Assembly: GCA_951812335.1 (NCBI GenBank)
Contig: OX638293.1
Coordinates: forward strand, 1,968,731 to 2,032,730
Reading direction: 5' to 3'
DNA length: 64,000 bases
Source of the DNA: Rhodothermales bacterium
GTDB taxonomy: Bacteria > Bacteroidota > Rhodothermia > Rhodothermales > VXPQ01
The notes under the pieces are model-generated. The model ran no database searches and was not told the DNA's origin. It saw only the letters and a program-made list of their open reading frames with translations. Each line of letters begins with the position of its first letter. Within the stretch, counting starts at the first letter, position 1. Below, in pieces: positions 1-64,000 of the stretch. Made by a program: the position numbers and the translations under genes.

Positions 1-365
1 CGATAGGATACGCAACTTTGGAGACCGGAACTGATAAAGCTGAGATGTGAATCGGCGTTGGGGGGCTCATTTTCCCGTTCTTCTTCCGTCAACTCCGTGC
101 GCAGGGACATATTGTCATGCTGATAACTTTTTCCTGGCGGAAAAAGCTTCTGAAATGTGCGCAGAAAAGCGTGTATGGAATCCAGACTGTGATTCAATCG
201 CTGCGCCAGTCCCTGGTCGATATAGCCACCGGTGGTATGATGGGAACAGTAGAGGGTCCGGTCGTATTCGTCAAGGACATCTCCGTAACGCTCGCGGATA
301 CATTGCTGCACGTTGATAACAGCAAAACGAGTCGCCGGCGTTAACTCGATCTTGAGTTCAGTCAT
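1..365 (-). CDS. YjbQ/UPF0047 family protein, 3' end cut off by window edge
   Basis: Reading the minus strand from an ATG at 363-365 gives 121 codons without a stop, running off the left edge. The product starts MTELKIELTPATRFAVINV and contains the pattern HHTTGGYID, then PPGKSYQHDN, then NADSHLSFISSGLQSCV. That order (HT/S cluster, P-x-Y-x-H, NAxxHL) is the layout of YjbQ/UPF0047 proteins, small trimeric beta-structured proteins of about 135 residues, some linked to thiamine-phosphate synthase activity. About 15-20 C-terminal residues would lie outside the window. It is separated by 159 bp from the sugar cluster downstream in coordinates, so it may be the last gene of that minus-strand run. 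The family assignment rests on motif recognition only. Confidence 0.6.
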   Translation of the reverse strand, partial: MTELKIELTPATRFAVINVQQCIRERYGDVLDEYDRTLYCSHHTTGGYIDQGLAQRLNHSLDSIHAFLRTFQKLFPPGKSYQHDNMSLRTELTEEERENEPPNADSHLSFISSGLQSCVSY

Positions 366-524
366 GGGATTATACGAGCATGGGATTATGCGGGGAGACA
401 AATACTTCCCATGGATTGTGTAGCAGGTAAGGATGCAACGCGGAAGTGCAGCCAGTCACCCCGGCAACGCAAGCAATGTCCGCAGGTTTCCTGCGCAAGG
501 TTTTTCAATACCTCTCCCTGATTT

Positions 525-1013
525 TCAATCCATCGAAAACGGTGAATCCGGCTGATCCTCATACCGGATCTCGTCCACCGGCTCGCCTTTGCTCTCTCCT
601 GCATAGAGCCGGTTCGGGCAATTTACGATCCAGGCGCCTTCCGCACCCACGTTACGGTAGGCATGTACAACCCCCGGCGGAACGAGGATTGCAGCAGGGC
701 GATCGGCGCCGAATTCTTCCCGAAAACGACACCCGAAAGAGGGGGAATCGGCACGTGTATCCCAGAGATACAGTTGGAAGGCGCCACTAAAAAAAAGAAA
801 CAGGTCTGTTTGCGCCACATGTTCGTGCGGCCCGCGAACCACTCCGGGGTGCGTCAAGGAAACGTATCCCATCCGAGGATGCACAACTTCAGGCAGTTCG
901 TCGCATCGGAAGAACTCGGCCAGCCAGCCGCGATCGTCTTCGTAAAATCGGAGCGGATGGATCTCGCAGCCGTTTATTTCACCTTGCTTCCAGGAAGGAA
1001 ATGCTGTACTCAC
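525..1013 (-). CDS. RfbC-like cupin, dTDP-4-dehydrorhamnose 3,5-epimerase family
   Basis: 162 residues with a single cupin domain: EIHPLRFYEDDRGWLAEFF at the N-terminus is the typical RmlC opening (F-x-D-x-RGW/F), followed by SLTHPGVVRGPHEH and VPPGVVHAYRN. RmlC epimerases convert dTDP-4-keto-6-deoxyglucose to the L-lyxo isomer and use a histidine in an RGLHxQ motif; here that segment reads RGPHEH, so the exact reaction may differ. The protein also ends soon after the cupin core, at NCPNRLYAGESKGEPVDEIRY. Its start codon overlaps the end of the upstream thymidylyltransferase gene by 4 bp (ATGA), a sign of co-translation in one operon with rfbB and rfbA. No rfbD (reductase) is adjacent. Confidence 0.75.
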   Translation of the reverse strand: MSTAFPSWKQGEINGCEIHPLRFYEDDRGWLAEFFRCDELPEVVHPRMGYVSLTHPGVVRGPHEHVAQTDLFLFFSGAFQLYLWDTRADSPSFGCRFREEFGADRPAAILVPPGVVHAYRNVGAEGAWIVNCPNRLYAGESKGEPVDEIRYEDQPDSPFSMD

Positions 1014-1783
1014 TGCGTATTCAAGGATAAAAGTTCTTCATAAACGAGTTCACGGGCCAATTCATTCGCCTCGTGCCACCCACCCATCGTGCCTGCATCT
1101 CCCCACCAGCTGTTCAGCACACCCCAGGAAAGCCGACCTTCCTGGATGTAGGCATTGCTCACATCGCTGATTTCGTATTCTCCACGCCCGCTTGGGGACA
1201 GTCCCGCAATTACGTCAAATACGCCGGCGTCGTAAAAATAGAGGCCGGTCACGCAATAGTTACTTGGGGGAGCGGAGGGTTTTTCGATAATCTCGACAAT
1301 CCGGTCGCCTTCGAAACGAGGGACGCCATAGCGTTCCGGGTCGGGCACTTCTTTTAGCAATACCCGGGCTCCTGCGCCATCCGCCGCCAGTTGCCGCCGA
1401 AACGCGGTAACCTGATTACCGATATCTTCTCCTATGATGTTGTCTCCGAGAATGACAAGCAGGGGATTGTCCGCCGTGAACGATGCACAGAGTGCAAGGG
1501 CCTGTGCAATGCCGCCGGGTTCGTCCTGCACACGAAAGGTCAGATCAAGCCCGAGATCGCGCCCGCTTCCCAGAAGGTTCACCACATCTCCCATATGTTC
1601 AGGGCTTGTAACCACAGCCACTTCCCGAATACCCGCCCGACGCATTCGCACCAACGGATGGAAAATCATCGGATAACGGCCTACCGGGAGCAAATGCTTG
1701 TTGGTAATCCTTGTCAGCGGATACAAACGGCTTCCCAGTCCGCCGGCTAAAAGAACGCCCTTCAGAGGTTGATCTGCGGACAT
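1010..1783 (-). CDS. rfbA: Glucose-1-phosphate thymidylyltransferase (short type)
   Basis: 257 residues of nucleotidyltransferase fold. The nucleotide-binding signature LAGGLGSRLYPLT lies at residues 12-24, followed by NKHLLPVGRYPMI (sugar-phosphate site) and LVILGDNIIGED (metal-binding aspartate). FDKYGVPRFE-like PERYGVPRFEGD and IEKPSAPPSNYCVTGLY are the usual sugar-binding blocks. The enzyme makes dTDP-glucose from dTTP and glucose-1-phosphate, the first step of dTDP-deoxysugar synthesis, in the cytoplasm. It is about 30 residues shorter than RmlA of enterobacteria, lacking the C-terminal allosteric-site helices, as in StrD-like homologues. It lies 26 bp after rfbB and overlaps the downstream epimerase gene by 4 bp. 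Confidence 0.9.
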   Translation of the reverse strand: MSADQPLKGVLLAGGLGSRLYPLTRITNKHLLPVGRYPMIFHPLVRMRRAGIREVAVVTSPEHMGDVVNLLGSGRDLGLDLTFRVQDEPGGIAQALALCASFTADNPLLVILGDNIIGEDIGNQVTAFRRQLAADGAGARVLLKEVPDPERYGVPRFEGDRIVEIIEKPSAPPSNYCVTGLYFYDAGVFDVIAGLSPSGRGEYEISDVSNAYIQEGRLSWGVLNSWWGDAGTMGGWHEANELARELVYEELLSLNTQ

Positions 1784-1809
1784 GTAATCAGGATGTATAA
1801 CAGGATGGG

Positions 1810-3009
1810 TTACGTTCGGGCCGCATACTGCTCGTTATACCATGTACGCCATGATTCGTCGAGAACGGTCTTTAACCACTCCTCATTCTCCAGATACCAG
1901 GCAATGGTGGTATCGATCCCCTGCAGAAGATCGTGCCGAGGGCGCCAACCGAGTTCGCTTCGCACTTTCGAGGTGTCCATGGCATAGCGGTAATCGTGAC
2001 CGGGGCGATCTTTTACGAAAGAGACGAGTGCTCTGGACGCGCCTTCCGGCCGATTCAGCGCCCGGTCTACTCTATCCAGCACCATATGTACGAGTTCCAG
2101 ATTCGTACGACAAGTTTCGCCGCCTACGCCGTAGGTTTCTCCGTCGGCGCCCGAAAGCAGAATGGTTTCGAGCGCTTCGCAATGATCTTCCACGAAGAGC
2201 CAGTCGCGAATGTTTTCTCCCTTGCCGTAGATCGGAATCCGGTTTTCCTTCATGGCCCGGACAATAACGAGCGGCACAAGTTTTTCCGGAAATTGCCGGG
2301 GACCGTAATTGTTCGAACAATTCGAAACGACAACCGGCAGGCCATACGTTTGCCCCCAGGCGCGCACAAAATGATCGGCGGAAGCTTTCGAGGCCGAATA
2401 AGGAGATCGCGGATCGTATGCCGTCGTTTCGGAAAAGGCGCCTTCAGGGCCAAGACTTCCGTATACTTCGTCTGTCGAGATGTGATGGAAACGATAGCGT
2501 CCGTTTCCGAAATCGTCGGGGGTCCAGGCGGCTCGAGCTTCTTCCAGCAGGGTCGCCGTACCCAAAACATTGGTTCGGACAAAGGAAAGCGGAGCTTTAA
2601 CGGACCGGTCTACATGACTCTCTGCAGCAAAGTGCACTACGGTCGAAAACGCATGCTCCCTGAACAGGTTACGGACCATATCCCGATCGGCGATGTCTCC
2701 GTGCGCAAAAAGATAGTTTTCCGCCTTTTCGATCGGCGCAAGATTCATAAGGCTGCCTGCATACGTCAGGGAATCGAGATTCACGAACCGTACTTTGGGA
2801 TAGCGTGGCGCCATCCTGAGCAGGAAGTTGGATCCGATGAATCCGGCTCCCCCGGTAACCAGCACGGATCGAGGGATATGTTTATGATGTGTTCGGAGAG
2901 CTTTCGGATCCACGAAAGGCGCAGGGAATGCATGGGGGAAGAACGAAATGCATCGCCGGGCTTTATACAGTACGGGTCCGGCGCGGTTTCGCGGACAGGC
3001 GCTCTCCAT
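1810..3009 (-). CDS. rfbB: dTDP-glucose 4,6-dehydratase
   Basis: Extended short-chain dehydrogenase: the NAD-binding motif VTGGAGFIGSNF begins near residue 50, HFAAESHVDRS follows, and the catalytic YSASK is near residue 204. These are hallmarks of RmlB, which converts dTDP-glucose to dTDP-4-keto-6-deoxyglucose. The first 48 residues (from MESACPRNR to HHKHIPRS) are arginine- and proline-rich and have no counterpart in the family, which normally begins about three residues before VTGG. The only ATG is at 3009, just 20 bp from the divergent polA start. A GTG at 2863-2865 would give a family-like N-terminus and leave about 160 bp for two promoters, so the true start may be there. First gene of an rfbB-rfbA-rfbC-like operon. 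Confidence 0.93.
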   Translation of the reverse strand: MESACPRNRAGPVLYKARRCISFFPHAFPAPFVDPKALRTHHKHIPRSVLVTGGAGFIGSNFLLRMAPRYPKVRFVNLDSLTYAGSLMNLAPIEKAENYLFAHGDIADRDMVRNLFREHAFSTVVHFAAESHVDRSVKAPLSFVRTNVLGTATLLEEARAAWTPDDFGNGRYRFHHISTDEVYGSLGPEGAFSETTAYDPRSPYSASKASADHFVRAWGQTYGLPVVVSNCSNNYGPRQFPEKLVPLVIVRAMKENRIPIYGKGENIRDWLFVEDHCEALETILLSGADGETYGVGGETCRTNLELVHMVLDRVDRALNRPEGASRALVSFVKDRPGHDYRYAMDTSKVRSELGWRPRHDLLQGIDTTIAWYLENEEWLKTVLDESWRTWYNEQYAART

Positions 3010-3029
3010 GAAAGATAGCAGAGCTTGAT

Positions 3030-5882
3030 ATGGCTCAGGAAAACGGGGCGAACACCCCCCGAAAAAACAGTCCGTTGTATCTGCTGGACGCTATGGCGCT
3101 GGCATATCGCGCCCATTTTGCGTTCATCGGCAGGCCGCTCATGAATTCGCGGGGGCAGAACACTTCAGCGGCGTACGGTTTTACCAATACACTCCTGAAA
3201 CTGATCGAAGATCACGGAATCACCCATATGGCCGTGGTTTTCGATGTCGTAGGCCCCGGAGCAGGCACGTTCCGCGACGAACTGTTCGAGGAATACAAGG
3301 CAAACCGGAGTCCTATTCCTGAAGATCTTGCCGAAGCGCTTCCGTGCATCAAGGATATTGTGGAAGCTGCCGGCGTGACCGTTATCGAGGTCCCCGGGGT
3401 TGAAGCCGACGATGTGATCGGCACCCTGGCGCGACTTGCCGCCAAAGAAGGGACCGATGTAGTGATTGTGTCTCCCGACAAGGATTTCCAGCAACTTCTC
3501 GACGAACGTATCTCCATGTTCCGCCCCGCTCGCCGGGGAGAAGCCTTCGATCCTGTCACCGCGGATACGTTCCGGGAGAAATACGGTCTCCCGCCGATCC
3601 GGTTCATCGACCTGCTCGCACTGATGGGGGATGCCAGCGACAACGTGCCTGGAGTACAAGGTATTGGCGAAAAAACGGCAGGAGCATTGATCCGGGAGTA
3701 CGGCTCCGTGGAAACGCTCCTTGAACATGCGGAGGAAGTGAAAGGCAAGCGTGCCCGGGAAGGCCTGCTCACCCAGCGTGAAGAAGCCCTGCTCAGCAAG
3801 CAGTTGGTTACGATCAAGACGGACGTGGAACTTGACGTAACGCCGGCGCAACTCGTGCGGTCCTCGCCGGACCGCGAAGCATTGCTTTCCCTGTTCAACG
3901 ACCTCCAGTTCAATACACTTTTCCGGAAAGTGAAGGCCGGAGCGTTTGTGCAGATCGGGGAAAAGCCTGTGCAGACCGGAGAAGAGCAGCATACCACAGC
4001 GGACGTTCCGGAAACGCAGAGGGAGGAAGCGCCTCGCCCCACGTTTTTTTCCGGAGAATCGGTCGGGGCTTCCGATCTGGTATCGTACGACCCTGAAACG
4101 GCGAACTACCGTCTCATAAGCGACAAGAAAACCTTGCAGGCCATCGTTGAAGAATTACAGGCGGTGGACCGGTTCGCCTTCGATACGGAAACCACCTCGG
4201 TCGATCCGATGTGGGCGTCTCTTGTGGGCATTTCTTTTTCGCAAGAGGCCGGAAAAGGCTGCTATATCCCAACGCCCCTGCCGGATGGAACGTCTACGGC
4301 AGAGATACTCGCTCTTCTTGAACCAATTCTCCGCGGGAATGCGCTCAAAATCGGGCAGAACGTCAAGTATGACGTCATCACGCTGGAACGGCATGGAATG
4401 CGTACGAAAGGCCCGTTCTTCGATACGATGGTGGCGCACTACCTGTTGTCCCCCGAAGAGCCGCACGGCCTCGATTCGCTGGCGCTGAAATTCCTGCACT
4501 ATAAGACCATTCCGATCGAGAACCTCATCGGAACCGGGAAGAATCAACTGTCGATGCGGGACGTGCCTCCCGATAAAACATGTCCATACGCCTGCGAGGA
4601 TGCAGACATCGCCTTGCGCTTGGCGGATACCCTTGCCGTAAGGCTCAAGGAAGACGACTTGCTGGAGATTGCGGAACAGATTGAGTTTCCTCTCCTGCGC
4701 GTGCTGGCGGACATGGAGATGACCGGCATCCGGGTCGATCCGGATATGCTGGCGGCGCTCTCCGAAGAGATGGGCGGCCACATTCGCGATCTTGAGGAGA
4801 AAATCCACAAAGAGGCGGGGGAACCGTTCAATATCGGTTCCCCGCGCCAACTCGGCGGTATTCTGTTTGAGAAGTTGAACCTGCCGATCGTGTCAAGAAC
4901 ATCCACAGGCGCCCCTTCCACCAAAGAAGATGTACTGGAGACCCTTGCAGCGAGGCACCCCCTGCCGGCACTGGTTCTCGAATGGCGCAAGTTTTCCAAG
5001 TTGAAAAGCACCTATGTCGACAGCCTCGGCAAGTTGATCCATCCCGACACCGGCCGCATTCACACCAATTACAACCAGACCGTAGCCGCCACAGGAAGGC
5101 TTTCCTCCGCGGGGCCGAACCTCCAGAATATTCCCATCCGAACGGATAAGGGCAAAGAGATTCGCAAGGCGTTCGTCGCCAAAAAAGGGTGGAAGCTGCT
5201 TTCGTCCGACTACGTACAGATTGAACTCCGTATTTTGGCTTCCATGAGCGGGGACGAAGCGCTTAGCGAAGCATTTCGGCAGAAGAAAGATGTACATCAA
5301 GCTGTAGCTGCAATGATATACGATGTTCCACCTGAAGAAGTACATGAAGATCAGCGTCGCAAAGCAAAAGAAGTGAATTACGGCATTCCCTACGGCATTT
5401 CCGCATGGGGCCTGGCTCAGCGGCTGCGGTGTCAGGTCGGAGAAGCCCAGGAGTTGATCGACACCTATCTGAAGACGTATCCTGCGGTCACAGCCCATAT
5501 CGAAAGGGTCGTCGAAGAAGCCCGTGAAAGAGGATGCGTTCGAACGATCCTCGGTCGGCGGCGTTTTGTGCCGAATATCAATTCGCGCAATCGAACCCAG
5601 CGATCTTTTTCCGAGCGTGTCGCTGTGAACATGCCGATCCAGGGATCGCAAGCCGATATGATCAAGATCGCCATGGTGAATATAGCCCGCAGGCTGAAGC
5701 GGGAAGGCCTCGCGGCGCGTATGTTGCTGCAGGTGCATGATGAACTTGTCCTTGAAATGCCGCCGGAGGAAATCGACGCGGTACGGACAATAGTTCGCCA
5801 GGAAATGGAATCGGCGCTTTCGCTCGATGTGCCCATTGAAGTACATATGGATGTAGGGGACCATTGGCTCGACGCACATTGA
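3030..5882 (+). CDS. polA: DNA polymerase I with both exonuclease domains
   Basis: 950 residues, the normal length for a three-domain PolA. Residues 1 to about 300 are the 5'-3' exonuclease/FEN domain. Residues about 360-545 are the 3'-5' proofreading domain with an intact catalytic set (DTET at 385-388, GQNVKYD, YACED). The C-terminal polymerase carries motif A DYVQIELR (catalytic Asp727), motif B KEVNYGIPYG and motif C QVHDELVLE (His903-Asp904). Role: Okazaki-fragment processing and repair synthesis. Two details differ from E. coli: motif A has V where DYSQIELR has S, and the O-helix residue equivalent to Phe762 is Tyr784, the residue known to reduce discrimination against dideoxynucleotides. 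The stop overlaps the start of the following M16 gene (TGATG). Confidence 0.97.
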   Translation: MAQENGANTPRKNSPLYLLDAMALAYRAHFAFIGRPLMNSRGQNTSAAYGFTNTLLKLIEDHGITHMAVVFDVVGPGAGTFRDELFEEYKANRSPIPEDLAEALPCIKDIVEAAGVTVIEVPGVEADDVIGTLARLAAKEGTDVVIVSPDKDFQQLLDERISMFRPARRGEAFDPVTADTFREKYGLPPIRFIDLLALMGDASDNVPGVQGIGEKTAGALIREYGSVETLLEHAEEVKGKRAREGLLTQREEALLSKQLVTIKTDVELDVTPAQLVRSSPDREALLSLFNDLQFNTLFRKVKAGAFVQIGEKPVQTGEEQHTTADVPETQREEAPRPTFFSGESVGASDLVSYDPETANYRLISDKKTLQAIVEELQAVDRFAFDTETTSVDPMWASLVGISFSQEAGKGCYIPTPLPDGTSTAEILALLEPILRGNALKIGQNVKYDVITLERHGMRTKGPFFDTMVAHYLLSPEEPHGLDSLALKFLHYKTIPIENLIGTGKNQLSMRDVPPDKTCPYACEDADIALRLADTLAVRLKEDDLLEIAEQIEFPLLRVLADMEMTGIRVDPDMLAALSEEMGGHIRDLEEKIHKEAGEPFNIGSPRQLGGILFEKLNLPIVSRTSTGAPSTKEDVLETLAARHPLPALVLEWRKFSKLKSTYVDSLGKLIHPDTGRIHTNYNQTVAATGRLSSAGPNLQNIPIRTDKGKEIRKAFVAKKGWKLLSSDYVQIELRILASMSGDEALSEAFRQKKDVHQAVAAMIYDVPPEEVHEDQRRKAKEVNYGIPYGISAWGLAQRLRCQVGEAQELIDTYLKTYPAVTAHIERVVEEARERGCVRTILGRRRFVPNINSRNRTQRSFSERVAVNMPIQGSQADMIKIAMVNIARRLKREGLAARMLLQVHDELVLEMPPEEIDAVRTIVRQEMESALSLDVPIEVHMDVGDHWLDAH

Positions 5883-7180
5883 TGGACATACCAAAAGGTT
5901 TCGCATTCGAGGAAACGTCGGGGGGCGTTGAGGCATACCGTCTGGAGGGCAACGGCCTGCAGACCTTGCTGCTCCGGGACGCCACGGCTCCCGTCGCAAC
6001 ATTCATGATTACCTACCGGGTAGGCAGTCGCCACGAGCCGGAGGGCCTCACCGGAGCTTGTCACTTTCTCGAACACCTGATGTTCAAGGGATCGGCCCGA
6101 TTCAACAAGCAGGCCGGTACGTCTGTGTTCAATGTGTTGCAGCGTGTGGGAGCTCGCGTCAACGCCACGACCTGGCTGGATCGGACGAACTATTACGAGA
6201 TGCTGCCCGAAGAACATCTCCCCCTTGCCGTGGAAATAGAAGCGGATCGCATGCGGGGAGCTTTGCTGCAGGATGAGGACATGGAACGGGAGCGCACCGT
6301 GATCCTGAACGAGTTGGATCGGGGAGAAAACGATCCGGTCCGCAAGCTTTTCCATGCGGTATGGGCTGCCGCCTTCACAGTACACCCCTACCATCATCCC
6401 GTGATAGGGTGGAGAGACGATGTAGAGCGCCTGACGCCCGACGGGCTGCGGCATTTCTACGATACATACTACCGGCCCGACAATGCGACGGTCAGCATCA
6501 TCGGGGATTTTGACAAAACGGAGGCGCTGGGGCTTGTGCATCGCCATTTTGGCCAAATCGCGAGCCCGGAAGAGGCCTTGCCCGCCATGCATGTGTGCGA
6601 ACCGGCCCAGGAGGAAGAGCGCCGCGTGGTCGTACGGCAGGCGGGTTGGCAAGGAGCCGTCATGGTCGCCTGGAAATCGCCTCGCGGGCTGGAAGCGGAC
6701 ACGGATGCGCTCGATATGCTTTCCGCCATTCTTTCCGCCGGCAAGAACGGTCGCCTGTATCGCCGGTTGACAGACACTGGGCTCACGACCAGCGCCTGGG
6801 GAGGTATTTCCCGATTTTGCGATCCGGGTCTCGCGTATGTTTTTGCAAGACCGGCCCCGGACAAAACCCACGAGGAAGTCGAATCTGCCATTCATGCGAC
6901 GATCGACGAGATCAAAGAAAACGGAATCACGGAAGAGGAACTCCAGCGAGCCCGAAACCAGCGCAAGGCGCAGGCAGCTTTTAGCCGGGACGGTTCGTTT
7001 TCGGCCGCTGCAGAACTCAACGAAGCCATTGCTGCCGGAGACTGGAAACTTTACACCGCAATGCAGGACCGCATCAATCGGGTAACCGGAAAACACATAC
7101 AGCGTGTCGCGCGCGAGTATTTCGTGGAGCATACCTGTACGACCGGATACTATATCCCTGACGGAGAGGCCTCCTCATGA
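5882..7180 (+). CDS. M16 family zinc metallopeptidase, catalytic partner
   Basis: 432 residues from the ATG at 5882, which overlaps the polA stop codon (TGATG); a start 18 bp further upstream inside polA is possible but less likely. The inverted zinc motif HFLEH is at residues 61-65 (H-x-x-E-H), and the third ligand lies in ERERTVILNELDR about 75 residues later, so this is an active pitrilysin/processing-peptidase-like enzyme. Such proteins degrade oligopeptides or process precursors. The gene is followed at once, with ATGA overlap, by a second M16 gene that lacks the zinc motif. This is the usual two-subunit arrangement in which one chain supplies the zinc site and the other the substrate-binding R/Y motif. 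No clear signal peptide, so probably cytoplasmic. Confidence 0.92.
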   Translation: MDIPKGFAFEETSGGVEAYRLEGNGLQTLLLRDATAPVATFMITYRVGSRHEPEGLTGACHFLEHLMFKGSARFNKQAGTSVFNVLQRVGARVNATTWLDRTNYYEMLPEEHLPLAVEIEADRMRGALLQDEDMERERTVILNELDRGENDPVRKLFHAVWAAAFTVHPYHHPVIGWRDDVERLTPDGLRHFYDTYYRPDNATVSIIGDFDKTEALGLVHRHFGQIASPEEALPAMHVCEPAQEEERRVVVRQAGWQGAVMVAWKSPRGLEADTDALDMLSAILSAGKNGRLYRRLTDTGLTTSAWGGISRFCDPGLAYVFARPAPDKTHEEVESAIHATIDEIKENGITEEELQRARNQRKAQAAFSRDGSFSAAAELNEAIAAGDWKLYTAMQDRINRVTGKHIQRVAREYFVEHTCTTGYYIPDGEASS

Positions 7181-8487
7181 GTGTTTCTCCATCGGGACAG
7201 GCCCGTACGCCGTCTTTCGCCGAGCGCATTTCCGAGCACCTCATCGGCCCTTGCCGCCTCATCATGTTGCGTACGCCCATCCACAATGTCGTAACGTGGT
7301 GCGGCTCGTTCCATAGCGCCCCGGACATGGGCAATAAAGAAGAGTTGCTGCTGCAGCATCTGGTCGTATCCATGCTGGACAAGGGCGCCGGGACGCTGGA
7401 TCGATTCGCCGTGGCCGAAATACTGGAAAACAAGGGGGCGGAGCTGGCATTTTCGTCCGATGTGCTTCGTATCGATTTCTCGGGACGCGCTCTGAAAAAA
7501 GACGTTAAGGAAGTGCTGGGTCTGACTGCTTTGCAATTGCGGGAACCATTGCTGGCCGGGGAAGAACTGGCCAAAGCAAAAGACAGAATATCGGCATCTA
7601 TCAAGCGTTCGATGGAAAGTACGAGCGCCCAGGCATCCGGGGCGCTGCGGCGGCGAATATACGGGGCTTCGCACCCTAACTATATAGAGGAATCCGAAGA
7701 GCGGTTGGAACAGTTGCAACGCCTCTCGATAGACGAGGTCCGGGCATATCATGCTGCACATTTCGGCGCCAATGCATGTACGCTCGTGGTCGTAGGAGAT
7801 GTGGACGAGAGCGCAGTGAACGAAGCGGTGGAAAATCACTTTGCGGGATGGCCATCCCGCGATGCATCCCCGCATTTCGCAGAAACGCCGGAAGAACACG
7901 ACCCCGGCGTGTCCACCGTTGCCATCCCCGATAAGGAAAATGTGGATGTACGCCTTGGACATGCCCTTGCGGTACGACGGAACGATCCCGGTTACATTCC
8001 GGCCTTTCTCGCCAATTTTGCGCTGGGCGGAAATTTCTCGGCGCGACTGATGCAGACCATTCGCGACGAAATGGGTCTGACATACGGCATCGGTTCATCC
8101 CTGTCGGGCGTTTCCACGGAATACGACGGGCACTGGCAAGTGGCGGTAACCCTGTCGAAGGAATATGTACAACGGGGGATAGAGGAAACCGTCAAACAAA
8201 TTCGCCACTTTGTCGCTGGCGGCGTGACCCCGGAAGAACTCGAGGAAAAGAAAACCACGGTAACAGGAGCGTTCAAGGTGGGGCTTTCCACTACGTTCGG
8301 GCTGGCGAAAACGCTTCTCAGCAATGTGGAACAGGGATTCGAGATAGCGTATCTCGACGAATTTCCGGATAGAGTGGAGAGCGTTTCGGTGGACGAAGTC
8401 AATCGAGCGATCACACAAACATTCGTCCCGGATTCACTGCATATCACGCTGGCCGGAAACGTCCGGGAAGCGGATCTCAGCCTTTAG
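7177..8487 (+). CDS. M16 family peptidase-like protein, non-catalytic partner
   Basis: 436 residues with the M16 fold but no HxxEH: the corresponding segment near residue 55 reads DMGNKEELLLQHLVVSML. The C-terminal half keeps the R/Y element (IRDEMGLTYGIGSS), which in heterodimeric M16 proteases contributes substrate binding to the catalytic chain's active site. The start ATG overlaps the stop of the preceding catalytic M16 gene by 4 bp, so the two are translationally coupled and very likely form a heterodimer. Function in this organism beyond peptide cleavage cannot be read from the sequence. Last gene of the polA-M16-M16 run; the next gene is convergent. Confidence 0.9.
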   Translation: MSVSPSGQARTPSFAERISEHLIGPCRLIMLRTPIHNVVTWCGSFHSAPDMGNKEELLLQHLVVSMLDKGAGTLDRFAVAEILENKGAELAFSSDVLRIDFSGRALKKDVKEVLGLTALQLREPLLAGEELAKAKDRISASIKRSMESTSAQASGALRRRIYGASHPNYIEESEERLEQLQRLSIDEVRAYHAAHFGANACTLVVVGDVDESAVNEAVENHFAGWPSRDASPHFAETPEEHDPGVSTVAIPDKENVDVRLGHALAVRRNDPGYIPAFLANFALGGNFSARLMQTIRDEMGLTYGIGSSLSGVSTEYDGHWQVAVTLSKEYVQRGIEETVKQIRHFVAGGVTPEELEEKKTTVTGAFKVGLSTTFGLAKTLLSNVEQGFEIAYLDEFPDRVESVSVDEVNRAITQTFVPDSLHITLAGNVREADLSL

Positions 8488-8537
8488 GGTATCCGCCTGG
8501 CAGGCATTGGGCGAATCCGGCACAGGCGCAACAGCCG

Positions 8538-9131
8538 TCAGGTGTTGTCCATGATCGGAGAAACATCCTTTTGCCCGGCAGCTTTGTGTCCGGTCACGAC
8601 CTTGTCCGGGCTCGGCAAAATAAGAGCGAGCAGCAGGTAGGCAATAATCGCAGGGAGGCCGCTGGAAAAAATCAGAACGATCACGAATGCTATGCGAACC
8701 AGCGTAGGATCCAGGTCGAAATACTCCGCAATGCCGGCGGCGACCCCTGCAATTTTTTTGTCGCGGGACTTCACAAGCTGTTTTTTCATGCCCTTTTTCC
8801 TGGGTTTTGCCTTACTTGGCTTCGGTGCTTTGTATTTCCTCCGGGGGCGCCATGACAGCACGCCAAAACCCAGAAGGATAATCAGAATGCCTGCCATCCA
8901 GGGGAGCATCCCGGCAAGGGCGCGAACGCTATACCCTTGCCAGATACCCATTTCCTGAACGATATAGACGGCGCCCACAAGAATAAGGGAAAGCCCGGCT
9001 ATCATGGGCAGATTCCAGAACGGTTTGCTCCCCGTATCGCTTTCCTCGAACAGGAAGCGTTCCATTTCTTGTTCCGATAGCGTTCCGGGGTCCACGGGTT
9101 GGGGTTCTTCTTCAGGCATATCCTTCAGCAA
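8538..9131 (-). CDS. PspC domain membrane protein
   Basis: 197 residues. The N-terminal quarter is acidic and soluble (MLKDMPEEEPQPVDPGTLSE). Two hydrophobic helices follow around residues 40-62 and 70-90, then a strongly basic linker (RRKYKAPKPSKAKPRKKG). The C-terminal PspC domain (VKSRDKKIAGVAAGIAEYF, then DPTLVRIAFVIVLI and a last membrane segment) occupies about residues 125-185. PspC-type proteins sense envelope stress at the inner membrane; the phage-shock partners PspA/PspB are not nearby. The layout, PspC downstream of a two-helix module, resembles LiaF/DUF5668-type proteins but the domain order is reversed. The gene is convergent with the M16 pair. Confidence 0.8.
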   Translation of the reverse strand: MLKDMPEEEPQPVDPGTLSEQEMERFLFEESDTGSKPFWNLPMIAGLSLILVGAVYIVQEMGIWQGYSVRALAGMLPWMAGILIILLGFGVLSWRPRRKYKAPKPSKAKPRKKGMKKQLVKSRDKKIAGVAAGIAEYFDLDPTLVRIAFVIVLIFSSGLPAIIAYLLLALILPSPDKVVTGHKAAGQKDVSPIMDNT

Positions 9132-9200
9132 TAGGCAAATGAATTTCCAGGTTGGCGGTCACTGGACGGGGCCGGATAATGCGGATAAGTGAACGCATGA

Positions 9201-9662
9201 CCGGTTCGCATAAGACCTTAATTCGGCAACTACGTGTACGTAACAAAACCGCCCAAGGTTACACTGGGGTTTCCGTTCGGACAATTTCCTCCTCCGTGAC
9301 CAGGATGTCCATCCGGATATCGTGCGGCTCGGAGAGAACGGAATCAATCAGGCAGGCCTGATACGTCACGCCGATTCGGATAGCCTGAAGACCTTGCAGG
9401 AAGGTATCGTAATACCCTTTTCCATACCCGATCCGGTGCCCATCCCGCGCGCCCCCAAGCATTGGGACAATCACCGTATCGATCCGGTGAGTCGGTGCCT
9501 GCTCGCTTCCCGCAGGACGGGGAATCCCCCAGGGAGACTCCAGAGAAGGCTCTTCTCCCGTATACCGCACCGCGTACATGGATGGGACGTCGATATCCGG
9601 CACCAGGGGAAGGGCAACCGCCACGTCCTGCTCCCGGAGCCGGGCGATCAGCGAACGGATGT
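9201..9662. repeat. 462-bp tandem direct repeat, copy A
   Basis: This 462-bp block is repeated without a visible base difference at 9663-10124. It contains the 3' two thirds of the 5-formyl-THF cyclo-ligase gene plus 57 bp beyond its stop. The boundary sequence CCGGTTCG occurs at 9201, 9663 and 10125. Around it, the left flank (9185-9208) resembles the internal gene sequence (10110-10132) at most positions, so a short imperfect homology probably seeded the duplication. The period is a multiple of three. Confidence 0.93.
9259..9662 (-). pseudogene. Truncated duplicate of 5-formyl-THF cyclo-ligase gene
   Basis: Copy A of the 462-bp duplication carries codons for residues about 67-200 of the cyclo-ligase, identical to the intact gene, ending at the same stop codon. 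It lacks the first 66 residues, including the N-terminal RKQFRTYRQSL nucleotide-binding segment, although the C-terminal GYGKGYYD motif is present. An in-frame ATG at 9706-9708 in the junction could start a 149-residue product, but without the N-terminal lobe it should not bind ATP. It lies just downstream of the intact gene, so it would be transcribed but is most likely a fresh, non-functional duplicate. Confidence 0.85.
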
Positions 9663-10124
9663 CCGGTTCGCATAAGACCTTAATTCGGCAACTACGTGTA
9701 CGTAACAAAACCGCCCAAGGTTACACTGGGGTTTCCGTTCGGACAATTTCCTCCTCCGTGACCAGGATGTCCATCCGGATATCGTGCGGCTCGGAGAGAA
9801 CGGAATCAATCAGGCAGGCCTGATACGTCACGCCGATTCGGATAGCCTGAAGACCTTGCAGGAAGGTATCGTAATACCCTTTTCCATACCCGATCCGGTG
9901 CCCATCCCGCGCGCCCCCAAGCATTGGGACAATCACCGTATCGATCCGGTGAGTCGGTGCCTGCTCGCTTCCCGCAGGACGGGGAATCCCCCAGGGAGAC
10001 TCCAGAGAAGGCTCTTCTCCCGTATACCGCACCGCGTACATGGATGGGACGTCGATATCCGGCACCAGGGGAAGGGCAACCGCCACGTCCTGCTCCCGGA
10101 GCCGGGCGATCAGCGAACGGATGT
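9663..10124. repeat. 462-bp tandem direct repeat, copy B
   Basis: Second unit of the duplication, overlapping the 3' part of the intact cyclo-ligase gene. It appears identical to copy A through both the coding part and the 57-bp downstream flank. It ends at CCGGTTCG (10125), where the intact gene continues with CGCCGCCCGG whereas the two repeat starts continue with CATAAGACC. Perfect identity means either a very recent event or a collapsed/duplicated assembly segment. Confidence 0.93.
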
Positions 10125-10323
10125 CCGGTTCGCGCCGCCCGGTCATCGGCCAGTATGCAAAAACGAACCCGGCGCAGTCCATTTCGGGAAGCGCAAGGAT
10201 CCGCTCCACCATAGCGGCGCTCCGTCGCGCATAGTTGTCCTCCGTCAGGCTCTGCCGGTAGGTGCGGAACTGCTTTCGCAACCTCGATTTCTCGTTTGCT
10301 GCCTTGTCGGGGTGGGGGATCAT
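9721..10323 (-). CDS. 5-formyltetrahydrofolate cyclo-ligase
   Basis: 200 residues, the normal size of the family (YgfA/MTHFS). The N-terminus has the basic nucleotide-binding segment SRLRKQFRTYRQSL, the middle has FAYWPMTGRREPDIR, and the C-terminus has the hallmark GHRIGYGKGYYDTFL, which binds ATP and folate. The enzyme converts 5-formyl-THF to 5,10-methenyl-THF with ATP, clearing an inhibitory folate storage form. It is a single gene on the minus strand, divergent from ffh; about 390 bp separate the two starts and contain a dispersed repeat. Its 3' two thirds are duplicated in tandem just downstream. Confidence 0.93.
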   Translation of the reverse strand: MIPHPDKAANEKSRLRKQFRTYRQSLTEDNYARRSAAMVERILALPEMDCAGFVFAYWPMTGRREPDIRSLIARLREQDVAVALPLVPDIDVPSMYAVRYTGEEPSLESPWGIPRPAGSEQAPTHRIDTVIVPMLGGARDGHRIGYGKGYYDTFLQGLQAIRIGVTYQACLIDSVLSEPHDIRMDILVTEEEIVRTETPV

Positions 10324-10428
10324 GTGTATAGCGTATGCGTAGGGAAGAATTCCATGAAGATTCCGGGGCAGGAGCGACGATCTTGAAGTTGATCCGGGTG
10401 TTCTGATTTCATATCTTGTTAGGCTATT

Positions 10429-10620
10429 AAGGATACTCTGATCAAAACCGCTTCGCTCAGCACTTCACGTTTGTGCGTAAAGCGCCCTTCGGGAGACTGC
10501 GAAAAGCACGCTGGCCGTGTCATTCCTCATTATGTGGGGCCTACCACATTGCTTCGTCATTCCTTGCCAGCCCACTCCTCGCAAGCCTCTGAACCTTGCG
10601 GACTTAATCAGAGTATCCTT
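10429..10620 (-). mobile_element. Dispersed TIR repeat (MITE-like), 192-bp medium copy
   Basis: Bounded by perfect 14-bp inverted ends (AAGGATACTCTGAT ... ATCAGAGTATCCTT). In reverse orientation it matches the full copies at 40317 and 56257: the 45-bp core (10517-10561) is identical to the 56257 copy, and the surrounding stem is retained with several G-T pairs. About 65 bp are missing between the two halves of the second hairpin, which is left as a compact GCGCTTTACG / CGTGAAGTGC stem. The left flank is TA. It lies between the divergent cyclo-ligase and ffh genes. Confidence 0.85.
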
Positions 10621-10642
10621 GAAAAATAAACAAGCGCCCGGG

Positions 10643-10680
10643 TTTCATCGTTCATCTGTTACGATGAAAACTTTTTTCTA
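10643..10680 (+). terminator. Hairpin with T-tract upstream of ffh
   Basis: A perfect 9-bp inverted repeat (TTTCATCGT 10643-10651, ACGATGAAA 10661-10669) with a 9-nt loop is followed by ACTTTTTTC. This looks like an intrinsic terminator or attenuator reading rightwards, although the stem is AT-rich. It lies 36 bp before the ffh start, so it could limit read-through from the repeat at 10429-10620 or attenuate ffh. Apart from that repeat and this hairpin, I see nothing else in 10324-10715. Confidence 0.45.
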
Positions 10681-10715
10681 TATACGCAAGCCATTGTTGT
10701 GTAGCACACGTCGTC

Positions 10716-12065
10716 ATGTTTGAGAGCCTCTCGCAAAAGGTTGAAGGCGCGTTAAAGCGCGTCAGTGGCCAAGGGCGCATCAACGAGTTGAATGTCGCGA
10801 ACATGATGCGTGACATCCGGCGCGCTCTGCTGGAGGCCGATGTAAACTACCAGGTTGCACTCGATTTTACGGAACGCGTTCGCAACGAAGCTCTTGGGGA
10901 AGACGTTTTATCGTCGGTTTCTCCCGGAGAGCAACTCGTAAAACTGGTTTACGACGAACTGGTCCGGCTCCTCGGAGACGATCACAAAGGCGTTGCCCTT
11001 GCACAGCATCCCCCCACGGTCATTCTTGTGGCCGGTCTGCAAGGATCCGGAAAAACGACCTTCTGCGCAAAGCTTGCCCACTATTTCAGGCAGCAGGGCA
11101 ACACTCCTTTGCTGGCGGCGGCGGATGTATACCGCCCGGCAGCGGTGGCGCAGCTTGAAACGCTGGCCCGCTCCATTGACGTACCGGTTTATTCCATTAT
11201 GCAGGACGGGCAACCTGCCCGGGATGCGGTGCGCGTAGCGCGCGAAACCATTCGGGAAGCCCGGCGCACCGCGCGCGACATCGTCATCGTAGACACGGCA
11301 GGGCGGCTTCATGTGGACGAGGAGATGATGACCGAAGTGGCGGACATTAAACACGCCGTGGATCCGGATGAAATTCTCTTTGTTGTGGACAGCATGACGG
11401 GGCAGGATGCCGTTCAGGCAGCGCTTGCTTTCAATGAACGTCTTGATTTTGACGGCGTCGTGCTTTCCAAACTGGACGGAGACACACGAGGCGGCGCAGC
11501 GCTCTCCATACGCTCGGTCGTCCGGAAGCCAATCAAATTTGCCTCCATAGGGGAAAAGGTAGAGGCCCTCACGCCATTTCACCCGGATCGTATTGCACGA
11601 CGCATCCTCGGCATGGGCGATGTCGTTTCGCTTGTCGAAAAAGCCCAGGAGCAATTCGATAACCGACAGGCCGAGCAACTACGTAAAAAGATACGTTCAC
11701 AGGATTTCGATCTGGCCGATTTCTATGAGCAACTCCAGCGAATTCAGAAAATGGGATCGCTCAGCGACATTGTCGGGATGCTTCCGGGCATGGGTCGACA
11801 GATGCGCGACGTGAATATTGACGACAACGCCTTCACACAGATTGAAGCCATTATCCTTTCTATGACGCCTGAGGAACGCCGCCATCCGTCCATACTGAAC
11901 GGAAGCCGCCGGCGGCGGATCGCGCGGGGCAGTGGAACAGAAGTGCGTGATGTGAATCAACTGCTCAAGCAGTTCAAAGACATGAAAAGGATGATGAAAA
12001 CCGTTTCGCGCATGACGGATGCAAAAAGGCCGGTAGACTTTGCCAGATTAGCGGGCCAGGCATAG
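10716..12065 (+). CDS. ffh: Signal recognition particle protein Ffh (SRP54 GTPase)
   Basis: 449 residues. N domain at residues 1-90, then the GTPase G domain with P-loop GLQGSGKTT (107-115), DTAGRL (G3), SKLDGDTRGG (G4 region) and a C-terminal methionine-rich M domain (MGSLSDIVGMLPGM, MTPEERRHPSILNGSRRRRIARGSGT) that binds 4.5S RNA and signal sequences. Ffh delivers ribosomes making membrane or secreted proteins to FtsY at the membrane. It leads the translation operon ffh-rpsP-rimM-trmD-rplS-smpB-tyrS, all on the plus strand with short gaps. The leader contains a hairpin with a T-tract at 10643-10680. Confidence 0.97.
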   Translation: MFESLSQKVEGALKRVSGQGRINELNVANMMRDIRRALLEADVNYQVALDFTERVRNEALGEDVLSSVSPGEQLVKLVYDELVRLLGDDHKGVALAQHPPTVILVAGLQGSGKTTFCAKLAHYFRQQGNTPLLAAADVYRPAAVAQLETLARSIDVPVYSIMQDGQPARDAVRVARETIREARRTARDIVIVDTAGRLHVDEEMMTEVADIKHAVDPDEILFVVDSMTGQDAVQAALAFNERLDFDGVVLSKLDGDTRGGAALSIRSVVRKPIKFASIGEKVEALTPFHPDRIARRILGMGDVVSLVEKAQEQFDNRQAEQLRKKIRSQDFDLADFYEQLQRIQKMGSLSDIVGMLPGMGRQMRDVNIDDNAFTQIEAIILSMTPEERRHPSILNGSRRRRIARGSGTEVRDVNQLLKQFKDMKRMMKTVSRMTDAKRPVDFARLAGQA

Positions 12066-12150
12066 CATCTTTTATTGCAGCAAGGGGAAGCAAAAAATTC
12101 CGCACTACGCAACGCACTTAATCAATCATCGGAATCAAGAGGCATACACC

Positions 12151-12960
12151 GTGGCAGTAAAACTTCGTTTGCGTCGCATGGGACGCAAAAAACTTCCGCT
12201 CTGGACTATAGTCGCCGCCGATTCGCGTCGTGCACGTGACGGCCGCTATATCGAAAAACTCGGCAATTACAATCCTCTCGTTAAACCCTCTTCGGTCGAT
12301 CTTAACGTTGAACGGATCCATTACTGGCTTGCGCAGGGAGCTCAGCCATCCGATACCGTACGTAATCTACTGAGTCGAGAGGGCATTTTACTGGAGCGGC
12401 ACCTTCGCCTCAAAGGGAAGCCGGAAGAAGAGATCCTGCAGGCGGTAACGGAGCATCGCGAACGACATGCGGCAAACCGGGCGACTTCCGCGAAAGAAAC
12501 TCCGAAAATCCGCCGCCGGAATGTGCTGGACGAAGAAAAGAAACGTGTGGCCAGGCAGGAAGCGGACACGGCAAAGCGCCGGAAGGAAGCAGAAGAAAAA
12601 GCAAGATTGGAGGCGGAAGCAGCTAAAAAGAAGGTGGCCAAAGAACGTATGGAGGCAGAGAAAGCCGCTGCCGAAGCTGCTGAAAAAGAGCAGGCTGCGT
12701 CTGCGAGCGGCGATGCCGAACAGAAAGATACTGTAAAGGAAACCCCTGCTGCGAGGGTAGACGCCGCGGGACAGGAAGCGTCTGCAGATACTCCTGAAGA
12801 GGGGGCTGCGTCCGCGAGCGGCGATGCCGAACAGAAAGATACTGTAAAGGAAACCCCTGCTGCGAGGGTAGACGCCGCGGGACAGGAAGCGCCTGAGACT
12901 ACCCCTGTGGAAGACGATGCTCCCGAAGAAAAGGCGGAAGAAAAAAAGCCGAAGAAATAA
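12151..12960 (+). CDS. rpsP: 30S ribosomal protein S16 with long charged tail
   Basis: GTG start at 12151 after AAGAGG. Residues 1 to about 80 are a normal S16 domain (VKLRLRRMGRKKLPLWTIV, then DGRYIEKLGNYNPL), a 30S assembly protein. The remaining 190 residues form a low-complexity extension. First comes an EK/RA-rich stretch likely to be a long helix (RRKEAEEKARLEAEAAKKK), then an Ala/Glu/Asp-rich region with a duplicated 37-codon unit. Extensions after S16 are common in Bacteroidota, but 269 residues in total is long even there. The tail is expected to project from the ribosome; its role is unknown. Confidence 0.95.
   Translation: MAVKLRLRRMGRKKLPLWTIVAADSRRARDGRYIEKLGNYNPLVKPSSVDLNVERIHYWLAQGAQPSDTVRNLLSREGILLERHLRLKGKPEEEILQAVTEHRERHAANRATSAKETPKIRRRNVLDEEKKRVARQEADTAKRRKEAEEKARLEAEAAKKKVAKERMEAEKAAAEAAEKEQAASASGDAEQKDTVKETPAARVDAAGQEASADTPEEGAASASGDAEQKDTVKETPAARVDAAGQEAPETTPVEDDAPEEKAEEKKPKK
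12694..12890 (+). repeat. 111-bp in-frame tandem repeat in the rpsP tail
   Basis: Two copies with a period of exactly 111 bp (37 codons), starting at 12694 and 12805; the second is incomplete (to about 12890). Each encodes AASASGDAEQKDTVKETP then AARVDAAGQEA. The copies differ at very few bases, so the expansion is recent relative to the rest of the gene. Confidence 0.9.
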
Positions 12961-12990
12961 CGCCTTCTTCCGTACCCGTTCATTGATCTT

Positions 12991-13536
12991 ATGACTACCC
13001 CCGGCCGAACCGATACGCTCCTGCTTTTGGGACGCGTATACCGGGCGCATGGGCTGTCGGGCGAAATCAAGGTAATCCCCGAAACGGACGACCCAACGAC
13101 ATTCGAAGCATTATCGGCAATGTATGTCGGGCAGACTCCCGACACGGCTCTTCTTACGAACGTGCAGGGCGTCCGTTATCAAAACGCCCGCAAGGGGCCG
13201 CTCGTAATTCTCAAATTGGAAGCCATCGAGTCGCGGGAAGCCGCCGAGACATTGCGAGGCGCTTTACTTTATGCTCCTGTCGGTGCGCTCCCCGAGCTTG
13301 ACGCAGACGAATTTTATCTTCGCGATCTGATCGGACTTGTTGTCGTTGAAGAAAGTGGTGACCGGATTGGCGTTGTGGAGGATGTGTTGGCGTTCCCGGG
13401 ACAGGATATGCTTGTTATTGCACGCGACCGGCAGTCCTCGGCTATGGTGCCGGCCGTGCCTGAGTTCGTGGTGAACATTGATTTTCAGGCGGGACAAATC
13501 ACCCTTCGCGTTATCGAAGGACTACTTGACGGATAA
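12991..13536 (+). CDS. rimM: Ribosome maturation factor RimM
   Basis: 181 residues. The N-terminal RimM domain opens with [19 protein letters not shown], matching the family's GRIxGxHGLxGEVKV block; the C-terminal PRC-barrel half includes [12 protein letters not shown] and [13 protein letters not shown]. RimM assists 16S rRNA processing and 30S head assembly around S19. It sits 30 bp after rpsP and 14 bp before trmD, the conserved order of this operon. The ATG follows no strong Shine-Dalgarno sequence. Confidence 0.95.
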
Positions 13537-13550
13537 ACAGGAAATACACT

Positions 13551-14234
13551 GTGCGCATCGATATTGTCACCGTACTTCCTGGGTTGGTTGCCGGTATGCT
13601 GAAGCACGGCGTATTCCGGCGAGCCACGGAGAAGAGCCTGGTGGATGTCCGGGTTCACGACATCCGAACGTACACCCTGGATAAACATCGACAGGTGGAC
13701 GACTACCCGTACGGAGGCGGCGCCGGCATGGTATTGAAACCGGAACCCGTTTTCCGATGTATAGATGCGATTCGGGCGGAAAGCGATGTATCCGTTGACG
13801 AGATCGTGTATCTCACGCCGGATGGCGAAACGTTGACGCAGGAGACAGCTACCGCAATGTCTCTCCGGAAACATGTTGTGCTCCTGGCGGGACATTACAT
13901 AGGGGTAGATCAGCGGATCCGGGATGCGCTGGTTACTAGGGAGATATCCATGGGGGATTATGTCCTGAGTGGCGGTGAAATCCCGGCGCTCGTTCTCACG
14001 GATGCCATGACTCGTTTGATCCCAGGGGTTCTGGGAGATGCCGAATCGGCATTGTCCGACTCGTTTCAGGACGGATTATTGGGAGCTCCGGTGTATACGC
14101 GTCCCGCCGAATTTCGGGGTATGAGCGTGCCGGAGGTTTTACGGTCCGGAAACCATCGGGAGATTGCCCGATGGAGAGAACAACAGCGACAGCACCTGAC
14201 GCAACGTCGAAGACCGGATTTATCCGGAAACTGA
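13551..14234 (+). CDS. trmD: tRNA (guanine-N1)-methyltransferase TrmD
   Basis: 227 residues from a GTG start at 13551. Family blocks are all present: [11 protein letters not shown] at the N-terminus, [29 protein letters not shown] (in place of the more common GRYEGxDxR), and [11 protein letters not shown] in the trefoil-knot SAM-binding region. TrmD methylates G37 next to the anticodon of tRNAs for Leu, Pro and Arg, preventing +1 frameshifts. It is somewhat short at the C-terminus. The gene lies 14 bp after rimM; a 75-bp gap precedes rplS. Confidence 0.95.
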
Positions 14235-14309
14235 ATCCGCATTCCGAAACCTGGTTCGTACCAGGCATCATCGTAATTTAGACATCATCCTATTTAGAGG
14301 TACAGCGCC

Positions 14310-14675
14310 ATGGCTACGGATCTATTACATCTCGTCGAAACGACCCAGGTTCGGGACGACATGCCGAAATTCCGGCCCGGCGATACGGTGAACGTACACT
14401 TTCGCGTAGTCGAGGGGGATAAGGAACGTATCCAGCAGTACCAGGGCGTTGTCATTGCCGAACAAGGCTCCGGGGCGGGTCGGACATTTACGGTACGCAA
14501 GATATCCAATGGGGTAGGAGTAGAGCGTATTTTCCCGCTCTACTCACCCAAAATTGCGAAGATTGAATGTGTTCGTCAGGGGCGCGTGCGGCGGGCAAAA
14601 CTGTATTTTCTGCGGTCCCGGCGCGGAAAGGCGGCGCGTATCAAGGAGAAAATCCGTGACGCGTCCAAACGATAG
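14310..14675 (+). CDS. rplS: 50S ribosomal protein L19
   Basis: 121 residues, typical length. Core motifs include [31 protein letters not shown] and [18 protein letters not shown], followed by the basic tail that contacts 23S rRNA at the subunit interface. The ATG at 14310 follows TAGAGG. The 3' end overlaps the GTG start of smpB by 20 bp, and the smpB ribosome-binding site is embedded in the last codons of rplS. Confidence 0.96.
14643..14648 (+). promoter_or_regulatory. Ribosome-binding site deciding the smpB start
   Basis: AAGGAG lies 7 bp before the GTG at 14656, inside the last codons of rplS. It is one of the clearer Shine-Dalgarno sequences in the window and selects this GTG over the ATG further upstream in the same frame at 14554, which would overlap rplS by about 120 bp. 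Confidence 0.75.
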
Positions 14676-15138
14676 AGCATCGGGAGACATCACTCCTGTC
14701 GCAAAAAACCGCAAGGCGTATTACGAATACCACGTCGAGGAAACGATCGAAGCGGGGATCGCGTTGCGGGGCAGCGAGGTAAAGTCCGTCCGGCAGGGAA
14801 AAATCAGCCTGCAGGAAGCCTGGTGCCATGTTGAGGATGGAACGATGAAGCTGATGGATTGCCACATTGCGCCCTATGCGTTTGCCGATGCCTCAACGGC
14901 GCCCTCGCCGGTACGCTCCAGGCAGCTTTTGCTGCATCGCCGAGAGATCCTTAAATGGCAAAAGGCTTGCGCCCAAAAGGGATATACGATTATTCCGCTG
15001 TCCGTTTATGTAAGAAACGGGTATGCGAAGGTGAAGATCGGACTTTGTAAAGGGAAAAAACTGCATGACAAGCGGGCCAGTGTCGCCGAGCGGGAAGCAA
15101 AGCGCCGCATGGAACGGGCTTCTCGTGTTCGGCATTGA
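14656..15138 (+). CDS. smpB: SsrA-binding protein SmpB
   Basis: 160 residues from GTG 14656. The family opening appears at residues 14-40 ([16 protein letters not shown], then [16 protein letters not shown]), followed by SLQEAWC and the C-terminal [12 protein letters not shown] and basic tail. SmpB partners with tmRNA to rescue stalled ribosomes; the tail enters the mRNA channel. The start is supported by AAGGAG 7 bp upstream and by the family's short pre-core segment. It overlaps rplS by 20 bp and is followed by tyrS 5 bp later, extending the usual rpsP-rplS operon. Confidence 0.95.
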
Positions 15139-15143
15139 AACCC

Positions 15144-16379
15144 ATGAAATTTCCTCCGATCGACAAACAACTTGCGCTGATCGAGCGTGGCGTGGCTGAA
15201 ATAGTCCCGGAAGACGCCTTGGTCGAGAAACTGCGCAGGGCGGAAAAGACGGGCGAGCCGCTCATCGTCAAACTGGGATGCGATCCAAGCCGCCCCGACC
15301 TGCATCTGGGCCACTCGGTGGTGCTCCGCAAACTGCGGCAGTTTCAGGATATTGGCCACCAGGCAGTGCTTATCGTAGGAGATTTTACGGGAATGATCGG
15401 CGATCCAAGCGGACGTTCCCGAGAACGCCCTGCGCTGAGCGTCGAAGAAACCAGAGAAAACGGGCGCTCCTACTTTGAACAAGCCTCGCGTATTCTCGAC
15501 CCCGAACGTACGCGGATCGTCTACAACTCGGAATGGCTGGAGAAGCTGAACTTCAGCGATGTGATCCAGCTGGCAGGGAAATATACCGTTGCCCGGATGC
15601 TCGAACGCGACGATTTCGAAAAGCGGTACAAGTCCGGCGAGCCGATAGGCATCCATGAGTTTCTCTATCCGCTTGCCCAGGCGCAGGATTCGGTAGCGAT
15701 CCGGGCGGATATCGAACTGGGCGGCACGGACCAGAAATTTAATCTGCTCGTAGGGCGGGCGGTGCAGCAATCCGAAAAGATGGCGCCGCAGGTATGCATC
15801 ATGATGCCTATTCTTCCCGGTACGGACGGCGTCGAGAAAATGTCCAAATCGCTCGATAACTATATCGGTATCTCGGAATCCCCTGAGGAAATGTACGGGA
15901 AGACCCTTTCCATTCCGGATGACCTTATTTACCAATGGTTCGAGTTGGCTACGAACGTACCGACAGAAGAACTTCCGGCGATAAAAGCCGCTGCGAAGAG
16001 GGAACCCCGAAACACGAAACATCGGCTTGCGTGGACGATCGCGAGCATGTACTACGGCGACGACGCGGCAGATCAGGCTCGGAGCCACTTCGAGAAAACC
16101 GTAATCAGGGGAGACGTACCGGAGAACATGGAAAGCGTCCGATTTGCTATGGATGAAGGGCCTCGCATGGGTATTCTTGATCTGATGACCCGGGCAGGAC
16201 TTACGGGTTCGAACGGAGAAGCGCGTCGCCTCATTGCGCAACATGCCGTCTCCATTGACGGGGAGAAAATTTCTGATGTGCGGATGGAAGTGGACGTGCA
16301 TGTCGGCCCTTCGTTCGTGATCAAGGCGGGCAAACGACGATTCGCCCGCATTTTGAGAGAGGAAGAAGGCATTTCCTGA
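15144..16379 (+). CDS. tyrS: Tyrosyl-tRNA synthetase
   Basis: 411 residues from ATG 15144. Class I synthetase signatures are HLGH at residues 54-57 and KMSKS at 232-236; VGDFTGMIGDPSGRS and LGGTDQKFNLLVGR are tyrosine-binding blocks. A C-terminal S4-like RNA-binding domain (TGSNGEARRLIAQHAVSIDG) recognises tRNA-Tyr. The KMSKS version together with this length places it in the TyrZ-like subgroup. It lies 5 bp after smpB, so it is probably the last gene of the ffh operon. Confidence 0.95.
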   Translation: MKFPPIDKQLALIERGVAEIVPEDALVEKLRRAEKTGEPLIVKLGCDPSRPDLHLGHSVVLRKLRQFQDIGHQAVLIVGDFTGMIGDPSGRSRERPALSVEETRENGRSYFEQASRILDPERTRIVYNSEWLEKLNFSDVIQLAGKYTVARMLERDDFEKRYKSGEPIGIHEFLYPLAQAQDSVAIRADIELGGTDQKFNLLVGRAVQQSEKMAPQVCIMMPILPGTDGVEKMSKSLDNYIGISESPEEMYGKTLSIPDDLIYQWFELATNVPTEELPAIKAAAKREPRNTKHRLAWTIASMYYGDDAADQARSHFEKTVIRGDVPENMESVRFAMDEGPRMGILDLMTRAGLTGSNGEARRLIAQHAVSIDGEKISDVRMEVDVHVGPSFVIKAGKRRFARILREEEGIS

Positions 16380-16464
16380 GTGGAACCATTACCTCGGGGA
16401 TACATATTTATCGCGTATCCGGGTACGCCGACCGCTGCGAGTACTACATCGCTTCTACTTGTTA

Positions 16465-18900
16465 ATGCGCCCCTCCACAACCATCCTTCTTCTTGGCTTT
16501 TTTTTCCTGTCGCATACCGGATACGCCCAATCGGCGGATCACGACATGGAGGAGGGGCTCTCGGCTTTCCAGGAAGGATCGTACGCCAAAGCCGAAGAGG
16601 TCTTGCTACGTATAACGGAGTCGGATCCGGATCGGGCGGAAGCACATTATTTGCTTGCCCGTCTGTATACGGAAACCCCTTTATCCGATCCGGGCAAGGC
16701 TGAGGATGCGCTGGACGAGGCTATCCGGATCGAACCGGAGAATCCCGATTATCTGGTCGCCAGATTACTGCAATTGCGCAGGAAGCCCCGGAGCGCCCTG
16801 CAAGAGCGCCTTCGCGAGCAGCAGCGAATCGCTCTCGCAAGACAAGTTCTTTCTATCGATCCAGCCAATGCGTTCGCGCACGAGGAACTGGGAACGCTCT
16901 TTATCCGCGATTTCTGGCGTTATCGTAATGCCATCATGTTTCCGAGCATGACCTTTAGCGGAAATTTGTATCGCGGAAGCCAGGCTATGGCGTTGGGCGA
17001 TCCGCCGCTTGCTTCACAGGAATCCCCTCTGCAAGAAGAAAGGGAAGCGGACGATTCTTTCGACGATACGGGGGCTTCTCCTCAGCAGACAACCCCCGCG
17101 TTCGCTTCCGATCCTGGCAACGTGTTCCTCGCGGACCGCTTCGACGTAGAAAAACTTGAGGAACAGGGAGTGCCTGTCCTGGATTTATCGCGACGAGCGC
17201 AGCAGGCATACGAACGTGCGGTCGCACATCTCGAAGGCGCCCTCACGTCCGATCCCCGCAGGCACTCTGTGTATCGTCAACTCATGAAGATATATGCCCT
17301 GAAGGGGGAATACGATGCGGCTCGGGAAATGCTTGAAAATATGTATACGTTTTTCCCCGAAGCTTCTTCTACATGGCTATATGCGGGATTGAGTCAGGCA
17401 TACGGAGGCGATCCCGAAGGAGCCGCCAGTTCTTTCGAGACAGCCTTGCAGTATATGGACAACGAGGAAAAAATCGTCTTTGAAACACTCTCTTTACTAC
17501 TTTTGCCTCAGGAAGAAAAGCTCTACGAAGAGGATCCCGTTTCATATGCCTCACGATTCTGGACAAGCAAGGATCCTCGCTATCTCACGCCCTGGAACGA
17601 ACGCAAGATCGAGCACTATGCTCGACTTGTGTACGCTGATCTACTGTACGGTAGCGAAGCCCTCGACCTGCGAGGCTGGGATACGGAGCGAGGGCATATT
17701 CTGGTGCGGTACGGACCACCCGAGAAAGATGTCGTTATTGTTCCAGGCAGTTCGTCCGGTGTGAAAGATGTCGGACTCGCACCCACATCCCGAACGGATC
17801 CCATATCCGTATTAACACCGGCCGACATGAACTTTGCCCCACGAACGGCACACCTCGGCGGGGATTTCGACATGCTGGCGGAAACCAATACCTTCAACAT
17901 ATGGGACTATGGCGATTTCCGGTTCGTATTCGAGGATCCGTTCCGTAACGGAGAGTTCCGGTTATATTCTCCCAGCGCTTCGGATATGTCTGCCGGGGTT
18001 CCGGCCTGGCTGAACGATTATTCGATCATCGCAAAGGAAACGATCGCCCGGATTCCGGAACGATACGAATATGAAGCACCGGGCCGGCGAGTGGATATCC
18101 CGTTTGTGGCGAGCGCATTCAAGGGGAGTGGGGAGGATGCGGATATCTATGTGTCGTACGGCATTCCGATTTCCGAAGACGGAATTCAACAGGAAACCAT
18201 AGCCATAGCTGCCCGGGTCGGAGCGTTTCTTGTTGGCGAGCGCCGAGACATCCTAATCGAAAGGCGACAAACGATATACGGGCTTCGAGGCGATCGCATT
18301 CGCTCCTTCGAAGAAGCTCATCTCTGGGTGGGAGGCCAGGTTATGACGGCGCCTCCAGGGCAGCATGAAGTATCCATGGAGTTTGAAACGGCCAGCGGAG
18401 GCACCGTCGCCGTGCAACGCAGAGCCATTGAGGTGCCTGATTTTACAGAAGACAAACTTCAGGTCAGCGACTTGATGCTGGCCTACGGTATCGAAGAGGC
18501 CGATCCCGAGAATGCAGAAAGCGGTACCTTGCACCGGGGAGGCTTTGCTATTATGTCCGCCCCATGGAACGTGTTCTCGCACAGACAGCCCGTTTATCTC
18601 TTTTTTGAGATATACCGGCTTACGCTTACCGAGGGCGGGGAAACACAGTACGAGACGGAGGCCCGTCTTGCGCCCAGAAACGATGCAAGGGGCGTAGCCC
18701 GGTTCATGAAAAATATTTTTGGGTCAAGCGGCGGCGTATCGGTGAGCGTGCCCGGCTCGGGGTCGTTGCCCGACGAAACGAACTACCTTATCCTCGATGC
18801 TGCAAATCAGGCGCCTGGACTATATACCCTTACGCTGCGTGTACGTGATCTCGTGAGCGGGAAAAGCGTCGAGCGCTCGATAGACCTTTTTCTGGAATAA
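16465..18900 (+). CDS. Secreted TPR protein with GWxTD domain
   Basis: 811 residues. The N-terminus is a signal peptide (MRPSTTILLLGFFFLSHTG, cleavage probably near YAQS). TPR-like helices follow (FQEGSYAKAEEVLL, AEAHYLLARLYTE, and later EYDAAREMLENMY). A GWxTD domain sits in the middle, with FWTSKDPRYLTPWNERKIEH and the name motif at GWDTERGHILVRYGPP. The rest is beta-rich. GWxTD proteins are exported proteins of unknown function seen mainly in FCB-group bacteria and Acidobacteria, so this gene supports the taxonomic placement. An upstream TTG at 16459 is possible, but the ATG at 16465 gives a cleaner signal peptide. It follows tyrS by 85 bp and may have its own promoter. Confidence 0.85.
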   Translation: MRPSTTILLLGFFFLSHTGYAQSADHDMEEGLSAFQEGSYAKAEEVLLRITESDPDRAEAHYLLARLYTETPLSDPGKAEDALDEAIRIEPENPDYLVARLLQLRRKPRSALQERLREQQRIALARQVLSIDPANAFAHEELGTLFIRDFWRYRNAIMFPSMTFSGNLYRGSQAMALGDPPLASQESPLQEEREADDSFDDTGASPQQTTPAFASDPGNVFLADRFDVEKLEEQGVPVLDLSRRAQQAYERAVAHLEGALTSDPRRHSVYRQLMKIYALKGEYDAAREMLENMYTFFPEASSTWLYAGLSQAYGGDPEGAASSFETALQYMDNEEKIVFETLSLLLLPQEEKLYEEDPVSYASRFWTSKDPRYLTPWNERKIEHYARLVYADLLYGSEALDLRGWDTERGHILVRYGPPEKDVVIVPGSSSGVKDVGLAPTSRTDPISVLTPADMNFAPRTAHLGGDFDMLAETNTFNIWDYGDFRFVFEDPFRNGEFRLYSPSASDMSAGVPAWLNDYSIIAKETIARIPERYEYEAPGRRVDIPFVASAFKGSGEDADIYVSYGIPISEDGIQQETIAIAARVGAFLVGERRDILIERRQTIYGLRGDRIRSFEEAHLWVGGQVMTAPPGQHEVSMEFETASGGTVAVQRRAIEVPDFTEDKLQVSDLMLAYGIEEADPENAESGTLHRGGFAIMSAPWNVFSHRQPVYLFFEIYRLTLTEGGETQYETEARLAPRNDARGVARFMKNIFGSSGGVSVSVPGSGSLPDETNYLILDAANQAPGLYTLTLRVRDLVSGKSVERSIDLFLE

Positions 18901-18983
18901 AACGAGGCGCCGCGTTTTCCCGTACAGGCTGAAGAAAAACGTATCGGCCAAGTCGTGCCGGTGACTGAAAAGAACAGGCGTTG

Positions 18984-19496
18984 TCAGCCGTCCCCCTTGA
19001 GAAGATCTTCAAGCGCGCCAGAGACGGAGGCATCCATTTCCTCCACCTGATGCACCATCCCTGCCTTGTAATCGACAATCCTGTCGAGCACATCCTTGTT
19101 GGAAGCGCCTATAATCTGCGCAGCCAGCAATCCGGCATTCCTTGCTCCACCGATCGCTACGGTAGCGACGGGGACACCTCGAGGCATTTGCACGATCGAG
19201 AACAATGCATCCAGGCCGTCCATTTTCTTCCCGGGTACAGGAACCCCAATCACGGGAAGAGGGGAATAGGCAGCGATCATCCCTGGCAAGTGGGCAGCTC
19301 CCCCGGCTCCCGCAACGATAGTCTTGACGCCGCGTTCATGCGCCGTACACGCATATTCCGCCATGCGATGTGGAGTACGGTGGGCCGAAAGGACACGGAT
19401 CTCGAACGATATGCCCAGAGTGCGCAGTACTTCTGTCGCTTCGGCCATGACGGGCAGATCCGACAGGGAACCCATTGCGATGCCTACAAGGACCAT
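18984..19496 (-). CDS. purE: N5-carboxyaminoimidazole ribonucleotide mutase
   Basis: 170 residues, class I PurE. GSLSDLPVM and VLSAHRTPHRM form the N5-CAIR binding site, GGAAHLPGMIA follows, and the C-terminus is helical. The enzyme shifts the carboxyl group of N5-CAIR to give CAIR in purine synthesis and works with PurK. It lies 20 bp downstream of purK on the same strand. The start at 19496 gives the short N-terminus (MVLVGIAMGS) typical of the family. Confidence 0.96.
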   Translation of the reverse strand: MVLVGIAMGSLSDLPVMAEATEVLRTLGISFEIRVLSAHRTPHRMAEYACTAHERGVKTIVAGAGGAAHLPGMIAAYSPLPVIGVPVPGKKMDGLDALFSIVQMPRGVPVATVAIGGARNAGLLAAQIIGASNKDVLDRIVDYKAGMVHQVEEMDASVSGALEDLLKGDG

Positions 19497-19516
19497 GGTA
19501 AGAAGTGATGTAGTGT

Positions 19517-20665
19517 CTAAAAGCGAAGGTGCGTAGCAGCCGTCTCGGCAAGGCGACGCGCAGCGACACGGTCGTTGCCGGTAACGGTAACGTGCCCCAT
19601 TTTACGATGCATCCTCACAATCGGTTTGCCGTACACATGCAGGGCCACGCCAGGAACCGCAAGCGCTTCATTCAGCCCTGCAGAAGACGCTGTTCCGTCA
19701 CGCGTTCCGAATACATTCACCATAATCGCTACGGGCGTGCGCAGTTCCGGGTTTCCCAGAGGGAAATCCAGCACGGCCCGGACATGGTTCTCGAACTGCG
19801 ACGTATAGCTGCCCTCGATAGAGTAGTGTCCCGTGTTGTGCGGCCGCGGGGCCAACTCGTTAATCAGGATGCTTCCGTCTTCCGTATGAAAAAGTTCAAC
19901 GGCAACGAGTCCCGTTCCCTGCACTGCTTCCACGGCGGCAAGCCCTATCCGGCACGCCTCGTCGGCCTCGGCGTCTTCGATGCGGGAAGGAACCTCTACC
20001 GCGTAACAACGATGATTGCGCTGTTCGGTATCCGCAACGGGATAGATGACATACTCGCCTCCGGGCCTGCGGGCCACAAGCACTGAAAGTTCTCTCTGGA
20101 ACGAAACGAAAGCTTCTATTAACAGGCCGTCTTCTGCCGCAAGGCGCTCCCACGCTACCCGCAGCTCGTCTGCCGAACGGACTGTCTCGTTACCGTACCC
20201 GTCGTACGCATGCGTATATTTTTTTGCGAGTACGGGATACCCGAAGCGGTCCGCTGCCGCGATGGCCTCTTCCGGCGTGGCGCAACATGCAAAGCGGGGG
20301 GTGGGTAGTCCAGCGTCCCGAAGCCAGGTTTTTTGGCGACCCTTGTGTCGGATAATGTCGAGGGTAAAAGAAGCAGGACGAACGGGCACATGGCCCTGCA
20401 AAGCGGCCTCGGCTTCTTTTACCGGCGCCCATTCGCTTTCAGCCGTCACCACGGCACAAGTAGCTCCAAAATCGCGCAGTACGTCGGCATCGGTCCAGTC
20501 ACCCACGAAGGATTGCCCCAGCCCTTGCACGGAGCCGGCTGCTTCCGGGAGCAAAAAGCGTACTTCGAAACCCATTCGCATGGCTGCGAACGCAGTCATC
20601 CGGGCCAGTTGCCCACCACCAAGAATCCCCACTACAGGAAAAACTTCTTTCGGAAAAGACGGCAT
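19517..20665 (-). CDS. purK: N5-carboxyaminoimidazole ribonucleotide synthase
   Basis: 382 residues with an ATP-grasp fold. The N-terminal VVGILGGGQLARM is the PurK signature, DGYGNETVRS lies in the ATP-grasp core, and NELAPRPHNTGHYSIEG near residue 265-285 carries metal-binding residues. PurK carboxylates AIR with bicarbonate and ATP; the product goes to PurE encoded next. The start is separated from the ftsK stop by only 46 bp, and that gap is almost filled by a 39-bp palindromic repeat (20675-20713), so either purK is co-transcribed with ftsK through the hairpin or its promoter lies inside ftsK. Confidence 0.96.
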   Translation of the reverse strand: MPSFPKEVFPVVGILGGGQLARMTAFAAMRMGFEVRFLLPEAAGSVQGLGQSFVGDWTDADVLRDFGATCAVVTAESEWAPVKEAEAALQGHVPVRPASFTLDIIRHKGRQKTWLRDAGLPTPRFACCATPEEAIAAADRFGYPVLAKKYTHAYDGYGNETVRSADELRVAWERLAAEDGLLIEAFVSFQRELSVLVARRPGGEYVIYPVADTEQRNHRCYAVEVPSRIEDAEADEACRIGLAAVEAVQGTGLVAVELFHTEDGSILINELAPRPHNTGHYSIEGSYTSQFENHVRAVLDFPLGNPELRTPVAIMVNVFGTRDGTASSAGLNEALAVPGVALHVYGKPIVRMHRKMGHVTVTGNDRVAARRLAETAATHLRF

Positions 20666-20674
20666 GAACCCTAC

Positions 20675-20713
20675 AGGATACTCTGATTAAGTCCGCGAAG
20701 TTCAGAGTATCCT
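20675..20713 (+). repeat. Dispersed TIR repeat, minimal 39-bp hairpin
   Basis: AGGATACTCTGA and TCAGAGTATCCT form a perfect 12-bp stem around a 15-nt loop (TTAAGTCCGCGAAGT). It equals the left end of the full repeats joined directly to their right terminus at the shared TCAGAG. The last two bases are part of the ftsK stop codon (20712-20714). It could act as a processing or termination hairpin between ftsK and purK, but it has no T-tract. Confidence 0.85.
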
Positions 20714-23165
20714 ATACCCTGCCCGAATTCCTGATGTCTGCGAGCAACGCATCCAACTCTTCCTCGGATTCGACAAGCACCTCACGCGCTTTGGACCCCA
20801 CGAACCGGCCCACAATACCCGCCGTTTCGAGTTGATCCACAATACGGGCGGCTCGAGTGTACCCGACGGACAGTTTGCGTTGCAGAAGTGAAACCGAACC
20901 CTGGCGAGCGCGCACGATAATATGGGCCGCCTCGTCGAAGAACGGATCTATATCATCTATGCCGGAAGGATTACCCGCCCTGCTGTTATCTCCGAAAGGG
21001 GGCAACATATAGGGGCCGGGACCCTTTTGACGTGCAACAAAATCCACCACGCGGTCCACTTCTTCGGAGCTTACGAACGGCCCCTGCAGGCGAGCCGACC
21101 TGCTTCCGAGCATATACAAGAGGTCTCCGTTACCTACAAGACCTTCTGCGCCGTTCTGATCGAGGATCGTGCGGGAATCCACCTTGGAAGCAACCTGGTA
21201 GGCAATGCGGGCAGGAAAATTCGCCTTTATCAACCCGGTGATGACATCGACAGACGGGCGTTGCGTGGCAAGTACAAGGTGTATACCTACGGCGCGCGCC
21301 ATCTGGGCGAGCCGTGCTATAGGTGCCTCTATGTCTTTGCCTGCCAACATCATAAGGTCTGCTAACTCATCTATTATTAAAACTATATAAGGCAAATGTG
21401 TGAAGGTATCTTCTTCCTCCAGTTTTCCGGCATGAACCTTTTTGTTGTAATCCTTGATAGAGCGGACTTGGGCTGCAGAAAACAGATCGTAACGTATTTC
21501 CATCTCGCGCTCGCAGGATTTGAGCACCCCCAGCGCCTGATCCACGTCGGTGATAATCGGCTCCTCGCTGTTTTCCGGCATGGCTACATAGTGGTCAACC
21601 ATGTATTTGTATTGCTGCAACTCGATCTTTTTGGGATCGATCATTACAAACTTCAAATTGGCGGGGTGACATGCGTACATCAATCCGGTAATCAGCGTAT
21701 TGAGCCCCACCGATTTGCCCGACCCCGTCGCTCCTGCAATAAGCAAGTGGGGAAGTTTCGCCAGATCCGTTATGAAAACTTCGCCTTCAATGCTTTTTCC
21801 GATCGGTATAGGCAGTTCCATCTCGGAATCACGAAATCGTGCAGTACCTACGACATCACGGATCCGAACGAGTTCGCGACGCCGATTCGGGATTTCAACC
21901 CCCACGGCGGATTTTCCGGGAATCGGTGCAATGATCCGGATACCTCCGGCAGCCATCGCCATAGCGAGATCGTTTTCTAGGGCTGTGATGCGATTTATCT
22001 TCACGCCGGGGGCCGGCGTCAGTTCGTACAACGTAACGGTCGGCCCAACGATCGCATTGATCTCGTGTATTTCAATGCCGTACGTATCGAGTTTATCGAG
22101 CAGAATTCGCTTGTTTTCTTCCAATTCCTCGTAGTCGATCGGCACTTCATCGGCATCGCGTTCGTCCAGTAGAGCAATGGTCGGAAAACGATACCGGGTT
22201 GCGAGCTTCTCATCGGGAATGTCTACCTGTCGCTCTACTATATCGGTGTGCTCCTCCTCGATGCGCTGCTGGACATGTATTTCAATATCTCTTTCCGTAG
22301 CCGGAGCATGCGCTGCACTTTGGGCAGAAGGCCCCATGCGGTGAAAAGTATCATTCAACGCACGGTGCGGGCCCGATGGGATGGGGGCAGGCGTCTTGCC
22401 GGAAGACTGCGGGGATGCCGTTTGTAAAGGCTCGCGGGGGGGTTCGTCTTCGGAATCCCCCGTTTTCCGCTTTGCTCGTTTCGCTTTGCGACGTACTTCC
22501 ACACGTTTTTCTAGTGCGACCCTTCGGCGTCCAGCGGCAGCTTTTACCGAGCCCGCCCAGGATCCGACCTTATCGAACATGCGCTGCAGATCATGGTCCA
22601 CGAGCAGCAGGACAGCTATCGCAAGAGACATTGCGAGGAGCACTGCCGATCCGATCGTACCAAAAACATGCTGGAGCCACCCGGCCACGCCAAGACCAAG
22701 CCTCCCGCTCCAGAATGCAAGTTCTGCCTCAAAAACGAGCGCGACCCAACCCAAAAGGCTGGCCAGGGTGAAGGTGACGATAAAAACCAGAACGCCTATA
22801 GAAACCAGTTTGCCGGTTATTCGCCGCCGTAACAGTAGATACCCCGCCATACATAGCAATCCTGACAGAAGTACCACCGGATAGCCGAGAAAACGAAGTA
22901 CGAGAAGGCGAGCGATCCATGCACCCGCCAGACCGAGAGCATTCGACACCTGATTTTCTCCAGGAATAAATGCATCGCTCAGCGTACTACCCCGTAAAAT
23001 AGCGTCATCGGAAGGATCGTAAGTAACCAGCGCCAGCCCAATAAGAAAGGCCAACGTCATAACGACAAGGCCAAGCACTTCATGCATACGGTTAACGGAT
23101 GCACCTTGAATGCTTTTTCCGGAAACCCTCCTCCGATTATGTTTTTTGCCGGGTAGTAAAGCCAT
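20712..23165 (-). CDS. ftsK: DNA translocase FtsK/SpoIIIE
   Basis: 817 residues. Four membrane helices lie between about residues 28 and 200, followed by a charged linker rich in K/R and P. The RecA-like motor has Walker A GATGSGKS near residue 480 and Walker B YIVLIIDELADLMM near 600. The winged-helix gamma domain is at the C-terminus (SVSLLQRKLSVGYTRAARI). FtsK anchors at the division septum and pumps chromosome DNA towards dif, activating XerCD. It is at the short end of the family because the linker is short. The stop codon TAG is shared with the edge of a 39-bp hairpin repeat. Confidence 0.95.
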   Translation of the reverse strand: MALLPGKKHNRRRVSGKSIQGASVNRMHEVLGLVVMTLAFLIGLALVTYDPSDDAILRGSTLSDAFIPGENQVSNALGLAGAWIARLLVLRFLGYPVVLLSGLLCMAGYLLLRRRITGKLVSIGVLVFIVTFTLASLLGWVALVFEAELAFWSGRLGLGVAGWLQHVFGTIGSAVLLAMSLAIAVLLLVDHDLQRMFDKVGSWAGSVKAAAGRRRVALEKRVEVRRKAKRAKRKTGDSEDEPPREPLQTASPQSSGKTPAPIPSGPHRALNDTFHRMGPSAQSAAHAPATERDIEIHVQQRIEEEHTDIVERQVDIPDEKLATRYRFPTIALLDERDADEVPIDYEELEENKRILLDKLDTYGIEIHEINAIVGPTVTLYELTPAPGVKINRITALENDLAMAMAAGGIRIIAPIPGKSAVGVEIPNRRRELVRIRDVVGTARFRDSEMELPIPIGKSIEGEVFITDLAKLPHLLIAGATGSGKSVGLNTLITGLMYACHPANLKFVMIDPKKIELQQYKYMVDHYVAMPENSEEPIITDVDQALGVLKSCEREMEIRYDLFSAAQVRSIKDYNKKVHAGKLEEEDTFTHLPYIVLIIDELADLMMLAGKDIEAPIARLAQMARAVGIHLVLATQRPSVDVITGLIKANFPARIAYQVASKVDSRTILDQNGAEGLVGNGDLLYMLGSRSARLQGPFVSSEEVDRVVDFVARQKGPGPYMLPPFGDNSRAGNPSGIDDIDPFFDEAAHIIVRARQGSVSLLQRKLSVGYTRAARIVDQLETAGIVGRFVGSKAREVLVESEEELDALLADIRNSGRV

Positions 23166-23285
23166 TACTCAAGGTACTGCGCGCCGAAGAAAAAACCACA
23201 AATGCCGAGACGAGGCGCGGGTGATACGCACGAACGGGCAAAGCTTCGAACGTCGGTTACAGGATACTATGGCAGGTGAAAGCCC

Positions 23286-24008
23286 TTATTTATCCAGCAC
23301 AATCCGGTTTTCCCGGTAATAGGGAAGGACAGGAAAGGTATTGAACTGAAAACAATATTCTACGTCGTCTTCAAAACCTTGCGATACAAGCCATTTGGCA
23401 TGGCTGCCCTGTCGCAGGGTGGTGTCCAGATACATGCGATTGCGGTCGTATAAGGAAAAGGCGATGAGCGCCGTATCGGAAACACGGTCAGGTCGTCGTC
23501 CATCCCACAGCCGATCTATTATATACCCCGCACAAAGTGTGTCTTCCAGTGATACCCGGTGTTTTTGGCCTGCACAAATGATCGTCAGGTCATTGCCTGA
23601 CTCGCGGATGGCTTCGACAATGCGATCGATATTCAGGAAACACCCGATCAGAAGATTCTTTGCATTCCGCCCCTTATGCATAGCTACCGTACCGTTGGTC
23701 GTACTAAGAATGATAGTCCGACCTTGCACCATCTCGCGAGTATACTCCAGGGGCGAATTGCCGCAATGGTACTCGTCGATGGGGAAACCGCCGCGTTCGC
23801 CGCCAAGCAGATAACTTGCCTGATCGAGGTTCGAGGCAATTTTTACTGCGTGATCCAGATCCGGCACCGGAACTACGTCCCGGGCGCCGTTGCACATTGC
23901 CGTCACGATCGTCGAGCAAGCCCGGAGCACATCGATAACGACCACTGTGTGATCCTTCACTTTTTCTTCCGGTACGAATTGGCCAGTAATAAATACTTCC
24001 GTGTTCAT
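23286..24008 (-). CDS. comB: 2-phosphosulfolactate phosphatase family protein
   Basis: 240 residues from ATG 24008; an earlier ATG at 24041 would add 11 residues without family match. Motifs VVVIDVLRACSTIVTA, GERGGFPIDEYHCGNSPLEY and ILSTTNGTVAMHKG are characteristic of ComB, which dephosphorylates phosphosulfolactate in coenzyme M/sulfolactate synthesis. No comA or comC is adjacent. ComB homologues occur widely in bacteria that make no coenzyme M, so the substrate here is uncertain. It is encoded alone between ftsK and gcvT on the minus strand with gaps of 120 and 89 bp. Confidence 0.85.
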   Translation of the reverse strand: MNTEVFITGQFVPEEKVKDHTVVVIDVLRACSTIVTAMCNGARDVVPVPDLDHAVKIASNLDQASYLLGGERGGFPIDEYHCGNSPLEYTREMVQGRTIILSTTNGTVAMHKGRNAKNLLIGCFLNIDRIVEAIRESGNDLTIICAGQKHRVSLEDTLCAGYIIDRLWDGRRPDRVSDTALIAFSLYDRNRMYLDTTLRQGSHAKWLVSQGFEDDVEYCFQFNTFPVLPYYRENRIVLDK

Positions 24009-24097
24009 GAGATACAACGGCCTATCAGGTAAGGAACACAATGATGCGCAAAGCGCCGGAAAATAATTCTTGTCTTACCGCAATGCCGACAGGCGGT

Positions 24098-25228
24098 TCA
24101 AATTTTATGCAAGGGGGGCTTCTTAACGAGCGCACGGATAGTGCGGGATCGAATGGCTATACTTATTTGGGAATCCGATATTGTGCAGGCAGGTTCGTTG
24201 GGCACATATCCCAGACCGATACCGTGTCCGAGTATTGGCGACTGTGTCCCACTCGTTACAACGCCCGTGCCCGGGCCCGCCGGGGTCGAGATACTATGCC
24301 CACTCCTTGGAATGGCCCCCTGATCCTGGACTACAAACGCTACCAGTTTCCGGGACGGACCTTCCGCATGTACACGTTTCAGCACGGATTTCCCAATGAA
24401 ATCTTCTTTGTTCATCCGTACAAATCGGCTAAGGCCGGCCTCGACAGGGTTCGTTTCCTCTGTAATATCGTTTCCATAGAGGCGCAAGCCCGCTTCCATA
24501 CGAAGAGTATCCCGTGCGCCCAATCCAGCCGGTTTCAACCCCTCGTCCGCCCCGGCCTCCAGGATCGTATCCCAGACGGATCCGGCCACGTCGGCATCGC
24601 AGTATATCTCGACGCCCGCCTCTCCGGTATAGCCCGTTGCCGACACAATAGCAAAACGCGCGCTCGCAAAGCATCCGCCAGAGGTACGTCGGAAGCGGAA
24701 CGGCTTCAAGTCATGCATATCTTCCCCGATTGCGGCTTCTGCAATGGCCAACGCGCGGGGGCCCTGTACAGCAATCAATGCAATCCCGTCGGATATATCT
24801 TCGATGATCGCCTTCGCCGGGTTATTTCGGATCATCCACATGAAATCCTTGTAGCGATTTGCAGCATTGACCACTAAAAGGTATTCCTCCCTGGCAAGGC
24901 GATATACGATCAAGTCATCAACAATACCGCCATCTTCCCGGCACATACAGGTATAGACGGCCTGTCCGACCTCAAGCGACATCGTTTCGTTTGTGACCAG
25001 ATATTGTACGCAAGTGGCGGCGTGAGGACCGCGAACAAGGATTTCTCCCATATGGCTGACATCGAAGAGGCCTGCCTCCCGGCGAACCGCACGATGCTCT
25101 TCAAGGATACCGTCCGTATAGCGCAGCGGCATTTCGTAGCCGGCAAATGGCGTCATGCGCCCACCGAGCGCAATATGCCGATCGTAAAGCGGAGTTTTTC
25201 GAAGAGATACGGATTCGGTAGATGCCAT
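24098..25228 (-). CDS. gcvT: Glycine cleavage system T protein (aminomethyltransferase)
   Basis: 376 residues. LYDRHIALGGRMTPFAGYEMP at the N-terminus, DVSHMGEILVRG, and YTGEAGVEIYCD with GLGARDTLRMEAGLRLYGND are the folate-binding and catalytic blocks of GcvT. It transfers the methylene group from the H protein-bound aminomethyl to tetrahydrofolate and releases ammonia. gcvH and gcvP are not in the window. The gene begins only 11 bp after the tyrA stop codon, so the two are probably co-transcribed. The length is normal and the C-terminal barrel is present. Confidence 0.95.
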   Translation of the reverse strand: MASTESVSLRKTPLYDRHIALGGRMTPFAGYEMPLRYTDGILEEHRAVRREAGLFDVSHMGEILVRGPHAATCVQYLVTNETMSLEVGQAVYTCMCREDGGIVDDLIVYRLAREEYLLVVNAANRYKDFMWMIRNNPAKAIIEDISDGIALIAVQGPRALAIAEAAIGEDMHDLKPFRFRRTSGGCFASARFAIVSATGYTGEAGVEIYCDADVAGSVWDTILEAGADEGLKPAGLGARDTLRMEAGLRLYGNDITEETNPVEAGLSRFVRMNKEDFIGKSVLKRVHAEGPSRKLVAFVVQDQGAIPRSGHSISTPAGPGTGVVTSGTQSPILGHGIGLGYVPNEPACTISDSQISIAIRSRTIRALVKKPPLHKI

Positions 25229-25239
25229 AAATGTTCGTG

Positions 25240-26343
25240 TTACAAGCGCCAGGCGGTGTAGCCTGCACGAGTCAGTGTTTCGGTAGCAGCTGTAGCCGTG
25301 GCGTTTTCCGCGAAGCCAATACGGAAAGCGCCTCCGGTGCCTTCGCGTATTTTGAGAAGTTCAATATCCTTGATATTCAACGATGCCTCATAGAGTATCC
25401 TGGTGATCGAGAGCAGCTCGCCAGGGCGGTCTTCTGCATAGACATATACGTCCGCAAGCGGGTGTAGAAATCCTTTTGTGTTGCGGGGTATCGTTTCCCG
25501 CGTAGAGCGAGCATCTATGAAGCGATTCTGCAATGTTTCCATATCTCTACCGGCAACCTCCCGGCGAAGGGCCTCTATTCGCCGGGCAAACGAATCAAGC
25601 ACTTCCAGGATGCAAGCATCGTTCGTTTTCAGAATGTCGCTCCACACATCGAAAGGGGAGGAGGCAATGCGGGTCATATCCCGAAACCCACCGGCAGCAA
25701 GTTGCAGAAAGGCGTCGTTGTGCCCGTTTTCGCTCGCTACATGGTTCATTAGCGCAACGGCAAGCAACTGGGGAAGGTGGCTGACAAACGCTGCAATGCG
25801 ATCGTGCCGGGCAGGGGAGAGTACAATAAGACGAGCACCCGTAGCTTCAATTAGGGTAACGAAAGAGGCATACTCCAGCGCCACGACCGAAGCATCCATG
25901 TGGTCCGGAGGACAAAGCACATAGGCCGCATTTTCGAATAACAACGCATCTGCCTGGCCGATTCCCCGGCGTTCGGAGCCAGCCATGGGATGCCCGCCTA
26001 CAAACAAGACACCCGAGGGCAACACTTTCGAGGCGCAGTCTGCAACAGGGCCTTTTACGGAACCTACATCCGTAACAATGGCGCCAGGCTTGACATAAGG
26101 CGCAGCCTGTTCCAGTAATTCCAGAATAGATTGGATGGGAGTAGCCAATACAATGACATCGGCGCCGGAAATCGCCTCCTCCAGCGAGGATGCCGCCCGG
26201 TCAAGGGCGCCGATTTCTATCGCCCGATCAAGTGTGGCAGGTTGATCGAAGCCGATGATCTCGATGTCCTGCGCCTGTTTTTTCCATACGAGGCCAAGAG
26301 ATCCGCCGATCAGGCCGACGCCAATGATGGCAACGCTTTGCAT
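25240..26343 (-). CDS. tyrA: Prephenate dehydrogenase with ACT domain
   Basis: 367 residues from the ATG at 26343. A Rossmann domain with GVGLIGGSLG opens the protein; GGHPMAGSERRGIGQAD contains the catalytic histidine, and a helical dimerisation domain follows. Residues from about 285 form a C-terminal ACT domain (VYVYAEDRPGELLSITRIL), which usually senses tyrosine. The enzyme oxidatively decarboxylates prephenate to 4-hydroxyphenylpyruvate for tyrosine synthesis. It precedes gcvT by 11 bp on the same strand. Confidence 0.93.
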   Translation of the reverse strand: MQSVAIIGVGLIGGSLGLVWKKQAQDIEIIGFDQPATLDRAIEIGALDRAASSLEEAISGADVIVLATPIQSILELLEQAAPYVKPGAIVTDVGSVKGPVADCASKVLPSGVLFVGGHPMAGSERRGIGQADALLFENAAYVLCPPDHMDASVVALEYASFVTLIEATGARLIVLSPARHDRIAAFVSHLPQLLAVALMNHVASENGHNDAFLQLAAGGFRDMTRIASSPFDVWSDILKTNDACILEVLDSFARRIEALRREVAGRDMETLQNRFIDARSTRETIPRNTKGFLHPLADVYVYAEDRPGELLSITRILYEASLNIKDIELLKIREGTGGAFRIGFAENATATAATETLTRAGYTAWRL

Positions 26344-26391
26344 GAGCAAACGACAAATCTATACGCGCTCACAAGATTGAGCAAAAAGAAC

Positions 26392-29007
26392 CTATTCTCT
26401 CGCGACTTCTTTTTCCTGTTTCCCGTCAAGACTCGAGGAGGCAATATCTTTGTTTTCCGCTCCGTCATTCAGCGGCGCCTCAGCAACTTCCGCATCCGAC
26501 TGCCCGGCCTTCGATGTTCTGTTTTTCCTTATGCTGAACGATAGCGCGTCAGTGTCTTTTTTGTTTCTCGCAGTGATACGGATGGTATCGCCTTCTCCCA
26601 GGTTTTTACCAAGAATGTGATCGGCCAGCGGATCCTCGACATATTTCTGAATAGAACGCCGCAATGGACGAGCGCCAAACTTCACATCAAACCCTTTCCG
26701 AACGAGAAATTCCTTGGCCGACTTTGTGATATCCACTTTGATGCCGAGTTCTCTAACCCGGTCGAGCAACTCGTCCGCCATGATGTCGATGATAAGGAAG
26801 ATGTGTTTTTTCTCAAGCGAATGGAAAACGATCACATCGTCCACCCGGTTCAGAAACTCGGGGTTGAATACGCGCTTCAGAGCATCTTCCACCGTACTCT
26901 TCATAGTCCGGTAATTGAACGTCTCTTCCGATTGGGAGAAGCCAATACCCTTGCCAATGTTCTTTATGTCCCGAGCTCCGATGTTCGATGTCATAATAAT
27001 GATCGTATTCCGGAAATCGACACGGCGTCCAAGCCCATCTGTAAGTACACCGTCATCAAGCACCTGTAGCAAAATGTTGAGCACATCCTGGTGCCCTTTT
27101 TCAATCTCATCGAGAAGAACAACGGAGTACGGCTTGCGGCGGACTTTTTCCGTCAGTTGGCCGCCTTCTTCATAGCCAACATACCCGGGAGGTGCGCCGA
27201 CCAGCCTGCTGACAGAGAATTTTTCCATGTATTCGGACATGTCGATACGTATCAACGCTTCGTCCGAATCGAAGAGATACTGCGTAAGTACCTTGGCCAA
27301 TTCGGTCTTGCCAACGCCGGTCGGCCCGAGGAAAATAAACGAGCCGATAGGCCGGCCGGGGTCTTTGAGACCCGCTCGGGTGCGACGTATGGCGCTCGAC
27401 AGTTTCCGAATGGCCTCGTCCTGTCCGATCACACGCTTCATAAGCGCATCGTCCATGCCGATAAGCTTCTTCTGTTCGGGCTGGGAAATTTTATCGACCG
27501 GAATACCTGTCATCATGGCCACGACCTGAGAGATATTCTCTTCGGTCACGTCATGCACTTCCGCCTCGGCTTTGCGCTCCCATTCCCGTTTGGCTTCTTC
27601 AAGCTCGCTATCGATTTTCTTTTCCTTGTCGCGCAACCGAGCCGCCTCCTCGAAACGCTGGCTCTTGACGACACGGTTCTTTTTGTTCCTGACGACTTCA
27701 ATTTGTTCTTCGAGGCGAACAATATCCTCAGGTACACGGATATTGGCGAGGTGGACGCGCGCACCTGCTTCATCCATCACGTCAATGGCTTTGTCGGGCA
27801 AAAAGCGGTCCGTGATGTAGCGGTCGCTGAGATTGACCGCAAGAAGGAGGGCTTCATCCGAATAAAGAACATTGTGATGCTCTTCGTAACGGCCCTTGAT
27901 GTTACGAAGAATTTCGATCGTTTCGTCGGTTGTGGAAGGATCCACAATGATTTTCTGGAAACGTCGATCAAGCGCACCGTCCTTTTCGATATATTGCCGG
28001 TATTCGTCGAGCGTCGTAGCACCGATACATTGGATCTCGCCCCGGGCAAGCGCCGGTTTGAACATATTCGATGCATCAAGACTGCCGGAAGCTCCGCCTG
28101 CACCAACGATGGTGTGCAGCTCATCGATAAAAAGAATAACTTCCGGGCTCTTTTCGAGCTCGTTCATTACCGCTTTCATCCGCTCTTCAAACTGTCCCCT
28201 GTATTTGGTGCCGGCAACAAGTGCAGCCAAATCAAGCGTTACAATGCGTTTGTTATGGAGCACACGGCTGACCTTGCGCTGAACAATACGTATGGCAAGC
28301 CCCTCGGCAATAGCCGTTTTTCCAACGCCCGGTTCGCCGATCAGTACAGGATTATTCTTCTTGCGACGACTGAGCACCTGTGCAACACGCTCAATCTCTT
28401 TTTCTCTGCCCACGATCGGATCCAATTTGGACTCTTCGCCCAGCCTCGTCAGGTCCCTGCCAAAATTGTCCAGCACCGGCGTTTTACTTTTTTCCATCTT
28501 GCGTTGCGCTTTTCCGTGTCCTTCAGGCAGCGAAGGCTCCGGCCCACCACCGGTTGCAGGTATTTTTCCTCCAATGATGGAGTCCAATTCGGCCCGTACG
28601 GCATCGTACGTTACCGAAAACCCCTGTTGCAGAATCCGCGCCGCAACATTTTCTTCGTCACGAAGAAGGCTTAACAGCAAATGCTCGGTGCCTATAATAT
28701 CGCTCTTGTATATCTTTGCCTCCAGATAGGTGATCTTAAGAACTTTCTCGGCTTGTTTGGTGAACGAAATATTGTTGCCTGCGGCAAGCGCTCCACCCGC
28801 ACCGCGGACCGTATCCTCGACCGCCTTTCTGAGCTTTAACAAATCGCAACCGAGGCTGCGTAGAATCTTGACGGCAATGCCCTCGCCCTCGCAGATAATC
28901 CCGAGGAGAAGGTGCTCCGTACCAATGTAATCGTGGCTCAGCCGTATCGCCTCTTGCCGGCTGTCCTTGATAACATCTCTGACGCGATTGGAGAAATTGC
29001 CTTCCAT
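26392..29007 (-). CDS. clpC: ClpC-type AAA+ protease ATPase
   Basis: 871 residues from the ATG at 29007 ([13 protein letters not shown]). Two Clp-N repeats occupy residues 1-150. The first AAA module carries GEPGVGKT near residue 225, a UVR-like middle segment ([16 protein letters not shown]) interrupts it, and the second AAA module carries GPTGVGKT near 561. The UVR segment separates ClpC from ClpB and ClpA. ClpC unfolds substrates and feeds them to ClpP; clpP is not nearby. The C-terminal tail (about 60 residues) is charged and low complexity. It starts 14 bp after the A-type iron-sulfur carrier gene, so they may share a transcript. Confidence 0.95.
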
Positions 29008-29021
29008 GTTATAAAACGAGA

Positions 29022-29390
29022 CTACGCGGCAAAGCTGGACCCGCACCCGCAGGTTTGCGTCGCATTAGGGTTTTCGAACGTGAACCCCCGTGCATTCAAG
29101 CCATCATGGTAATCCACCGTTGTACCCATAAGATACAATCCATGACGCTTATCCATGTACACGGTGACGCCGTTTATCACAAAACTCGTGTCGTACTCGC
29201 GCATTTTATCGAAACCGAGGATATAGCTCATACCGGAGCAACCGCCTCCTCGAACACCCACACGCAGGTTAAACCCTTCAGGGATGTCCTTGGTGGACAT
29301 AATCTTGCGGATCTCTCCTGCAGCACGCTCGCTGAGTGCGATGGGTGCAGACTGCATTGTGGTATGGGTGTTGGTCCCGTCGGCCGGCAT
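29022..29390 (-). CDS. A-type iron-sulfur cluster carrier (IscA/ErpA/HesB family)
   Basis: 122 residues from ATG 29390. The family core is complete: ITLS-like IALSERAAGEIRKIM, then LRVGVRGGGCSGMSY with the first cysteine, and the C-terminal CGCGSSF with the other two. These three cysteines hold and transfer [2Fe-2S] or [4Fe-4S] clusters to apoproteins. The frame is open further upstream to an ATG at 29495 that overlaps the stop of the lamin-tail gene, but the extra 35 residues are unlike the family. The ATG at 29357 would give an even shorter form. It is followed 14 bp later by clpC. Confidence 0.88.
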   Translation of the reverse strand: MPADGTNTHTTMQSAPIALSERAAGEIRKIMSTKDIPEGFNLRVGVRGGGCSGMSYILGFDKMREYDTSFVINGVTVYMDKRHGLYLMGTTVDYHDGLNARGFTFENPNATQTCGCGSSFAA

Positions 29391-29494
29391 GATCCGGAGG
29401 CGTTTTCGTAACCTGAACGAAGCGTGTAAGAAAGAGCAGCCTCTCATGGGGTGAACGACGGGCTGTGGGGGCGGTTCCATGTGCAGGCACGACA

Positions 29495-31216
29495 TCAATA
29501 TCGGCGGGCAAGTACGATGGGCGCCTTGAGCACATCCATGACATTGTTCCGGGCGTCGTAGGCCTCGACAAAAGCAATGTATATACCGGTCTGCAGGCGG
29601 CGATCTGCATCATCCCGACCGTTCCACAATAACTCGACGGATTCCGCAACGAGCCGGGATGCGACCAATTGCCGCACCTGGTTTCCTGCCAGATCGAACA
29701 CAAGGGCCCGGATTCTGGATATGTCGGAGGAGAAGGTACACCTGATGCGAACGATATCGTCTACACCGTCCCGGTCCGGGGAAAAAGGATTCGGTGCAAC
29801 ATGTATCCCCTTTTCCGATAACAGGGTTTTATCGGCAATACGTATCGAATTGGGCAGCCCCGGCGTTCCGCCGCCCGGTCCCACCGAACTGGTCCAGTTT
29901 TGAGGCTTATCGCCAGGTGCATCCACGTCGATCCGCTCCAGCGCAATACCCCTGGTTTCCAGAATATCCGGATGATGCCACGAAGGATCGTACCGTACGT
30001 CGTCAAGCACCTCGCCGTCTTCCCGGTGCATACGAATGCGGTCGCCTTCGTTCAGCAGGGTAAGCCCCTTGCCGGTAACCACGGAAGCGTTTGCGTTCTC
30101 CATACTTGCGGCGGCAAAAAGCAGATATTCTCCGGGATCCAGCCCGATAAACCGCTCTCGAACATGGACCGTGTCGGCGTCTCCATATTCGTCGGGGTCA
30201 CGAGTCCGATATACCCCGTCGAGATAAATGCGACGAGCAGATCGGTTCACGAGCTCAACAAATTCCGCCTGGTTTGCAAGCCCGTCGTAATCGTCTGTAA
30301 GCGGTTCGTACAAAATTTCGTTCACAACGATATCCCGTGGAGCAGGCCGATAGAAAATCGGCGCCGATACTTTTTCCGAAACATTCCCGCGCAGATCGGA
30401 TACCTGCTCGACCTCCACCGATGCACCCGTTACGGAACCCGCGAAAAACACGCGTAGCCAGTCCGGGCCCAACGTTTGCACCTCCTGGGCCACAAGGTTT
30501 TCCAGTCGGATAGAGGCAGGAGAAATAGTCCCGGTCCGTACGGGTTCATTGAAATAAAGATCGAGCCGGGTATCGTCGAAAACTTTGGCGAAAGACAATG
30601 CCGGACCGGATGCATCCGGTGCGTAGAGGCTGTTTTCCGCCCCCGGCGTGGCTCCGGAAGTATCGATAGATACGGCGAAATTATACGGATCCGACGGAGC
30701 GCCCGGATCGATGCGTTCCAGGGACCGGCCTGCTTCCACCGTGCTCCCGGCGTAAAAAAGCGAATCGATAACTACCCCGCCGGATTCTAGAATCACGGCG
30801 TCGCCCCCATTATTCAGGCTTGCCCAGCGAGCCGGCGCGATATATGGAACTCCGACAAAACGATCGGAAAAAGCGATTTCGTCCGCAACGAGCACCGTGT
30901 ACGTTCCAGGAAGAAATGCCGATGCTTCTCCGGAAAGTGGAAACGGGAGGGACGAGGCATCCCGGATCGTCAAGTTGCGGAGATCGAATGTGTGCACGCT
31001 GCGGTTGAACAGTTCGACAAACTCCGAACCCGAAGAAAAGGGGCGGGGATATACCTCATTGATAACAATGTCTCCAGGTTGCGGAGGCGCCGGGGCGCCG
31101 ATATCGATGTAGCCCGCGGCGGCGGACCTGCCTTGAAGGGACTGAGCATGGATGGGCAAGACGTACAGGCATATTGCCAAGCCGAAAGGAACAAGAATAA
31201 AGAAAAGGGCTCGCAT
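29495..31216 (-). CDS. Secreted lamin-tail-domain protein with FlgD-like C-terminus
   Basis: 573 residues from the ATG at 31216, giving a signal peptide (MRALFFILVPFGLAICLYV, cleavage near HAQS). The first lamin-tail domain begins at PGDIVINEVYPRP and the second at PRDIVVNEILYEPLT; between them is a beta-rich Ig-like segment. The C-terminal 90 residues (VAPNPFSPDRDGVDDIVRI to the end) match the FlgD/CHU_C-like module often found on exported Bacteroidota proteins and associated with surface localisation. Lamin-tail domains in bacteria occur on secreted nucleases and adhesins; no nuclease domain is visible, so a binding or structural role is more likely. The stop codon overlaps an upstream start option of the iron-sulfur carrier gene. 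Confidence 0.8.
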   Translation of the reverse strand: MRALFFILVPFGLAICLYVLPIHAQSLQGRSAAAGYIDIGAPAPPQPGDIVINEVYPRPFSSGSEFVELFNRSVHTFDLRNLTIRDASSLPFPLSGEASAFLPGTYTVLVADEIAFSDRFVGVPYIAPARWASLNNGGDAVILESGGVVIDSLFYAGSTVEAGRSLERIDPGAPSDPYNFAVSIDTSGATPGAENSLYAPDASGPALSFAKVFDDTRLDLYFNEPVRTGTISPASIRLENLVAQEVQTLGPDWLRVFFAGSVTGASVEVEQVSDLRGNVSEKVSAPIFYRPAPRDIVVNEILYEPLTDDYDGLANQAEFVELVNRSARRIYLDGVYRTRDPDEYGDADTVHVRERFIGLDPGEYLLFAAASMENANASVVTGKGLTLLNEGDRIRMHREDGEVLDDVRYDPSWHHPDILETRGIALERIDVDAPGDKPQNWTSSVGPGGGTPGLPNSIRIADKTLLSEKGIHVAPNPFSPDRDGVDDIVRIRCTFSSDISRIRALVFDLAGNQVRQLVASRLVAESVELLWNGRDDADRRLQTGIYIAFVEAYDARNNVMDVLKAPIVLARRY

Positions 31217-31308
31217 GGGACCGCGGGGATGGAATCGGCCCCTTAAGACACAGCGAGTTCCAAAACGTAACCTTGTAACCTTCCGGGAAGCTTCTTCAGC
31301 CCGTGAAA

Positions 31309-32535
31309 TCAACCGGCTCCCTGCTCCGGATGGATCCGGAGTACATGGGCCATCAGCGTTGCGGTGGGGGCCATAGCGCCCTCGTCGATATCGAAGCGAT
31401 CGCTGTGCAGAGGATACGCACTCTCCGGGCCGGAACGGGTACCTGTCCTGAGAAGCATTCCGGGTATTTTCGCCAGATAGTGTCCGAAATCTTCCGACCC
31501 CATGCTGGGAAGAGGGATATGAAAGACGGCTTCCTCTCCGCAGAAGGACCGGATAACGGAGGCTACATGCTTCGTTAGTCGAGAATCATTGTTCACGGCA
31601 GGCGCCCCTGCCTCTATGTCGATGTGCGCCTCGACCCCGTACAAACGGGCAAGTTCGTTTGCGGTACGTTCCAGGCGCTGGTTTATAGCCGTGCGCTCCT
31701 TCGCGTCCGTGGTGCGGATCGTGCCCCCCAATTCTGCCTCGTCAGGGATCACGTTGTACGCATCCCCGGCATGAAACCGGCAAATCGTCAGAACGGATGA
31801 TTGGCGCGCATCCGTAAAACGCCCAACAAGATGATAAAGCGCGTTCGCGATCCGATTGGCCACCCAGATGGTATCCACGACTTCATGGGGACGCGCCGAA
31901 TGACCGGTGCTTGATGCCTTTACACATATGCGAAACCGGTCTTTGGACGACGTAATAGGGCCGCTCAGCACGCCATACCTGCCCGTCTCCAGCGAGGGAT
32001 CGACGTGGATTGCATAAATACTCCGCACGCCGTCAAGAACTCCATCCCGGATCATATTCACCGCGCCTCCCGGCGTACCTTCCTCGTTCGGCTGAAACAG
32101 TACGCGGACCGTGCCGCGGAGATGCTCCCTGTTTCGATGCAGGATGAGCGCTACGCCGATCGCAACCGCCGTATGCGCATCATGGCCGCATAGATGGGCC
32201 ACTCCGGAATTGCGAGATGCATACTCCACGGATTTTGCATCGGCGGTGGGCAATGCGTCCATATCCGCCCGGTACGCAATGACAGGCCCGTCGTGTGCTC
32301 CCTCGATATCCGTGTATAAGCCGGTACCGGCCAGGGGGCCTGTTACAACCAACCCGTGCTGCTCGAGAATGCTGCGAACGAATTCGCTGGTGCGATACTC
32401 CTCAAAGCCCAGTTCGGGATGCTGATGAATATACCGCCGTATGTCGCGCAGGAACGCCGCGAATGCAACCGGCTCCGGGCCTGTTTCGGCAAGGTCCGCA
32501 ACATCCATGGAAGGAATGTCCGCTATGACGCTCAT
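31309..32535 (-). CDS. M20 family metallo-amidohydrolase
   Basis: 408 residues from the ATG at 32535, which overlaps the end of the upstream VWA gene by a few bases. Family motifs are the N-terminal RRYIHQHPELGFEEYRTSEF, LCGHDAHTAVAIG with metal ligands, and FQPNEEGTPGGAVNMI with the catalytic glutamate pair. A dimerisation domain follows (STGHSARPHEVVDTIW), and the C-terminal SMGSEDFGHYL carries the last metal ligand. This matches amidohydrolases that cleave N-acyl amino acids, hippurate or diaminopimelate precursors; the substrate cannot be told. No signal peptide is evident, so it is probably cytoplasmic. Confidence 0.9.
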   Translation of the reverse strand: MSVIADIPSMDVADLAETGPEPVAFAAFLRDIRRYIHQHPELGFEEYRTSEFVRSILEQHGLVVTGPLAGTGLYTDIEGAHDGPVIAYRADMDALPTADAKSVEYASRNSGVAHLCGHDAHTAVAIGVALILHRNREHLRGTVRVLFQPNEEGTPGGAVNMIRDGVLDGVRSIYAIHVDPSLETGRYGVLSGPITSSKDRFRICVKASSTGHSARPHEVVDTIWVANRIANALYHLVGRFTDARQSSVLTICRFHAGDAYNVIPDEAELGGTIRTTDAKERTAINQRLERTANELARLYGVEAHIDIEAGAPAVNNDSRLTKHVASVIRSFCGEEAVFHIPLPSMGSEDFGHYLAKIPGMLLRTGTRSGPESAYPLHSDRFDIDEGAMAPTATLMAHVLRIHPEQGAG

Positions 32536-32540
32536 CTTCT

Positions 32541-34706
32541 TCAAACCATCCCGTTCCGTTTGCGGAAAAACCATTCCGCGGCAAGAAGCGCAATAATGAG
32601 TAGCAAAAGAACAGGCTGTTTACGCAAATCCTCTTCCGTCGTTTGGGATATCGTATCGGATGCTCCTTCCAGATAGGTCGAGAGGACCTCGATAAATGCC
32701 TCAGGGCGGCTTTGATCCAGCAAAACACCCCCTGAGCGCTGAGCGACTTGCCGCATCAATGTAGCGTCTGCTCCCGGTTCCCGATATTCCAGGGTCAACG
32801 ATCCAACCACAAACTCTCCGCGATCCGAACCGAGAACTTTTTCCCCTCTGTGCGCTTCTGCTGTCCAGGCATAGGCGCCTTCGGGCAACGCTCCCGCATC
32901 GAAAGTGTACCGCCCGCTCCCTATCGCGCGCATAAAATAGGGAAACTCCACGCCATCCGGCGAGATCAACCGAATCTCCACGGACGCGTCCGGGACGGGA
33001 TTAAGGCTTTCGTCGTACACTTGACCGGAAAATTGAACCGATTCTCCACCTCCGAAGACATCCCGGACAGGATATATGCGCACAGGGCGGTCATCTTCCA
33101 GGGCGGTAAGCCACTGGATAATGTTCGCAAAAAGTTCTGCAGGAAGTTGCTCGAAACGGGACAGGTCTTCAGGAAGGTTCTGCCATCTCCATGTGCCGGC
33201 GCCAAGCAAGGCGGCGACACGATGTTGCGCGCGCCGGCGAACGACGAGCAATGGTTCGGGGAGGTCAATTCCTCGTACTGACACGGTGGCAAGCACCTGG
33301 GCATCAGGCGCAATCGTCCATTGGGTTCGATTGTACTCCAGCGGGGGAAGGGCGCCCCATGCTTCCGAATCGGCGCCGGGAATATGCATGATCGGGTGAC
33401 GATTTCCTGATGGCGTAGTTCGAAACGTTGCCTCCATGAAATCCTCTCGAAGACGCCCTGCCTTAACGGGAAGGGCGTCTTCGGGGATCGTGCTCAGCCG
33501 GGCGATAGAGGTACCTGAAGTAAGTAGAAAAAATACAGGAATCCCTTCGCGGACTGCCTCTCCGATGCGCCCCGATACCGTTTCGTCGCTGGCTCGTCCG
33601 GGATAACCGGCCAATACCATGACATCGAAGTCCGCAAGCGAGGCCGGGAACGCGCCTTCGTAAAAAGCGCCCGCGCTTTTTTGCACGAACGGAGACACGT
33701 CGAATGCCGCATCCTGCGCAAGCAATCTCCGGATTGCGGCGACATCCGGGCCGGGGGCCGCTGCAACGAGAAGGATGCGCCGTTTGGAAGAAAGCACACG
33801 AACCGTCAGGGATTCCCGGTTATTGCGGTGCGTCACTTCATCGGGAAACTCCGTTACAGCCACCGTATAGCGCCGGAGCCCTTCCGCTTCGGGCGTCAAG
33901 GACAAATCGACGACGATTTCGGCATTCCCCGGGGGAATTTCAAGGTTTTGCGAGGTTATCGTTTCTCCGTCGGCAGCCAGCGATACCGTAACCCGGCGGC
34001 CGCCCACACCCTCTGCACGGATGCCGACCTCAATAGGGAGTTCGGCGCCCACGTAGGCCACTTCGTTTGTGAGCACACGTTGCACTCGAATATCCTGCCG
34101 GCGCAACGTGTCGCCTACAACCGCCGTAAAAACAGGCACCGGATACCGTTCGGATACATAGAGCGGGTTACGACCCGTATTGTACCGCCCATCGGAAACA
34201 AGCAGTACGGCGCGCAAATTATCATCCCGCAAGCGCTCCTCGGTGGAAGCAAGCGCCTGGGCAATGTTGGTTCTGAATGCGTTCAGCCCCAATGAATCCG
34301 GTTCGAAACGGGGAAGCTCGCCGGCGTCGAGGTCCGGGCCAAAACGGATGTACCGCACATCCGCGCCCTGCGCAGCTGCCGGGACATGCTGGAGAATATC
34401 CCGGATACGGGCTTGTGCTACCGCAAAAGAAGTATCCGCACCGGACGCCAGACGAAGACTGGCGCTGTCGTCGAGGAGTACCGCTACCACCGGCTCTTTT
34501 TCGTCATGCTGGACAAGGCGTAAAACGGGTTCGAGCAGAAGCAGCAGAATGAAAAAAAGCGCGCAAAATCGCAGTGCGCCGAGCACGATCTTCTTGCTCC
34601 GCGGCAATACGGGCATCGTGTGACGATACAACCATACGGCCCCGGCGCCGGCTGCAAGCAAGGATACGGCCAACAGCCATGGACTCATGCCAAAAGAAAA
34701 AGACAT
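32541..34706 (-). CDS. Membrane protein with VWA-like domain
   Basis: 721 residues. Two membrane helices lie near residues 8-25 and 42-62, followed by a VWA-type domain (AVLLDDSASLRL is a DxSxS metal site; VLLVSDGRYNTGRNPLY follows). Beta-rich Ig-like segments come next, and a class I glutamine-amidotransferase-like Rossmann region is near residues 310-400 (RRILLVAAAPGPDVAAIRR, VMVLAGYPG). The C-terminus has a final helix (LLLLIIALLAAEWFFRKR). This architecture is found in large Bacteroidota membrane proteins of unknown function, sometimes beside MoxR/BatA clusters, which are absent here. It precedes the M20 gene with a small overlap and follows the antiporter gene by 24 bp. Confidence 0.8.
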   Translation of the reverse strand: MSFSFGMSPWLLAVSLLAAGAGAVWLYRHTMPVLPRSKKIVLGALRFCALFFILLLLLEPVLRLVQHDEKEPVVAVLLDDSASLRLASGADTSFAVAQARIRDILQHVPAAAQGADVRYIRFGPDLDAGELPRFEPDSLGLNAFRTNIAQALASTEERLRDDNLRAVLLVSDGRYNTGRNPLYVSERYPVPVFTAVVGDTLRRQDIRVQRVLTNEVAYVGAELPIEVGIRAEGVGGRRVTVSLAADGETITSQNLEIPPGNAEIVVDLSLTPEAEGLRRYTVAVTEFPDEVTHRNNRESLTVRVLSSKRRILLVAAAPGPDVAAIRRLLAQDAAFDVSPFVQKSAGAFYEGAFPASLADFDVMVLAGYPGRASDETVSGRIGEAVREGIPVFFLLTSGTSIARLSTIPEDALPVKAGRLREDFMEATFRTTPSGNRHPIMHIPGADSEAWGALPPLEYNRTQWTIAPDAQVLATVSVRGIDLPEPLLVVRRRAQHRVAALLGAGTWRWQNLPEDLSRFEQLPAELFANIIQWLTALEDDRPVRIYPVRDVFGGGESVQFSGQVYDESLNPVPDASVEIRLISPDGVEFPYFMRAIGSGRYTFDAGALPEGAYAWTAEAHRGEKVLGSDRGEFVVGSLTLEYREPGADATLMRQVAQRSGGVLLDQSRPEAFIEVLSTYLEGASDTISQTTEEDLRKQPVLLLLIIALLAAEWFFRKRNGMV

Positions 34707-34730
34707 TCGACGAAGGAGAAAGGGTGCTCG

Positions 34731-35708
34731 TTAAAGATACGGCAGGATCAGATAGACAAGGTAAGCCAGGAAACCTGTCAGGAGAAACGCTCCCTCCATA
34801 CGACCGATCCTGGTGCGGAACCACACAATAGGGAGGAGCACCGCCCCGAACGCAAGCATGACCGGAAAATGTACGGCAAGCACATCCGCTTCCACGTGTA
34901 AGGGACGAAACAGAGAAATCGGCCCCACCACGAACAACACATTCAGGATGTTGCTTCCGAGTACGTTGCCCACCGAAAGTTCTGCCTGACCCTTCAGGGC
35001 GCCTACGAGGGAAGTGGCCAGTTCGGGAAGGCTGGTGCCGATAGCCACGACTGTCAGGCCGATTATCACAGGAGAAACGCCAAGCATGGTAGCGATATTC
35101 ACGGCGGATTTCATCATGAGCCAGGCGCCGCCGGCAAGTAGCAAGGCGCCACCCACAAGCAGCAAGGGGCCTCCCCAAATGAGCAGCCATTTCCAACGTA
35201 CCGGCGCCGGAGACTTTGCAACTTCCGGGGGAACGCCATCCAATGTCTGTCTTTCACCGCCATACGCGCTTCCCCGCACGAGAAGAAATACAAAAACGAT
35301 CAGTAGGGCAACCAGTACCATGCCGTCGATCCGCGTAATCGTTCCATCCAGCGCCACCAGATAGAAAACGATCAGCGCAAGCATCATGGAAGGGTACCCT
35401 TTCGTAAGGACATCGCGCGATGCCAGAAGGGGAAGAACCAGCCCGCTTGCTCCGAGAACCAGAGCAATGTTGCAAATGTTCGAACCGACGATATTCCCCA
35501 GCGCGAGACCGTCTTCATCCGAAAAGGCCGCAAACAGGTTAAACACAAATTCGGGCATGGACGTACCGAACGCCACCACGGTACCGCCGACAATCAAGGG
35601 ACTTACGCTATACCGATGCACCAGCCCTGTGGCACCCTTCAGGAGCCATTCAGCGCCGAAATATACCAGAGCAAGCCCTAGGGCAAAAAGAAACAATTGA
35701 AAAGACAT
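34731..35708 (-). CDS. CaCA family cation antiporter (YrbG-like)
   Basis: 325 residues, about ten membrane helices in two inverted halves. Both alpha-repeats are clear: GGTVVAFGTSMPEFVFNLFA near residue 40 and GLTVVAIGTSLPELATSLVG near 215. Their acidic residues bind the transported ion. This matches bacterial K+-dependent or independent Na+/Ca2+ exchangers such as YrbG. The hydrophilic loop between halves carries GGERQTLDGVPPEVAK. It is the first gene of a minus-strand run into the VWA protein; upstream is a 264-bp AT-rich gap before the tRNA gene. Confidence 0.92.
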   Translation of the reverse strand: MSFQLFLFALGLALVYFGAEWLLKGATGLVHRYSVSPLIVGGTVVAFGTSMPEFVFNLFAAFSDEDGLALGNIVGSNICNIALVLGASGLVLPLLASRDVLTKGYPSMMLALIVFYLVALDGTITRIDGMVLVALLIVFVFLLVRGSAYGGERQTLDGVPPEVAKSPAPVRWKWLLIWGGPLLLVGGALLLAGGAWLMMKSAVNIATMLGVSPVIIGLTVVAIGTSLPELATSLVGALKGQAELSVGNVLGSNILNVLFVVGPISLFRPLHVEADVLAVHFPVMLAFGAVLLPIVWFRTRIGRMEGAFLLTGFLAYLVYLILPYL

Positions 35709-35972
35709 GATATGTTTTACTCTTTGCTAAACAAGGAATTACATGATTATACTCGTGTTATTATTTAAGTTATGATAGCCGAATTGTCCGATCTTGTATT
35801 CTCTGAAAACAAAGAAAAGGGGACGGAGAATCATTTCGGAATGCAATCCTCATGGAAGTATGAAACGGGCAGGCGGATTTTCAGGAAAATGCCATGCCGG
35901 ATTTTTTCTTAATTTTAGCAGGTTGCGTGCGACATGATCCTGTATCACAGAATATTAACGACGCGGCTTTGG

Positions 35973-36056
35973 GCCGGGATGGCGGAACGGTAGACGCAAC
36001 GGACTTAAAATCCGTTGGAGCAATGCTCCGTGCGGGTTCGAATCCCGCTCCCGGTA
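35973..36056 (+). tRNA. tRNA-Leu (anticodon UAA)
   Basis: 84 nt class II tRNA. The acceptor arms GCCGGGA and TCCCGGT pair with a terminal G-U; the anticodon stem/loop is GGACTTAAAATCC with TAA at the anticodon. A long variable arm (GGAGCAATGCTCC) marks it as Leu/Ser-type, and the T arm is GCGGGTTCGAATCCCGC. CCA is not encoded. It is followed 10 bp later by a hairpin terminator. The 264 bp before it (35709-35972) are AT-rich with no gene that I can support and probably hold its promoter and that of the divergent antiporter. Confidence 0.95.
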
Positions 36057-36065
36057 CAAAACCAG

Positions 36066-36097
36066 GCCCGCCTCCCTCATCGGAAGCGGGCTTTTTT
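36066..36097 (+). terminator. Intrinsic terminator after tRNA-Leu
   Basis: GCCCGC (36066-36071) pairs with GCGGGC (36086-36091) and is followed at once by TTTTTT. It is placed to end the tRNA transcript. Its presence just before the start of the truncated hydrolase gene means the remnant has no promoter of its own in view. Confidence 0.8.
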
Positions 36098-36112
36098 CAT
36101 AAATTTCCGCTG

Positions 36113-37175
36113 AAAAATAATCATCCCTCGCTGGTGCTGTGGGCCGGTAACAACGAGATCGATGTCTTCTACACGTTCGCCAAGCCGGCATGCGACCCGA
36201 ACGTTGACGATCAAATATCGCGGGACGTATTGGCGTCTGCCTGCAGACGATATAGATCCGGGCCGCGATTATCTGCCCAGCTCGCCTTATTTCGCCCCCG
36301 GGCTCTGGAGTATGGGAGCCCCTCATAAAGCGAAACCGGAAGATCATTTGTGGGGGCCGCGAAACGATTTTAAAGGCTCTTATTACACGTCGTCCAACGC
36401 ACACTTTGTCAGCGAGATAGGATACCACGGCTGTCCTGCACGTTCGTCTCTGGAAAAGATGATGACGCCCGAAAATCTCTGGCCGTGGCAGGACAATGAG
36501 GAGTGGCTCGTGCATGCTGTCCGCCCGCAGCCTCGGGGCACAAAGTACAATTATCGAATTGCGCTCATGACGCATCAGATCAGCGTACTTTTCGGCGAGG
36601 TCCCGGATACCCTGGATGATTTTGTTTTCGCCTCCCAGGTTTCTCAGGCCGAAGCCTTGAAGTTTTTCATCGAGCGTTTTCGTATCGGTAAAGGACGGCG
36701 TAGTGGAATTCTCTGGTGGAACGTGCGCGACGGCTGGCCCCAGATATCCGATGCAATCGTCGATTACTATGGGGCACGTAAGTTGGCGTATAACGTAGTT
36801 AAACGTGTCCAGCAGGATATTTGTGTGATGCTCGACGAGCCGAAGGGCAGTAACCACGAGGTCGTGGCGATGAACGATACGCTTCGTCCTGTAGCCATTG
36901 AGATTACGATTCATTGTGGTGCAGATAGCTTGCTCAGCGAAAGCATTGTGATTCCAGCCAATGGAAAGATCAGTGTCGGCACGGTGCCGGCTTCTGAGGC
37001 GCCGGCGCTGTATCAAATCGAATGGCGCGGCGCGGGCCCCATTTCCCACAACCACTACCTGGCCGGATCACGACCCTTTGACGTAACGGCATGCCGCGAA
37101 TGGTATGAGGCAATAGAATCGCGAAAGCCATACCAGATGAAGAAGAGTGTGCCCATCACGTCATCGGTTCGCTAA
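36113..37175 (+). pseudogene. Remnant of a glycoside hydrolase family 2 (beta-mannosidase-like) gene
   Basis: Reading from about 36113, one frame gives NNHPSLVLWAGNNEIDVFYT, the conserved catalytic-domain block of GH2 enzymes. Near 36240-36255 the homology moves to the next frame, which continues DPGRDYLPSSPYF, then FVSEIGYHGCP (the usual F-x-SE-x-G block) and GILWWNVRDGWPQISDA, and ends at 37175. So there is a frameshift of one base. The first 350-450 residues (sugar-binding and Ig domains and first catalytic strands) are absent. The remnant starts right after the tRNA-Leu terminator, a typical place for a deletion or integration endpoint. The C-terminal Ig-like part is intact, so decay looks recent. 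Confidence 0.8.
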
Positions 37176-37255
37176 TGATGCTTGTTTCGTTCCGTTTGGC
37201 AGCCGGCCCGTTTGGGAGGACTGTTCCGTGCCGCGCAGCATTTTGTCCAGGACTT

Positions 37256-37296
37256 AAGGATACTCTGAGCTTTGCGGACTTAATCAGAGTATCCTT
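37256..37296 (-). repeat. Dispersed TIR repeat, minimal 41-bp hairpin
   Basis: AAGGATACTCTGA and TCAGAGTATCCTT form a perfect 13-bp stem around a 15-nt loop, GCTTTGCGGACTTAA. The loop is the reverse complement of the loop in the 20675 copy apart from two bases, so this is the same minimal element in the other orientation. The left flank is TA. It sits between the GH2 remnant and proB; the rest of 37176-37404 shows nothing I can name. Confidence 0.85.
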
Positions 37297-37404
37297 TATT
37301 TCCAATCCGTGTGCGGGTAGCAACCGGTCTTTCCGAACAATGATTGCGATGCGCCGTGAGATGTACGATCTTGTTGCCCGCACTTTTTGACAACAACCGG
37401 CGCC

Positions 37405-38505
37405 ATGACCAAGCGTATCGTCGTCAAAATAGGAACGAGCGTGCTTACCGCTGGAACGCGGCGGCTCAACCATGCCCGGATGCTTGAAATCGTCCGGCAG
37501 TGCTCCGCACTCCACAAGGAAGGATACGAACTCATCGTATGCACCTCCGGGGCCATTGCCGCCGGAAGCGAACGGCTCCGTATTGCCCGGCAGCCCGACT
37601 CGTTGGCCGAAAAGCAAATGCTGGCGGCCGTCGGCCAAAGCAGGCTCATGGAAATCTGGGAGCAACTTTTCACGCAGTTCGATATCCATGTCGGCCAGAT
37701 GCTCCTTACCCGGGCGGATGTGGAGGACCGCCACCGATTTCTGAACGCTCGCGATACGTTGCGCACCCTGCTCGAACATCGAATCGTGCCGGTCATCAAC
37801 GAGAACGACGCCGTAGCCACGGCCGAGATCCGGGTAGGAGACAACGATAACCTGTCCGCACTGTGCGTCCTGCTTGCCGAGGCTGACCTGCTGATTCTCC
37901 TCAGCGATCAGCAGGGCCTGTTCACTGCAGATCCCCGGACAAATCCGGATGCGGAACTCATTGCGGAAGTGGAAGATATCGACGCCGACCTGCATGCGGC
38001 AGCAGGGGAAAGCAAATCCGGCCTGGGCATCGGCGGCATGAAAACGAAACTGGACGCTGCCGACATGGCTCGCCGCGCCGGGGCGCATGTGGTCATTGCG
38101 GCGGGCGACGCCCCTGACGTAATTCTCCGCATCGTGGCGGGGGAGCAGATCGGCACCCGTTTCCCGGCGTTCGATACCCCGATCGGAAACCGCAAACGGT
38201 GGATTCTCGGAGGCGCCGGTGCATCCGGAACCGTTGTGATCGACAAAGGGGCCGCGACGGCACTGTCCAACGGAGGCGGCAGCCTCCTGCCGGCAGGAAT
38301 CATTCACGTGCACGGCTCGTTCGAGCGTGGGGATGTGGTGCGGATTACGGGCCCCGACCAAACGAATCTTGGCCGGGGCGTCGTTCGGTATGACAGTACG
38401 GATGTGAGCCGCATCCAGGGACTGCAATCCGATTCCATCCGCGAGACACTTGGATACGCATATGGCCCCGTCGTCATCCACCGCGACGATCTGATTCTTA
38501 TGTAA
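37405..38505 (+). CDS. proB: Glutamate 5-kinase
   Basis: 366 residues from ATG 37405. The amino-acid kinase domain opens with [15 protein letters not shown], continues with [13 protein letters not shown], and includes [20 protein letters not shown] and the glycine-rich [15 protein letters not shown]. Residues from about 275 form a PUA domain ([20 protein letters not shown]). The enzyme phosphorylates glutamate to start proline synthesis and is normally feedback-inhibited by proline. It is followed by proA after 67 bp, the standard proBA arrangement. An upstream in-frame TTG at 37387 is possible but less family-like. Confidence 0.96.
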
Positions 38506-38572
38506 CGGATACCCTGGGCCGGCAGCAGGCCCGTGCGTACCCGGGCATACCCCAACATTCCATAACACCTTC

Positions 38573-39850
38573 ATGCTTGTCGAAGAAATGATCTCCGTGC
38601 ACAAAATGGGAGAAAAGGCGAAGGCTGCGAGCCGTTCGCTGGCCACGTTGGGCACAGAGGCAAAAAACGCGGCGCTGGCCGCCATCGCGGACGAACTGGA
38701 AAGCGCCTCCGCTACAATTCTCCAGGAAAATGCACTGGATATACAAGACGGGCGGGAGGCCGGGTTGTCCGAGGCTATTCTCGACCGTCTACTCCTCGAT
38801 GAAAAACGGCTCGGCGATCTGGCAAGCGATGTCCGTTCCGTGATCGACCTGCCGGACCCTGTCGGCGTCGAATTCGAAAGCCGCGTGCTCCCGAACGGGA
38901 TGCGACTCGTCAAACGCCGGATACCCCTCGGCGTGGTGGGCGTGATCTATGAAGCCCGTCCGAACGTAACCATCGACATTGCATCTCTGTGCCTGAAAAC
39001 AAGCAATGCCGTGATCCTTCGCGGAGGCAAGGAAACCCTGCGAAGCAATCTTGCCCTTGTCGCAGCCATCCGGCAGGCGCTGGAAAAAACAGGAGTACCC
39101 CCTGACGCCGTACAATACATTGGCGATCCCGACCGGGCCCTTGTTGAAGAATTGCTGCGACTGGATGCCCACGTCGATATGATCATTCCCCGCGGCGGCG
39201 GCGGGTTGCATAGGCTATGCCTGGAAAAAAGCACCATCCCGGTCATTACGGGGGGGATGGGGGTGTGTCACATTTTTGTAGACGACTCGGCCGACCTGGA
39301 GAGGGCGGAGGCCATCGTGGAAAATGCAAAGGTGCAGCGCCCGAGCGTATGCAACGCCCTGGACACACTCCTCATACACAGGAAAGTAGCCCATACTTTT
39401 TTACCGCCTCTGGCGAAGCGTCTCCACGCACAGGGCGTAACGTTCCGTGCAGAGCCGGAAGCGCTGAGCATTCTCGAACAGACAGGGGGCATTGCGTGTC
39501 AGGCCGCCCAACCCGGCGATTTCGACCGGGAATGGATGGCGCTGATACTGAACGTCCGTATCGTGGACAGCGTAGACGACGCCATTGAGCACATACAGAA
39601 CCACGGGACGGCCCACTCGGACAGCATCCTGACCAACGATTGGAAACGCGCCAATACGTTCGTCGACCGCATCGACTCGGCGGCCGTATTCGTGAATGCC
39701 AGTACGCGATTCTCGGACGGCGGCCAATTCGGCCTGGGGGCCGAAGTAGCCGTCAGCACCCAAAAACTGCATGCCCGAGGCCCGATGGGACTGGAAGAGC
39801 TAACGAGCTACAAGTGGATCGGGATCGGAAATGGACATATCCGGGCTTAA
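38573..39850 (+). CDS. proA: Gamma-glutamyl phosphate reductase
   Basis: 425 residues, aldehyde-dehydrogenase fold. [18 protein letters not shown] is the NADPH-binding block, [12 protein letters not shown] follows, and [16 protein letters not shown] contains the catalytic cysteine. The C-terminal [14 protein letters not shown] is the family hallmark. It reduces gamma-glutamyl phosphate made by ProB to glutamate semialdehyde on the way to proline. A second ATG 15 bp downstream (38588) could also serve as the start. The 3' end meets the convergent OsmC gene with a 4-bp overlap. Confidence 0.96.
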
Positions 39851-40272
39851 CCCGACTGGAGCGTCGCGGCCAGCGTGATGTTCGTCCCCTGAAACAACTT
39901 CGAGACCGGGCAATTGGATTTTACTCCCTCGGCCAGCTCCTGAAAAGTCGATTCGTCGATGCCCGGAACGTCGGCCTTGATCGTCAGATCGATCTGCGAA
40001 ATGGCGATACCTCCTTCCACTTTTACCAGATGGACCCCCGCAACCGTATGTACCCGGTTTGGCGTATATCCTGCTTTCGCCAGTTCGTTTGAAAGCGCCA
40101 TCGAGACACATCCTGCGTGGCCTGCGGCAAGGAGTTCTTCCGGATTTGTTCCGGCGCCATCTTCAAAACGGGAAGCAAAGGAATACGGTACGTGCTCGTC
40201 CAGAACCGTCACGTTGCCTTCTCCATTTATCAAGTCGCCTTGCCAAACGGCTTCGGCTGTACGTACAGGCAT
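39847..40272 (-). CDS. OsmC/Ohr family peroxide-detoxifying protein
   Basis: 141 residues from ATG 40272. The two family cysteines are in [15 protein letters not shown] and [13 protein letters not shown], spaced as in OsmC, where they reduce organic hydroperoxides through a thiol/disulfide cycle; [10 protein letters not shown] is the typical lead-in. Closest in style to the OsmC (rather than Ohr) branch because of the [14 protein letters not shown] spacing. It is a monocistronic minus-strand gene convergent with proA and divergent from pepF; a full-length dispersed repeat fills its upstream region, starting about 45 bp before its start codon. Confidence 0.92.
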
Positions 40273-40316
40273 GATCATCGTGGAATGTTTAATGGAATCA
40301 CGTTCGGAATGCGTTT

Positions 40317-40573
40317 AGGATACTCTGATTAATTCTGCAAAGTTCAGAGGCTTCGAGAAGTGCGCTGGCAAGAAATGACGAAGCAATGTGGCAGGCCCCA
40401 CATAATGAGGAATGACACAGCCAGCGCGCTTCTCGAAGCCTACCGAAGGGCGCTTCATGTACGCCATGCACCAAATCACAGCATTTTTCGCTGATTTCAA
40501 CGACATCGTTATGATGTCCTGTGCGCACGAACATGAAGCGCTGATCGAAGTAGAGTTAATCAGAGCATCCTTA
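40317..40573 (+). mobile_element. Dispersed TIR repeat (MITE-like), full copy of about 257 bp
   Basis: Ends are AGGATACTCTGATTAA and its near-inverse TTAATCAGAGCATCCTT. Inside, arms at 40348-40369 and 40420-40441 form a 22-bp stem with a single G-T pair. The stem encloses a 45-bp core (40374-40418) that is nearly identical in three copies and itself folds on ATGTGG / CCACAT. A second hairpin pairs GCGCTTCATG with CATGAAGCGC. The right flank is TA and the left TT. No open reading frame of meaningful length is present. It lies between divergent osmC-like and pepF genes and probably contains or displaces their promoters. Confidence 0.88.
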
Positions 40574-40645
40574 AATATACGCACTCTCCGAAATGCATTT
40601 CCCGGTAAATTTCAGGAAAACACGTTCGTATAACCCCTTTTCCCA

Positions 40646-42427
40646 ATGCCCGAAAAAAAGACCGGAGCAGAAACCGTACGCTGGAATCTCGACGACTTGT
40701 ACCCGTCGGAGGATGTGCTGGAAACAGATCTTGCCCAGGCGCTCTCCGAGGCAGAGGCCTTTGCAACCGCCTGGCGCGGCAGGGTGGCAAGCCTGTCGCC
40801 GGGCGAGATGGCCAACGCGCTTGAGCAGTTGGAAAACATTCAGGACCGGATAGGCAAGGCATATACCTATGCTTTTTTACAATGGTCTACGGACACCGGC
40901 GACGAGCGGCGGGGAGCATTGCTCCAGCATGTCCGCGAAGCGTATACCCGCACGCTGCGGCAACTCATCTTTTTCGGGCTCGAATGGGGAAAAACCGATG
41001 ACGAGCATGCGACTTCCCTGATCGCTTCCGAGGAACTTGCCGGGTATCGCCATTACCTCGAAGTGGAACGACTGCAGCGGGATTACCTGCTCACGGAACC
41101 GGAGGAAAAGATATTGGCCGAAAAGGCTGTGACAGGGCGGGGGGCCTGGAACCGTTTCTTCGACGAACTGCTTGGCGCCACCCGTTTCCGCATAAACGGA
41201 GAGGAAAAAACCGAGCAGGAAGTGCTGTCCATGTTGCACGAACCGGAGCGCTCCCTGCGCAAACAGGCTGCTTTGGCCCTTACGGAGGGACTTGCAACGC
41301 ATGGCCGCTCGCTTACCTGCGTTTTCAATACGATCCTTGCGGACAAGGCGCTGGACGATCGGCTTCGGGGCTATGCAACGTGGCTGTCCGATCGGAATCT
41401 GTCCAACGAAGTACAAGCCGAAACCGTGGAGGCCCTGATCGAGGCGGTAACTTCAAAGTATGGCCTCGCGGCTCGTTTTTATCGCCTGAAACGCGATCTG
41501 CTCGGGTACGACGAGTTGTTCGATTACGACCGGTATGCTCCTGTCGGCGAATCCGATCGGCAGTATACCTGGGAAAAAGCGCGAGAGATCGTGTCCACGG
41601 CCTACCGCGCATTCCATCCCCGCATGGGGGCCATCGCAGATCTTTTCTTCGACCGCAACTGGATCGACGCCCCGCCGGCTCCGGGCAAGCGGGGAGGCGC
41701 CTTCAGCCACGGCGCCGTCCCGAGCGCTCATCCGTACATCCTTCTGAACTTTGCGGGCAGATCACGCGATGTGCAGACGCTGGCGCACGAGCTTGGCCAT
41801 GGCGTCCACCAGTATCTGGCAAGACAGCAAGGGGTCTTGCAAGCGGATACGCCGCTGACCACTGCCGAGACGGCTTCGGTCTTCGGCGAGATGATCGTAT
41901 TCCGGGGAATGTTGGCGCAGGAGCAAAACCCCGCCAATAGGCTCGCCATGCTCGTCGGCAAAATCGACGATACGGTCGCCACCGTATTCCGGCAAGTCGC
42001 CATGAACCGGTTCGAGCATGCGATCCATACGGAGCGTCGTGAACGCGGAGAGCTCAGTGCCGATCGATTCGCCGACCTCTGGATACAAACCCAGGAGAAG
42101 ATGTTCAAGGGCAGCGTAACGCTGGGGGACCATTACCGATATTGGTGGAGCTACATCCCGCACTTCATTCATACGCCGGGCTATGTGTATGCCTATGCCT
42201 TCGGGGAATTGCTCGTGCTGGCGCTGTACGCCCGGTATCTCGATGACCCGCAGGATTTCCCGGATCGGTACCTTGCCCTGCTCGAAGCAGGCGGGTCGGA
42301 CTGGCCGCATGTACTTGCGGGAAGAATGGGTATCGATCTGCAGGATCCCGCTTTGTGGAACGCCGGACTGGCGGCCATCGAGGACCTGATTACGGAAGCC
42401 GAAGGACTGGCTCGAGACCTGTCTTAG
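40646..42427 (+). CDS. pepF: Oligoendopeptidase F family protein (M3B)
   Basis: 593 residues, normal for PepF. The thermolysin-like zinc motif HELGH is at residues 381-385 within QTLAHELGHGVHQYLAR, and the third ligand lies in TAETASVFGEMIV. The N-terminal domain (WNLDDLYPSEDVLETDLAQA) and the C-terminal GDHYRYWWSYIPHFIHTPGY are characteristic of the family. It cleaves peptides of about 7-17 residues in the cytoplasm. Single plus-strand gene with a full dispersed repeat in its upstream region, convergent with the M24 peptidase gene. Confidence 0.95.
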   Translation: MPEKKTGAETVRWNLDDLYPSEDVLETDLAQALSEAEAFATAWRGRVASLSPGEMANALEQLENIQDRIGKAYTYAFLQWSTDTGDERRGALLQHVREAYTRTLRQLIFFGLEWGKTDDEHATSLIASEELAGYRHYLEVERLQRDYLLTEPEEKILAEKAVTGRGAWNRFFDELLGATRFRINGEEKTEQEVLSMLHEPERSLRKQAALALTEGLATHGRSLTCVFNTILADKALDDRLRGYATWLSDRNLSNEVQAETVEALIEAVTSKYGLAARFYRLKRDLLGYDELFDYDRYAPVGESDRQYTWEKAREIVSTAYRAFHPRMGAIADLFFDRNWIDAPPAPGKRGGAFSHGAVPSAHPYILLNFAGRSRDVQTLAHELGHGVHQYLARQQGVLQADTPLTTAETASVFGEMIVFRGMLAQEQNPANRLAMLVGKIDDTVATVFRQVAMNRFEHAIHTERRERGELSADRFADLWIQTQEKMFKGSVTLGDHYRYWWSYIPHFIHTPGYVYAYAFGELLVLALYARYLDDPQDFPDRYLALLEAGGSDWPHVLAGRMGIDLQDPALWNAGLAAIEDLITEAEGLARDLS

Positions 42428-42452
42428 TCCAGGGAAGCATATCCTTAACCTT

Positions 42453-43580
42453 CTACCGCGCCGCGATATCCACAAGTTCGCGGGGCAGGGTGGTCAGCGT
42501 ATCGACGCTGTCTTCGGTAACCGCCACGATATCTTCGATCCGGGCTCCGGCCACCCCGTCCAGATAGATCCCGGGTTCGATCGTGAAGGTCATGCCGGGA
42601 CGCAGAAGCACCGGATTACCGTCCCGGATATACGGCGCCTCGTGTATTTCCAGACCCACGCCATGTCCGGTTCGGTGCACGAAGCGCTCGCCGAAACCGG
42701 CCTTTTCAATCACGGCGCGAGCTGCACGGTCCACGTCCGAGGCAGACACCCCCGGTCCCGCAACCTGCTCTGCTGCATGCCGGGCATGTTCCACCACCTC
42801 GACGATATGGCGGACGTCGTTGCCCGGATCGCCATACGAAAACATGCGCGTCATATCGGAAAAATAGCCTTCCACGTTCGCTCCCCAGTCGCACAAAATC
42901 AAGTCTCCGGAACGCAGCGCACGGTTACCCGGCACGGCATGAGGGTTTGCAGAGGAAGACCCAAAAGCCACAATGGGAGGGAAGGGAAGTTCGGGAGCAC
43001 AGCCCGCATCCAGAAGCCGGGCGGTCAGACGGGAGGCTACTTCCTGTTCCGTGATACCCGGCGCTATGGCGGAAAGCGTATTGCGCATGGCGTTTTCGGC
43101 CACCCGGATAGCCTTCCGCATCTTTTCGATTTCGTGCGCATCCTTGCATATGCGCAAGGCGGCAAGGGCTTCGTGCCCATCCGGATACGTAGACCCCGGC
43201 ATCGCCTCCTGAAGCATACGGAGTTCGAGCACGCGCATGCTTCCGGATTCAATCCCGATCCGCTGACCATCCAATCCGCCCGCACGGGCGGCCTCCCGAA
43301 ACGCCTCGGGCCAAATGGCAGGATCTTCCCCGTAGGTACAAACACATATATCAACAGGAAATCCGTCCAGTTTGCCCCCCTCGAGTTCCGGGATAATAAA
43401 TACCGGAGCGCCGTGCTGCCGGAAAAACGCCACCGTCGGACGCTCGCTCAAGTGAAAATCCAGCCCGGTGAGATACATCAGCGAGGCGCCGGGAACGACG
43501 GCAAGAGCATGCAGATCGAGACGGGCCAGTTCGCGCGCAAGAGCGCATTGACGAGCCGGAAAGGGAGATTCGGACATCAC
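42453..43580 (-). CDS. M24 family Xaa-Pro dipeptidase/aminopeptidase
   Basis: 375 residues. The N-terminal creatinase-like domain runs to about residue 130, followed by the pita-bread metallopeptidase domain. All five metal ligands are visible: DWGANVEGYFSDMTRMF (two Asp), HRTGHGVGLEIHEAPY (His), FTIEPGIYLDG (Glu) and ARIEDIVAVTED (Glu). Such enzymes remove N-terminal residues before proline or split Xaa-Pro dipeptides; which of the two cannot be told. The start is 9 bp from a single repeat terminus at 43589. It is divergent from hemA and convergent with pepF, making a local peptide-degradation pair. Confidence 0.92.
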   Translation of the reverse strand: MMSESPFPARQCALARELARLDLHALAVVPGASLMYLTGLDFHLSERPTVAFFRQHGAPVFIIPELEGGKLDGFPVDICVCTYGEDPAIWPEAFREAARAGGLDGQRIGIESGSMRVLELRMLQEAMPGSTYPDGHEALAALRICKDAHEIEKMRKAIRVAENAMRNTLSAIAPGITEQEVASRLTARLLDAGCAPELPFPPIVAFGSSSANPHAVPGNRALRSGDLILCDWGANVEGYFSDMTRMFSYGDPGNDVRHIVEVVEHARHAAEQVAGPGVSASDVDRAARAVIEKAGFGERFVHRTGHGVGLEIHEAPYIRDGNPVLLRPGMTFTIEPGIYLDGVAGARIEDIVAVTEDSVDTLTTLPRELVDIAAR

Positions 43581-43588
43581 ATCTACTC

Positions 43589-43614
43589 AAGGATGCTCTG
43601 ATCAAGTCCGCAAA
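43589..43614 (+). repeat. Solo left terminus of the dispersed TIR repeat
   Basis: AAGGATGCTCTGATCAAGTC then CGCAAA matches the left end of the full copies (best with 56257) for 26 bp, after which similarity stops. No matching right terminus is found before hemA at 43752. It is probably a decayed or 3'-truncated copy. It lies 9 bp before the start codon of the M24 peptidase gene, in the hemA divergent promoter region (43581-43751). Confidence 0.75.
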
Positions 43615-43751
43615 ATAGGGAATTCCGGTGAAACGCCTTTGCGGCTTTGCGAAAAAGAGAAGCGGTGCATACTTTATAAAATAGGGTTTTTTATCCCATC
43701 ATTATTGCGATGCTTGTTGTAGTGAAAGCCGCTTAAGGCAATATCTTCCCC

Positions 43752-45218
43752 ATGACATTTTACGCACTTGGCATCAATTATTTGCGTGCGCCGGTAGAGG
43801 TCCGTGAATCCTTCGCATCAGGCTGGGAGGAGGGGCATGGATTGTACCGGAATATCTCCCTGAATCCGGGTTCCGAGCTTGTCCTGCTCTCCACCTGTAA
43901 TCGTACGGAAGCCTATCTGTATGGCGCAGAAGAAGACGTACGAACCGTGCGCGAAGCGTTTGAGCAACATGCCGGTTGTATATGGCCGGAAGACATGTCG
44001 TTTCTCTACCGGGACGAACAAGCGATCCGGCATATTTTCGAGGTGGCCGCCGGCATGAAATCGCTGATACCGGGCGACCTGCATATCTACTTCCAACTGA
44101 AGGAAGCGTATGGCGTTGCGGTGGGACAGGACTGTGTAAATACCACCGTGCATCGCCTGCTGCACACTGCATTCCGAACGGCAAAGCGAGTCATTAACGA
44201 AACAGATCTCTCGCAAAACAATGCCTCCATCCCTGTCCGGGCCGCGGAAGTCGTCAAGTCACGCTACATCCGGGCCGGTACTTCAAAAGGTGGGGAGACT
44301 CGAAAAGAAGGCCCCAACGCCCCGACCGCGCTGATTGTCGGCGCCGGACGTATAGGAAAAGAAGCAGGGGAAGCGCTCCGGATGCTGGGCATACAGCACC
44401 TTTCGTTTACCAACCGAACGGAGAGACAGGCCCGCGAAGCGGCCGACCGCTATCGAGCCCGCTACGTACCCTGGGGAAATCGCCATACTTCCGCCGCGCA
44501 ATCGGACGCGATCATTGTGGCCACATCGGCTCCCGAGCCCGTGTTGCATGGTACGGAGTTTGCCTCGGAGATGAGGCATACCCCGACACTGATTATCGAT
44601 ATTTCCGTACCGCGAGGCGTAGAAGAGCAAATCGGCGCACTGCCCGGTATTGAACTCATTACCATAGACCAGTTAGGAAAAGCCGAAACAAGAACCCGGG
44701 AAATGCTTCAATCCTCTCTGGAAAACGCGGGCAGGATTGTCGACGAGATGATCGGCGAGTTCGTTTCGTGGGTGTTCCTGCATCAATCGTTGCAACCGGC
44801 CATTCAGGCGATCGCGGAGACCTTCGAAGCCATCCGGGCTCAGGAGGTGGGCAAACATCGCCAGCAGTTTTCGGAGTCAGATCAGGATCAACTGGATCGC
44901 CTTACCCGCTCTATCGTGCAGAAACTGCTTGCGGTACCTGTCGTGCGCCTTAAAAGCGTCGACCCCGAACGCATCGATTTTGCCCATGGGGTACGTCTGC
45001 TCCAGCATCTTTTCCTGCGGCAGGATTGCGACGACGAGGAGGTAGCCGCTGCATCGAACATCTCCTTATCTGACGCAGCTGAGCAGGAAGTATCCCGCGA
45101 AAATTGTCCGATAGACGTTCCGCATTCCGACCAGCTTCTTCAGGATGTAGAGCGTACCCTCAGCGATGCGTTACGGATTTCTTCCCGGGATCCGAATACC
45201 GTCCGTCATGGGTCGTAG
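43752..45218 (+). CDS. hemA: Glutamyl-tRNA reductase
   Basis: 488 residues. The catalytic cysteine is Cys49 in LLSTCNRTEAYLYG; the NADPH-binding domain contains IVGAGRIGKEAGEAL, and IDISVPRGVEEQIG is also typical. The family's central GxExQI block is altered here: SLIPGDLHIYFQLKEAYG. HemA reduces Glu-tRNA to glutamate-1-semialdehyde, the first committed step of C5-pathway tetrapyrrole synthesis. The last 70 residues are an acidic extension beyond the dimerisation helix. It overlaps hemC by 11 bp and leads the hemA-hemC-hemD operon. Confidence 0.94.
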   Translation: MTFYALGINYLRAPVEVRESFASGWEEGHGLYRNISLNPGSELVLLSTCNRTEAYLYGAEEDVRTVREAFEQHAGCIWPEDMSFLYRDEQAIRHIFEVAAGMKSLIPGDLHIYFQLKEAYGVAVGQDCVNTTVHRLLHTAFRTAKRVINETDLSQNNASIPVRAAEVVKSRYIRAGTSKGGETRKEGPNAPTALIVGAGRIGKEAGEALRMLGIQHLSFTNRTERQAREAADRYRARYVPWGNRHTSAAQSDAIIVATSAPEPVLHGTEFASEMRHTPTLIIDISVPRGVEEQIGALPGIELITIDQLGKAETRTREMLQSSLENAGRIVDEMIGEFVSWVFLHQSLQPAIQAIAETFEAIRAQEVGKHRQQFSESDQDQLDRLTRSIVQKLLAVPVVRLKSVDPERIDFAHGVRLLQHLFLRQDCDDEEVAAASNISLSDAAEQEVSRENCPIDVPHSDQLLQDVERTLSDALRISSRDPNTVRHGS

Positions 45219-46155
45219 CAGCCTGCCTCCATTGGTGCTTGGAACAAGGGGCAGCCCCCTTGCGCGGCGGCAGGCAACCATCGTCCAGGACAGGCTCAGG
45301 GCGCAAGGACATCTCGTTGAACTACGCGAGATCAAAACGACGGGCGACCATATCCTCGACATACCGCTTGCCAACATAAACAGTCAGGCGCTATTTACGA
45401 AGGAACTGGATGAGGCCCTGCTGGACGGCTCCATCGATTTTGCCGTGCACTCCCTGAAAGACTGGCCCACGGAGATGCCTCCCGGTCTGGTCATCGGGGC
45501 GGTAAGCAAGCGGGAAGACCCGGCAGATGTGTTCGTTGGCCGTCCGGGGTATTCCGGAGGACTCGCAGACCTGCCTGAAGGAGCTGGGCTGGCGACATCC
45601 TCTCCCAGGAGACAGGGGCAATTACTGGCCTGGCGTCCCGATTTGCGTATTGAGCCGGTTCGCGGCAACGTCGGCACACGCCTTCGCAAATTAGCGGAAG
45701 GTACGTGGACCGGCCTGATACTGGCGGCGGCCGGTCTGAAACGGCTTGGTATGCAGGAACGCATCACGGAGCATATCCCCCCGGATATCATGCTTCCCGC
45801 GGTGGGACAGGGCGCATTGGCTGTCGTTTGCACGGACCGGAACGAGGAGATTCGTAGCCTGCTCCAGGAAACCGTGCACGACGTACGCACTTCGCGGGAA
45901 GTACTTGCAGAAAGGGCCTTCCTGCGCACTCTGCGAGGGGGATGCTCCATCCCCGTTGGCGCATGGGGGCGCGTGCAGGACGACCGGATTGTGCTCGAAG
46001 GTTGTGTGGCGTCACTCGACGGTAGACAAATCTGCCGTGCCCAACGGACCGGTCCTTCCTCCGAAGGCGAAACCATCGGCGCCGAACTCGCCAACGAGCT
46101 GCTGGAAAAAGGGGGGAGGCGCATCCTGAAGGAACTCCGCAATCCGCATGCGTGA
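45208..46155 (+). CDS. hemC: Porphobilinogen deaminase (hydroxymethylbilane synthase)
   Basis: 315 residues from ATG 45208, which overlaps the end of hemA. PLVLGTRGSPLARRQA is the N-terminal signature; FTKELDEALLDGSIDFAVHS and ATSSPRRQGQL line the active site. Cys246 in RGGCSIPVGAWG anchors the dipyrromethane cofactor. It joins four porphobilinogen units into hydroxymethylbilane. A start 42 bp upstream is open but lies deeper in hemA and adds a non-family segment. The stop overlaps the hemD start (TGATG). Confidence 0.96.
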   Translation: MGRSSLPPLVLGTRGSPLARRQATIVQDRLRAQGHLVELREIKTTGDHILDIPLANINSQALFTKELDEALLDGSIDFAVHSLKDWPTEMPPGLVIGAVSKREDPADVFVGRPGYSGGLADLPEGAGLATSSPRRQGQLLAWRPDLRIEPVRGNVGTRLRKLAEGTWTGLILAAAGLKRLGMQERITEHIPPDIMLPAVGQGALAVVCTDRNEEIRSLLQETVHDVRTSREVLAERAFLRTLRGGCSIPVGAWGRVQDDRIVLEGCVASLDGRQICRAQRTGPSSEGETIGAELANELLEKGGRRILKELRNPHA

Positions 46156-46904
46156 TGAGAAATACGGTCCTCTTGTTGCGCTCCGGAGACGAATCCTCCG
46201 AAAATATACCGGGCCAGGAGGCATCCTGTGCCTGGGAAAAGGCGCTCAATGATGCCGGCTTCGATACGCAAACCCTGCCGGTGCTCACATTCGAGTACAC
46301 AGGACAGGATGTGCTATACAACCTTTTAAAACATCCGGACCGGTATGCAGGACTGATTTTCACCAGTCCGCGGGCGGTGGAAGCTTTCAGCAGGGCGTTT
46401 CCTGAGACCGGAATCGGAAAAACGGGATGGGAGAATAAGACCCTGTTTACGGTAGGGCCGCGCACTGCCGCCGCTATACGTTCCCTCGGTTACGAACCGG
46501 AAGGGGAGCACACCGGCTCGGCGGAACAGCTTGCAGCATATATCCTGAAGCGGCACACGGGGGGCACATTGCTTTTTCTATGCGGGGACCGGAGACGGGA
46601 TGTACTGCCCTCCCTCTTGCGTGAGGCCGGCATCCGCACGAAAGAAGTCGTCGCCTATCGAACCCGCTTGCGCACGCTGCACGTATGGCCCGGCGATAAA
46701 AAACCGGACTGGGTGGTGTTTTTCAGCCCCTCCTGCCTGGAGGCAATGCTTAAATCCCCGGAGACATCTCTGGAAGATATATCCATCGCCGCTATTGGGT
46801 CCGTCACGGCAGAGGCTGTGCGCAACCATGGCTTCCGGGTACGTGCTACCGCGCACGAACCCACCCCCGGAGCACTCGCCCTGGCGCTTCAGGGGGCGCA
46901 TTAG
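46155..46904 (+). CDS. hemD: Uroporphyrinogen-III synthase
   Basis: 249 residues with the two-lobed HemD fold. Visible blocks are VLLLRSGDES at the N-terminus, GLIFTSPRAVEAFSRAF, FTVGPRTAAAIRSLGYE, LLFLCGDRRRDVLPSLLRE and DWVVFFSPSCLEAM followed by IAAIGSVTAEAVRNHGF. HemD closes hydroxymethylbilane with ring-D inversion. The family is poorly conserved, so position after hemC is strong support: the ATG overlaps the hemC stop. A deletion-type repeat begins 40 bp after its stop codon. Confidence 0.9.
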   Translation: MRNTVLLLRSGDESSENIPGQEASCAWEKALNDAGFDTQTLPVLTFEYTGQDVLYNLLKHPDRYAGLIFTSPRAVEAFSRAFPETGIGKTGWENKTLFTVGPRTAAAIRSLGYEPEGEHTGSAEQLAAYILKRHTGGTLLFLCGDRRRDVLPSLLREAGIRTKEVVAYRTRLRTLHVWPGDKKPDWVVFFSPSCLEAMLKSPETSLEDISIAAIGSVTAEAVRNHGFRVRATAHEPTPGALALALQGAH

Positions 46905-46944
46905 GTACACGTCGGGGGAACTGCATTTTTTATGAAGATCTTGC

Positions 46945-47078
46945 AGGATATTCTGATCAGAACCACTTCGCTCTCGCAAATACAGGACATTATGATTCTA
47001 TCGTCTGGAATCAGCGGGAAACAGCTTCGCGGGCGTGACGCGCCCTTCGGGAGGCTACGAACTTAATCAGAGTATCCT
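46945..47078 (-). mobile_element. Dispersed TIR repeat, 134-bp deletion copy forming the thiE 3' end
   Basis: Ends are AGGATATTCTGATCAG and TTAATCAGAGTATCCT. In reverse orientation it retains the right part of the full element (the AATCAGCG-containing region and the CGCCCTTCGGGAGGC block) but lacks the conserved 45-bp core and its 22-bp stem. It sits between the convergent genes hemD and thiE, and its right end contains the TAA stop codon and last codons (GYSD) of thiE. Confidence 0.82.
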
Positions 47079-47710
47079 GTAATCACCGCATCCAACTCCT
47101 CGCGGAACGCCCGGGCGGCCCGGGCAGGGTTCTCTGCCGTCGTCACTCCCGTCATGACAGCCACGCCGTGCGCTCCGGCTCGAATCACGGGTCCGATGCG
47201 CTCCAGAGAAATACCTGCGATAGCGATGACGGGAATACGCACCGCCTTGCAGACCTGCGCCAGATTCGTCACCCCCTTCACCGGGGCCGGATTGTCCTTG
47301 CTGGTTGTAGGAAATACAGGACCGAATCCTACATAATCGGCGCCTGCTTCCTGCATCGCCAGCACCTCTTCGACGGTGGTGACCGTGCCTCCTATAATCG
47401 CTTCCGGGCCCAGGATACGCCGTGCTTCCCGAACAGGAAAATCCTGTTGTCCAAGATGTATGCCATCGGCGCGGCAAGCCAAGGCCACATCGAGACGGTC
47501 GTTGACAAGAAACGGCACACCTCGATCCCGGCAAACGGACGCTGCGCGCTTTGCCTCCGCGAGCATGTTTCGTACAGACCCCGATTTTTGTCTGAACTGG
47601 ATCGTATCCGCGCCCCCCTGTGCGGCAAGGCAGGCAAGCTCCGCATGACTGAACCGTTGCTGGAAGCGAAGGTCCGTCAGCACATGAAATCGTCCGATGC
47701 GCTTGTTCAT
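47063..47710 (-). CDS. thiE: Thiamine-phosphate synthase
   Basis: 215 residues from ATG 47710 (MNKRIGRFHVLTDLR). TIM-barrel motifs are all present: QFRQKSG (pyrimidine-phosphate site), LVNDRLDVALACRADGIHLG with the metal aspartate, IIGGTVTTVEEV, and YVGFGPVFPTTSKDNPAP. ThiE joins HMP-PP and thiazole phosphate. The last four residues, GYSD, and the TAA come from the terminus of a dispersed repeat (46945-47078), so the original C-terminus has been replaced; the catalytic barrel is complete. It lies about 50 bp after the DapB-like gene and may share its transcript. Earlier start at 47740 is possible. Confidence 0.92.
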   Translation of the reverse strand: MNKRIGRFHVLTDLRFQQRFSHAELACLAAQGGADTIQFRQKSGSVRNMLAEAKRAASVCRDRGVPFLVNDRLDVALACRADGIHLGQQDFPVREARRILGPEAIIGGTVTTVEEVLAMQEAGADYVGFGPVFPTTSKDNPAPVKGVTNLAQVCKAVRIPVIAIAGISLERIGPVIRAGAHGVAVMTGVTTAENPARAARAFREELDAVITGYSD

Positions 47711-47761
47711 GAGGCAACCACACAATTCGCATGCCGGCACAACGCATGCGTTCCCGGATGG

Positions 47762-48793
47762 TTAGCCCGAATTCGGGCTGCAGGCAAAGGCACGCGGCAC
47801 AGGCAGGTCCATCATGGTTTTCAGGCCCGGCGAGGCGTGCAGCACAAGGGGTATTGCATTGACCAGGACAGCAACCGTGGCCGTATCCCCGAATATACCG
47901 CCGCGAACCACGAGATCAACGGGTGGATCGCCTACGACATGCACGGCATCGCGGGGCTCTTTGGCTCCCGCAAACATCTTCAGGTCAAGAGAAAGCAAGG
48001 GGTTGCCACCTACATAGCCCGTGATGGAATGATGGATACCTGCCACGTTTCCCGATGCCACGGTCAGAAACGGAGTGGATATTTCCGCGTCCGCCAGAAC
48101 AGGGTGCAGTTGTTCGTCCACCCGGTCGAGCGGCCAACCAAGGCCCTTCGCCACAAAAAAGAGCGATTCCCTCAGCCCGATATGTCCGAATACGCCCGTC
48201 GCTTTCTTTTCCTCGAATGCCTTGGCCGAAAGACCGGCCCCCACCTTGAGCTGGAGCGGCTTCCGGCGCTTTCCTGCATCCACCACGCGCACGGCATGCA
48301 CCTCCGACACGTCGGTGCACACACCGGTCGCCATGAGCGCCAGCGTATCCATAGCATAGCCGGGGTTTACCCCCGTGCCCACGACAGCCACGCCGTGTTT
48401 TACCGCTTCCTTGTGCAGGGCGGCACTGAGTCCGGGATGCCGATCGTACGAAAAAGAAAGCTCCTCAGTGGAAGAAACCACAGGGACACCACAGCGAATG
48501 CATTCCTCGATCTGTCCATGCACGCGATCCAGAAATGAAGTAGTGGTATGCAACACCACATCGGGAGTGGTTTCTGCGAGCACAGCGGCGGCATCGTCGC
48601 TCACGAGGATCCCGGTAGGAGAGAGGCCTCCGCCTAACAACTCCGCCACGTCCCGGCCCACTTTCTCCGGAGATATATCCACAGCGCCTGCGAGGACAAG
48701 TTGACCCGTTTCCTGTTTGGCAAGAATCGTGCGGATGCATGCCAACCCGATCGGGCCGACGCCGTACTGAAGAACACGTACAGGAGACGACAT
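47762..48793 (-). CDS. DapB-like NAD(P)-dependent dehydrogenase (diaminopentanoate dehydrogenase family)
   Basis: 343 residues from ATG 48793. The N-terminus is a DapB-type Rossmann domain (VRVLQYGVGPIGLACIRTIL), with VLHTTTSFLD and GTGVNPGYAMDTLAL further on. The C-terminal half resembles the 2,4-diaminopentanoate dehydrogenase/dihydrodipicolinate reductase-like group rather than true DapB, which is about 70 residues shorter and has a KxxKPSGTA segment missing here. Substrate is unknown. A start further upstream (48829) would lie within the adjacent repeat at 48813-48915 and use TTG, so the ATG is preferred. It precedes thiE. Confidence 0.75.
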   Translation of the reverse strand: MSSPVRVLQYGVGPIGLACIRTILAKQETGQLVLAGAVDISPEKVGRDVAELLGGGLSPTGILVSDDAAAVLAETTPDVVLHTTTSFLDRVHGQIEECIRCGVPVVSSTEELSFSYDRHPGLSAALHKEAVKHGVAVVGTGVNPGYAMDTLALMATGVCTDVSEVHAVRVVDAGKRRKPLQLKVGAGLSAKAFEEKKATGVFGHIGLRESLFFVAKGLGWPLDRVDEQLHPVLADAEISTPFLTVASGNVAGIHHSITGYVGGNPLLSLDLKMFAGAKEPRDAVHVVGDPPVDLVVRGGIFGDTATVAVLVNAIPLVLHASPGLKTMMDLPVPRAFACSPNSG

Positions 48794-48812
48794 AAAACAT
48801 ACGGATTGATTT

Positions 48813-48915
48813 AAGGATACTCTGATCAAAACGGCTTCGATCGGCGCTTCACGTTCGCACGTAAAGATATTATAATCGCATCGTTGAAATTAGCGGACTT
48901 AATCAGAGTATCCTT
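48813..48915 (-). mobile_element. Dispersed TIR repeat, 103-bp deletion copy
   Basis: Perfect 14-bp inverted ends (AAGGATACTCTGAT / ATCAGAGTATCCTT) flanked by TA on both sides. In reverse orientation it carries the right third of the full element up to the TTGAAATTAGCG block, then jumps at GCG to the left terminus (GCGGACTTAATCAGAG). The core hairpin is missing. It lies 19 bp before the DapB-like start codon and would occupy its promoter region; pruA ends about 90 bp away. Confidence 0.85.
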
Positions 48916-49008
48916 ATGAACTACGGACCAGGCAATATCACAATTATTGTGGCATCTTTAAGCGTATTATGGAACAATCTAATTCGTTGAATACCAATAT
49001 CTTCCCAA

Positions 49009-50649
49009 CTAACACATAAAGGGATAAGCAAAGTGCCGTACAGGGGCAAAATTCTCTTTTACAACCCGGGGAGAAATCCAGCGCGTCAGGTTCAACTGCG
49101 ACCCTGCCTTATCGTTGGTGCCCGACTTGCGGGCGCCCCCGAACGGTTGCTGGCCGACCACGGCCCCGGTGGGCTTGTCGTTGATATAGAAATTACCGGC
49201 GTTATCGATCAGCCGATCGGAAGTCTTCCGGATCACGTCCCGGTCGGCGGCAAAAACAGCCCCGGTCAAGGCATACGACGAAGTTTTGTCCAATACGTCA
49301 AGCATATCCTCATAACGGGCATCCTCATACACAAACACCGAGACAACCGGGCCGAATATCTCTTCCCGCATCGTTTCGTGCATGGGATCGCGAACCCGAA
49401 ACACAGAAGGAGTAATAAAATAGCCTTCCTCGTCGGAGTACGTGCCCCCATGTACGAGGTCTGCATCCGGATCGGCATGCGCCCGGTCTATATATCCGGT
49501 GATGCGGTCGAAAGCAGGACGGTCGATCACCGCGTTGACGAAGTTCGAAAAGTCCTCGACCGGTCCTGTTTTTACCGCGTCGAGTTGTTGCGTCAACTCC
49601 TGCTCTATTTCCGGCCACAGAGAGGCCGGCAGGTAAACGCGCGAAGCAGCCGAACACTTCTGGCCCTGGTATTCGAAGCCGCCCCGCACGATCGCGGTGG
49701 CTACCTCGACCGCGTGCGCCGAAGGATGCGCCACGATAAAATCCTTGCCCCCGGTTTCCCCGACGATGCGCGGGTAGGATCGGTATCTGTCGATATTCGT
49801 CCCGATCATGCGCCACATGTACTGAAACGTACCCGTAGAGCCGGTAAAATGCAGACCTGCAAGGTGCTCCGAGGCCAGTATCGGGGCGCCTATCTCCGGG
49901 CCATGGCCGGGAAGCATATTGATTACACCCGGCGGCAAACCCGCCTCTTCGAGCAGTTGATACGTATACCAGGCCGACAAGAGAGCGGTCGTGGCCGGTT
50001 TCCATAGCGCTACATTGCCCATCAACACGGGAGCCGTGGGCAGATTGGCCTGGATCGCCGTAAAGTTGAAGGGGGTTATGGCGCTCACAAATCCCTCAAG
50101 CGCCCGGTATTCCATGCGATTGAGGATCTCTTCGGAAGAAAGGGGTTGATCTGCTATGATCCGCTCCGCATAGGCCGCGTTGAACCGCCAGAAATCGATC
50201 GTTTCGCAGGCCGCATCGATTTCCGCCTGAAAAACATTCTTGCTCTGGCCCAGCATCGTGGCCGCGTTCAACGTATCCCGCCAGGAACCGGAAAGCAGAT
50301 CGGCCGCCTTCCTGAAGACCCCGAGACGATCCGACCATGGCGTGCGCATCCATTCCTCCCGGGCTTCCAGCGCACAGCGTATCGCTTCCGTCGTTTCCTC
50401 GGGACCGCAAAGATGCGCCACGCCAAGAATACATCCATGATCGTGGGGCGCCCTGATTTCCACGGTTTTTCCCGTGCGTACCTCGCGCCCACCGATAAGG
50501 GCCGGGATTTCGACCGTTTCACTGCGAAGCTTCTCCAGTTTTTGCCGAAGACGGCTGCGTTCCCTTGAATCGGGGGCATAATCGAGCACGGGCTCGTTTT
50601 TCGGCAATGGAATCTCCGGGGCGGCAGCAGAAGAATGTACGTGGTTCAT
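49009..50649 (-). CDS. pruA: 1-pyrroline-5-carboxylate dehydrogenase
   Basis: 546 residues from ATG 50649 (MNHVHSSAAAPEI). Aldehyde-dehydrogenase fold with P5CDH-type features: SAITPFNFTAIQANLPTAP, RIVGETGGKDFIVAH (catalytic Glu) and GGFEYQGQKCSAASRVY (catalytic Cys); the C-terminal PFGGARKSGTNDKAGS is also typical. It oxidises glutamate semialdehyde to glutamate, the second step of proline breakdown, and belongs to the monofunctional type; a PutA-like proline dehydrogenase is not in the window. proBA (synthesis) lies 10 kb away. A longer start at 50706 adds a hydrophobic non-family segment. Confidence 0.95.
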   Translation of the reverse strand: MNHVHSSAAAPEIPLPKNEPVLDYAPDSRERSRLRQKLEKLRSETVEIPALIGGREVRTGKTVEIRAPHDHGCILGVAHLCGPEETTEAIRCALEAREEWMRTPWSDRLGVFRKAADLLSGSWRDTLNAATMLGQSKNVFQAEIDAACETIDFWRFNAAYAERIIADQPLSSEEILNRMEYRALEGFVSAITPFNFTAIQANLPTAPVLMGNVALWKPATTALLSAWYTYQLLEEAGLPPGVINMLPGHGPEIGAPILASEHLAGLHFTGSTGTFQYMWRMIGTNIDRYRSYPRIVGETGGKDFIVAHPSAHAVEVATAIVRGGFEYQGQKCSAASRVYLPASLWPEIEQELTQQLDAVKTGPVEDFSNFVNAVIDRPAFDRITGYIDRAHADPDADLVHGGTYSDEEGYFITPSVFRVRDPMHETMREEIFGPVVSVFVYEDARYEDMLDVLDKTSSYALTGAVFAADRDVIRKTSDRLIDNAGNFYINDKPTGAVVGQQPFGGARKSGTNDKAGSQLNLTRWISPRVVKENFAPVRHFAYPFMC

Positions 50650-50834
50650 GATATGCTCTCCGGAATGACGCAAGTGCGACACAGGGAATATGTACAGGAT
50701 TAGCATACCCGCAGGTTACCCGGAGGTTTTGATTCCGGACGCAAAAATGCCGTGCTACCGATTCGAGAACCGGCGCCTACCCCGACGGGTATCAAAAACC
50801 CCTCCGTCATGTCGTTGCACCGTACCCCACGCCC

Positions 50835-52091
50835 ATGCCTTCCCGCTTCGAACGCTTCATGGCGATGCGCTATCTCCGGTCTGTGCGCGGGCAGGAGGAG
50901 GGAAGCCGCTTTGTACGGTTCATTGCCTGGATAGCTACAGCGGGTGTCGCCCTGGGAACCGCGGCCCTGCTCCTGGCGCTTTCGGTCGTAAGGGGGTTCG
51001 GCAATGAAATCGAAGCCAAGATCACCGGATTCGGGGCGCATGTACAAGTGGAAACCTTTCGGGATGCCCCCATTGATCAGGCCGCATCCATCCTGGATAC
51101 GCTTGCCTCCACGCCAGGTGTTGTCGATGCGGCTGTCGTGGTACAGGAATTTGCCCTCCTGCGGCGATCCCGGGAGCATATAGAGGGCGTAGCCATACGG
51201 GGCATGGAGCGACCGCCCGCATATTTCCTGAAACAGATTGTGGACGGCTCTTTCGATACGCAACCCGACAGCAGCGGGCATGCCGGCATGGTCATCGGAA
51301 AGGAACTGGCCGATCTGCTCCAGGTGCAGCCGGGGCAACTCGTCACCTCTTTTTCCATGCGCTCCGCATCCGCAGGGGAAACGTCTTTCATAGCGGGCCT
51401 GACGGCGCCCCGCACGAAGACATTCCGCATTGCCGGCATCTATGAAACGTCCCTTGCCAATTTCGATGCCCTGTATGTCTTTACCTCCCTTTCCGCGGCA
51501 CGGGAACTGCTTGCCTACGGCCCGGACCAGGCTACCCGGTTCGACGTGACGCTTTCAGAGGTGGACACGGCACGGAAAGCGGCACAGGTCATAGAAGATC
51601 GGGTGGGATTTCCGCTCATGGCGCGGAGTATATACGACGTATATGGCGGGCTGTTTGCCTGGATCAACCTGCAGAAAAGCATTATCCCTGTCGTGATCAG
51701 CATTATCGTCGTGGTGGCTGCATTCAACATCATCGGCACGCTCCTGATGACCACGCTCGAAAAAACACGGGAGATCGGCATTCTGAAAAGTATGGGCGCC
51801 TCCATGAGATCGATCCGAAAACAGTTCGTATGGTCCGGCTTGCTGATTGGCGGAGTGGGGGTAGTGCTTGGAGAAAGTCTTGCCCTGGCGCTGGTGCTTT
51901 TGCAGGACAAATACGGCCTTATTTCATTGCCGGAAGAGGCGTATTACCTGACCACGGCGCCGGTCGAGTTACATGCTTTCGACTTTCTTCTCACCGGCGC
52001 CCTTGCGATGGCGCTGTGTGTTGTGGCAGCGTATGTACCCGCCCGTGTAGCCGCCGGCATCGAAGCGATTCGCGCCATCAGGTTCCGTTGA
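50835..52091 (+). CDS. LolC/LolE-type ABC transporter permease
   Basis: 418 residues. The N-terminus RFERFMAMRYLRSVRGQEEG leads into a first membrane helix (residues about 33-55), followed by a large MacB-type periplasmic domain (about 60-270). Three more helices make up the FtsX domain near 280-305, 325-350 and 385-405 (VVISIIVVVAAFNIIGTLLM, then EKTREIGILKSMGASMRSI). This is the layout of lipoprotein-releasing system subunits that pass lipoproteins to LolA. No lolD ATPase is adjacent. The gene is divergent from pruA (185-bp gap) and 20 bp before moaD. Confidence 0.9.
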   Translation: MPSRFERFMAMRYLRSVRGQEEGSRFVRFIAWIATAGVALGTAALLLALSVVRGFGNEIEAKITGFGAHVQVETFRDAPIDQAASILDTLASTPGVVDAAVVVQEFALLRRSREHIEGVAIRGMERPPAYFLKQIVDGSFDTQPDSSGHAGMVIGKELADLLQVQPGQLVTSFSMRSASAGETSFIAGLTAPRTKTFRIAGIYETSLANFDALYVFTSLSAARELLAYGPDQATRFDVTLSEVDTARKAAQVIEDRVGFPLMARSIYDVYGGLFAWINLQKSIIPVVISIIVVVAAFNIIGTLLMTTLEKTREIGILKSMGASMRSIRKQFVWSGLLIGGVGVVLGESLALALVLLQDKYGLISLPEEAYYLTTAPVELHAFDFLLTGALAMALCVVAAYVPARVAAGIEAIRAIRFR

Positions 52092-52111
52092 ACGCCCATA
52101 CATGACAAAAC

Positions 52112-52381
52112 ATGGGCGACAAAAAACTACAGAGCGTACAGGTGTTGCTTTTCAGCGTGATTCGTGAACAGGCGGGGATCGATTCGACCACCCTGCAGCT
52201 CGATCCGGGAGAAGCCGTATCCGCTGGCTTGCTACTCGAAAGATTGGCTGCAACGTATCCTGCCATTCGTCCTATGCTCCCCCTCGTACGCATTGCGGTC
52301 AATCGAGAGTACGTGCCGCGAGAACATATGGTGCAGGCAGGAGACGAGGTGGCTCTCATTACGCCCGTCAGCGGAGGATGA
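52112..52381 (+). CDS. moaD: Molybdopterin synthase small subunit
   Basis: 89 residues with the ubiquitin-like beta-grasp fold of MoaD. The chain opens with VQVLLFSVIREQAGID, contains VRIAVNREYV and ends with EVALITPVSGG; the C-terminal Gly-Gly is thiocarboxylated and delivers sulfur to precursor Z. The length matches the family. It is followed one base later by moaE, giving both halves of the heterotetrameric synthase. Other molybdenum-cofactor genes are not in the window. Confidence 0.93.
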   Translation: MGDKKLQSVQVLLFSVIREQAGIDSTTLQLDPGEAVSAGLLLERLAATYPAIRPMLPLVRIAVNREYVPREHMVQAGDEVALITPVSGG

Positions 52382-52382
52382 G

Positions 52383-52889
52383 ATGACCTTGATATCGAAC
52401 GACTCGGCCTGGATAACCATCCAGGAAACGCCCCTCTCTCTGGAAGAGGTTTCGGAATTTCTCCGGGTCGAGGAGGCCGGCGCGGTGGATATCTTCCTTG
52501 GAACCACACGCCGGTGGACTGAGGTCGAAGAAAAAGAAACCGACAGAAAAACAGGGCGACCAGAAACGGTACTCCTTGAATACGAATGCTATAAACCTAT
52601 GGCCCTCAAAGAGATGCACAGGTTTGTGAACGAAGCGTTTTCCCGTTGGCCTGTTTGCCGAGCCTGCCTGCTGCATCGCATCGGCGAAGTGCCGCTACGC
52701 GAAATAAGCGTCATTGCGGGAGTCGCGGCGCCCCATCGTGCGGATGCTTTCGCAGCATGCCGGTACCTGATCGACACGCTGAAGACCCGGGCGCCGATCT
52801 GGAAGAAGGAACACTTCGTCGACGGGGACTCCAGGTGGGTCGAGGGGGATTCCGCACCCGAACACCTCAGCTCGCCAGATACGATGTGA
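52383..52889 (+). CDS. moaE: Molybdopterin synthase catalytic subunit
   Basis: 168 residues from ATG 52383, directly after moaD. Family blocks are GAVDIFLGTTRRW, LLEYECYKPMALKEM, HRIGEVPLREISVIAGVAAPHRADAF and LKTRAPIWKKE, whose lysines bind the pterin and the MoaD tail. MoaE converts cyclic pyranopterin monophosphate to molybdopterin. The loop between the first two blocks has a short charged insertion (EVEEKETDRKTGRPE). The 3' end overlaps the convergent purC gene by 23 bp. Confidence 0.93.
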   Translation: MTLISNDSAWITIQETPLSLEEVSEFLRVEEAGAVDIFLGTTRRWTEVEEKETDRKTGRPETVLLEYECYKPMALKEMHRFVNEAFSRWPVCRACLLHRIGEVPLREISVIAGVAAPHRADAFAACRYLIDTLKTRAPIWKKEHFVDGDSRWVEGDSAPEHLSSPDTM

Positions 52890-53871
52890 CGGCCTGGCGT
52901 ATCCGCTCGACCGGATCGGGATGGGTGTCCGGTTCGAACGCCAGCCCGGTCACCGCCTCGTACAACTCGATGTAGCGGGCCGCTACCTGTACACGGAAAT
53001 CGTCCGGCAAGTCGGGTAGATCCTGTCCTGGTTTGCCCCGGAAACCCTGCTCCATCAGCCACTCCCGGACGAATTCCTTGGAAAGCTGCTTTTGAGGCAG
53101 CCCGGACCGAAGCCGCTCCTCATATCCATCCGTATAGTAGTACCGTGACGAATCGGGGGTATGCACCTCGTCTATAAGCAGGAAAGCGCCATCCGGGGCG
53201 CGGCCGAATTCGTATTTGGTATCTACGAGCAGCAACCCTCGCGCCTCCGACATCTCCGTGCCCCGTGCAAACAAGGCAAGCGCAATATTTTCCAGTTCAT
53301 CGAATGCATCGCGCGTCAACAGGCCGCGCGCTACAATTTCCTCCCGGGAGATATCTTCGTCGTGTCCCGTTTCCGCTTTGGTGGCGGGGGTGAGCACGGG
53401 CCTGGGAAGACGGCTGCTTTCCTTTAGGCCGTCCGGCAGCGCCACGCCCGACACGCTGCGCCGCCCGGCGCGGTATTCCCGCCAGGCATGCCCTGCAAGA
53501 TACCCCCGGACCACGAATTCGACGGGAACAGGGGTACAAGACACCGCCATCGTGACATTCGGGTCCGGAACCGCCACAAGGTGATTGGGCGCAATATCTT
53601 TTGTTCGTTCGAAGAAAAAAGACGCCGTTCGATTCAGCAACTGCCCCTTGAAGGGAATCTGCTGACGAAGAATGTGATCGAACGCCGAAATGCGGTCGGT
53701 CGTGACCAGGCAGAGCGCATCGCCGGAAGCAGTGGAAGCCCGGTAAACGTCGCGGACTTTACCCCGGTATAACTCGCCCGCCCCCGTGAAATTCGTCTCG
53801 CCGATCGTACTATCGAGTTGATGTCGAATCGCCTCCTCCAAAGACCGGCGCAACGTGCTTTCTGACATCAT
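52867..53871 (-). CDS. purC: SAICAR synthase
   Basis: 334 residues, the longer fungal-like form. ELYRGKVRDVYRA (ATP-binding), LVTTDRISAFDHIL, EFVVRGYLAGHAWREY and LLVDTKYEFGRAPDG followed by LIDEVHTPDSSRYYY are diagnostic. The enzyme joins CAIR and aspartate with ATP, the step after PurE in purine synthesis. purK/purE lie 33 kb away, so the pathway genes are scattered. It overlaps moaE by 23 bp at the 3' ends and has the LacI gene 45 bp downstream-to-upstream on the same strand. Confidence 0.95.
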   Translation of the reverse strand: MMSESTLRRSLEEAIRHQLDSTIGETNFTGAGELYRGKVRDVYRASTASGDALCLVTTDRISAFDHILRQQIPFKGQLLNRTASFFFERTKDIAPNHLVAVPDPNVTMAVSCTPVPVEFVVRGYLAGHAWREYRAGRRSVSGVALPDGLKESSRLPRPVLTPATKAETGHDEDISREEIVARGLLTRDAFDELENIALALFARGTEMSEARGLLLVDTKYEFGRAPDGAFLLIDEVHTPDSSRYYYTDGYEERLRSGLPQKQLSKEFVREWLMEQGFRGKPGQDLPDLPDDFRVQVAARYIELYEAVTGLAFEPDTHPDPVERIRQAVTSYLAS

Positions 53872-53916
53872 ATGCGAGGAAACGGAATAAATAAGGTCAG
53901 GAAAAAGAAATCGGGC

Positions 53917-54936
53917 TTATCCGGGCTGAGAAGATCTGCGCGCCACCAGGGCGGGAACGATCAAGCGATGCGCCGGCAAAGCTTTTTCGTCTCCGATCAT
54001 GCGCTGCAAGACCAACTCGGTGGCTTGCTCGCCCACTTCGTGCATACGCTGGTTCACGCTGGAAAGACCAATGTAGTGGCTGGTCTTGATATCGTCGTAG
54101 CCTACCAGCGCAATGTCTCCGGCTATTTCCCGTCCGGCATCGCGTATGGCTTTCCAGGCTCCGATGGCCTGCACATCGCTCAGCGCAAAGACTGCTGTAA
54201 CATCCGGGCATTTCGAAAGAATCCGTTGCATCGCCTCGTAACCCGCTTCCTCGCTGAAACCGGCGTGCTTCTCGGTGCTGCCGCAGAAAATATCTTCCCG
54301 GGAGAAAGACCGGCCTGCTTTCCGCATCGCTTCCCGAACCCCCTCGATACGCTCGTTCTGCATGGAACCGCTCGTGTGCGATACGATCATGGCGATTCGG
54401 GTGTGCCCAAGGCCCATCAGATGTTCGATAGCCGCCTCCGCACCCGCTTGATCGTCCCAGGAAAACGAATCGAAGGCAGGATGTTGCGTACCCACAAGAA
54501 CCACCGGAGAGTGTAGTGTTTCCAGTTCCTCCACAATCTGCTCCTCGAGGGCAACGCCGACAAGCAGTAGACCCTGCACAGAGCCCCGGTCCAGAAAATT
54601 CATCAGTGTGGCGTTCGGCGATTTCGTTCCCAGATCGCAAAGCAGCAGGTCGATATCCAGTTGGCGGAGACGAAACCGGACGCCTTTGAGCAATTCGTTA
54701 TGAAAGGGCATCGTGAAGGTGGGAATAGCCACGGCAAAGGACTTCGCCGCCTTACGGGCCAGCGATTTAGCCGTACGATCCGGACGGAATCGCAAGGCTT
54801 CGATCGCCTTGAGCACACGCACCCGGGTCGGCTCGGTCACCAGATCGGAGTTATTCATCACACGCGACACGGTGGATATCGAAACGCCCGCCCGCTCCGC
54901 CACATCATAAATGGTGATTCTCGATTTTTTCTGCAT
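53917..54936 (-). CDS. LacI-family transcriptional regulator
   Basis: 339 residues. The N-terminal helix-turn-helix is ITIYDVAERAGVSISTVSRV with the hinge helix further on (SLARKAAKSFAVAIP); the rest is a periplasmic-binding-protein-like sensor ending VNQRMHEVGEQATELVLQRM. Such regulators usually repress sugar-uptake genes until a sugar ligand binds. It is divergent from an MsmX/UgpC-like ATPase gene. A palindrome at 54940-54954, 3 bp before its start codon, is a candidate operator, so autoregulation and control of the neighbour are plausible. Confidence 0.92.
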   Translation of the reverse strand: MQKKSRITIYDVAERAGVSISTVSRVMNNSDLVTEPTRVRVLKAIEALRFRPDRTAKSLARKAAKSFAVAIPTFTMPFHNELLKGVRFRLRQLDIDLLLCDLGTKSPNATLMNFLDRGSVQGLLLVGVALEEQIVEELETLHSPVVLVGTQHPAFDSFSWDDQAGAEAAIEHLMGLGHTRIAMIVSHTSGSMQNERIEGVREAMRKAGRSFSREDIFCGSTEKHAGFSEEAGYEAMQRILSKCPDVTAVFALSDVQAIGAWKAIRDAGREIAGDIALVGYDDIKTSHYIGLSSVNQRMHEVGEQATELVLQRMIGDEKALPAHRLIVPALVARRSSQPG

Positions 54937-54939
54937 CGT

Positions 54940-54954
54940 ACAAATTCAAATTGT
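54940..54954. promoter_or_regulatory. Palindromic candidate LacI operator
   Basis: ACAAATTCAAATTGT has six of seven matching arm positions around a central C. It lies immediately upstream of the LacI gene, in the 135-bp space shared with the divergent ABC ATPase gene. LacI-family proteins bind short odd- or even-centred palindromes in this position. The site is inferred from symmetry and location alone. Confidence 0.4.
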
Positions 54955-55071
54955 TCGATCTGTCCCTATAGACGGTATATTGCGCAAAAGTACGCTTAAT
55001 CCCGATTCCCGCAAAAGGTCCCCGGCGTCTACTGACCAGGTCTTTTTTCATCGTCTTTTTCATTTGCCTGC

Positions 55072-56181
55072 ATGGCGCGTATTCGGCTCGAAAATATCCG
55101 TAAGGTCTACGACAGAAATGTCACAGCAGTCCAGGATCTGACATTCGAGGTCGAGGAGGGGGAGTTCGTCGTGCTGGTTGGGCCATCGGGATGCGGGAAA
55201 AGCACGGTGCTGCGCATGATTGCCGGTCTCGAATCGATCACGCAGGGTTTCCTGTATATAGATCATCGAATGGTAAACAGCGTACCCGCGCGGGACCGGG
55301 ACGTGGCGATGGTCTTTCAGAACTATGTCCTGTACCCGCATATGTCGGTGTTCGATAACATGGCCTTCGGGCTCAAACTGCGCGGATACAGCAAGGAAGA
55401 AATGACCCGCCGGGTCCGGGAGACCGCAGAATTACTCGGCATTGGAACGATTCTGAACCGGAAACCGGAACAATTGTCCGGTGGTCAGCGACAGCGGGTC
55501 GCCGTGGGAAGGGCCATTGTCCGCAAACCGCGCATGTTTCTCTTTGACGAACCGCTTTCCAACCTTGACGCGGGGCTGCGAGGAAAAATGCGTGCGGAAA
55601 TATCGAGGCTCCACAGCCGGCTGGGCACGACCATGATCTATGTTACCCACGATCAGGTCGAGGCCATGACCATGGGAGACCGGATTGTAGTACTCGACAG
55701 GGGACGAATCCAGCAGATCGACACTCCGCTTGCACTCTACAGACGGCCTGCAAACCGGTTCGTAGCCGAATTTATCGGAAATCCGGCAATGAACTTCATC
55801 GAGGGCCACATCGTCGAGGAGGGAGGAGGACCCGCATTCGAAGCGGAAGGAGAAACCCTGCTGATTCCCCTGCGAGAGTCCGGCCATGCGACCATCGGAT
55901 CGTGCGTCGGGCAGGCCGTGACCCTCGGCATCCGCCCGGAAGATATCCAGATGTCCTCATCGGATACCCTTCCCGCACACGCTGCGTACGAGTCCGATTT
56001 TCTGCTGGATGTTGTGGAGCCCATGGGACATGAAGTATTGCTTTGCGCCAGGGTAGGGAAACAGGACATTCGCGCCCGGATTGCTTCCCGGAAACTCCCC
56101 AAAGCGGGCCGCTTCGTCCGACTCGCGTTGGACCTGAAAAAACTTTATTTCTTCGACCGGGCAACGGAACGGGCCCTGTGA
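55072..56181 (+). CDS. Sugar ABC transporter ATPase (MsmX/UgpC/MalK type)
   Basis: 369 residues. The nucleotide-binding domain carries Walker A GPSGCGKST, the signature LSGGQRQRVAVGRAI and Walker B MFLFDEPLSNLD, then the switch histidine in IYVTHDQVEAMTM. Residues from about 240 form a MalK-like TOBE regulatory domain (VTLGIRPEDIQM). This is the CUT1-type ATPase that energises uptake of oligosaccharides or glycerol-3-phosphate. No permease or binding protein is adjacent, so it may serve several transporters as MsmX does. Divergent from a LacI-family regulator. Confidence 0.93.
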   Translation: MARIRLENIRKVYDRNVTAVQDLTFEVEEGEFVVLVGPSGCGKSTVLRMIAGLESITQGFLYIDHRMVNSVPARDRDVAMVFQNYVLYPHMSVFDNMAFGLKLRGYSKEEMTRRVRETAELLGIGTILNRKPEQLSGGQRQRVAVGRAIVRKPRMFLFDEPLSNLDAGLRGKMRAEISRLHSRLGTTMIYVTHDQVEAMTMGDRIVVLDRGRIQQIDTPLALYRRPANRFVAEFIGNPAMNFIEGHIVEEGGGPAFEAEGETLLIPLRESGHATIGSCVGQAVTLGIRPEDIQMSSSDTLPAHAAYESDFLLDVVEPMGHEVLLCARVGKQDIRARIASRKLPKAGRFVRLALDLKKLYFFDRATERAL

Positions 56182-56256
56182 TCTGAACCGTCGCCAGGAA
56201 AATTGTGCATTTTTTTCTGCAATTGACCGGCGCACTCAATATCTTCATAGTCGCTT

Positions 56257-56515
56257 AAGGATGCTCTGATTAAGTCCGCAAAGATTCAGAGGCAGAAAGG
56301 GGTGCGCTGGCAAGGAATGACGAAGCAATGTGGTAGGCCCCACATAATGAGGAATGACACAGCCAGCGCGTCTCTGTCTGCCTCCCGAAGGGCGCTTCAC
56401 GGCCGAGACGACCCGAATCCGCCGTATTTTTCGCTGATTTCAACGATGCAAGCATGTTGTCCTTTACGCGTGAAAGTGAAGCGCTGATCGAAGTGGACTT
56501 GATCAGAGCATCCTT
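56257..56515 (+). mobile_element. Dispersed TIR repeat (MITE-like), full copy of 259 bp
   Basis: Ends AAGGATGCTCTGATTAAGTC and its near-perfect inverse are flanked by TA on both sides. The 45-bp core (56316-56360) differs from that in the 40317 copy by one base. The enclosing stem (56290-56311 with 56362-56383) has a different sequence from the 40317 copy in its lower half (CAGAAAGGGG instead of CTTCGAGAAG), yet it still pairs with 18 Watson-Crick pairs, three G-T pairs and one mismatch. The second hairpin is GCGCTTCAC / GTGAAGCGC. It lies between the ABC ATPase and DinB genes. Confidence 0.88.
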
Positions 56516-56623
56516 AAAATGTTCCATGCCATAAATCTATACTGTACATGTATGGCGCCTCCGCGCAGCATGATCGATTGCACGGAATTGTGCGCGTATT
56601 CCCCATGACCACCTCTCGAAAAC

Positions 56624-57154
56624 ATGTCTAAAAAACTCCTTGCCGTAACCATTGCGCTGGTTGTTGCCGGATTTACCTCCATGACGGTCCAGGCACAGTC
56701 GAGCCAGGACGAGATCGCCTCGGAGGTAGACGCCGTGCTCGCCAACATCGTAGCCCTTGCCGAAGTCTTTCCCGCCGACAAGTACGAATGGGCGCCTACC
56801 GAGGCCGTGTTCCCGTTCCGGCGGCACCTCGTGCATGTTTCGCAGGCATCCTATTTTATTTTAGGGTTCGGGGGAGTAGAACCGCCCGAGGGAGTCGATG
56901 TAGCAGGCGCGCTCGAGAATGTGATGGAGAAAGAAGATGTGTTAGCGTTCCTTAAGCAAACGCATGAATTTGCGGTTTCCAGCATTCGCGGGATGTCCGA
57001 CGATACGATGGACTCCATGGTGAGTTTGTACGGCGACCCGGAACGGACCGTGCGCGCCGCCATGCTCGCTTATCTGCGGCATAATTCCGAGCATCTCGGG
57101 CAATTGATTTCCTACGCGCGCATGCAGGACATCGTACCGCCCTGGAGCCAATGA
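56624..57154 (+). CDS. Secreted DinB-like protein
   Basis: 176 residues with a signal peptide (MSKKLLAVTIALVVAGFTS, cleavage after VQAQ). The rest is a DinB/YfiT-type four-helix bundle: the metal-binding histidines are in FRRHLVHVSQASYF and YLRHNSEHLGQLISYARM, with PADKYEWAP near the start as in many family members. DinB-like proteins are often thiol-S-transferases or damage-induced proteins of unknown reaction; export is less common. Its stop codon region overlaps the start of the glycosylasparaginase gene by 4 bp, so both are co-translated and probably act in the periplasm. Confidence 0.82.
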   Translation: MSKKLLAVTIALVVAGFTSMTVQAQSSQDEIASEVDAVLANIVALAEVFPADKYEWAPTEAVFPFRRHLVHVSQASYFILGFGGVEPPEGVDVAGALENVMEKEDVLAFLKQTHEFAVSSIRGMSDDTMDSMVSLYGDPERTVRAAMLAYLRHNSEHLGQLISYARMQDIVPPWSQ

Positions 57155-58170
57155 GCATATCGCGAAGAACTTTTCTGCACTTGCCCGGTGTAGCGGCGGC
57201 CGTCTCGGCGGCAAGCATACCTCACCCGCCGCAAGCCCATCCGCACCGGGCCGGGCCGATTGCGATCGCTTCAGGGAACGGCATCCGGGGTGTCGAACAG
57301 GCATACCGGATGATGACGGAGGAAGAAGCGGACCCGCTTGACGCAGCCATTGCCGGCGTCAAAATCCAGGAATTGGACCCGACAGACCAGAGCGTGGGCC
57401 TTGGCGGCTTGCCCGACGAGCGAGGCGTCGTTACGCTGGACGCCTCGCTTATGCATGGTCCTACGCGCCGCGCCGGGGCCGTCGCCGCCCTCGAAGACAT
57501 CGCTACGCCTTCCCTTGTGGCCAAGGCGGTGATGGATTACACGGATCATGTGATCCTTGTAGGGAAGGGCGCCCGGGATTTCGCCATCCGAATGGGATTC
57601 AAACCGCAAAACCTGCTTACGGAACAGAGTCGTAAAGACTGGCTGGCCTGGAAAACAAGTCTGAACGCCGACGATAACTGGCTGGAATGGCCGGAAGCAG
57701 CGGCAAAACACACAGACGGCACCATTCACATGAGCGCCGTTACGGCAGGCGGGGATATCGCCTCCGTGACGACCACGAGTGGGCTGGCCTGGAAAATTCC
57801 CGGTCGCATAGGGGACAGCCCCATCGTCGGAGCCGGACAGTATTGCGACAACACGGTGGGATCCGCCGGGGCAACCGGGCGGGGCGAAGCCGCTATTCAG
57901 TCCTGCGGATCGTTTCTTGCCGTCGAGTTCATGCGCCAGGGATACGCTCCGGAAGACGCCTGTCTCGAAGTGTTGCGCCGTGTCGTGGCCATGACGGAAG
58001 ATCGTCTACTGGACGAACAGGGCCGCCCGCGTTTCGGGCTCAGCTTCTATGCCGTCCACAAGGACGGACGGTACGGGGCCGCCACCATGTACGAAGGGCC
58101 GGATTTCGCCATCGCATCGGCGGACGGCGTTCGCCACGAACCCATGGCCTTCCTGTTCTCCAATGAGTAA
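57151..58170 (+). CDS. Exported glycosylasparaginase (N4-GlcNAc-asparaginase, Ntn hydrolase)
   Basis: 339 residues with a twin-arginine signal (MSISRRTFLHLPGVAAA). The Ntn-hydrolase self-cleavage site is DGTIHM: Thr191 would become the N-terminal nucleophile after autoproteolysis into alpha and beta chains. KIPGRIGDSPIVGAGQYCDN and GSAGATGRGEA match the substrate-binding region of aspartylglucosaminidase. The enzyme releases GlcNAc from asparagine in glycoprotein fragments, suggesting use of glycopeptides as nutrients. It starts within the DinB stop (4-bp overlap) and overlaps the VOC gene by 8 bp. Confidence 0.9.
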   Translation: MSISRRTFLHLPGVAAAVSAASIPHPPQAHPHRAGPIAIASGNGIRGVEQAYRMMTEEEADPLDAAIAGVKIQELDPTDQSVGLGGLPDERGVVTLDASLMHGPTRRAGAVAALEDIATPSLVAKAVMDYTDHVILVGKGARDFAIRMGFKPQNLLTEQSRKDWLAWKTSLNADDNWLEWPEAAAKHTDGTIHMSAVTAGGDIASVTTTSGLAWKIPGRIGDSPIVGAGQYCDNTVGSAGATGRGEAAIQSCGSFLAVEFMRQGYAPEDACLEVLRRVVAMTEDRLLDEQGRPRFGLSFYAVHKDGRYGAATMYEGPDFAIASADGVRHEPMAFLFSNE

Positions 58171-58564
58171 GCCGCCTGCCTTCGGAACCATCGGCTGGAT
58201 GGACCTGACCGTTCCCGACGCCGAAACCGTCCGGGATTTCTATGAGGCAGTAGCCGGCTGGAAGGCTTCCCCCGTAAGCATGGGGGAATACGACGATTTC
58301 AGTATGTCTCCCCCGGGCGACGAAGCGGAACCGGTGGCCGGGGTGTGCCATGCACGGGGCGCCAATGCAGACCTGCCCGCCCAGTGGATCATCTATATTC
58401 TGGTCGAGGATCTGGAAGCAAGCATGGATGTGTGCCGCGAGCAGGGCGGCTCCGTGATCGCAAGACCTGTATCCATGGGAGCCATGGGCAGTTATTGCGT
58501 AATTCGCGATCCGGCCGGCGCAGCAGCGGCGCTTTTTTGTCCGGGTGGGTCCGAGGGGGCGTGA
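58163..58564 (+). CDS. VOC (glyoxalase-like) family protein
   Basis: 133 residues from ATG 58163, overlapping the previous stop by 8 bp. Two beta-alpha-beta-beta-beta modules are seen: GWMDLTVPDAETVRDFYEAV opens the first, and WIIYILVEDLEASMDVCREQ opens the second, ending in YCVIRDPAGAAAALF. The fold covers glyoxalase I, dioxygenases and antibiotic-resistance proteins; the metal and substrate are unknown. It is the last gene of the DinB-glycosylasparaginase-VOC run and convergent with glnS. Confidence 0.85.
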   Translation: MSKPPAFGTIGWMDLTVPDAETVRDFYEAVAGWKASPVSMGEYDDFSMSPPGDEAEPVAGVCHARGANADLPAQWIIYILVEDLEASMDVCREQGGSVIARPVSMGAMGSYCVIRDPAGAAAALFCPGGSEGA

Positions 58565-58568
58565 TCCC

Positions 58569-60959
58569 TTACCCCTCCAGCCTCTCCTCAAGCAGTTTCC
58601 GGGCCAGTTCGGGCTTGGCCGTACCCCCGGTGCGCTGCATCACCTGCCCCATGAAAAAACCCATAAGCCCTTTCTTGCCCGCCCTGTAGGCCGCAACCTT
58701 GTCGGGGAACGCATCCAGCGTCTCTTCTACAGCGGGCGCAAGCGCCTCCGGATCCGCCACCTGTTTCCATCCTTTTTTCTCAATGATCGTATCGGGGCTG
58801 CTCCCTGAAGCCACCATTTCTATCAACACTTCCTTGCCCGTGCGTGCCGAAACAATTTCTTCATCCACAAGATTCACAAGACGGGCTAATTCATTGGGAT
58901 ACAAGGTAAAAATACTTTTTTTGTTTTCAATTTCTTCCCATGGTAATTCGTTGAGGACCCAGTTGGCGAGAGAACTCGCACGAGTAGAATCGTTCAGCGC
59001 TTGCGTGTAGCTATCCAGCGCTTTATGGAAATACTCGTGTGCTTCAGGTTTCTGTGCAAGTCCAAGAGCCACGTCATCGGACACTCCAAGTTCAACGTTG
59101 GAGGTAAAACGCTTACGCTCCTGTTCCGAAAGCTTTTCAATCCGTTCGGTAAGCGTGGGCGAGGGGGGAGAAGAAAATCGTTTCTTCGGTATGTCCGGGG
59201 CTGCTGCCGCCTTGGCCTCCGGTTCCCGGCCTGCATTTCTGTTTCTATCCTCTACCTTCGCCCAAGTATCCCGCAACGGGACGATGCGGTTGAAAACCGG
59301 GCGTTCAGGCGACGAATCCCCCGGATCTCTCCAGAAATATCCTTCCCGTTCGAACTGGTAGCGCTGCGTATCCCTGTCTCCGGCAACACTCGGCTCGATC
59401 ATGGCGTCCCGTAGCGTCACCAGCGAATGGGGATTGAGGTGGGCCATGAAATCGTCCTCGCCCGCTTCCGGATCGGGCGTGCGGAAGAGACGATCGTACA
59501 AGCGCACCTCGACGGGAATGGACCGCGTCGCCGATACCCAGTGGATGGCGCCGCGAACCTTGCGTCCGTCGGGCGCCTTGCCGCCGCGCGTTTCCGGGTC
59601 GTACGTGCACCGCAACTCGACCACCTCGCCGGTCTCGTCACGCACCGCCTCCTCGCACCGGATCAGGTAGGCGTACCGCAGACGCACTTCCCGGCCCGGC
59701 GCCAGTCTGTAGTAATTCTTCGGCGGATCCTCCCGGAAGTCGTTCCGGTCAATGTAGAGTTCCCTGCCGAAAGGCACCGCCCGGGATCCCTCACGGGGCA
59801 CATCGTGCGGCCAGAAAGACGCCTCCAGTTCCTCGCCGGCCGTATCGGGATAGTTTATAAGGGTGACTTTCAGGGGCCGCAGCACGCACATCACGCGCGG
59901 CGCTTCGAAATTCAGATCGTTCCGAATGGTATAATCCAGCAGATCCATCCCGATACGGTTATCCGCCTTGGCAACCCCGATTTCGGCGCAAAAAGCCCGG
60001 ATAGCTCGCGGCGTAACGCCCCGCCGCCGCAGCCCCGCAAGCGTCGGCATCCGGGGATCGTTCCAGCCAGCCACATGCTCTTCCCGGACAAGGCGCACTA
60101 GCTTGCGCTTGCTCATAATCGTATAGTCGAGATTCAGACGAGCAAATTCATACTGGCGGGGGCGGGGCTCCTCCACGCACCGGTCGACAATCCAGTCGTA
60201 CAATTCCCGGTTGTTGTCGAATTCGAGCGTGCATAAAGAATGGGTGATCTCCTCGATCGCGTCCGAGAGAGGATGGGCGAAGTCATACATCGGGTAGATG
60301 CACCACGCATCGCCGGAACGGTAATGATGCGCATGCCGGATGCGGTAGAGGAGGGGGTCGCGCATCTTCATATTGGAAGACGCCATATCCCCCCGGGCGC
60401 GCAGGACATGCTCGCCGTCCTTGTATTCGCCGCGTTTCATGCGGCGAAAAAGGTCCAGGTTCTCTTCCACGGACCGGTTCCGGTACAGGCTCTCCTGTCC
60501 CGGTTCGGTGACCGTGCCCCGCGTCGCTCGTATTTCCGCCTCGTCCTGACTGTCCACATAGGCGTGGCCGGTCTGGATCAGGTGCTCCGCAAAGGCATAC
60601 AGCCGGTCGAAATAATCCGACGCGTAATACTCGCGGTCTTCCCAGTCGAAACCGAGCCAGCGCACATCTTCCTTGATGGACTCGACATACTCCACCTCCT
60701 CCGTTTCAGGGTTGGTGTCGTCGAACCGGAGATTGCACGCCCCCCCGAAATCCCCCGCCAGCCCGAAATTCAGGCAGATGGACTTGGCGTGCCCGATATG
60801 CAGATACCCGTTCGGTTCGGGAGGAAACCGCGTGGCGACCCGCCCGCCGCAGGTATCGTTCCGTACGTCGTTTTCAACGATCTCCCGTATAAAATGCGAA
60901 CCCGATTCGGGAGCGTCATCGGGAGGCGACGGGGAGGCCGGGGGTCCGGTTTCCATCAT
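58569..60959 (-). CDS. glnS: Glutaminyl-tRNA synthetase with C-terminal YqeY-like domain
   Basis: 796 residues from ATG 60959. The catalytic domain has [20 protein letters not shown] (HIGH near residue 53) and [12 protein letters not shown] near residue 280 (MSK-type KMSKS motif), then the beta-barrel anticodon domain. From about residue 580, after a linker ([19 protein letters not shown]), the chain continues with a domain like YqeY and the GatB tail ([26 protein letters not shown]). A GlnRS with such an appendage is known from Deinococcus, where it helps bind tRNA-Gln. Most bacteria outside a few groups lack GlnRS, so this points to direct Gln charging. Starts upstream of 60959 add a non-family segment. 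Confidence 0.93.
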
Positions 60960-61075
60960 GCGGCGACGGGGAATACCGTCGAAATTAATACACCGATCCT
61001 GAAGCGGATTCAAACGCCGCCGAACCCGAAAAGTCCCTCTTGCGTTCATAGCGCTTTGCAGGCGTTACACTTCGC

Positions 61076-62416
61076 ATGAACGTATCGGACAAGACATCTC
61101 CTGTGATCCGGCAAGAAACGCGGCGGGTTCTCGTCTTCGCGTATTATTTTCCGCCGATGGGCCTGAGCGGCGTCCAGCGTACCGCCAAGTTCCTGAAATA
61201 CCTGCCCCGTTACGGCTGGGAATCGACGGTCGTGACTTGCCGCCCGCACGGCTATTTCGCCTACGACGACAGCCTGTTGCGCGAGGTTGAGGAGGCCGGG
61301 ATCACGATCCGTCGCGCCGCCTCGTGGGATCCTACCCGCCTTTTCGGCAAACGCGCGACCGTAGGCATGCCCCGCGAATCCGTACGGAAGGGGCTGTCCG
61401 CGTTGAGCCAGTGGATATTCGTACCCGATAACAAGGTGGGGTGGATGCGTCCCGCCCTCGGGCAGGCGCTCGATATACTCAGGGAAAAACCGCACGACCT
61501 GATCTACTCGTCCGCGCCCCCGTACTCCTCGCACCTTGCCGCCGCCCGACTGGCCCGCAAGACAGGCCTGCCGCTTGTCCTCGATTTCCGGGACGACTGG
61601 GTGGGCAATCCCCGCCATATCTACCCGACGCCATGGCACCGGGCCCGCTCGACCCGCCTGGAGGGCCGCGCCCTGAAGGCTGCGGACCGGATCGTCGCGA
61701 TCGGCGACGCCATCGGGGAAAGCCTTGCCGCGCGCCATCCGGGCGTCCTTACCCCGGAAAACGCGCGGGTCATCCCGCAAGGGTACGATCCCGCAGATTT
61801 TGCCGTCGAGCCGCGCATTCCCGGCCCGGCCATGGATCCGGAGGTCTTCACGCTGCTCTACAGCGGCGTGTTTTACGACGCCCAATCGCCGGAGCCCTTT
61901 CTGCGAGGGCTGGCGGCGCTTGTAGAGAGAAAACCGGCGCTTCGCAAGCACATACGCGCCGTCTTTACGGGTTTGTTGCCGGCATTCGCCAAAACCCTTG
62001 CCGCGCAACTGCATATCGAGGACATGATCCGTCATACGGGCTATCTCCCGCACGGGGAGGCGGTATCCGGCCTGCTCGCAGCAGATGTGCTCTGGATGAC
62101 GATCGGGCGAGCCGAGGGCTCCGAGCGAATATGGACCGGGAAGCTGTACGAGTATTTCGGCGCCCGGAAACCGATACTGGGCCTGATTCCGGAGGGCGTG
62201 GCGCGCAATGCCCTCAAGGAGTACGGCGCCTCGAAAATAGTGGAACCGGACGCCGCACCGGATGCGATTGCGGATGTGATCGAACAGTTGTACGAGCAGT
62301 GGAGCGAGGGACGCCTGCCGCATCCCGATCCGGCATATACAGCCGAATTCGATCGAGAGCGTCTTGCAGGTGCACTGGCCGATATTTTTAACGATATTGT
62401 ACAGGAAAGGAGTTGA
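61076..62416 (+). CDS. Glycosyltransferase, GT4-like
   Basis: 446 residues, GT-B fold. The N-terminal LVFAYYFPPMGLSGVQRTAKFL is typical of GT4 enzymes that bind a lipid- or protein-linked acceptor; VLDFRDDWVGNPRHI and AADRIVAIGDAIG lie in the first lobe. The second lobe has VFTLLYSGVFYD and GKLYEYFGARKPILGLIPE, the sugar-nucleotide site with a C-terminal Glu. The donor and acceptor cannot be told from sequence. It is divergent from glnS (116-bp gap) and is followed by an RsbW-like kinase gene and a membrane glycosyltransferase gene. Confidence 0.85.
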   Translation: MNVSDKTSPVIRQETRRVLVFAYYFPPMGLSGVQRTAKFLKYLPRYGWESTVVTCRPHGYFAYDDSLLREVEEAGITIRRAASWDPTRLFGKRATVGMPRESVRKGLSALSQWIFVPDNKVGWMRPALGQALDILREKPHDLIYSSAPPYSSHLAAARLARKTGLPLVLDFRDDWVGNPRHIYPTPWHRARSTRLEGRALKAADRIVAIGDAIGESLAARHPGVLTPENARVIPQGYDPADFAVEPRIPGPAMDPEVFTLLYSGVFYDAQSPEPFLRGLAALVERKPALRKHIRAVFTGLLPAFAKTLAAQLHIEDMIRHTGYLPHGEAVSGLLAADVLWMTIGRAEGSERIWTGKLYEYFGARKPILGLIPEGVARNALKEYGASKIVEPDAAPDAIADVIEQLYEQWSEGRLPHPDPAYTAEFDRERLAGALADIFNDIVQERS

Positions 62417-62435
62417 ACGGATCACTAGGAATCCC

Positions 62436-62858
62436 ATGCCTGACAAGCCGTTGAATCCGGGCGTAATGGAACGGGTGCTGTCCAGTGACCGGGCGAGCAT
62501 CGAACGGATCGTCCCCGAAACGGAAGCCTTTCTCGAAAAACGCGTGACCGATGAATACCTTGCCTATCGTATCGTTCTCCTGACCGTGGAGGCCGTTACG
62601 AACGCGATCGAGCACGGAAATCGGTTCGACCGCACGAAGCAGGTCCGTTTCCGGATGGAAGCCGCAGGACAGCGCATCGAAGTGGCTGTAGAGGACGAGG
62701 GGAAAGGATTCAATCCCGCAACCCCCGCCGATCCGCTTGCGTGCGAGAATCTCCTGCAGGAGGGAGGGCGCGGTCTGCTCTTCATGCAATCCATGGCCGA
62801 CGAGGTCTTGTTCGAGAACGACGGCAGGAAGGTGCGTTTGATCTTCCATGCCGGCTAA
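62436..62858 (+). CDS. RsbW-like anti-sigma factor / serine-protein kinase
   Basis: 140 residues from ATG 62436. A GHKL ATPase fold is visible: N-box LTVEAVTNAIEHGNRFD, G1-box AVEDEGKGFNPA and G2-like GGRGLLFMQSMADEV. Proteins of this size with no other domain are RsbW/SpoIIAB-type kinases that bind a sigma factor and phosphorylate an anti-anti-sigma protein, which is not in view here. It begins 19 bp after the glycosyltransferase stop and overlaps the next gene by 11 bp, an unusual place for such a regulator. Confidence 0.85.
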   Translation: MPDKPLNPGVMERVLSSDRASIERIVPETEAFLEKRVTDEYLAYRIVLLTVEAVTNAIEHGNRFDRTKQVRFRMEAAGQRIEVAVEDEGKGFNPATPADPLACENLLQEGGRGLLFMQSMADEVLFENDGRKVRLIFHAG

Positions 62859-64000
62859 ACCCTCAGGACTCACCTGGCTCCTTCTCGCGCTGCTTGCTGC
62901 GGCTATGGGCGGCATGGCGTGGTGGGCCGCCGCACCGGAAACCCGCGAGGGATTCGTCGTTGCAGCGCTTGCCGCCGGCGCACTCTGCGCATGGCTCTGG
63001 AAACGGGGGGATGTGCCGATGCATCTCGTCATCGGCTTTGCGCTGATCTTGCGGCTGGCCGTATTCTGGCTGCCGCCAGGCCTTTCCGACGACGCCTACC
63101 GGTACGTATGGGACGGTCTAGTACAAGCGGAGGGATATAACCCTTACCTGCATACGCCCGACAGTCCGGAACTGGAAGCGCTGCACGACGAGCCTGTCTA
63201 CGACGAGCTCAATTCGTCCGGCGTCTACACGGTATATCCCCCGGTATCCCAGCTCGTTTTCCGGATAGGGGCCGTCTTCTACCAGCAGGGCTGGGAGGTT
63301 TCCTGGTTCGTCATCAAGGGACTCCTAACGCTCTTCGAGTTTGGAGCGGTGCTTGTGCTGAGCCGCATGCTCCGTCCCCGGCAGTTGTTGCTGTACGCAT
63401 GGAATCCGGCGGTCGTGCTTGCCGGAGCCGGTCAGGGGCACGGCGAAGCGGCCATGGTCCTGTTTCTGGCGCTTACGTTGTTCGCGCTAAAGAACAAACG
63501 GGGCGTGTGGGCTTCCGTCTGGCTGGCCTGCGCCGGAGGCGTCAAACTCTATCCGTTTCTTTTGTTTCCCTTCCTTTGGCGCCGATTCGGCTGGAAAAGC
63601 ATAGCCGCCGGCCTCGGCATGACCATCCTGCCCGCACTGCCTTTCCTGCATCCGGAGGGGATAGGGAAAATGATTTCGTCACTGGATCTCTATGTGCGCC
63701 TTTTCGAATTCAATTCCGGTTTCTACTATGGCATAAAGCACTTCCTGATCCTGCTGACCGGCATGGATCTGAGCAAGCTGCTCGGTCCGGCTCTCGCTGC
63801 GCTATATCTTGCCGGACTGGCGATGCTTTACGCACAGCGTCCCGAATCGGCTGGGAAAGGCTGGAAAATATGGTCCGAATCAGCCGGGGCGGGCCGGGAA
63901 ACATCGCCCGAATCGGCCGGAACCAACTGGAAAACATGGCTAATCCGGCGATACTTCCTGCCGGAGGATGGGGACCTGCGACGCCTTTTTGTCTGGGCGA
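62848..64000 (+). CDS. Polytopic membrane glycosyltransferase (GT87/mannosyltransferase-like), 3' end outside window
   Basis: 384 codons without a stop, running off the right edge. Multiple membrane helices begin at GLTWLLLALLAAAMGGM. A DD motif in the first external loop (PPGLSDDAYRYVWDG) fits GT-C enzymes that use polyprenyl-phosphate sugars; NPYLHTPD and VYPPVSQLVF follow as in GT87-like proteins. Near the end a 3 x 33-bp repeat encodes a tandem ESAG-type segment in a loop. It overlaps the RsbW-like gene by 11 bp. Together with the GT4 gene it suggests assembly of a cell-surface glycan. Confidence 0.8.
   Translation, partial: MPAKPSGLTWLLLALLAAAMGGMAWWAAAPETREGFVVAALAAGALCAWLWKRGDVPMHLVIGFALILRLAVFWLPPGLSDDAYRYVWDGLVQAEGYNPYLHTPDSPELEALHDEPVYDELNSSGVYTVYPPVSQLVFRIGAVFYQQGWEVSWFVIKGLLTLFEFGAVLVLSRMLRPRQLLLYAWNPAVVLAGAGQGHGEAAMVLFLALTLFALKNKRGVWASVWLACAGGVKLYPFLLFPFLWRRFGWKSIAAGLGMTILPALPFLHPEGIGKMISSLDLYVRLFEFNSGFYYGIKHFLILLTGMDLSKLLGPALAALYLAGLAMLYAQRPESAGKGWKIWSESAGAGRETSPESAGTNWKTWLIRRYFLPEDGDLRRLFVWA
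63844..63942 (+). repeat. Three 33-bp tandem repeats inside the membrane glycosyltransferase gene
   Basis: Units begin with GAATC at 63844, 63877 and 63910, exactly 33 bp apart, and encode ESAGKGWKIWS, ESAGAGRETSP and ESAGTNWKTWL. Units have diverged at several positions but the period is exact and in frame. They lie in a hydrophilic loop after a membrane helix. Confidence 0.8.

Follow-up and report, generated by a model that had tools for sequence, protein, structure and literature searches.

The window analysed here, a 64,000-nucleotide stretch of a 2.69-Mb, single-contig Rhodothermales genome, carries members of a MITE family of an IS5-type insertion sequence, in which two hairpins lie inside a stem closed by the terminal inverted repeats (TIRs), both of them backed by paired changes. 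Comparison of the copies suggests as the best explanation, and in our view a probable one, that the MITE carries a cargo of two palindromes and that one of these, the core hairpin, is kept foldable on one strand as RNA. The ends of the element read GGATAC...GTATCC and are flanked by a 4-bp target duplication, and full copies measure 253–257 bp, their second hairpin having a spacer of ∼72–75 nt. The features within the window are as follows.

40318–40570, plus strand: full MITE copy, 253 bp, GGATAC...GCATCC, set between divergent genes for an OsmC-like protein (minus strand) and an M3 peptidase (plus strand); site empty in OX638295.1
40314–40317: left target-site duplication (TSD) TTTA, with its right counterpart TTAA at 40571–40574
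40318–40338, plus strand: left TIR, pairing with 40550–40570
40550–40570, minus strand: right TIR, pairing with 40318–40338
40348–40443, plus strand: core hairpin, with a conserved purine-rich internal loop (AAGAAATGACGAAGCA / AATGAGGAATGAC) and the inner helix ATGTGG/CCACAT
40450–40541, plus strand: second hairpin, arms GCGCTTCATG (40450–40459) and CATGAAGCGC (40532–40541), spacer ∼72 nt
56259–56513, plus strand: full MITE copy with an exact TSD, TTAA/TTAA (56255–56258 and 56514–56517), flanked by two plus-strand genes
56392–56400 and 56476–56484: second-hairpin arms of the 56259 copy, GCGCTTCAC with GTGAAGCGC
10431–10618, minus strand: shortened copy, 188 bp, with the core hairpin and a second hairpin of 6-nt loop (spacer deleted)
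10476–10485 and 10460–10469, minus strand: second-hairpin arms of the shortened copy, GCGCTTTACG with CGTGAAGTGC, forming eight Watson–Crick and two G-U pairs
46946–47077, minus strand: core-less copy; fused TIRs only in OX638295.1
48815–48913, minus strand: core-less copy; site empty in OX638295.1
20676–20712, plus strand: TIR-only mini-hairpin
37258–37294, minus strand: TIR-only mini-hairpin
43591–43611, plus strand: solitary TIR remnant

The original prediction was that full copies, placed at 40317, 56257 and 10429, contain a second hairpin besides the core, with arms that vary in step. The arms were found in all three, the first two being full copies and the third the 188-bp form, in which the spacer of that hairpin is largely missing. 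The minimum-energy folds of the 40318, 56259 and 10431 copies each contained the TIR stem and both hairpins (−122.8, −126.0 and −96.7 kcal/mol; z = −10.7, −10.2 and −9.7, respectively), and no shuffled sequence was equally stable; for the first copy the opposite strand gives a comparable fold. RNAalifold applied to 40 genomic copies likewise returned both hairpins within the TIR stem. In this alignment 97.9% of cells paired (94.4% in shuffles), 94 cells had both sides changed against 23.9 in shuffles, a value reached by none of 500 shuffles, and changes on both sides were seen at 14 pairs (7.6 in shuffles), while sliding the structures lowered pairing to 32–45%. For the second hairpin, 3 of 10 pairs had both sides changed. 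Covariation was above chance, as expected of a structured RNA, and the predicted concerted variation of the arms was thereby borne out.

The same prediction set the element apart from a simple REP hairpin, and rightly, since it is a 253–257-bp TIR element with a TSD and an IS5-family parent, whereas REP/BIME elements are single short hairpins with neither TIR nor TSD. When the 4 bp on either side of 37 copies were compared, 14 were exact duplicates against 3.9 for re-paired flanks (0 of 1,000 shuffles as high) and identity was 80% against 54%; in the same flank test, duplications of other lengths gave no signal. OX638295.1, a Rhodothermales MAG and the closest relative, is 91–95% identical around the insertion sites, yet has empty sites for the 40318 and 48815 copies, only fused TIRs for the 46946 copy and one copy absent from the window. 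Two further relatives, G001 and G002 (94–95% identical), showed additional insertion differences and one deletion remnant. In OX638295.1 (referred to below as G004), TIRs of the form GGATACTCTGATTTAATCC...GGATTGATCAGAGTATCC enclose a remnant of an IS5-family transposase (L144:1175–1840); three loci there have such a remnant followed after ∼200 bp by a matching right TIR, and both TIRs are kept only at this one. The NCBIfam IS5 model NF033581 matched the remnants with E=2.3e-40 for the C-terminal part and 2.2e-12 for the N-terminal part, both under the full-protein cut-off, the fragments being truncated. Of this transposase, the genome that holds the window retains just 29 residues, and an intact parent IS was not found. 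An IS701 (DDE_5) parent had no matches in six genomes. Because of the TSD, the empty sites and the TIR-bounded transposase remnants that match the IS5 model, these short elements, which have TIRs in common with a decayed IS5-family element and lack a transposase gene, constitute a family of MITEs belonging to an IS5-type element, and that enzyme would have mobilised them. Separately, the sole above-cut-off DDE_Tnp_1 transposase remnant in the window's genome (G000:C1:636280–636654) has no matching TIRs within 3.4 kb.

A TIR stem is present in any DDE transposon, and the main alternative to our reading, which we consider rather unlikely, is that this is a plain MITE whose palindromy arises entirely at the DNA level, from TIRs serving the transposase and from intra-strand repair or template switching, with no role for RNA. 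The two readings differ in what they expect of mismatched pairs: G-U on one strand is A-C on the other, so that a structure kept only in DNA should show both at equal frequencies. Among 119 copies there were 679 G-U and 84 A-C cells, the two being about equal in slid pairings, and at least 10% of copies had G-U at 11 pairs and A-C at none. On a parsimony tree of these copies, changes from Watson–Crick to G-U outnumbered those to A-C by 28 to 5 on internal branches and by 113 to 71 at the tips, slid pairings lying mostly near 1:1, and compensatory double changes numbered 33 against 0–3 in slid pairings. Mutation itself is without strand bias, since unpaired C>T (191) and G>A (181) were equal. 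With 138 copies the internal branches gave 42 against 8 over all pairs (p=1e-6), a signal that persisted without the six pairs in which G-U is the common state. These counts are to be read with the caution that the copies share ancestry, that ancestral states were guessed by parsimony and that one tree serves for all pairs.

Divided by module, the internal-branch counts (138 copies) located the bias in the core hairpin, with 29 changes to G-U and none to A-C (p=3.7e-9), whereas neither the TIR stem (11 against 5) nor the second hairpin (2 against 3) had a clear bias. The direction was the same when genomes were taken separately (12 against 0 for the core in the window's genome alone, 8 against 1 in its relatives alone). 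Strand-specific tolerance of wobble pairs is thus evident in the core only. The core also has an unpaired loop that is highly conserved, its two halves averaging 98% and 94% conservation and 88% of its columns reaching at least 97%, compared with 76% for the second-hairpin spacer. The 29-to-0 bias and the conserved loop speak against a DNA-level cause of this kind, which treats G-U and A-C alike. A plain MITE does fit the other modules, since MITE status is solid, TIR stem and second hairpin lack a clear strand bias, and the second hairpin has a spacer that one subfamily carries inverted and others have lost. Given the strand bias and the conserved loop, it is most likely that the core hairpin folds as an RNA made from one of the strands. 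The closed multibranch fold that had been proposed is therefore upheld in so far as two hairpins do lie in a paired TIR stem and the whole can fold; as a single working RNA it is not supported, the strand signature being confined to the core.

We therefore favour an element in which transposase-type ends would enclose two palindromes as cargo. Of these the core, with its conserved loop, has stayed able to fold on just one strand, as would be expected if it worked as RNA whenever transcription runs through an insertion. No explanation at the RNA level would be needed for the second hairpin or for the TIR stem, the latter because transposase ends account for it. The folded core would probably alter the processing or stability of read-through transcripts, or bind a protein through its loop. 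By reading of the sequence, this loop bears GGAATGAC on both strands, and we raise only tentatively the further idea that the core is a new protein-binding structured-RNA motif, whose near-invariant internal loop has GGAAUGAC on each strand, and that an IS5-mobilised MITE spreads it to ∼90 intergenic sites. CsrA binding at the GGA motifs of the loop was discarded as a candidate, the six genomes having no CsrA.

The surroundings of the copies bear on these possibilities. All 98 copies lie outside predicted genes, the upstream gene reads away from the element in 47 of 68 cases (against 21; p=0.002), and between co-directional genes the plus strand is antisense in 30 of 45 cases and sense in 15 (p=0.036). 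All these counts depend on basic in-house gene predictions, which overlooked at least the OsmC-like gene (39847–40278). The antisense tendency disfavours a routine role in the mRNA of neighbouring genes, and the mechanism is therefore one that we infer. The minus strand of the element is depleted of stops, with 64 open frames against 8 on the plus strand in 119 copies and no codon periodicity. A coding element was rejected, as the minus-strand frames, although open in many copies, differ in frame and variability lacks a 3-base period. The window also holds repeats of other kinds, namely 300-nt direct repeats (9184–9483 and 9646–9945; 99% identical, 462 nt apart) overlapping minus-strand ORFs, and a tandem 111-nt repeat (12686–12907; 92% identical) inside the ORF at 12151–12960.

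Thirteen sites hold the element in both the window's genome (G000) and G004, and at ten of them (among these L233/L309, L174/L288 and L242/L298) element identity reaches 98.9% over 2,472 sites, compared with 84.9% for flanking four-fold sites, 92.5% for intergenic DNA and 97.4% for second codon positions. This near-identity would suit a third reading, in which single copies are host-adopted regulatory repeats retained for their service to adjoining genes. We think this improbable. Most copies are not common to both genomes, two sites hold different family members in the two, and in the one shared G000–G005 copy examined, divergence as read from the alignment is similar to that of the flanks. 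Moreover, the spacer that varies among paralogues is unchanged too (4 differences in 670), which points to recency rather than constraint, and constrained and free parts of the ten elements do not differ in divergence. In most pairs the copy closest to an element was its ortholog, and independent insertion was rejected as the cause for these. At several loci the boundary of identity is sharp at the element edge, so that a recombination tract is not established as the cause. Recent exchange and constraint are the two candidate causes for the ten shared insertions. Read by eye, the 29 differences among these ten true orthologous insertions keep and break pairs about equally, and there is therefore no clear structural selection on resident copies. 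The RNA signal would instead act on the lineages that yield new copies, not on every resident copy.

The other three shared sites differ in content. L173 and L276 occupy the same site with the whole element in opposite orientation and in a different length form (L173:1080–1269 and L276:1019–1275), the pair L182/L312 differs by an inverted spacer in the second hairpin, and the pair L268/L305 by deletion of that spacer. An inverted spacer occurs in 10 of 148 copies (L151, L155, L156, L159, L162, L164, L165, L169, L312 and L313). These form one subfamily, 97.7% alike, which indicates few inversion events and rules against frequent flip-flop of the spacer. Since the inverted spacer marks this 10-copy subfamily, a different member of the family having come to occupy the site accounts for L312 better than a flip in place would. 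Least probable of all is that the folded strand is single-stranded DNA recognised in replication or movement, as for integron attC sites and IS608 ends, for although G-T in DNA is likewise better tolerated than A-C and would fit the strand bias, the TSD, TIRs and IS5-family parent indicate double-strand DDE transposition, and no replichore-linked orientation was found however the chromosome was halved (permutation p=0.6).

Pattern searches, with inspection of the stretches around the matches, gave 90 matches to the core in the window's genome (∼90 core-bearing copies) and 416 to the TIR (∼208 TIR pairs). Among the genomes sampled the element is restricted to one genus, being present in 6 of 6 of its genomes and in none of 54 others of the order; of 394 genomes of the phylum, 4 have the core loop, and these four belong to the genus. 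Rfam covariance models gave no match even at E≤5, and the family appears to be new as far as searched.

The element resembles IS5-family MITEs in being non-coding, in its TIRs and 4-bp target duplication, and in that the TIRs are common to an IS5-family transposase element; it differs in an interior that is not IS-derived, in a core hairpin with RNA-sense covariation and in its restriction to a genus. To our knowledge, Correia/NEMIS, ERIC and YPAL have no evident sequence relation to the present family. They too are 100–200-bp intergenic MITEs with folding transcripts, and effects of RNase III or RNase E are known for Correia and ERIC (PMC2229807, PMC10969869), but each is described as one long stem-loop whereas the present element has two arms in a closed stem. 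Two hairpin arms are also predicted in transcripts of the Caulobacter CIR repeats, where they are joined by a linker, with no closure by a 5′/3′ TIR stem, and where a GANTC site is present (PMC2229807). Pneumococcal BOX and RUP are likewise modular, folded, mobilised in trans and of many length variants, although BOX, compared by description only, is built of A/B/C modules and belongs to another phylum (PMC3049150). The bcr1 repeat of Bacillus cereus is similarly a group-restricted mobile repeat of tens to 130 copies, but has a TTTAT motif and a proposed recombination-like mobility (PMC6542083).

A fold kept as RNA can thus be separated from a DNA palindrome by the balance of G-U and A-C changes on a tree of copies, and here the strand test places the RNA signal in a single module. 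For bacterial MITEs, as far as we know, folded transcripts have often been predicted, while whether the fold is preserved as RNA or as DNA has rarely been tested. In closely related genomes the family, moreover, provides insertion sites that are shared, empty or rearranged, as a natural set for comparison.
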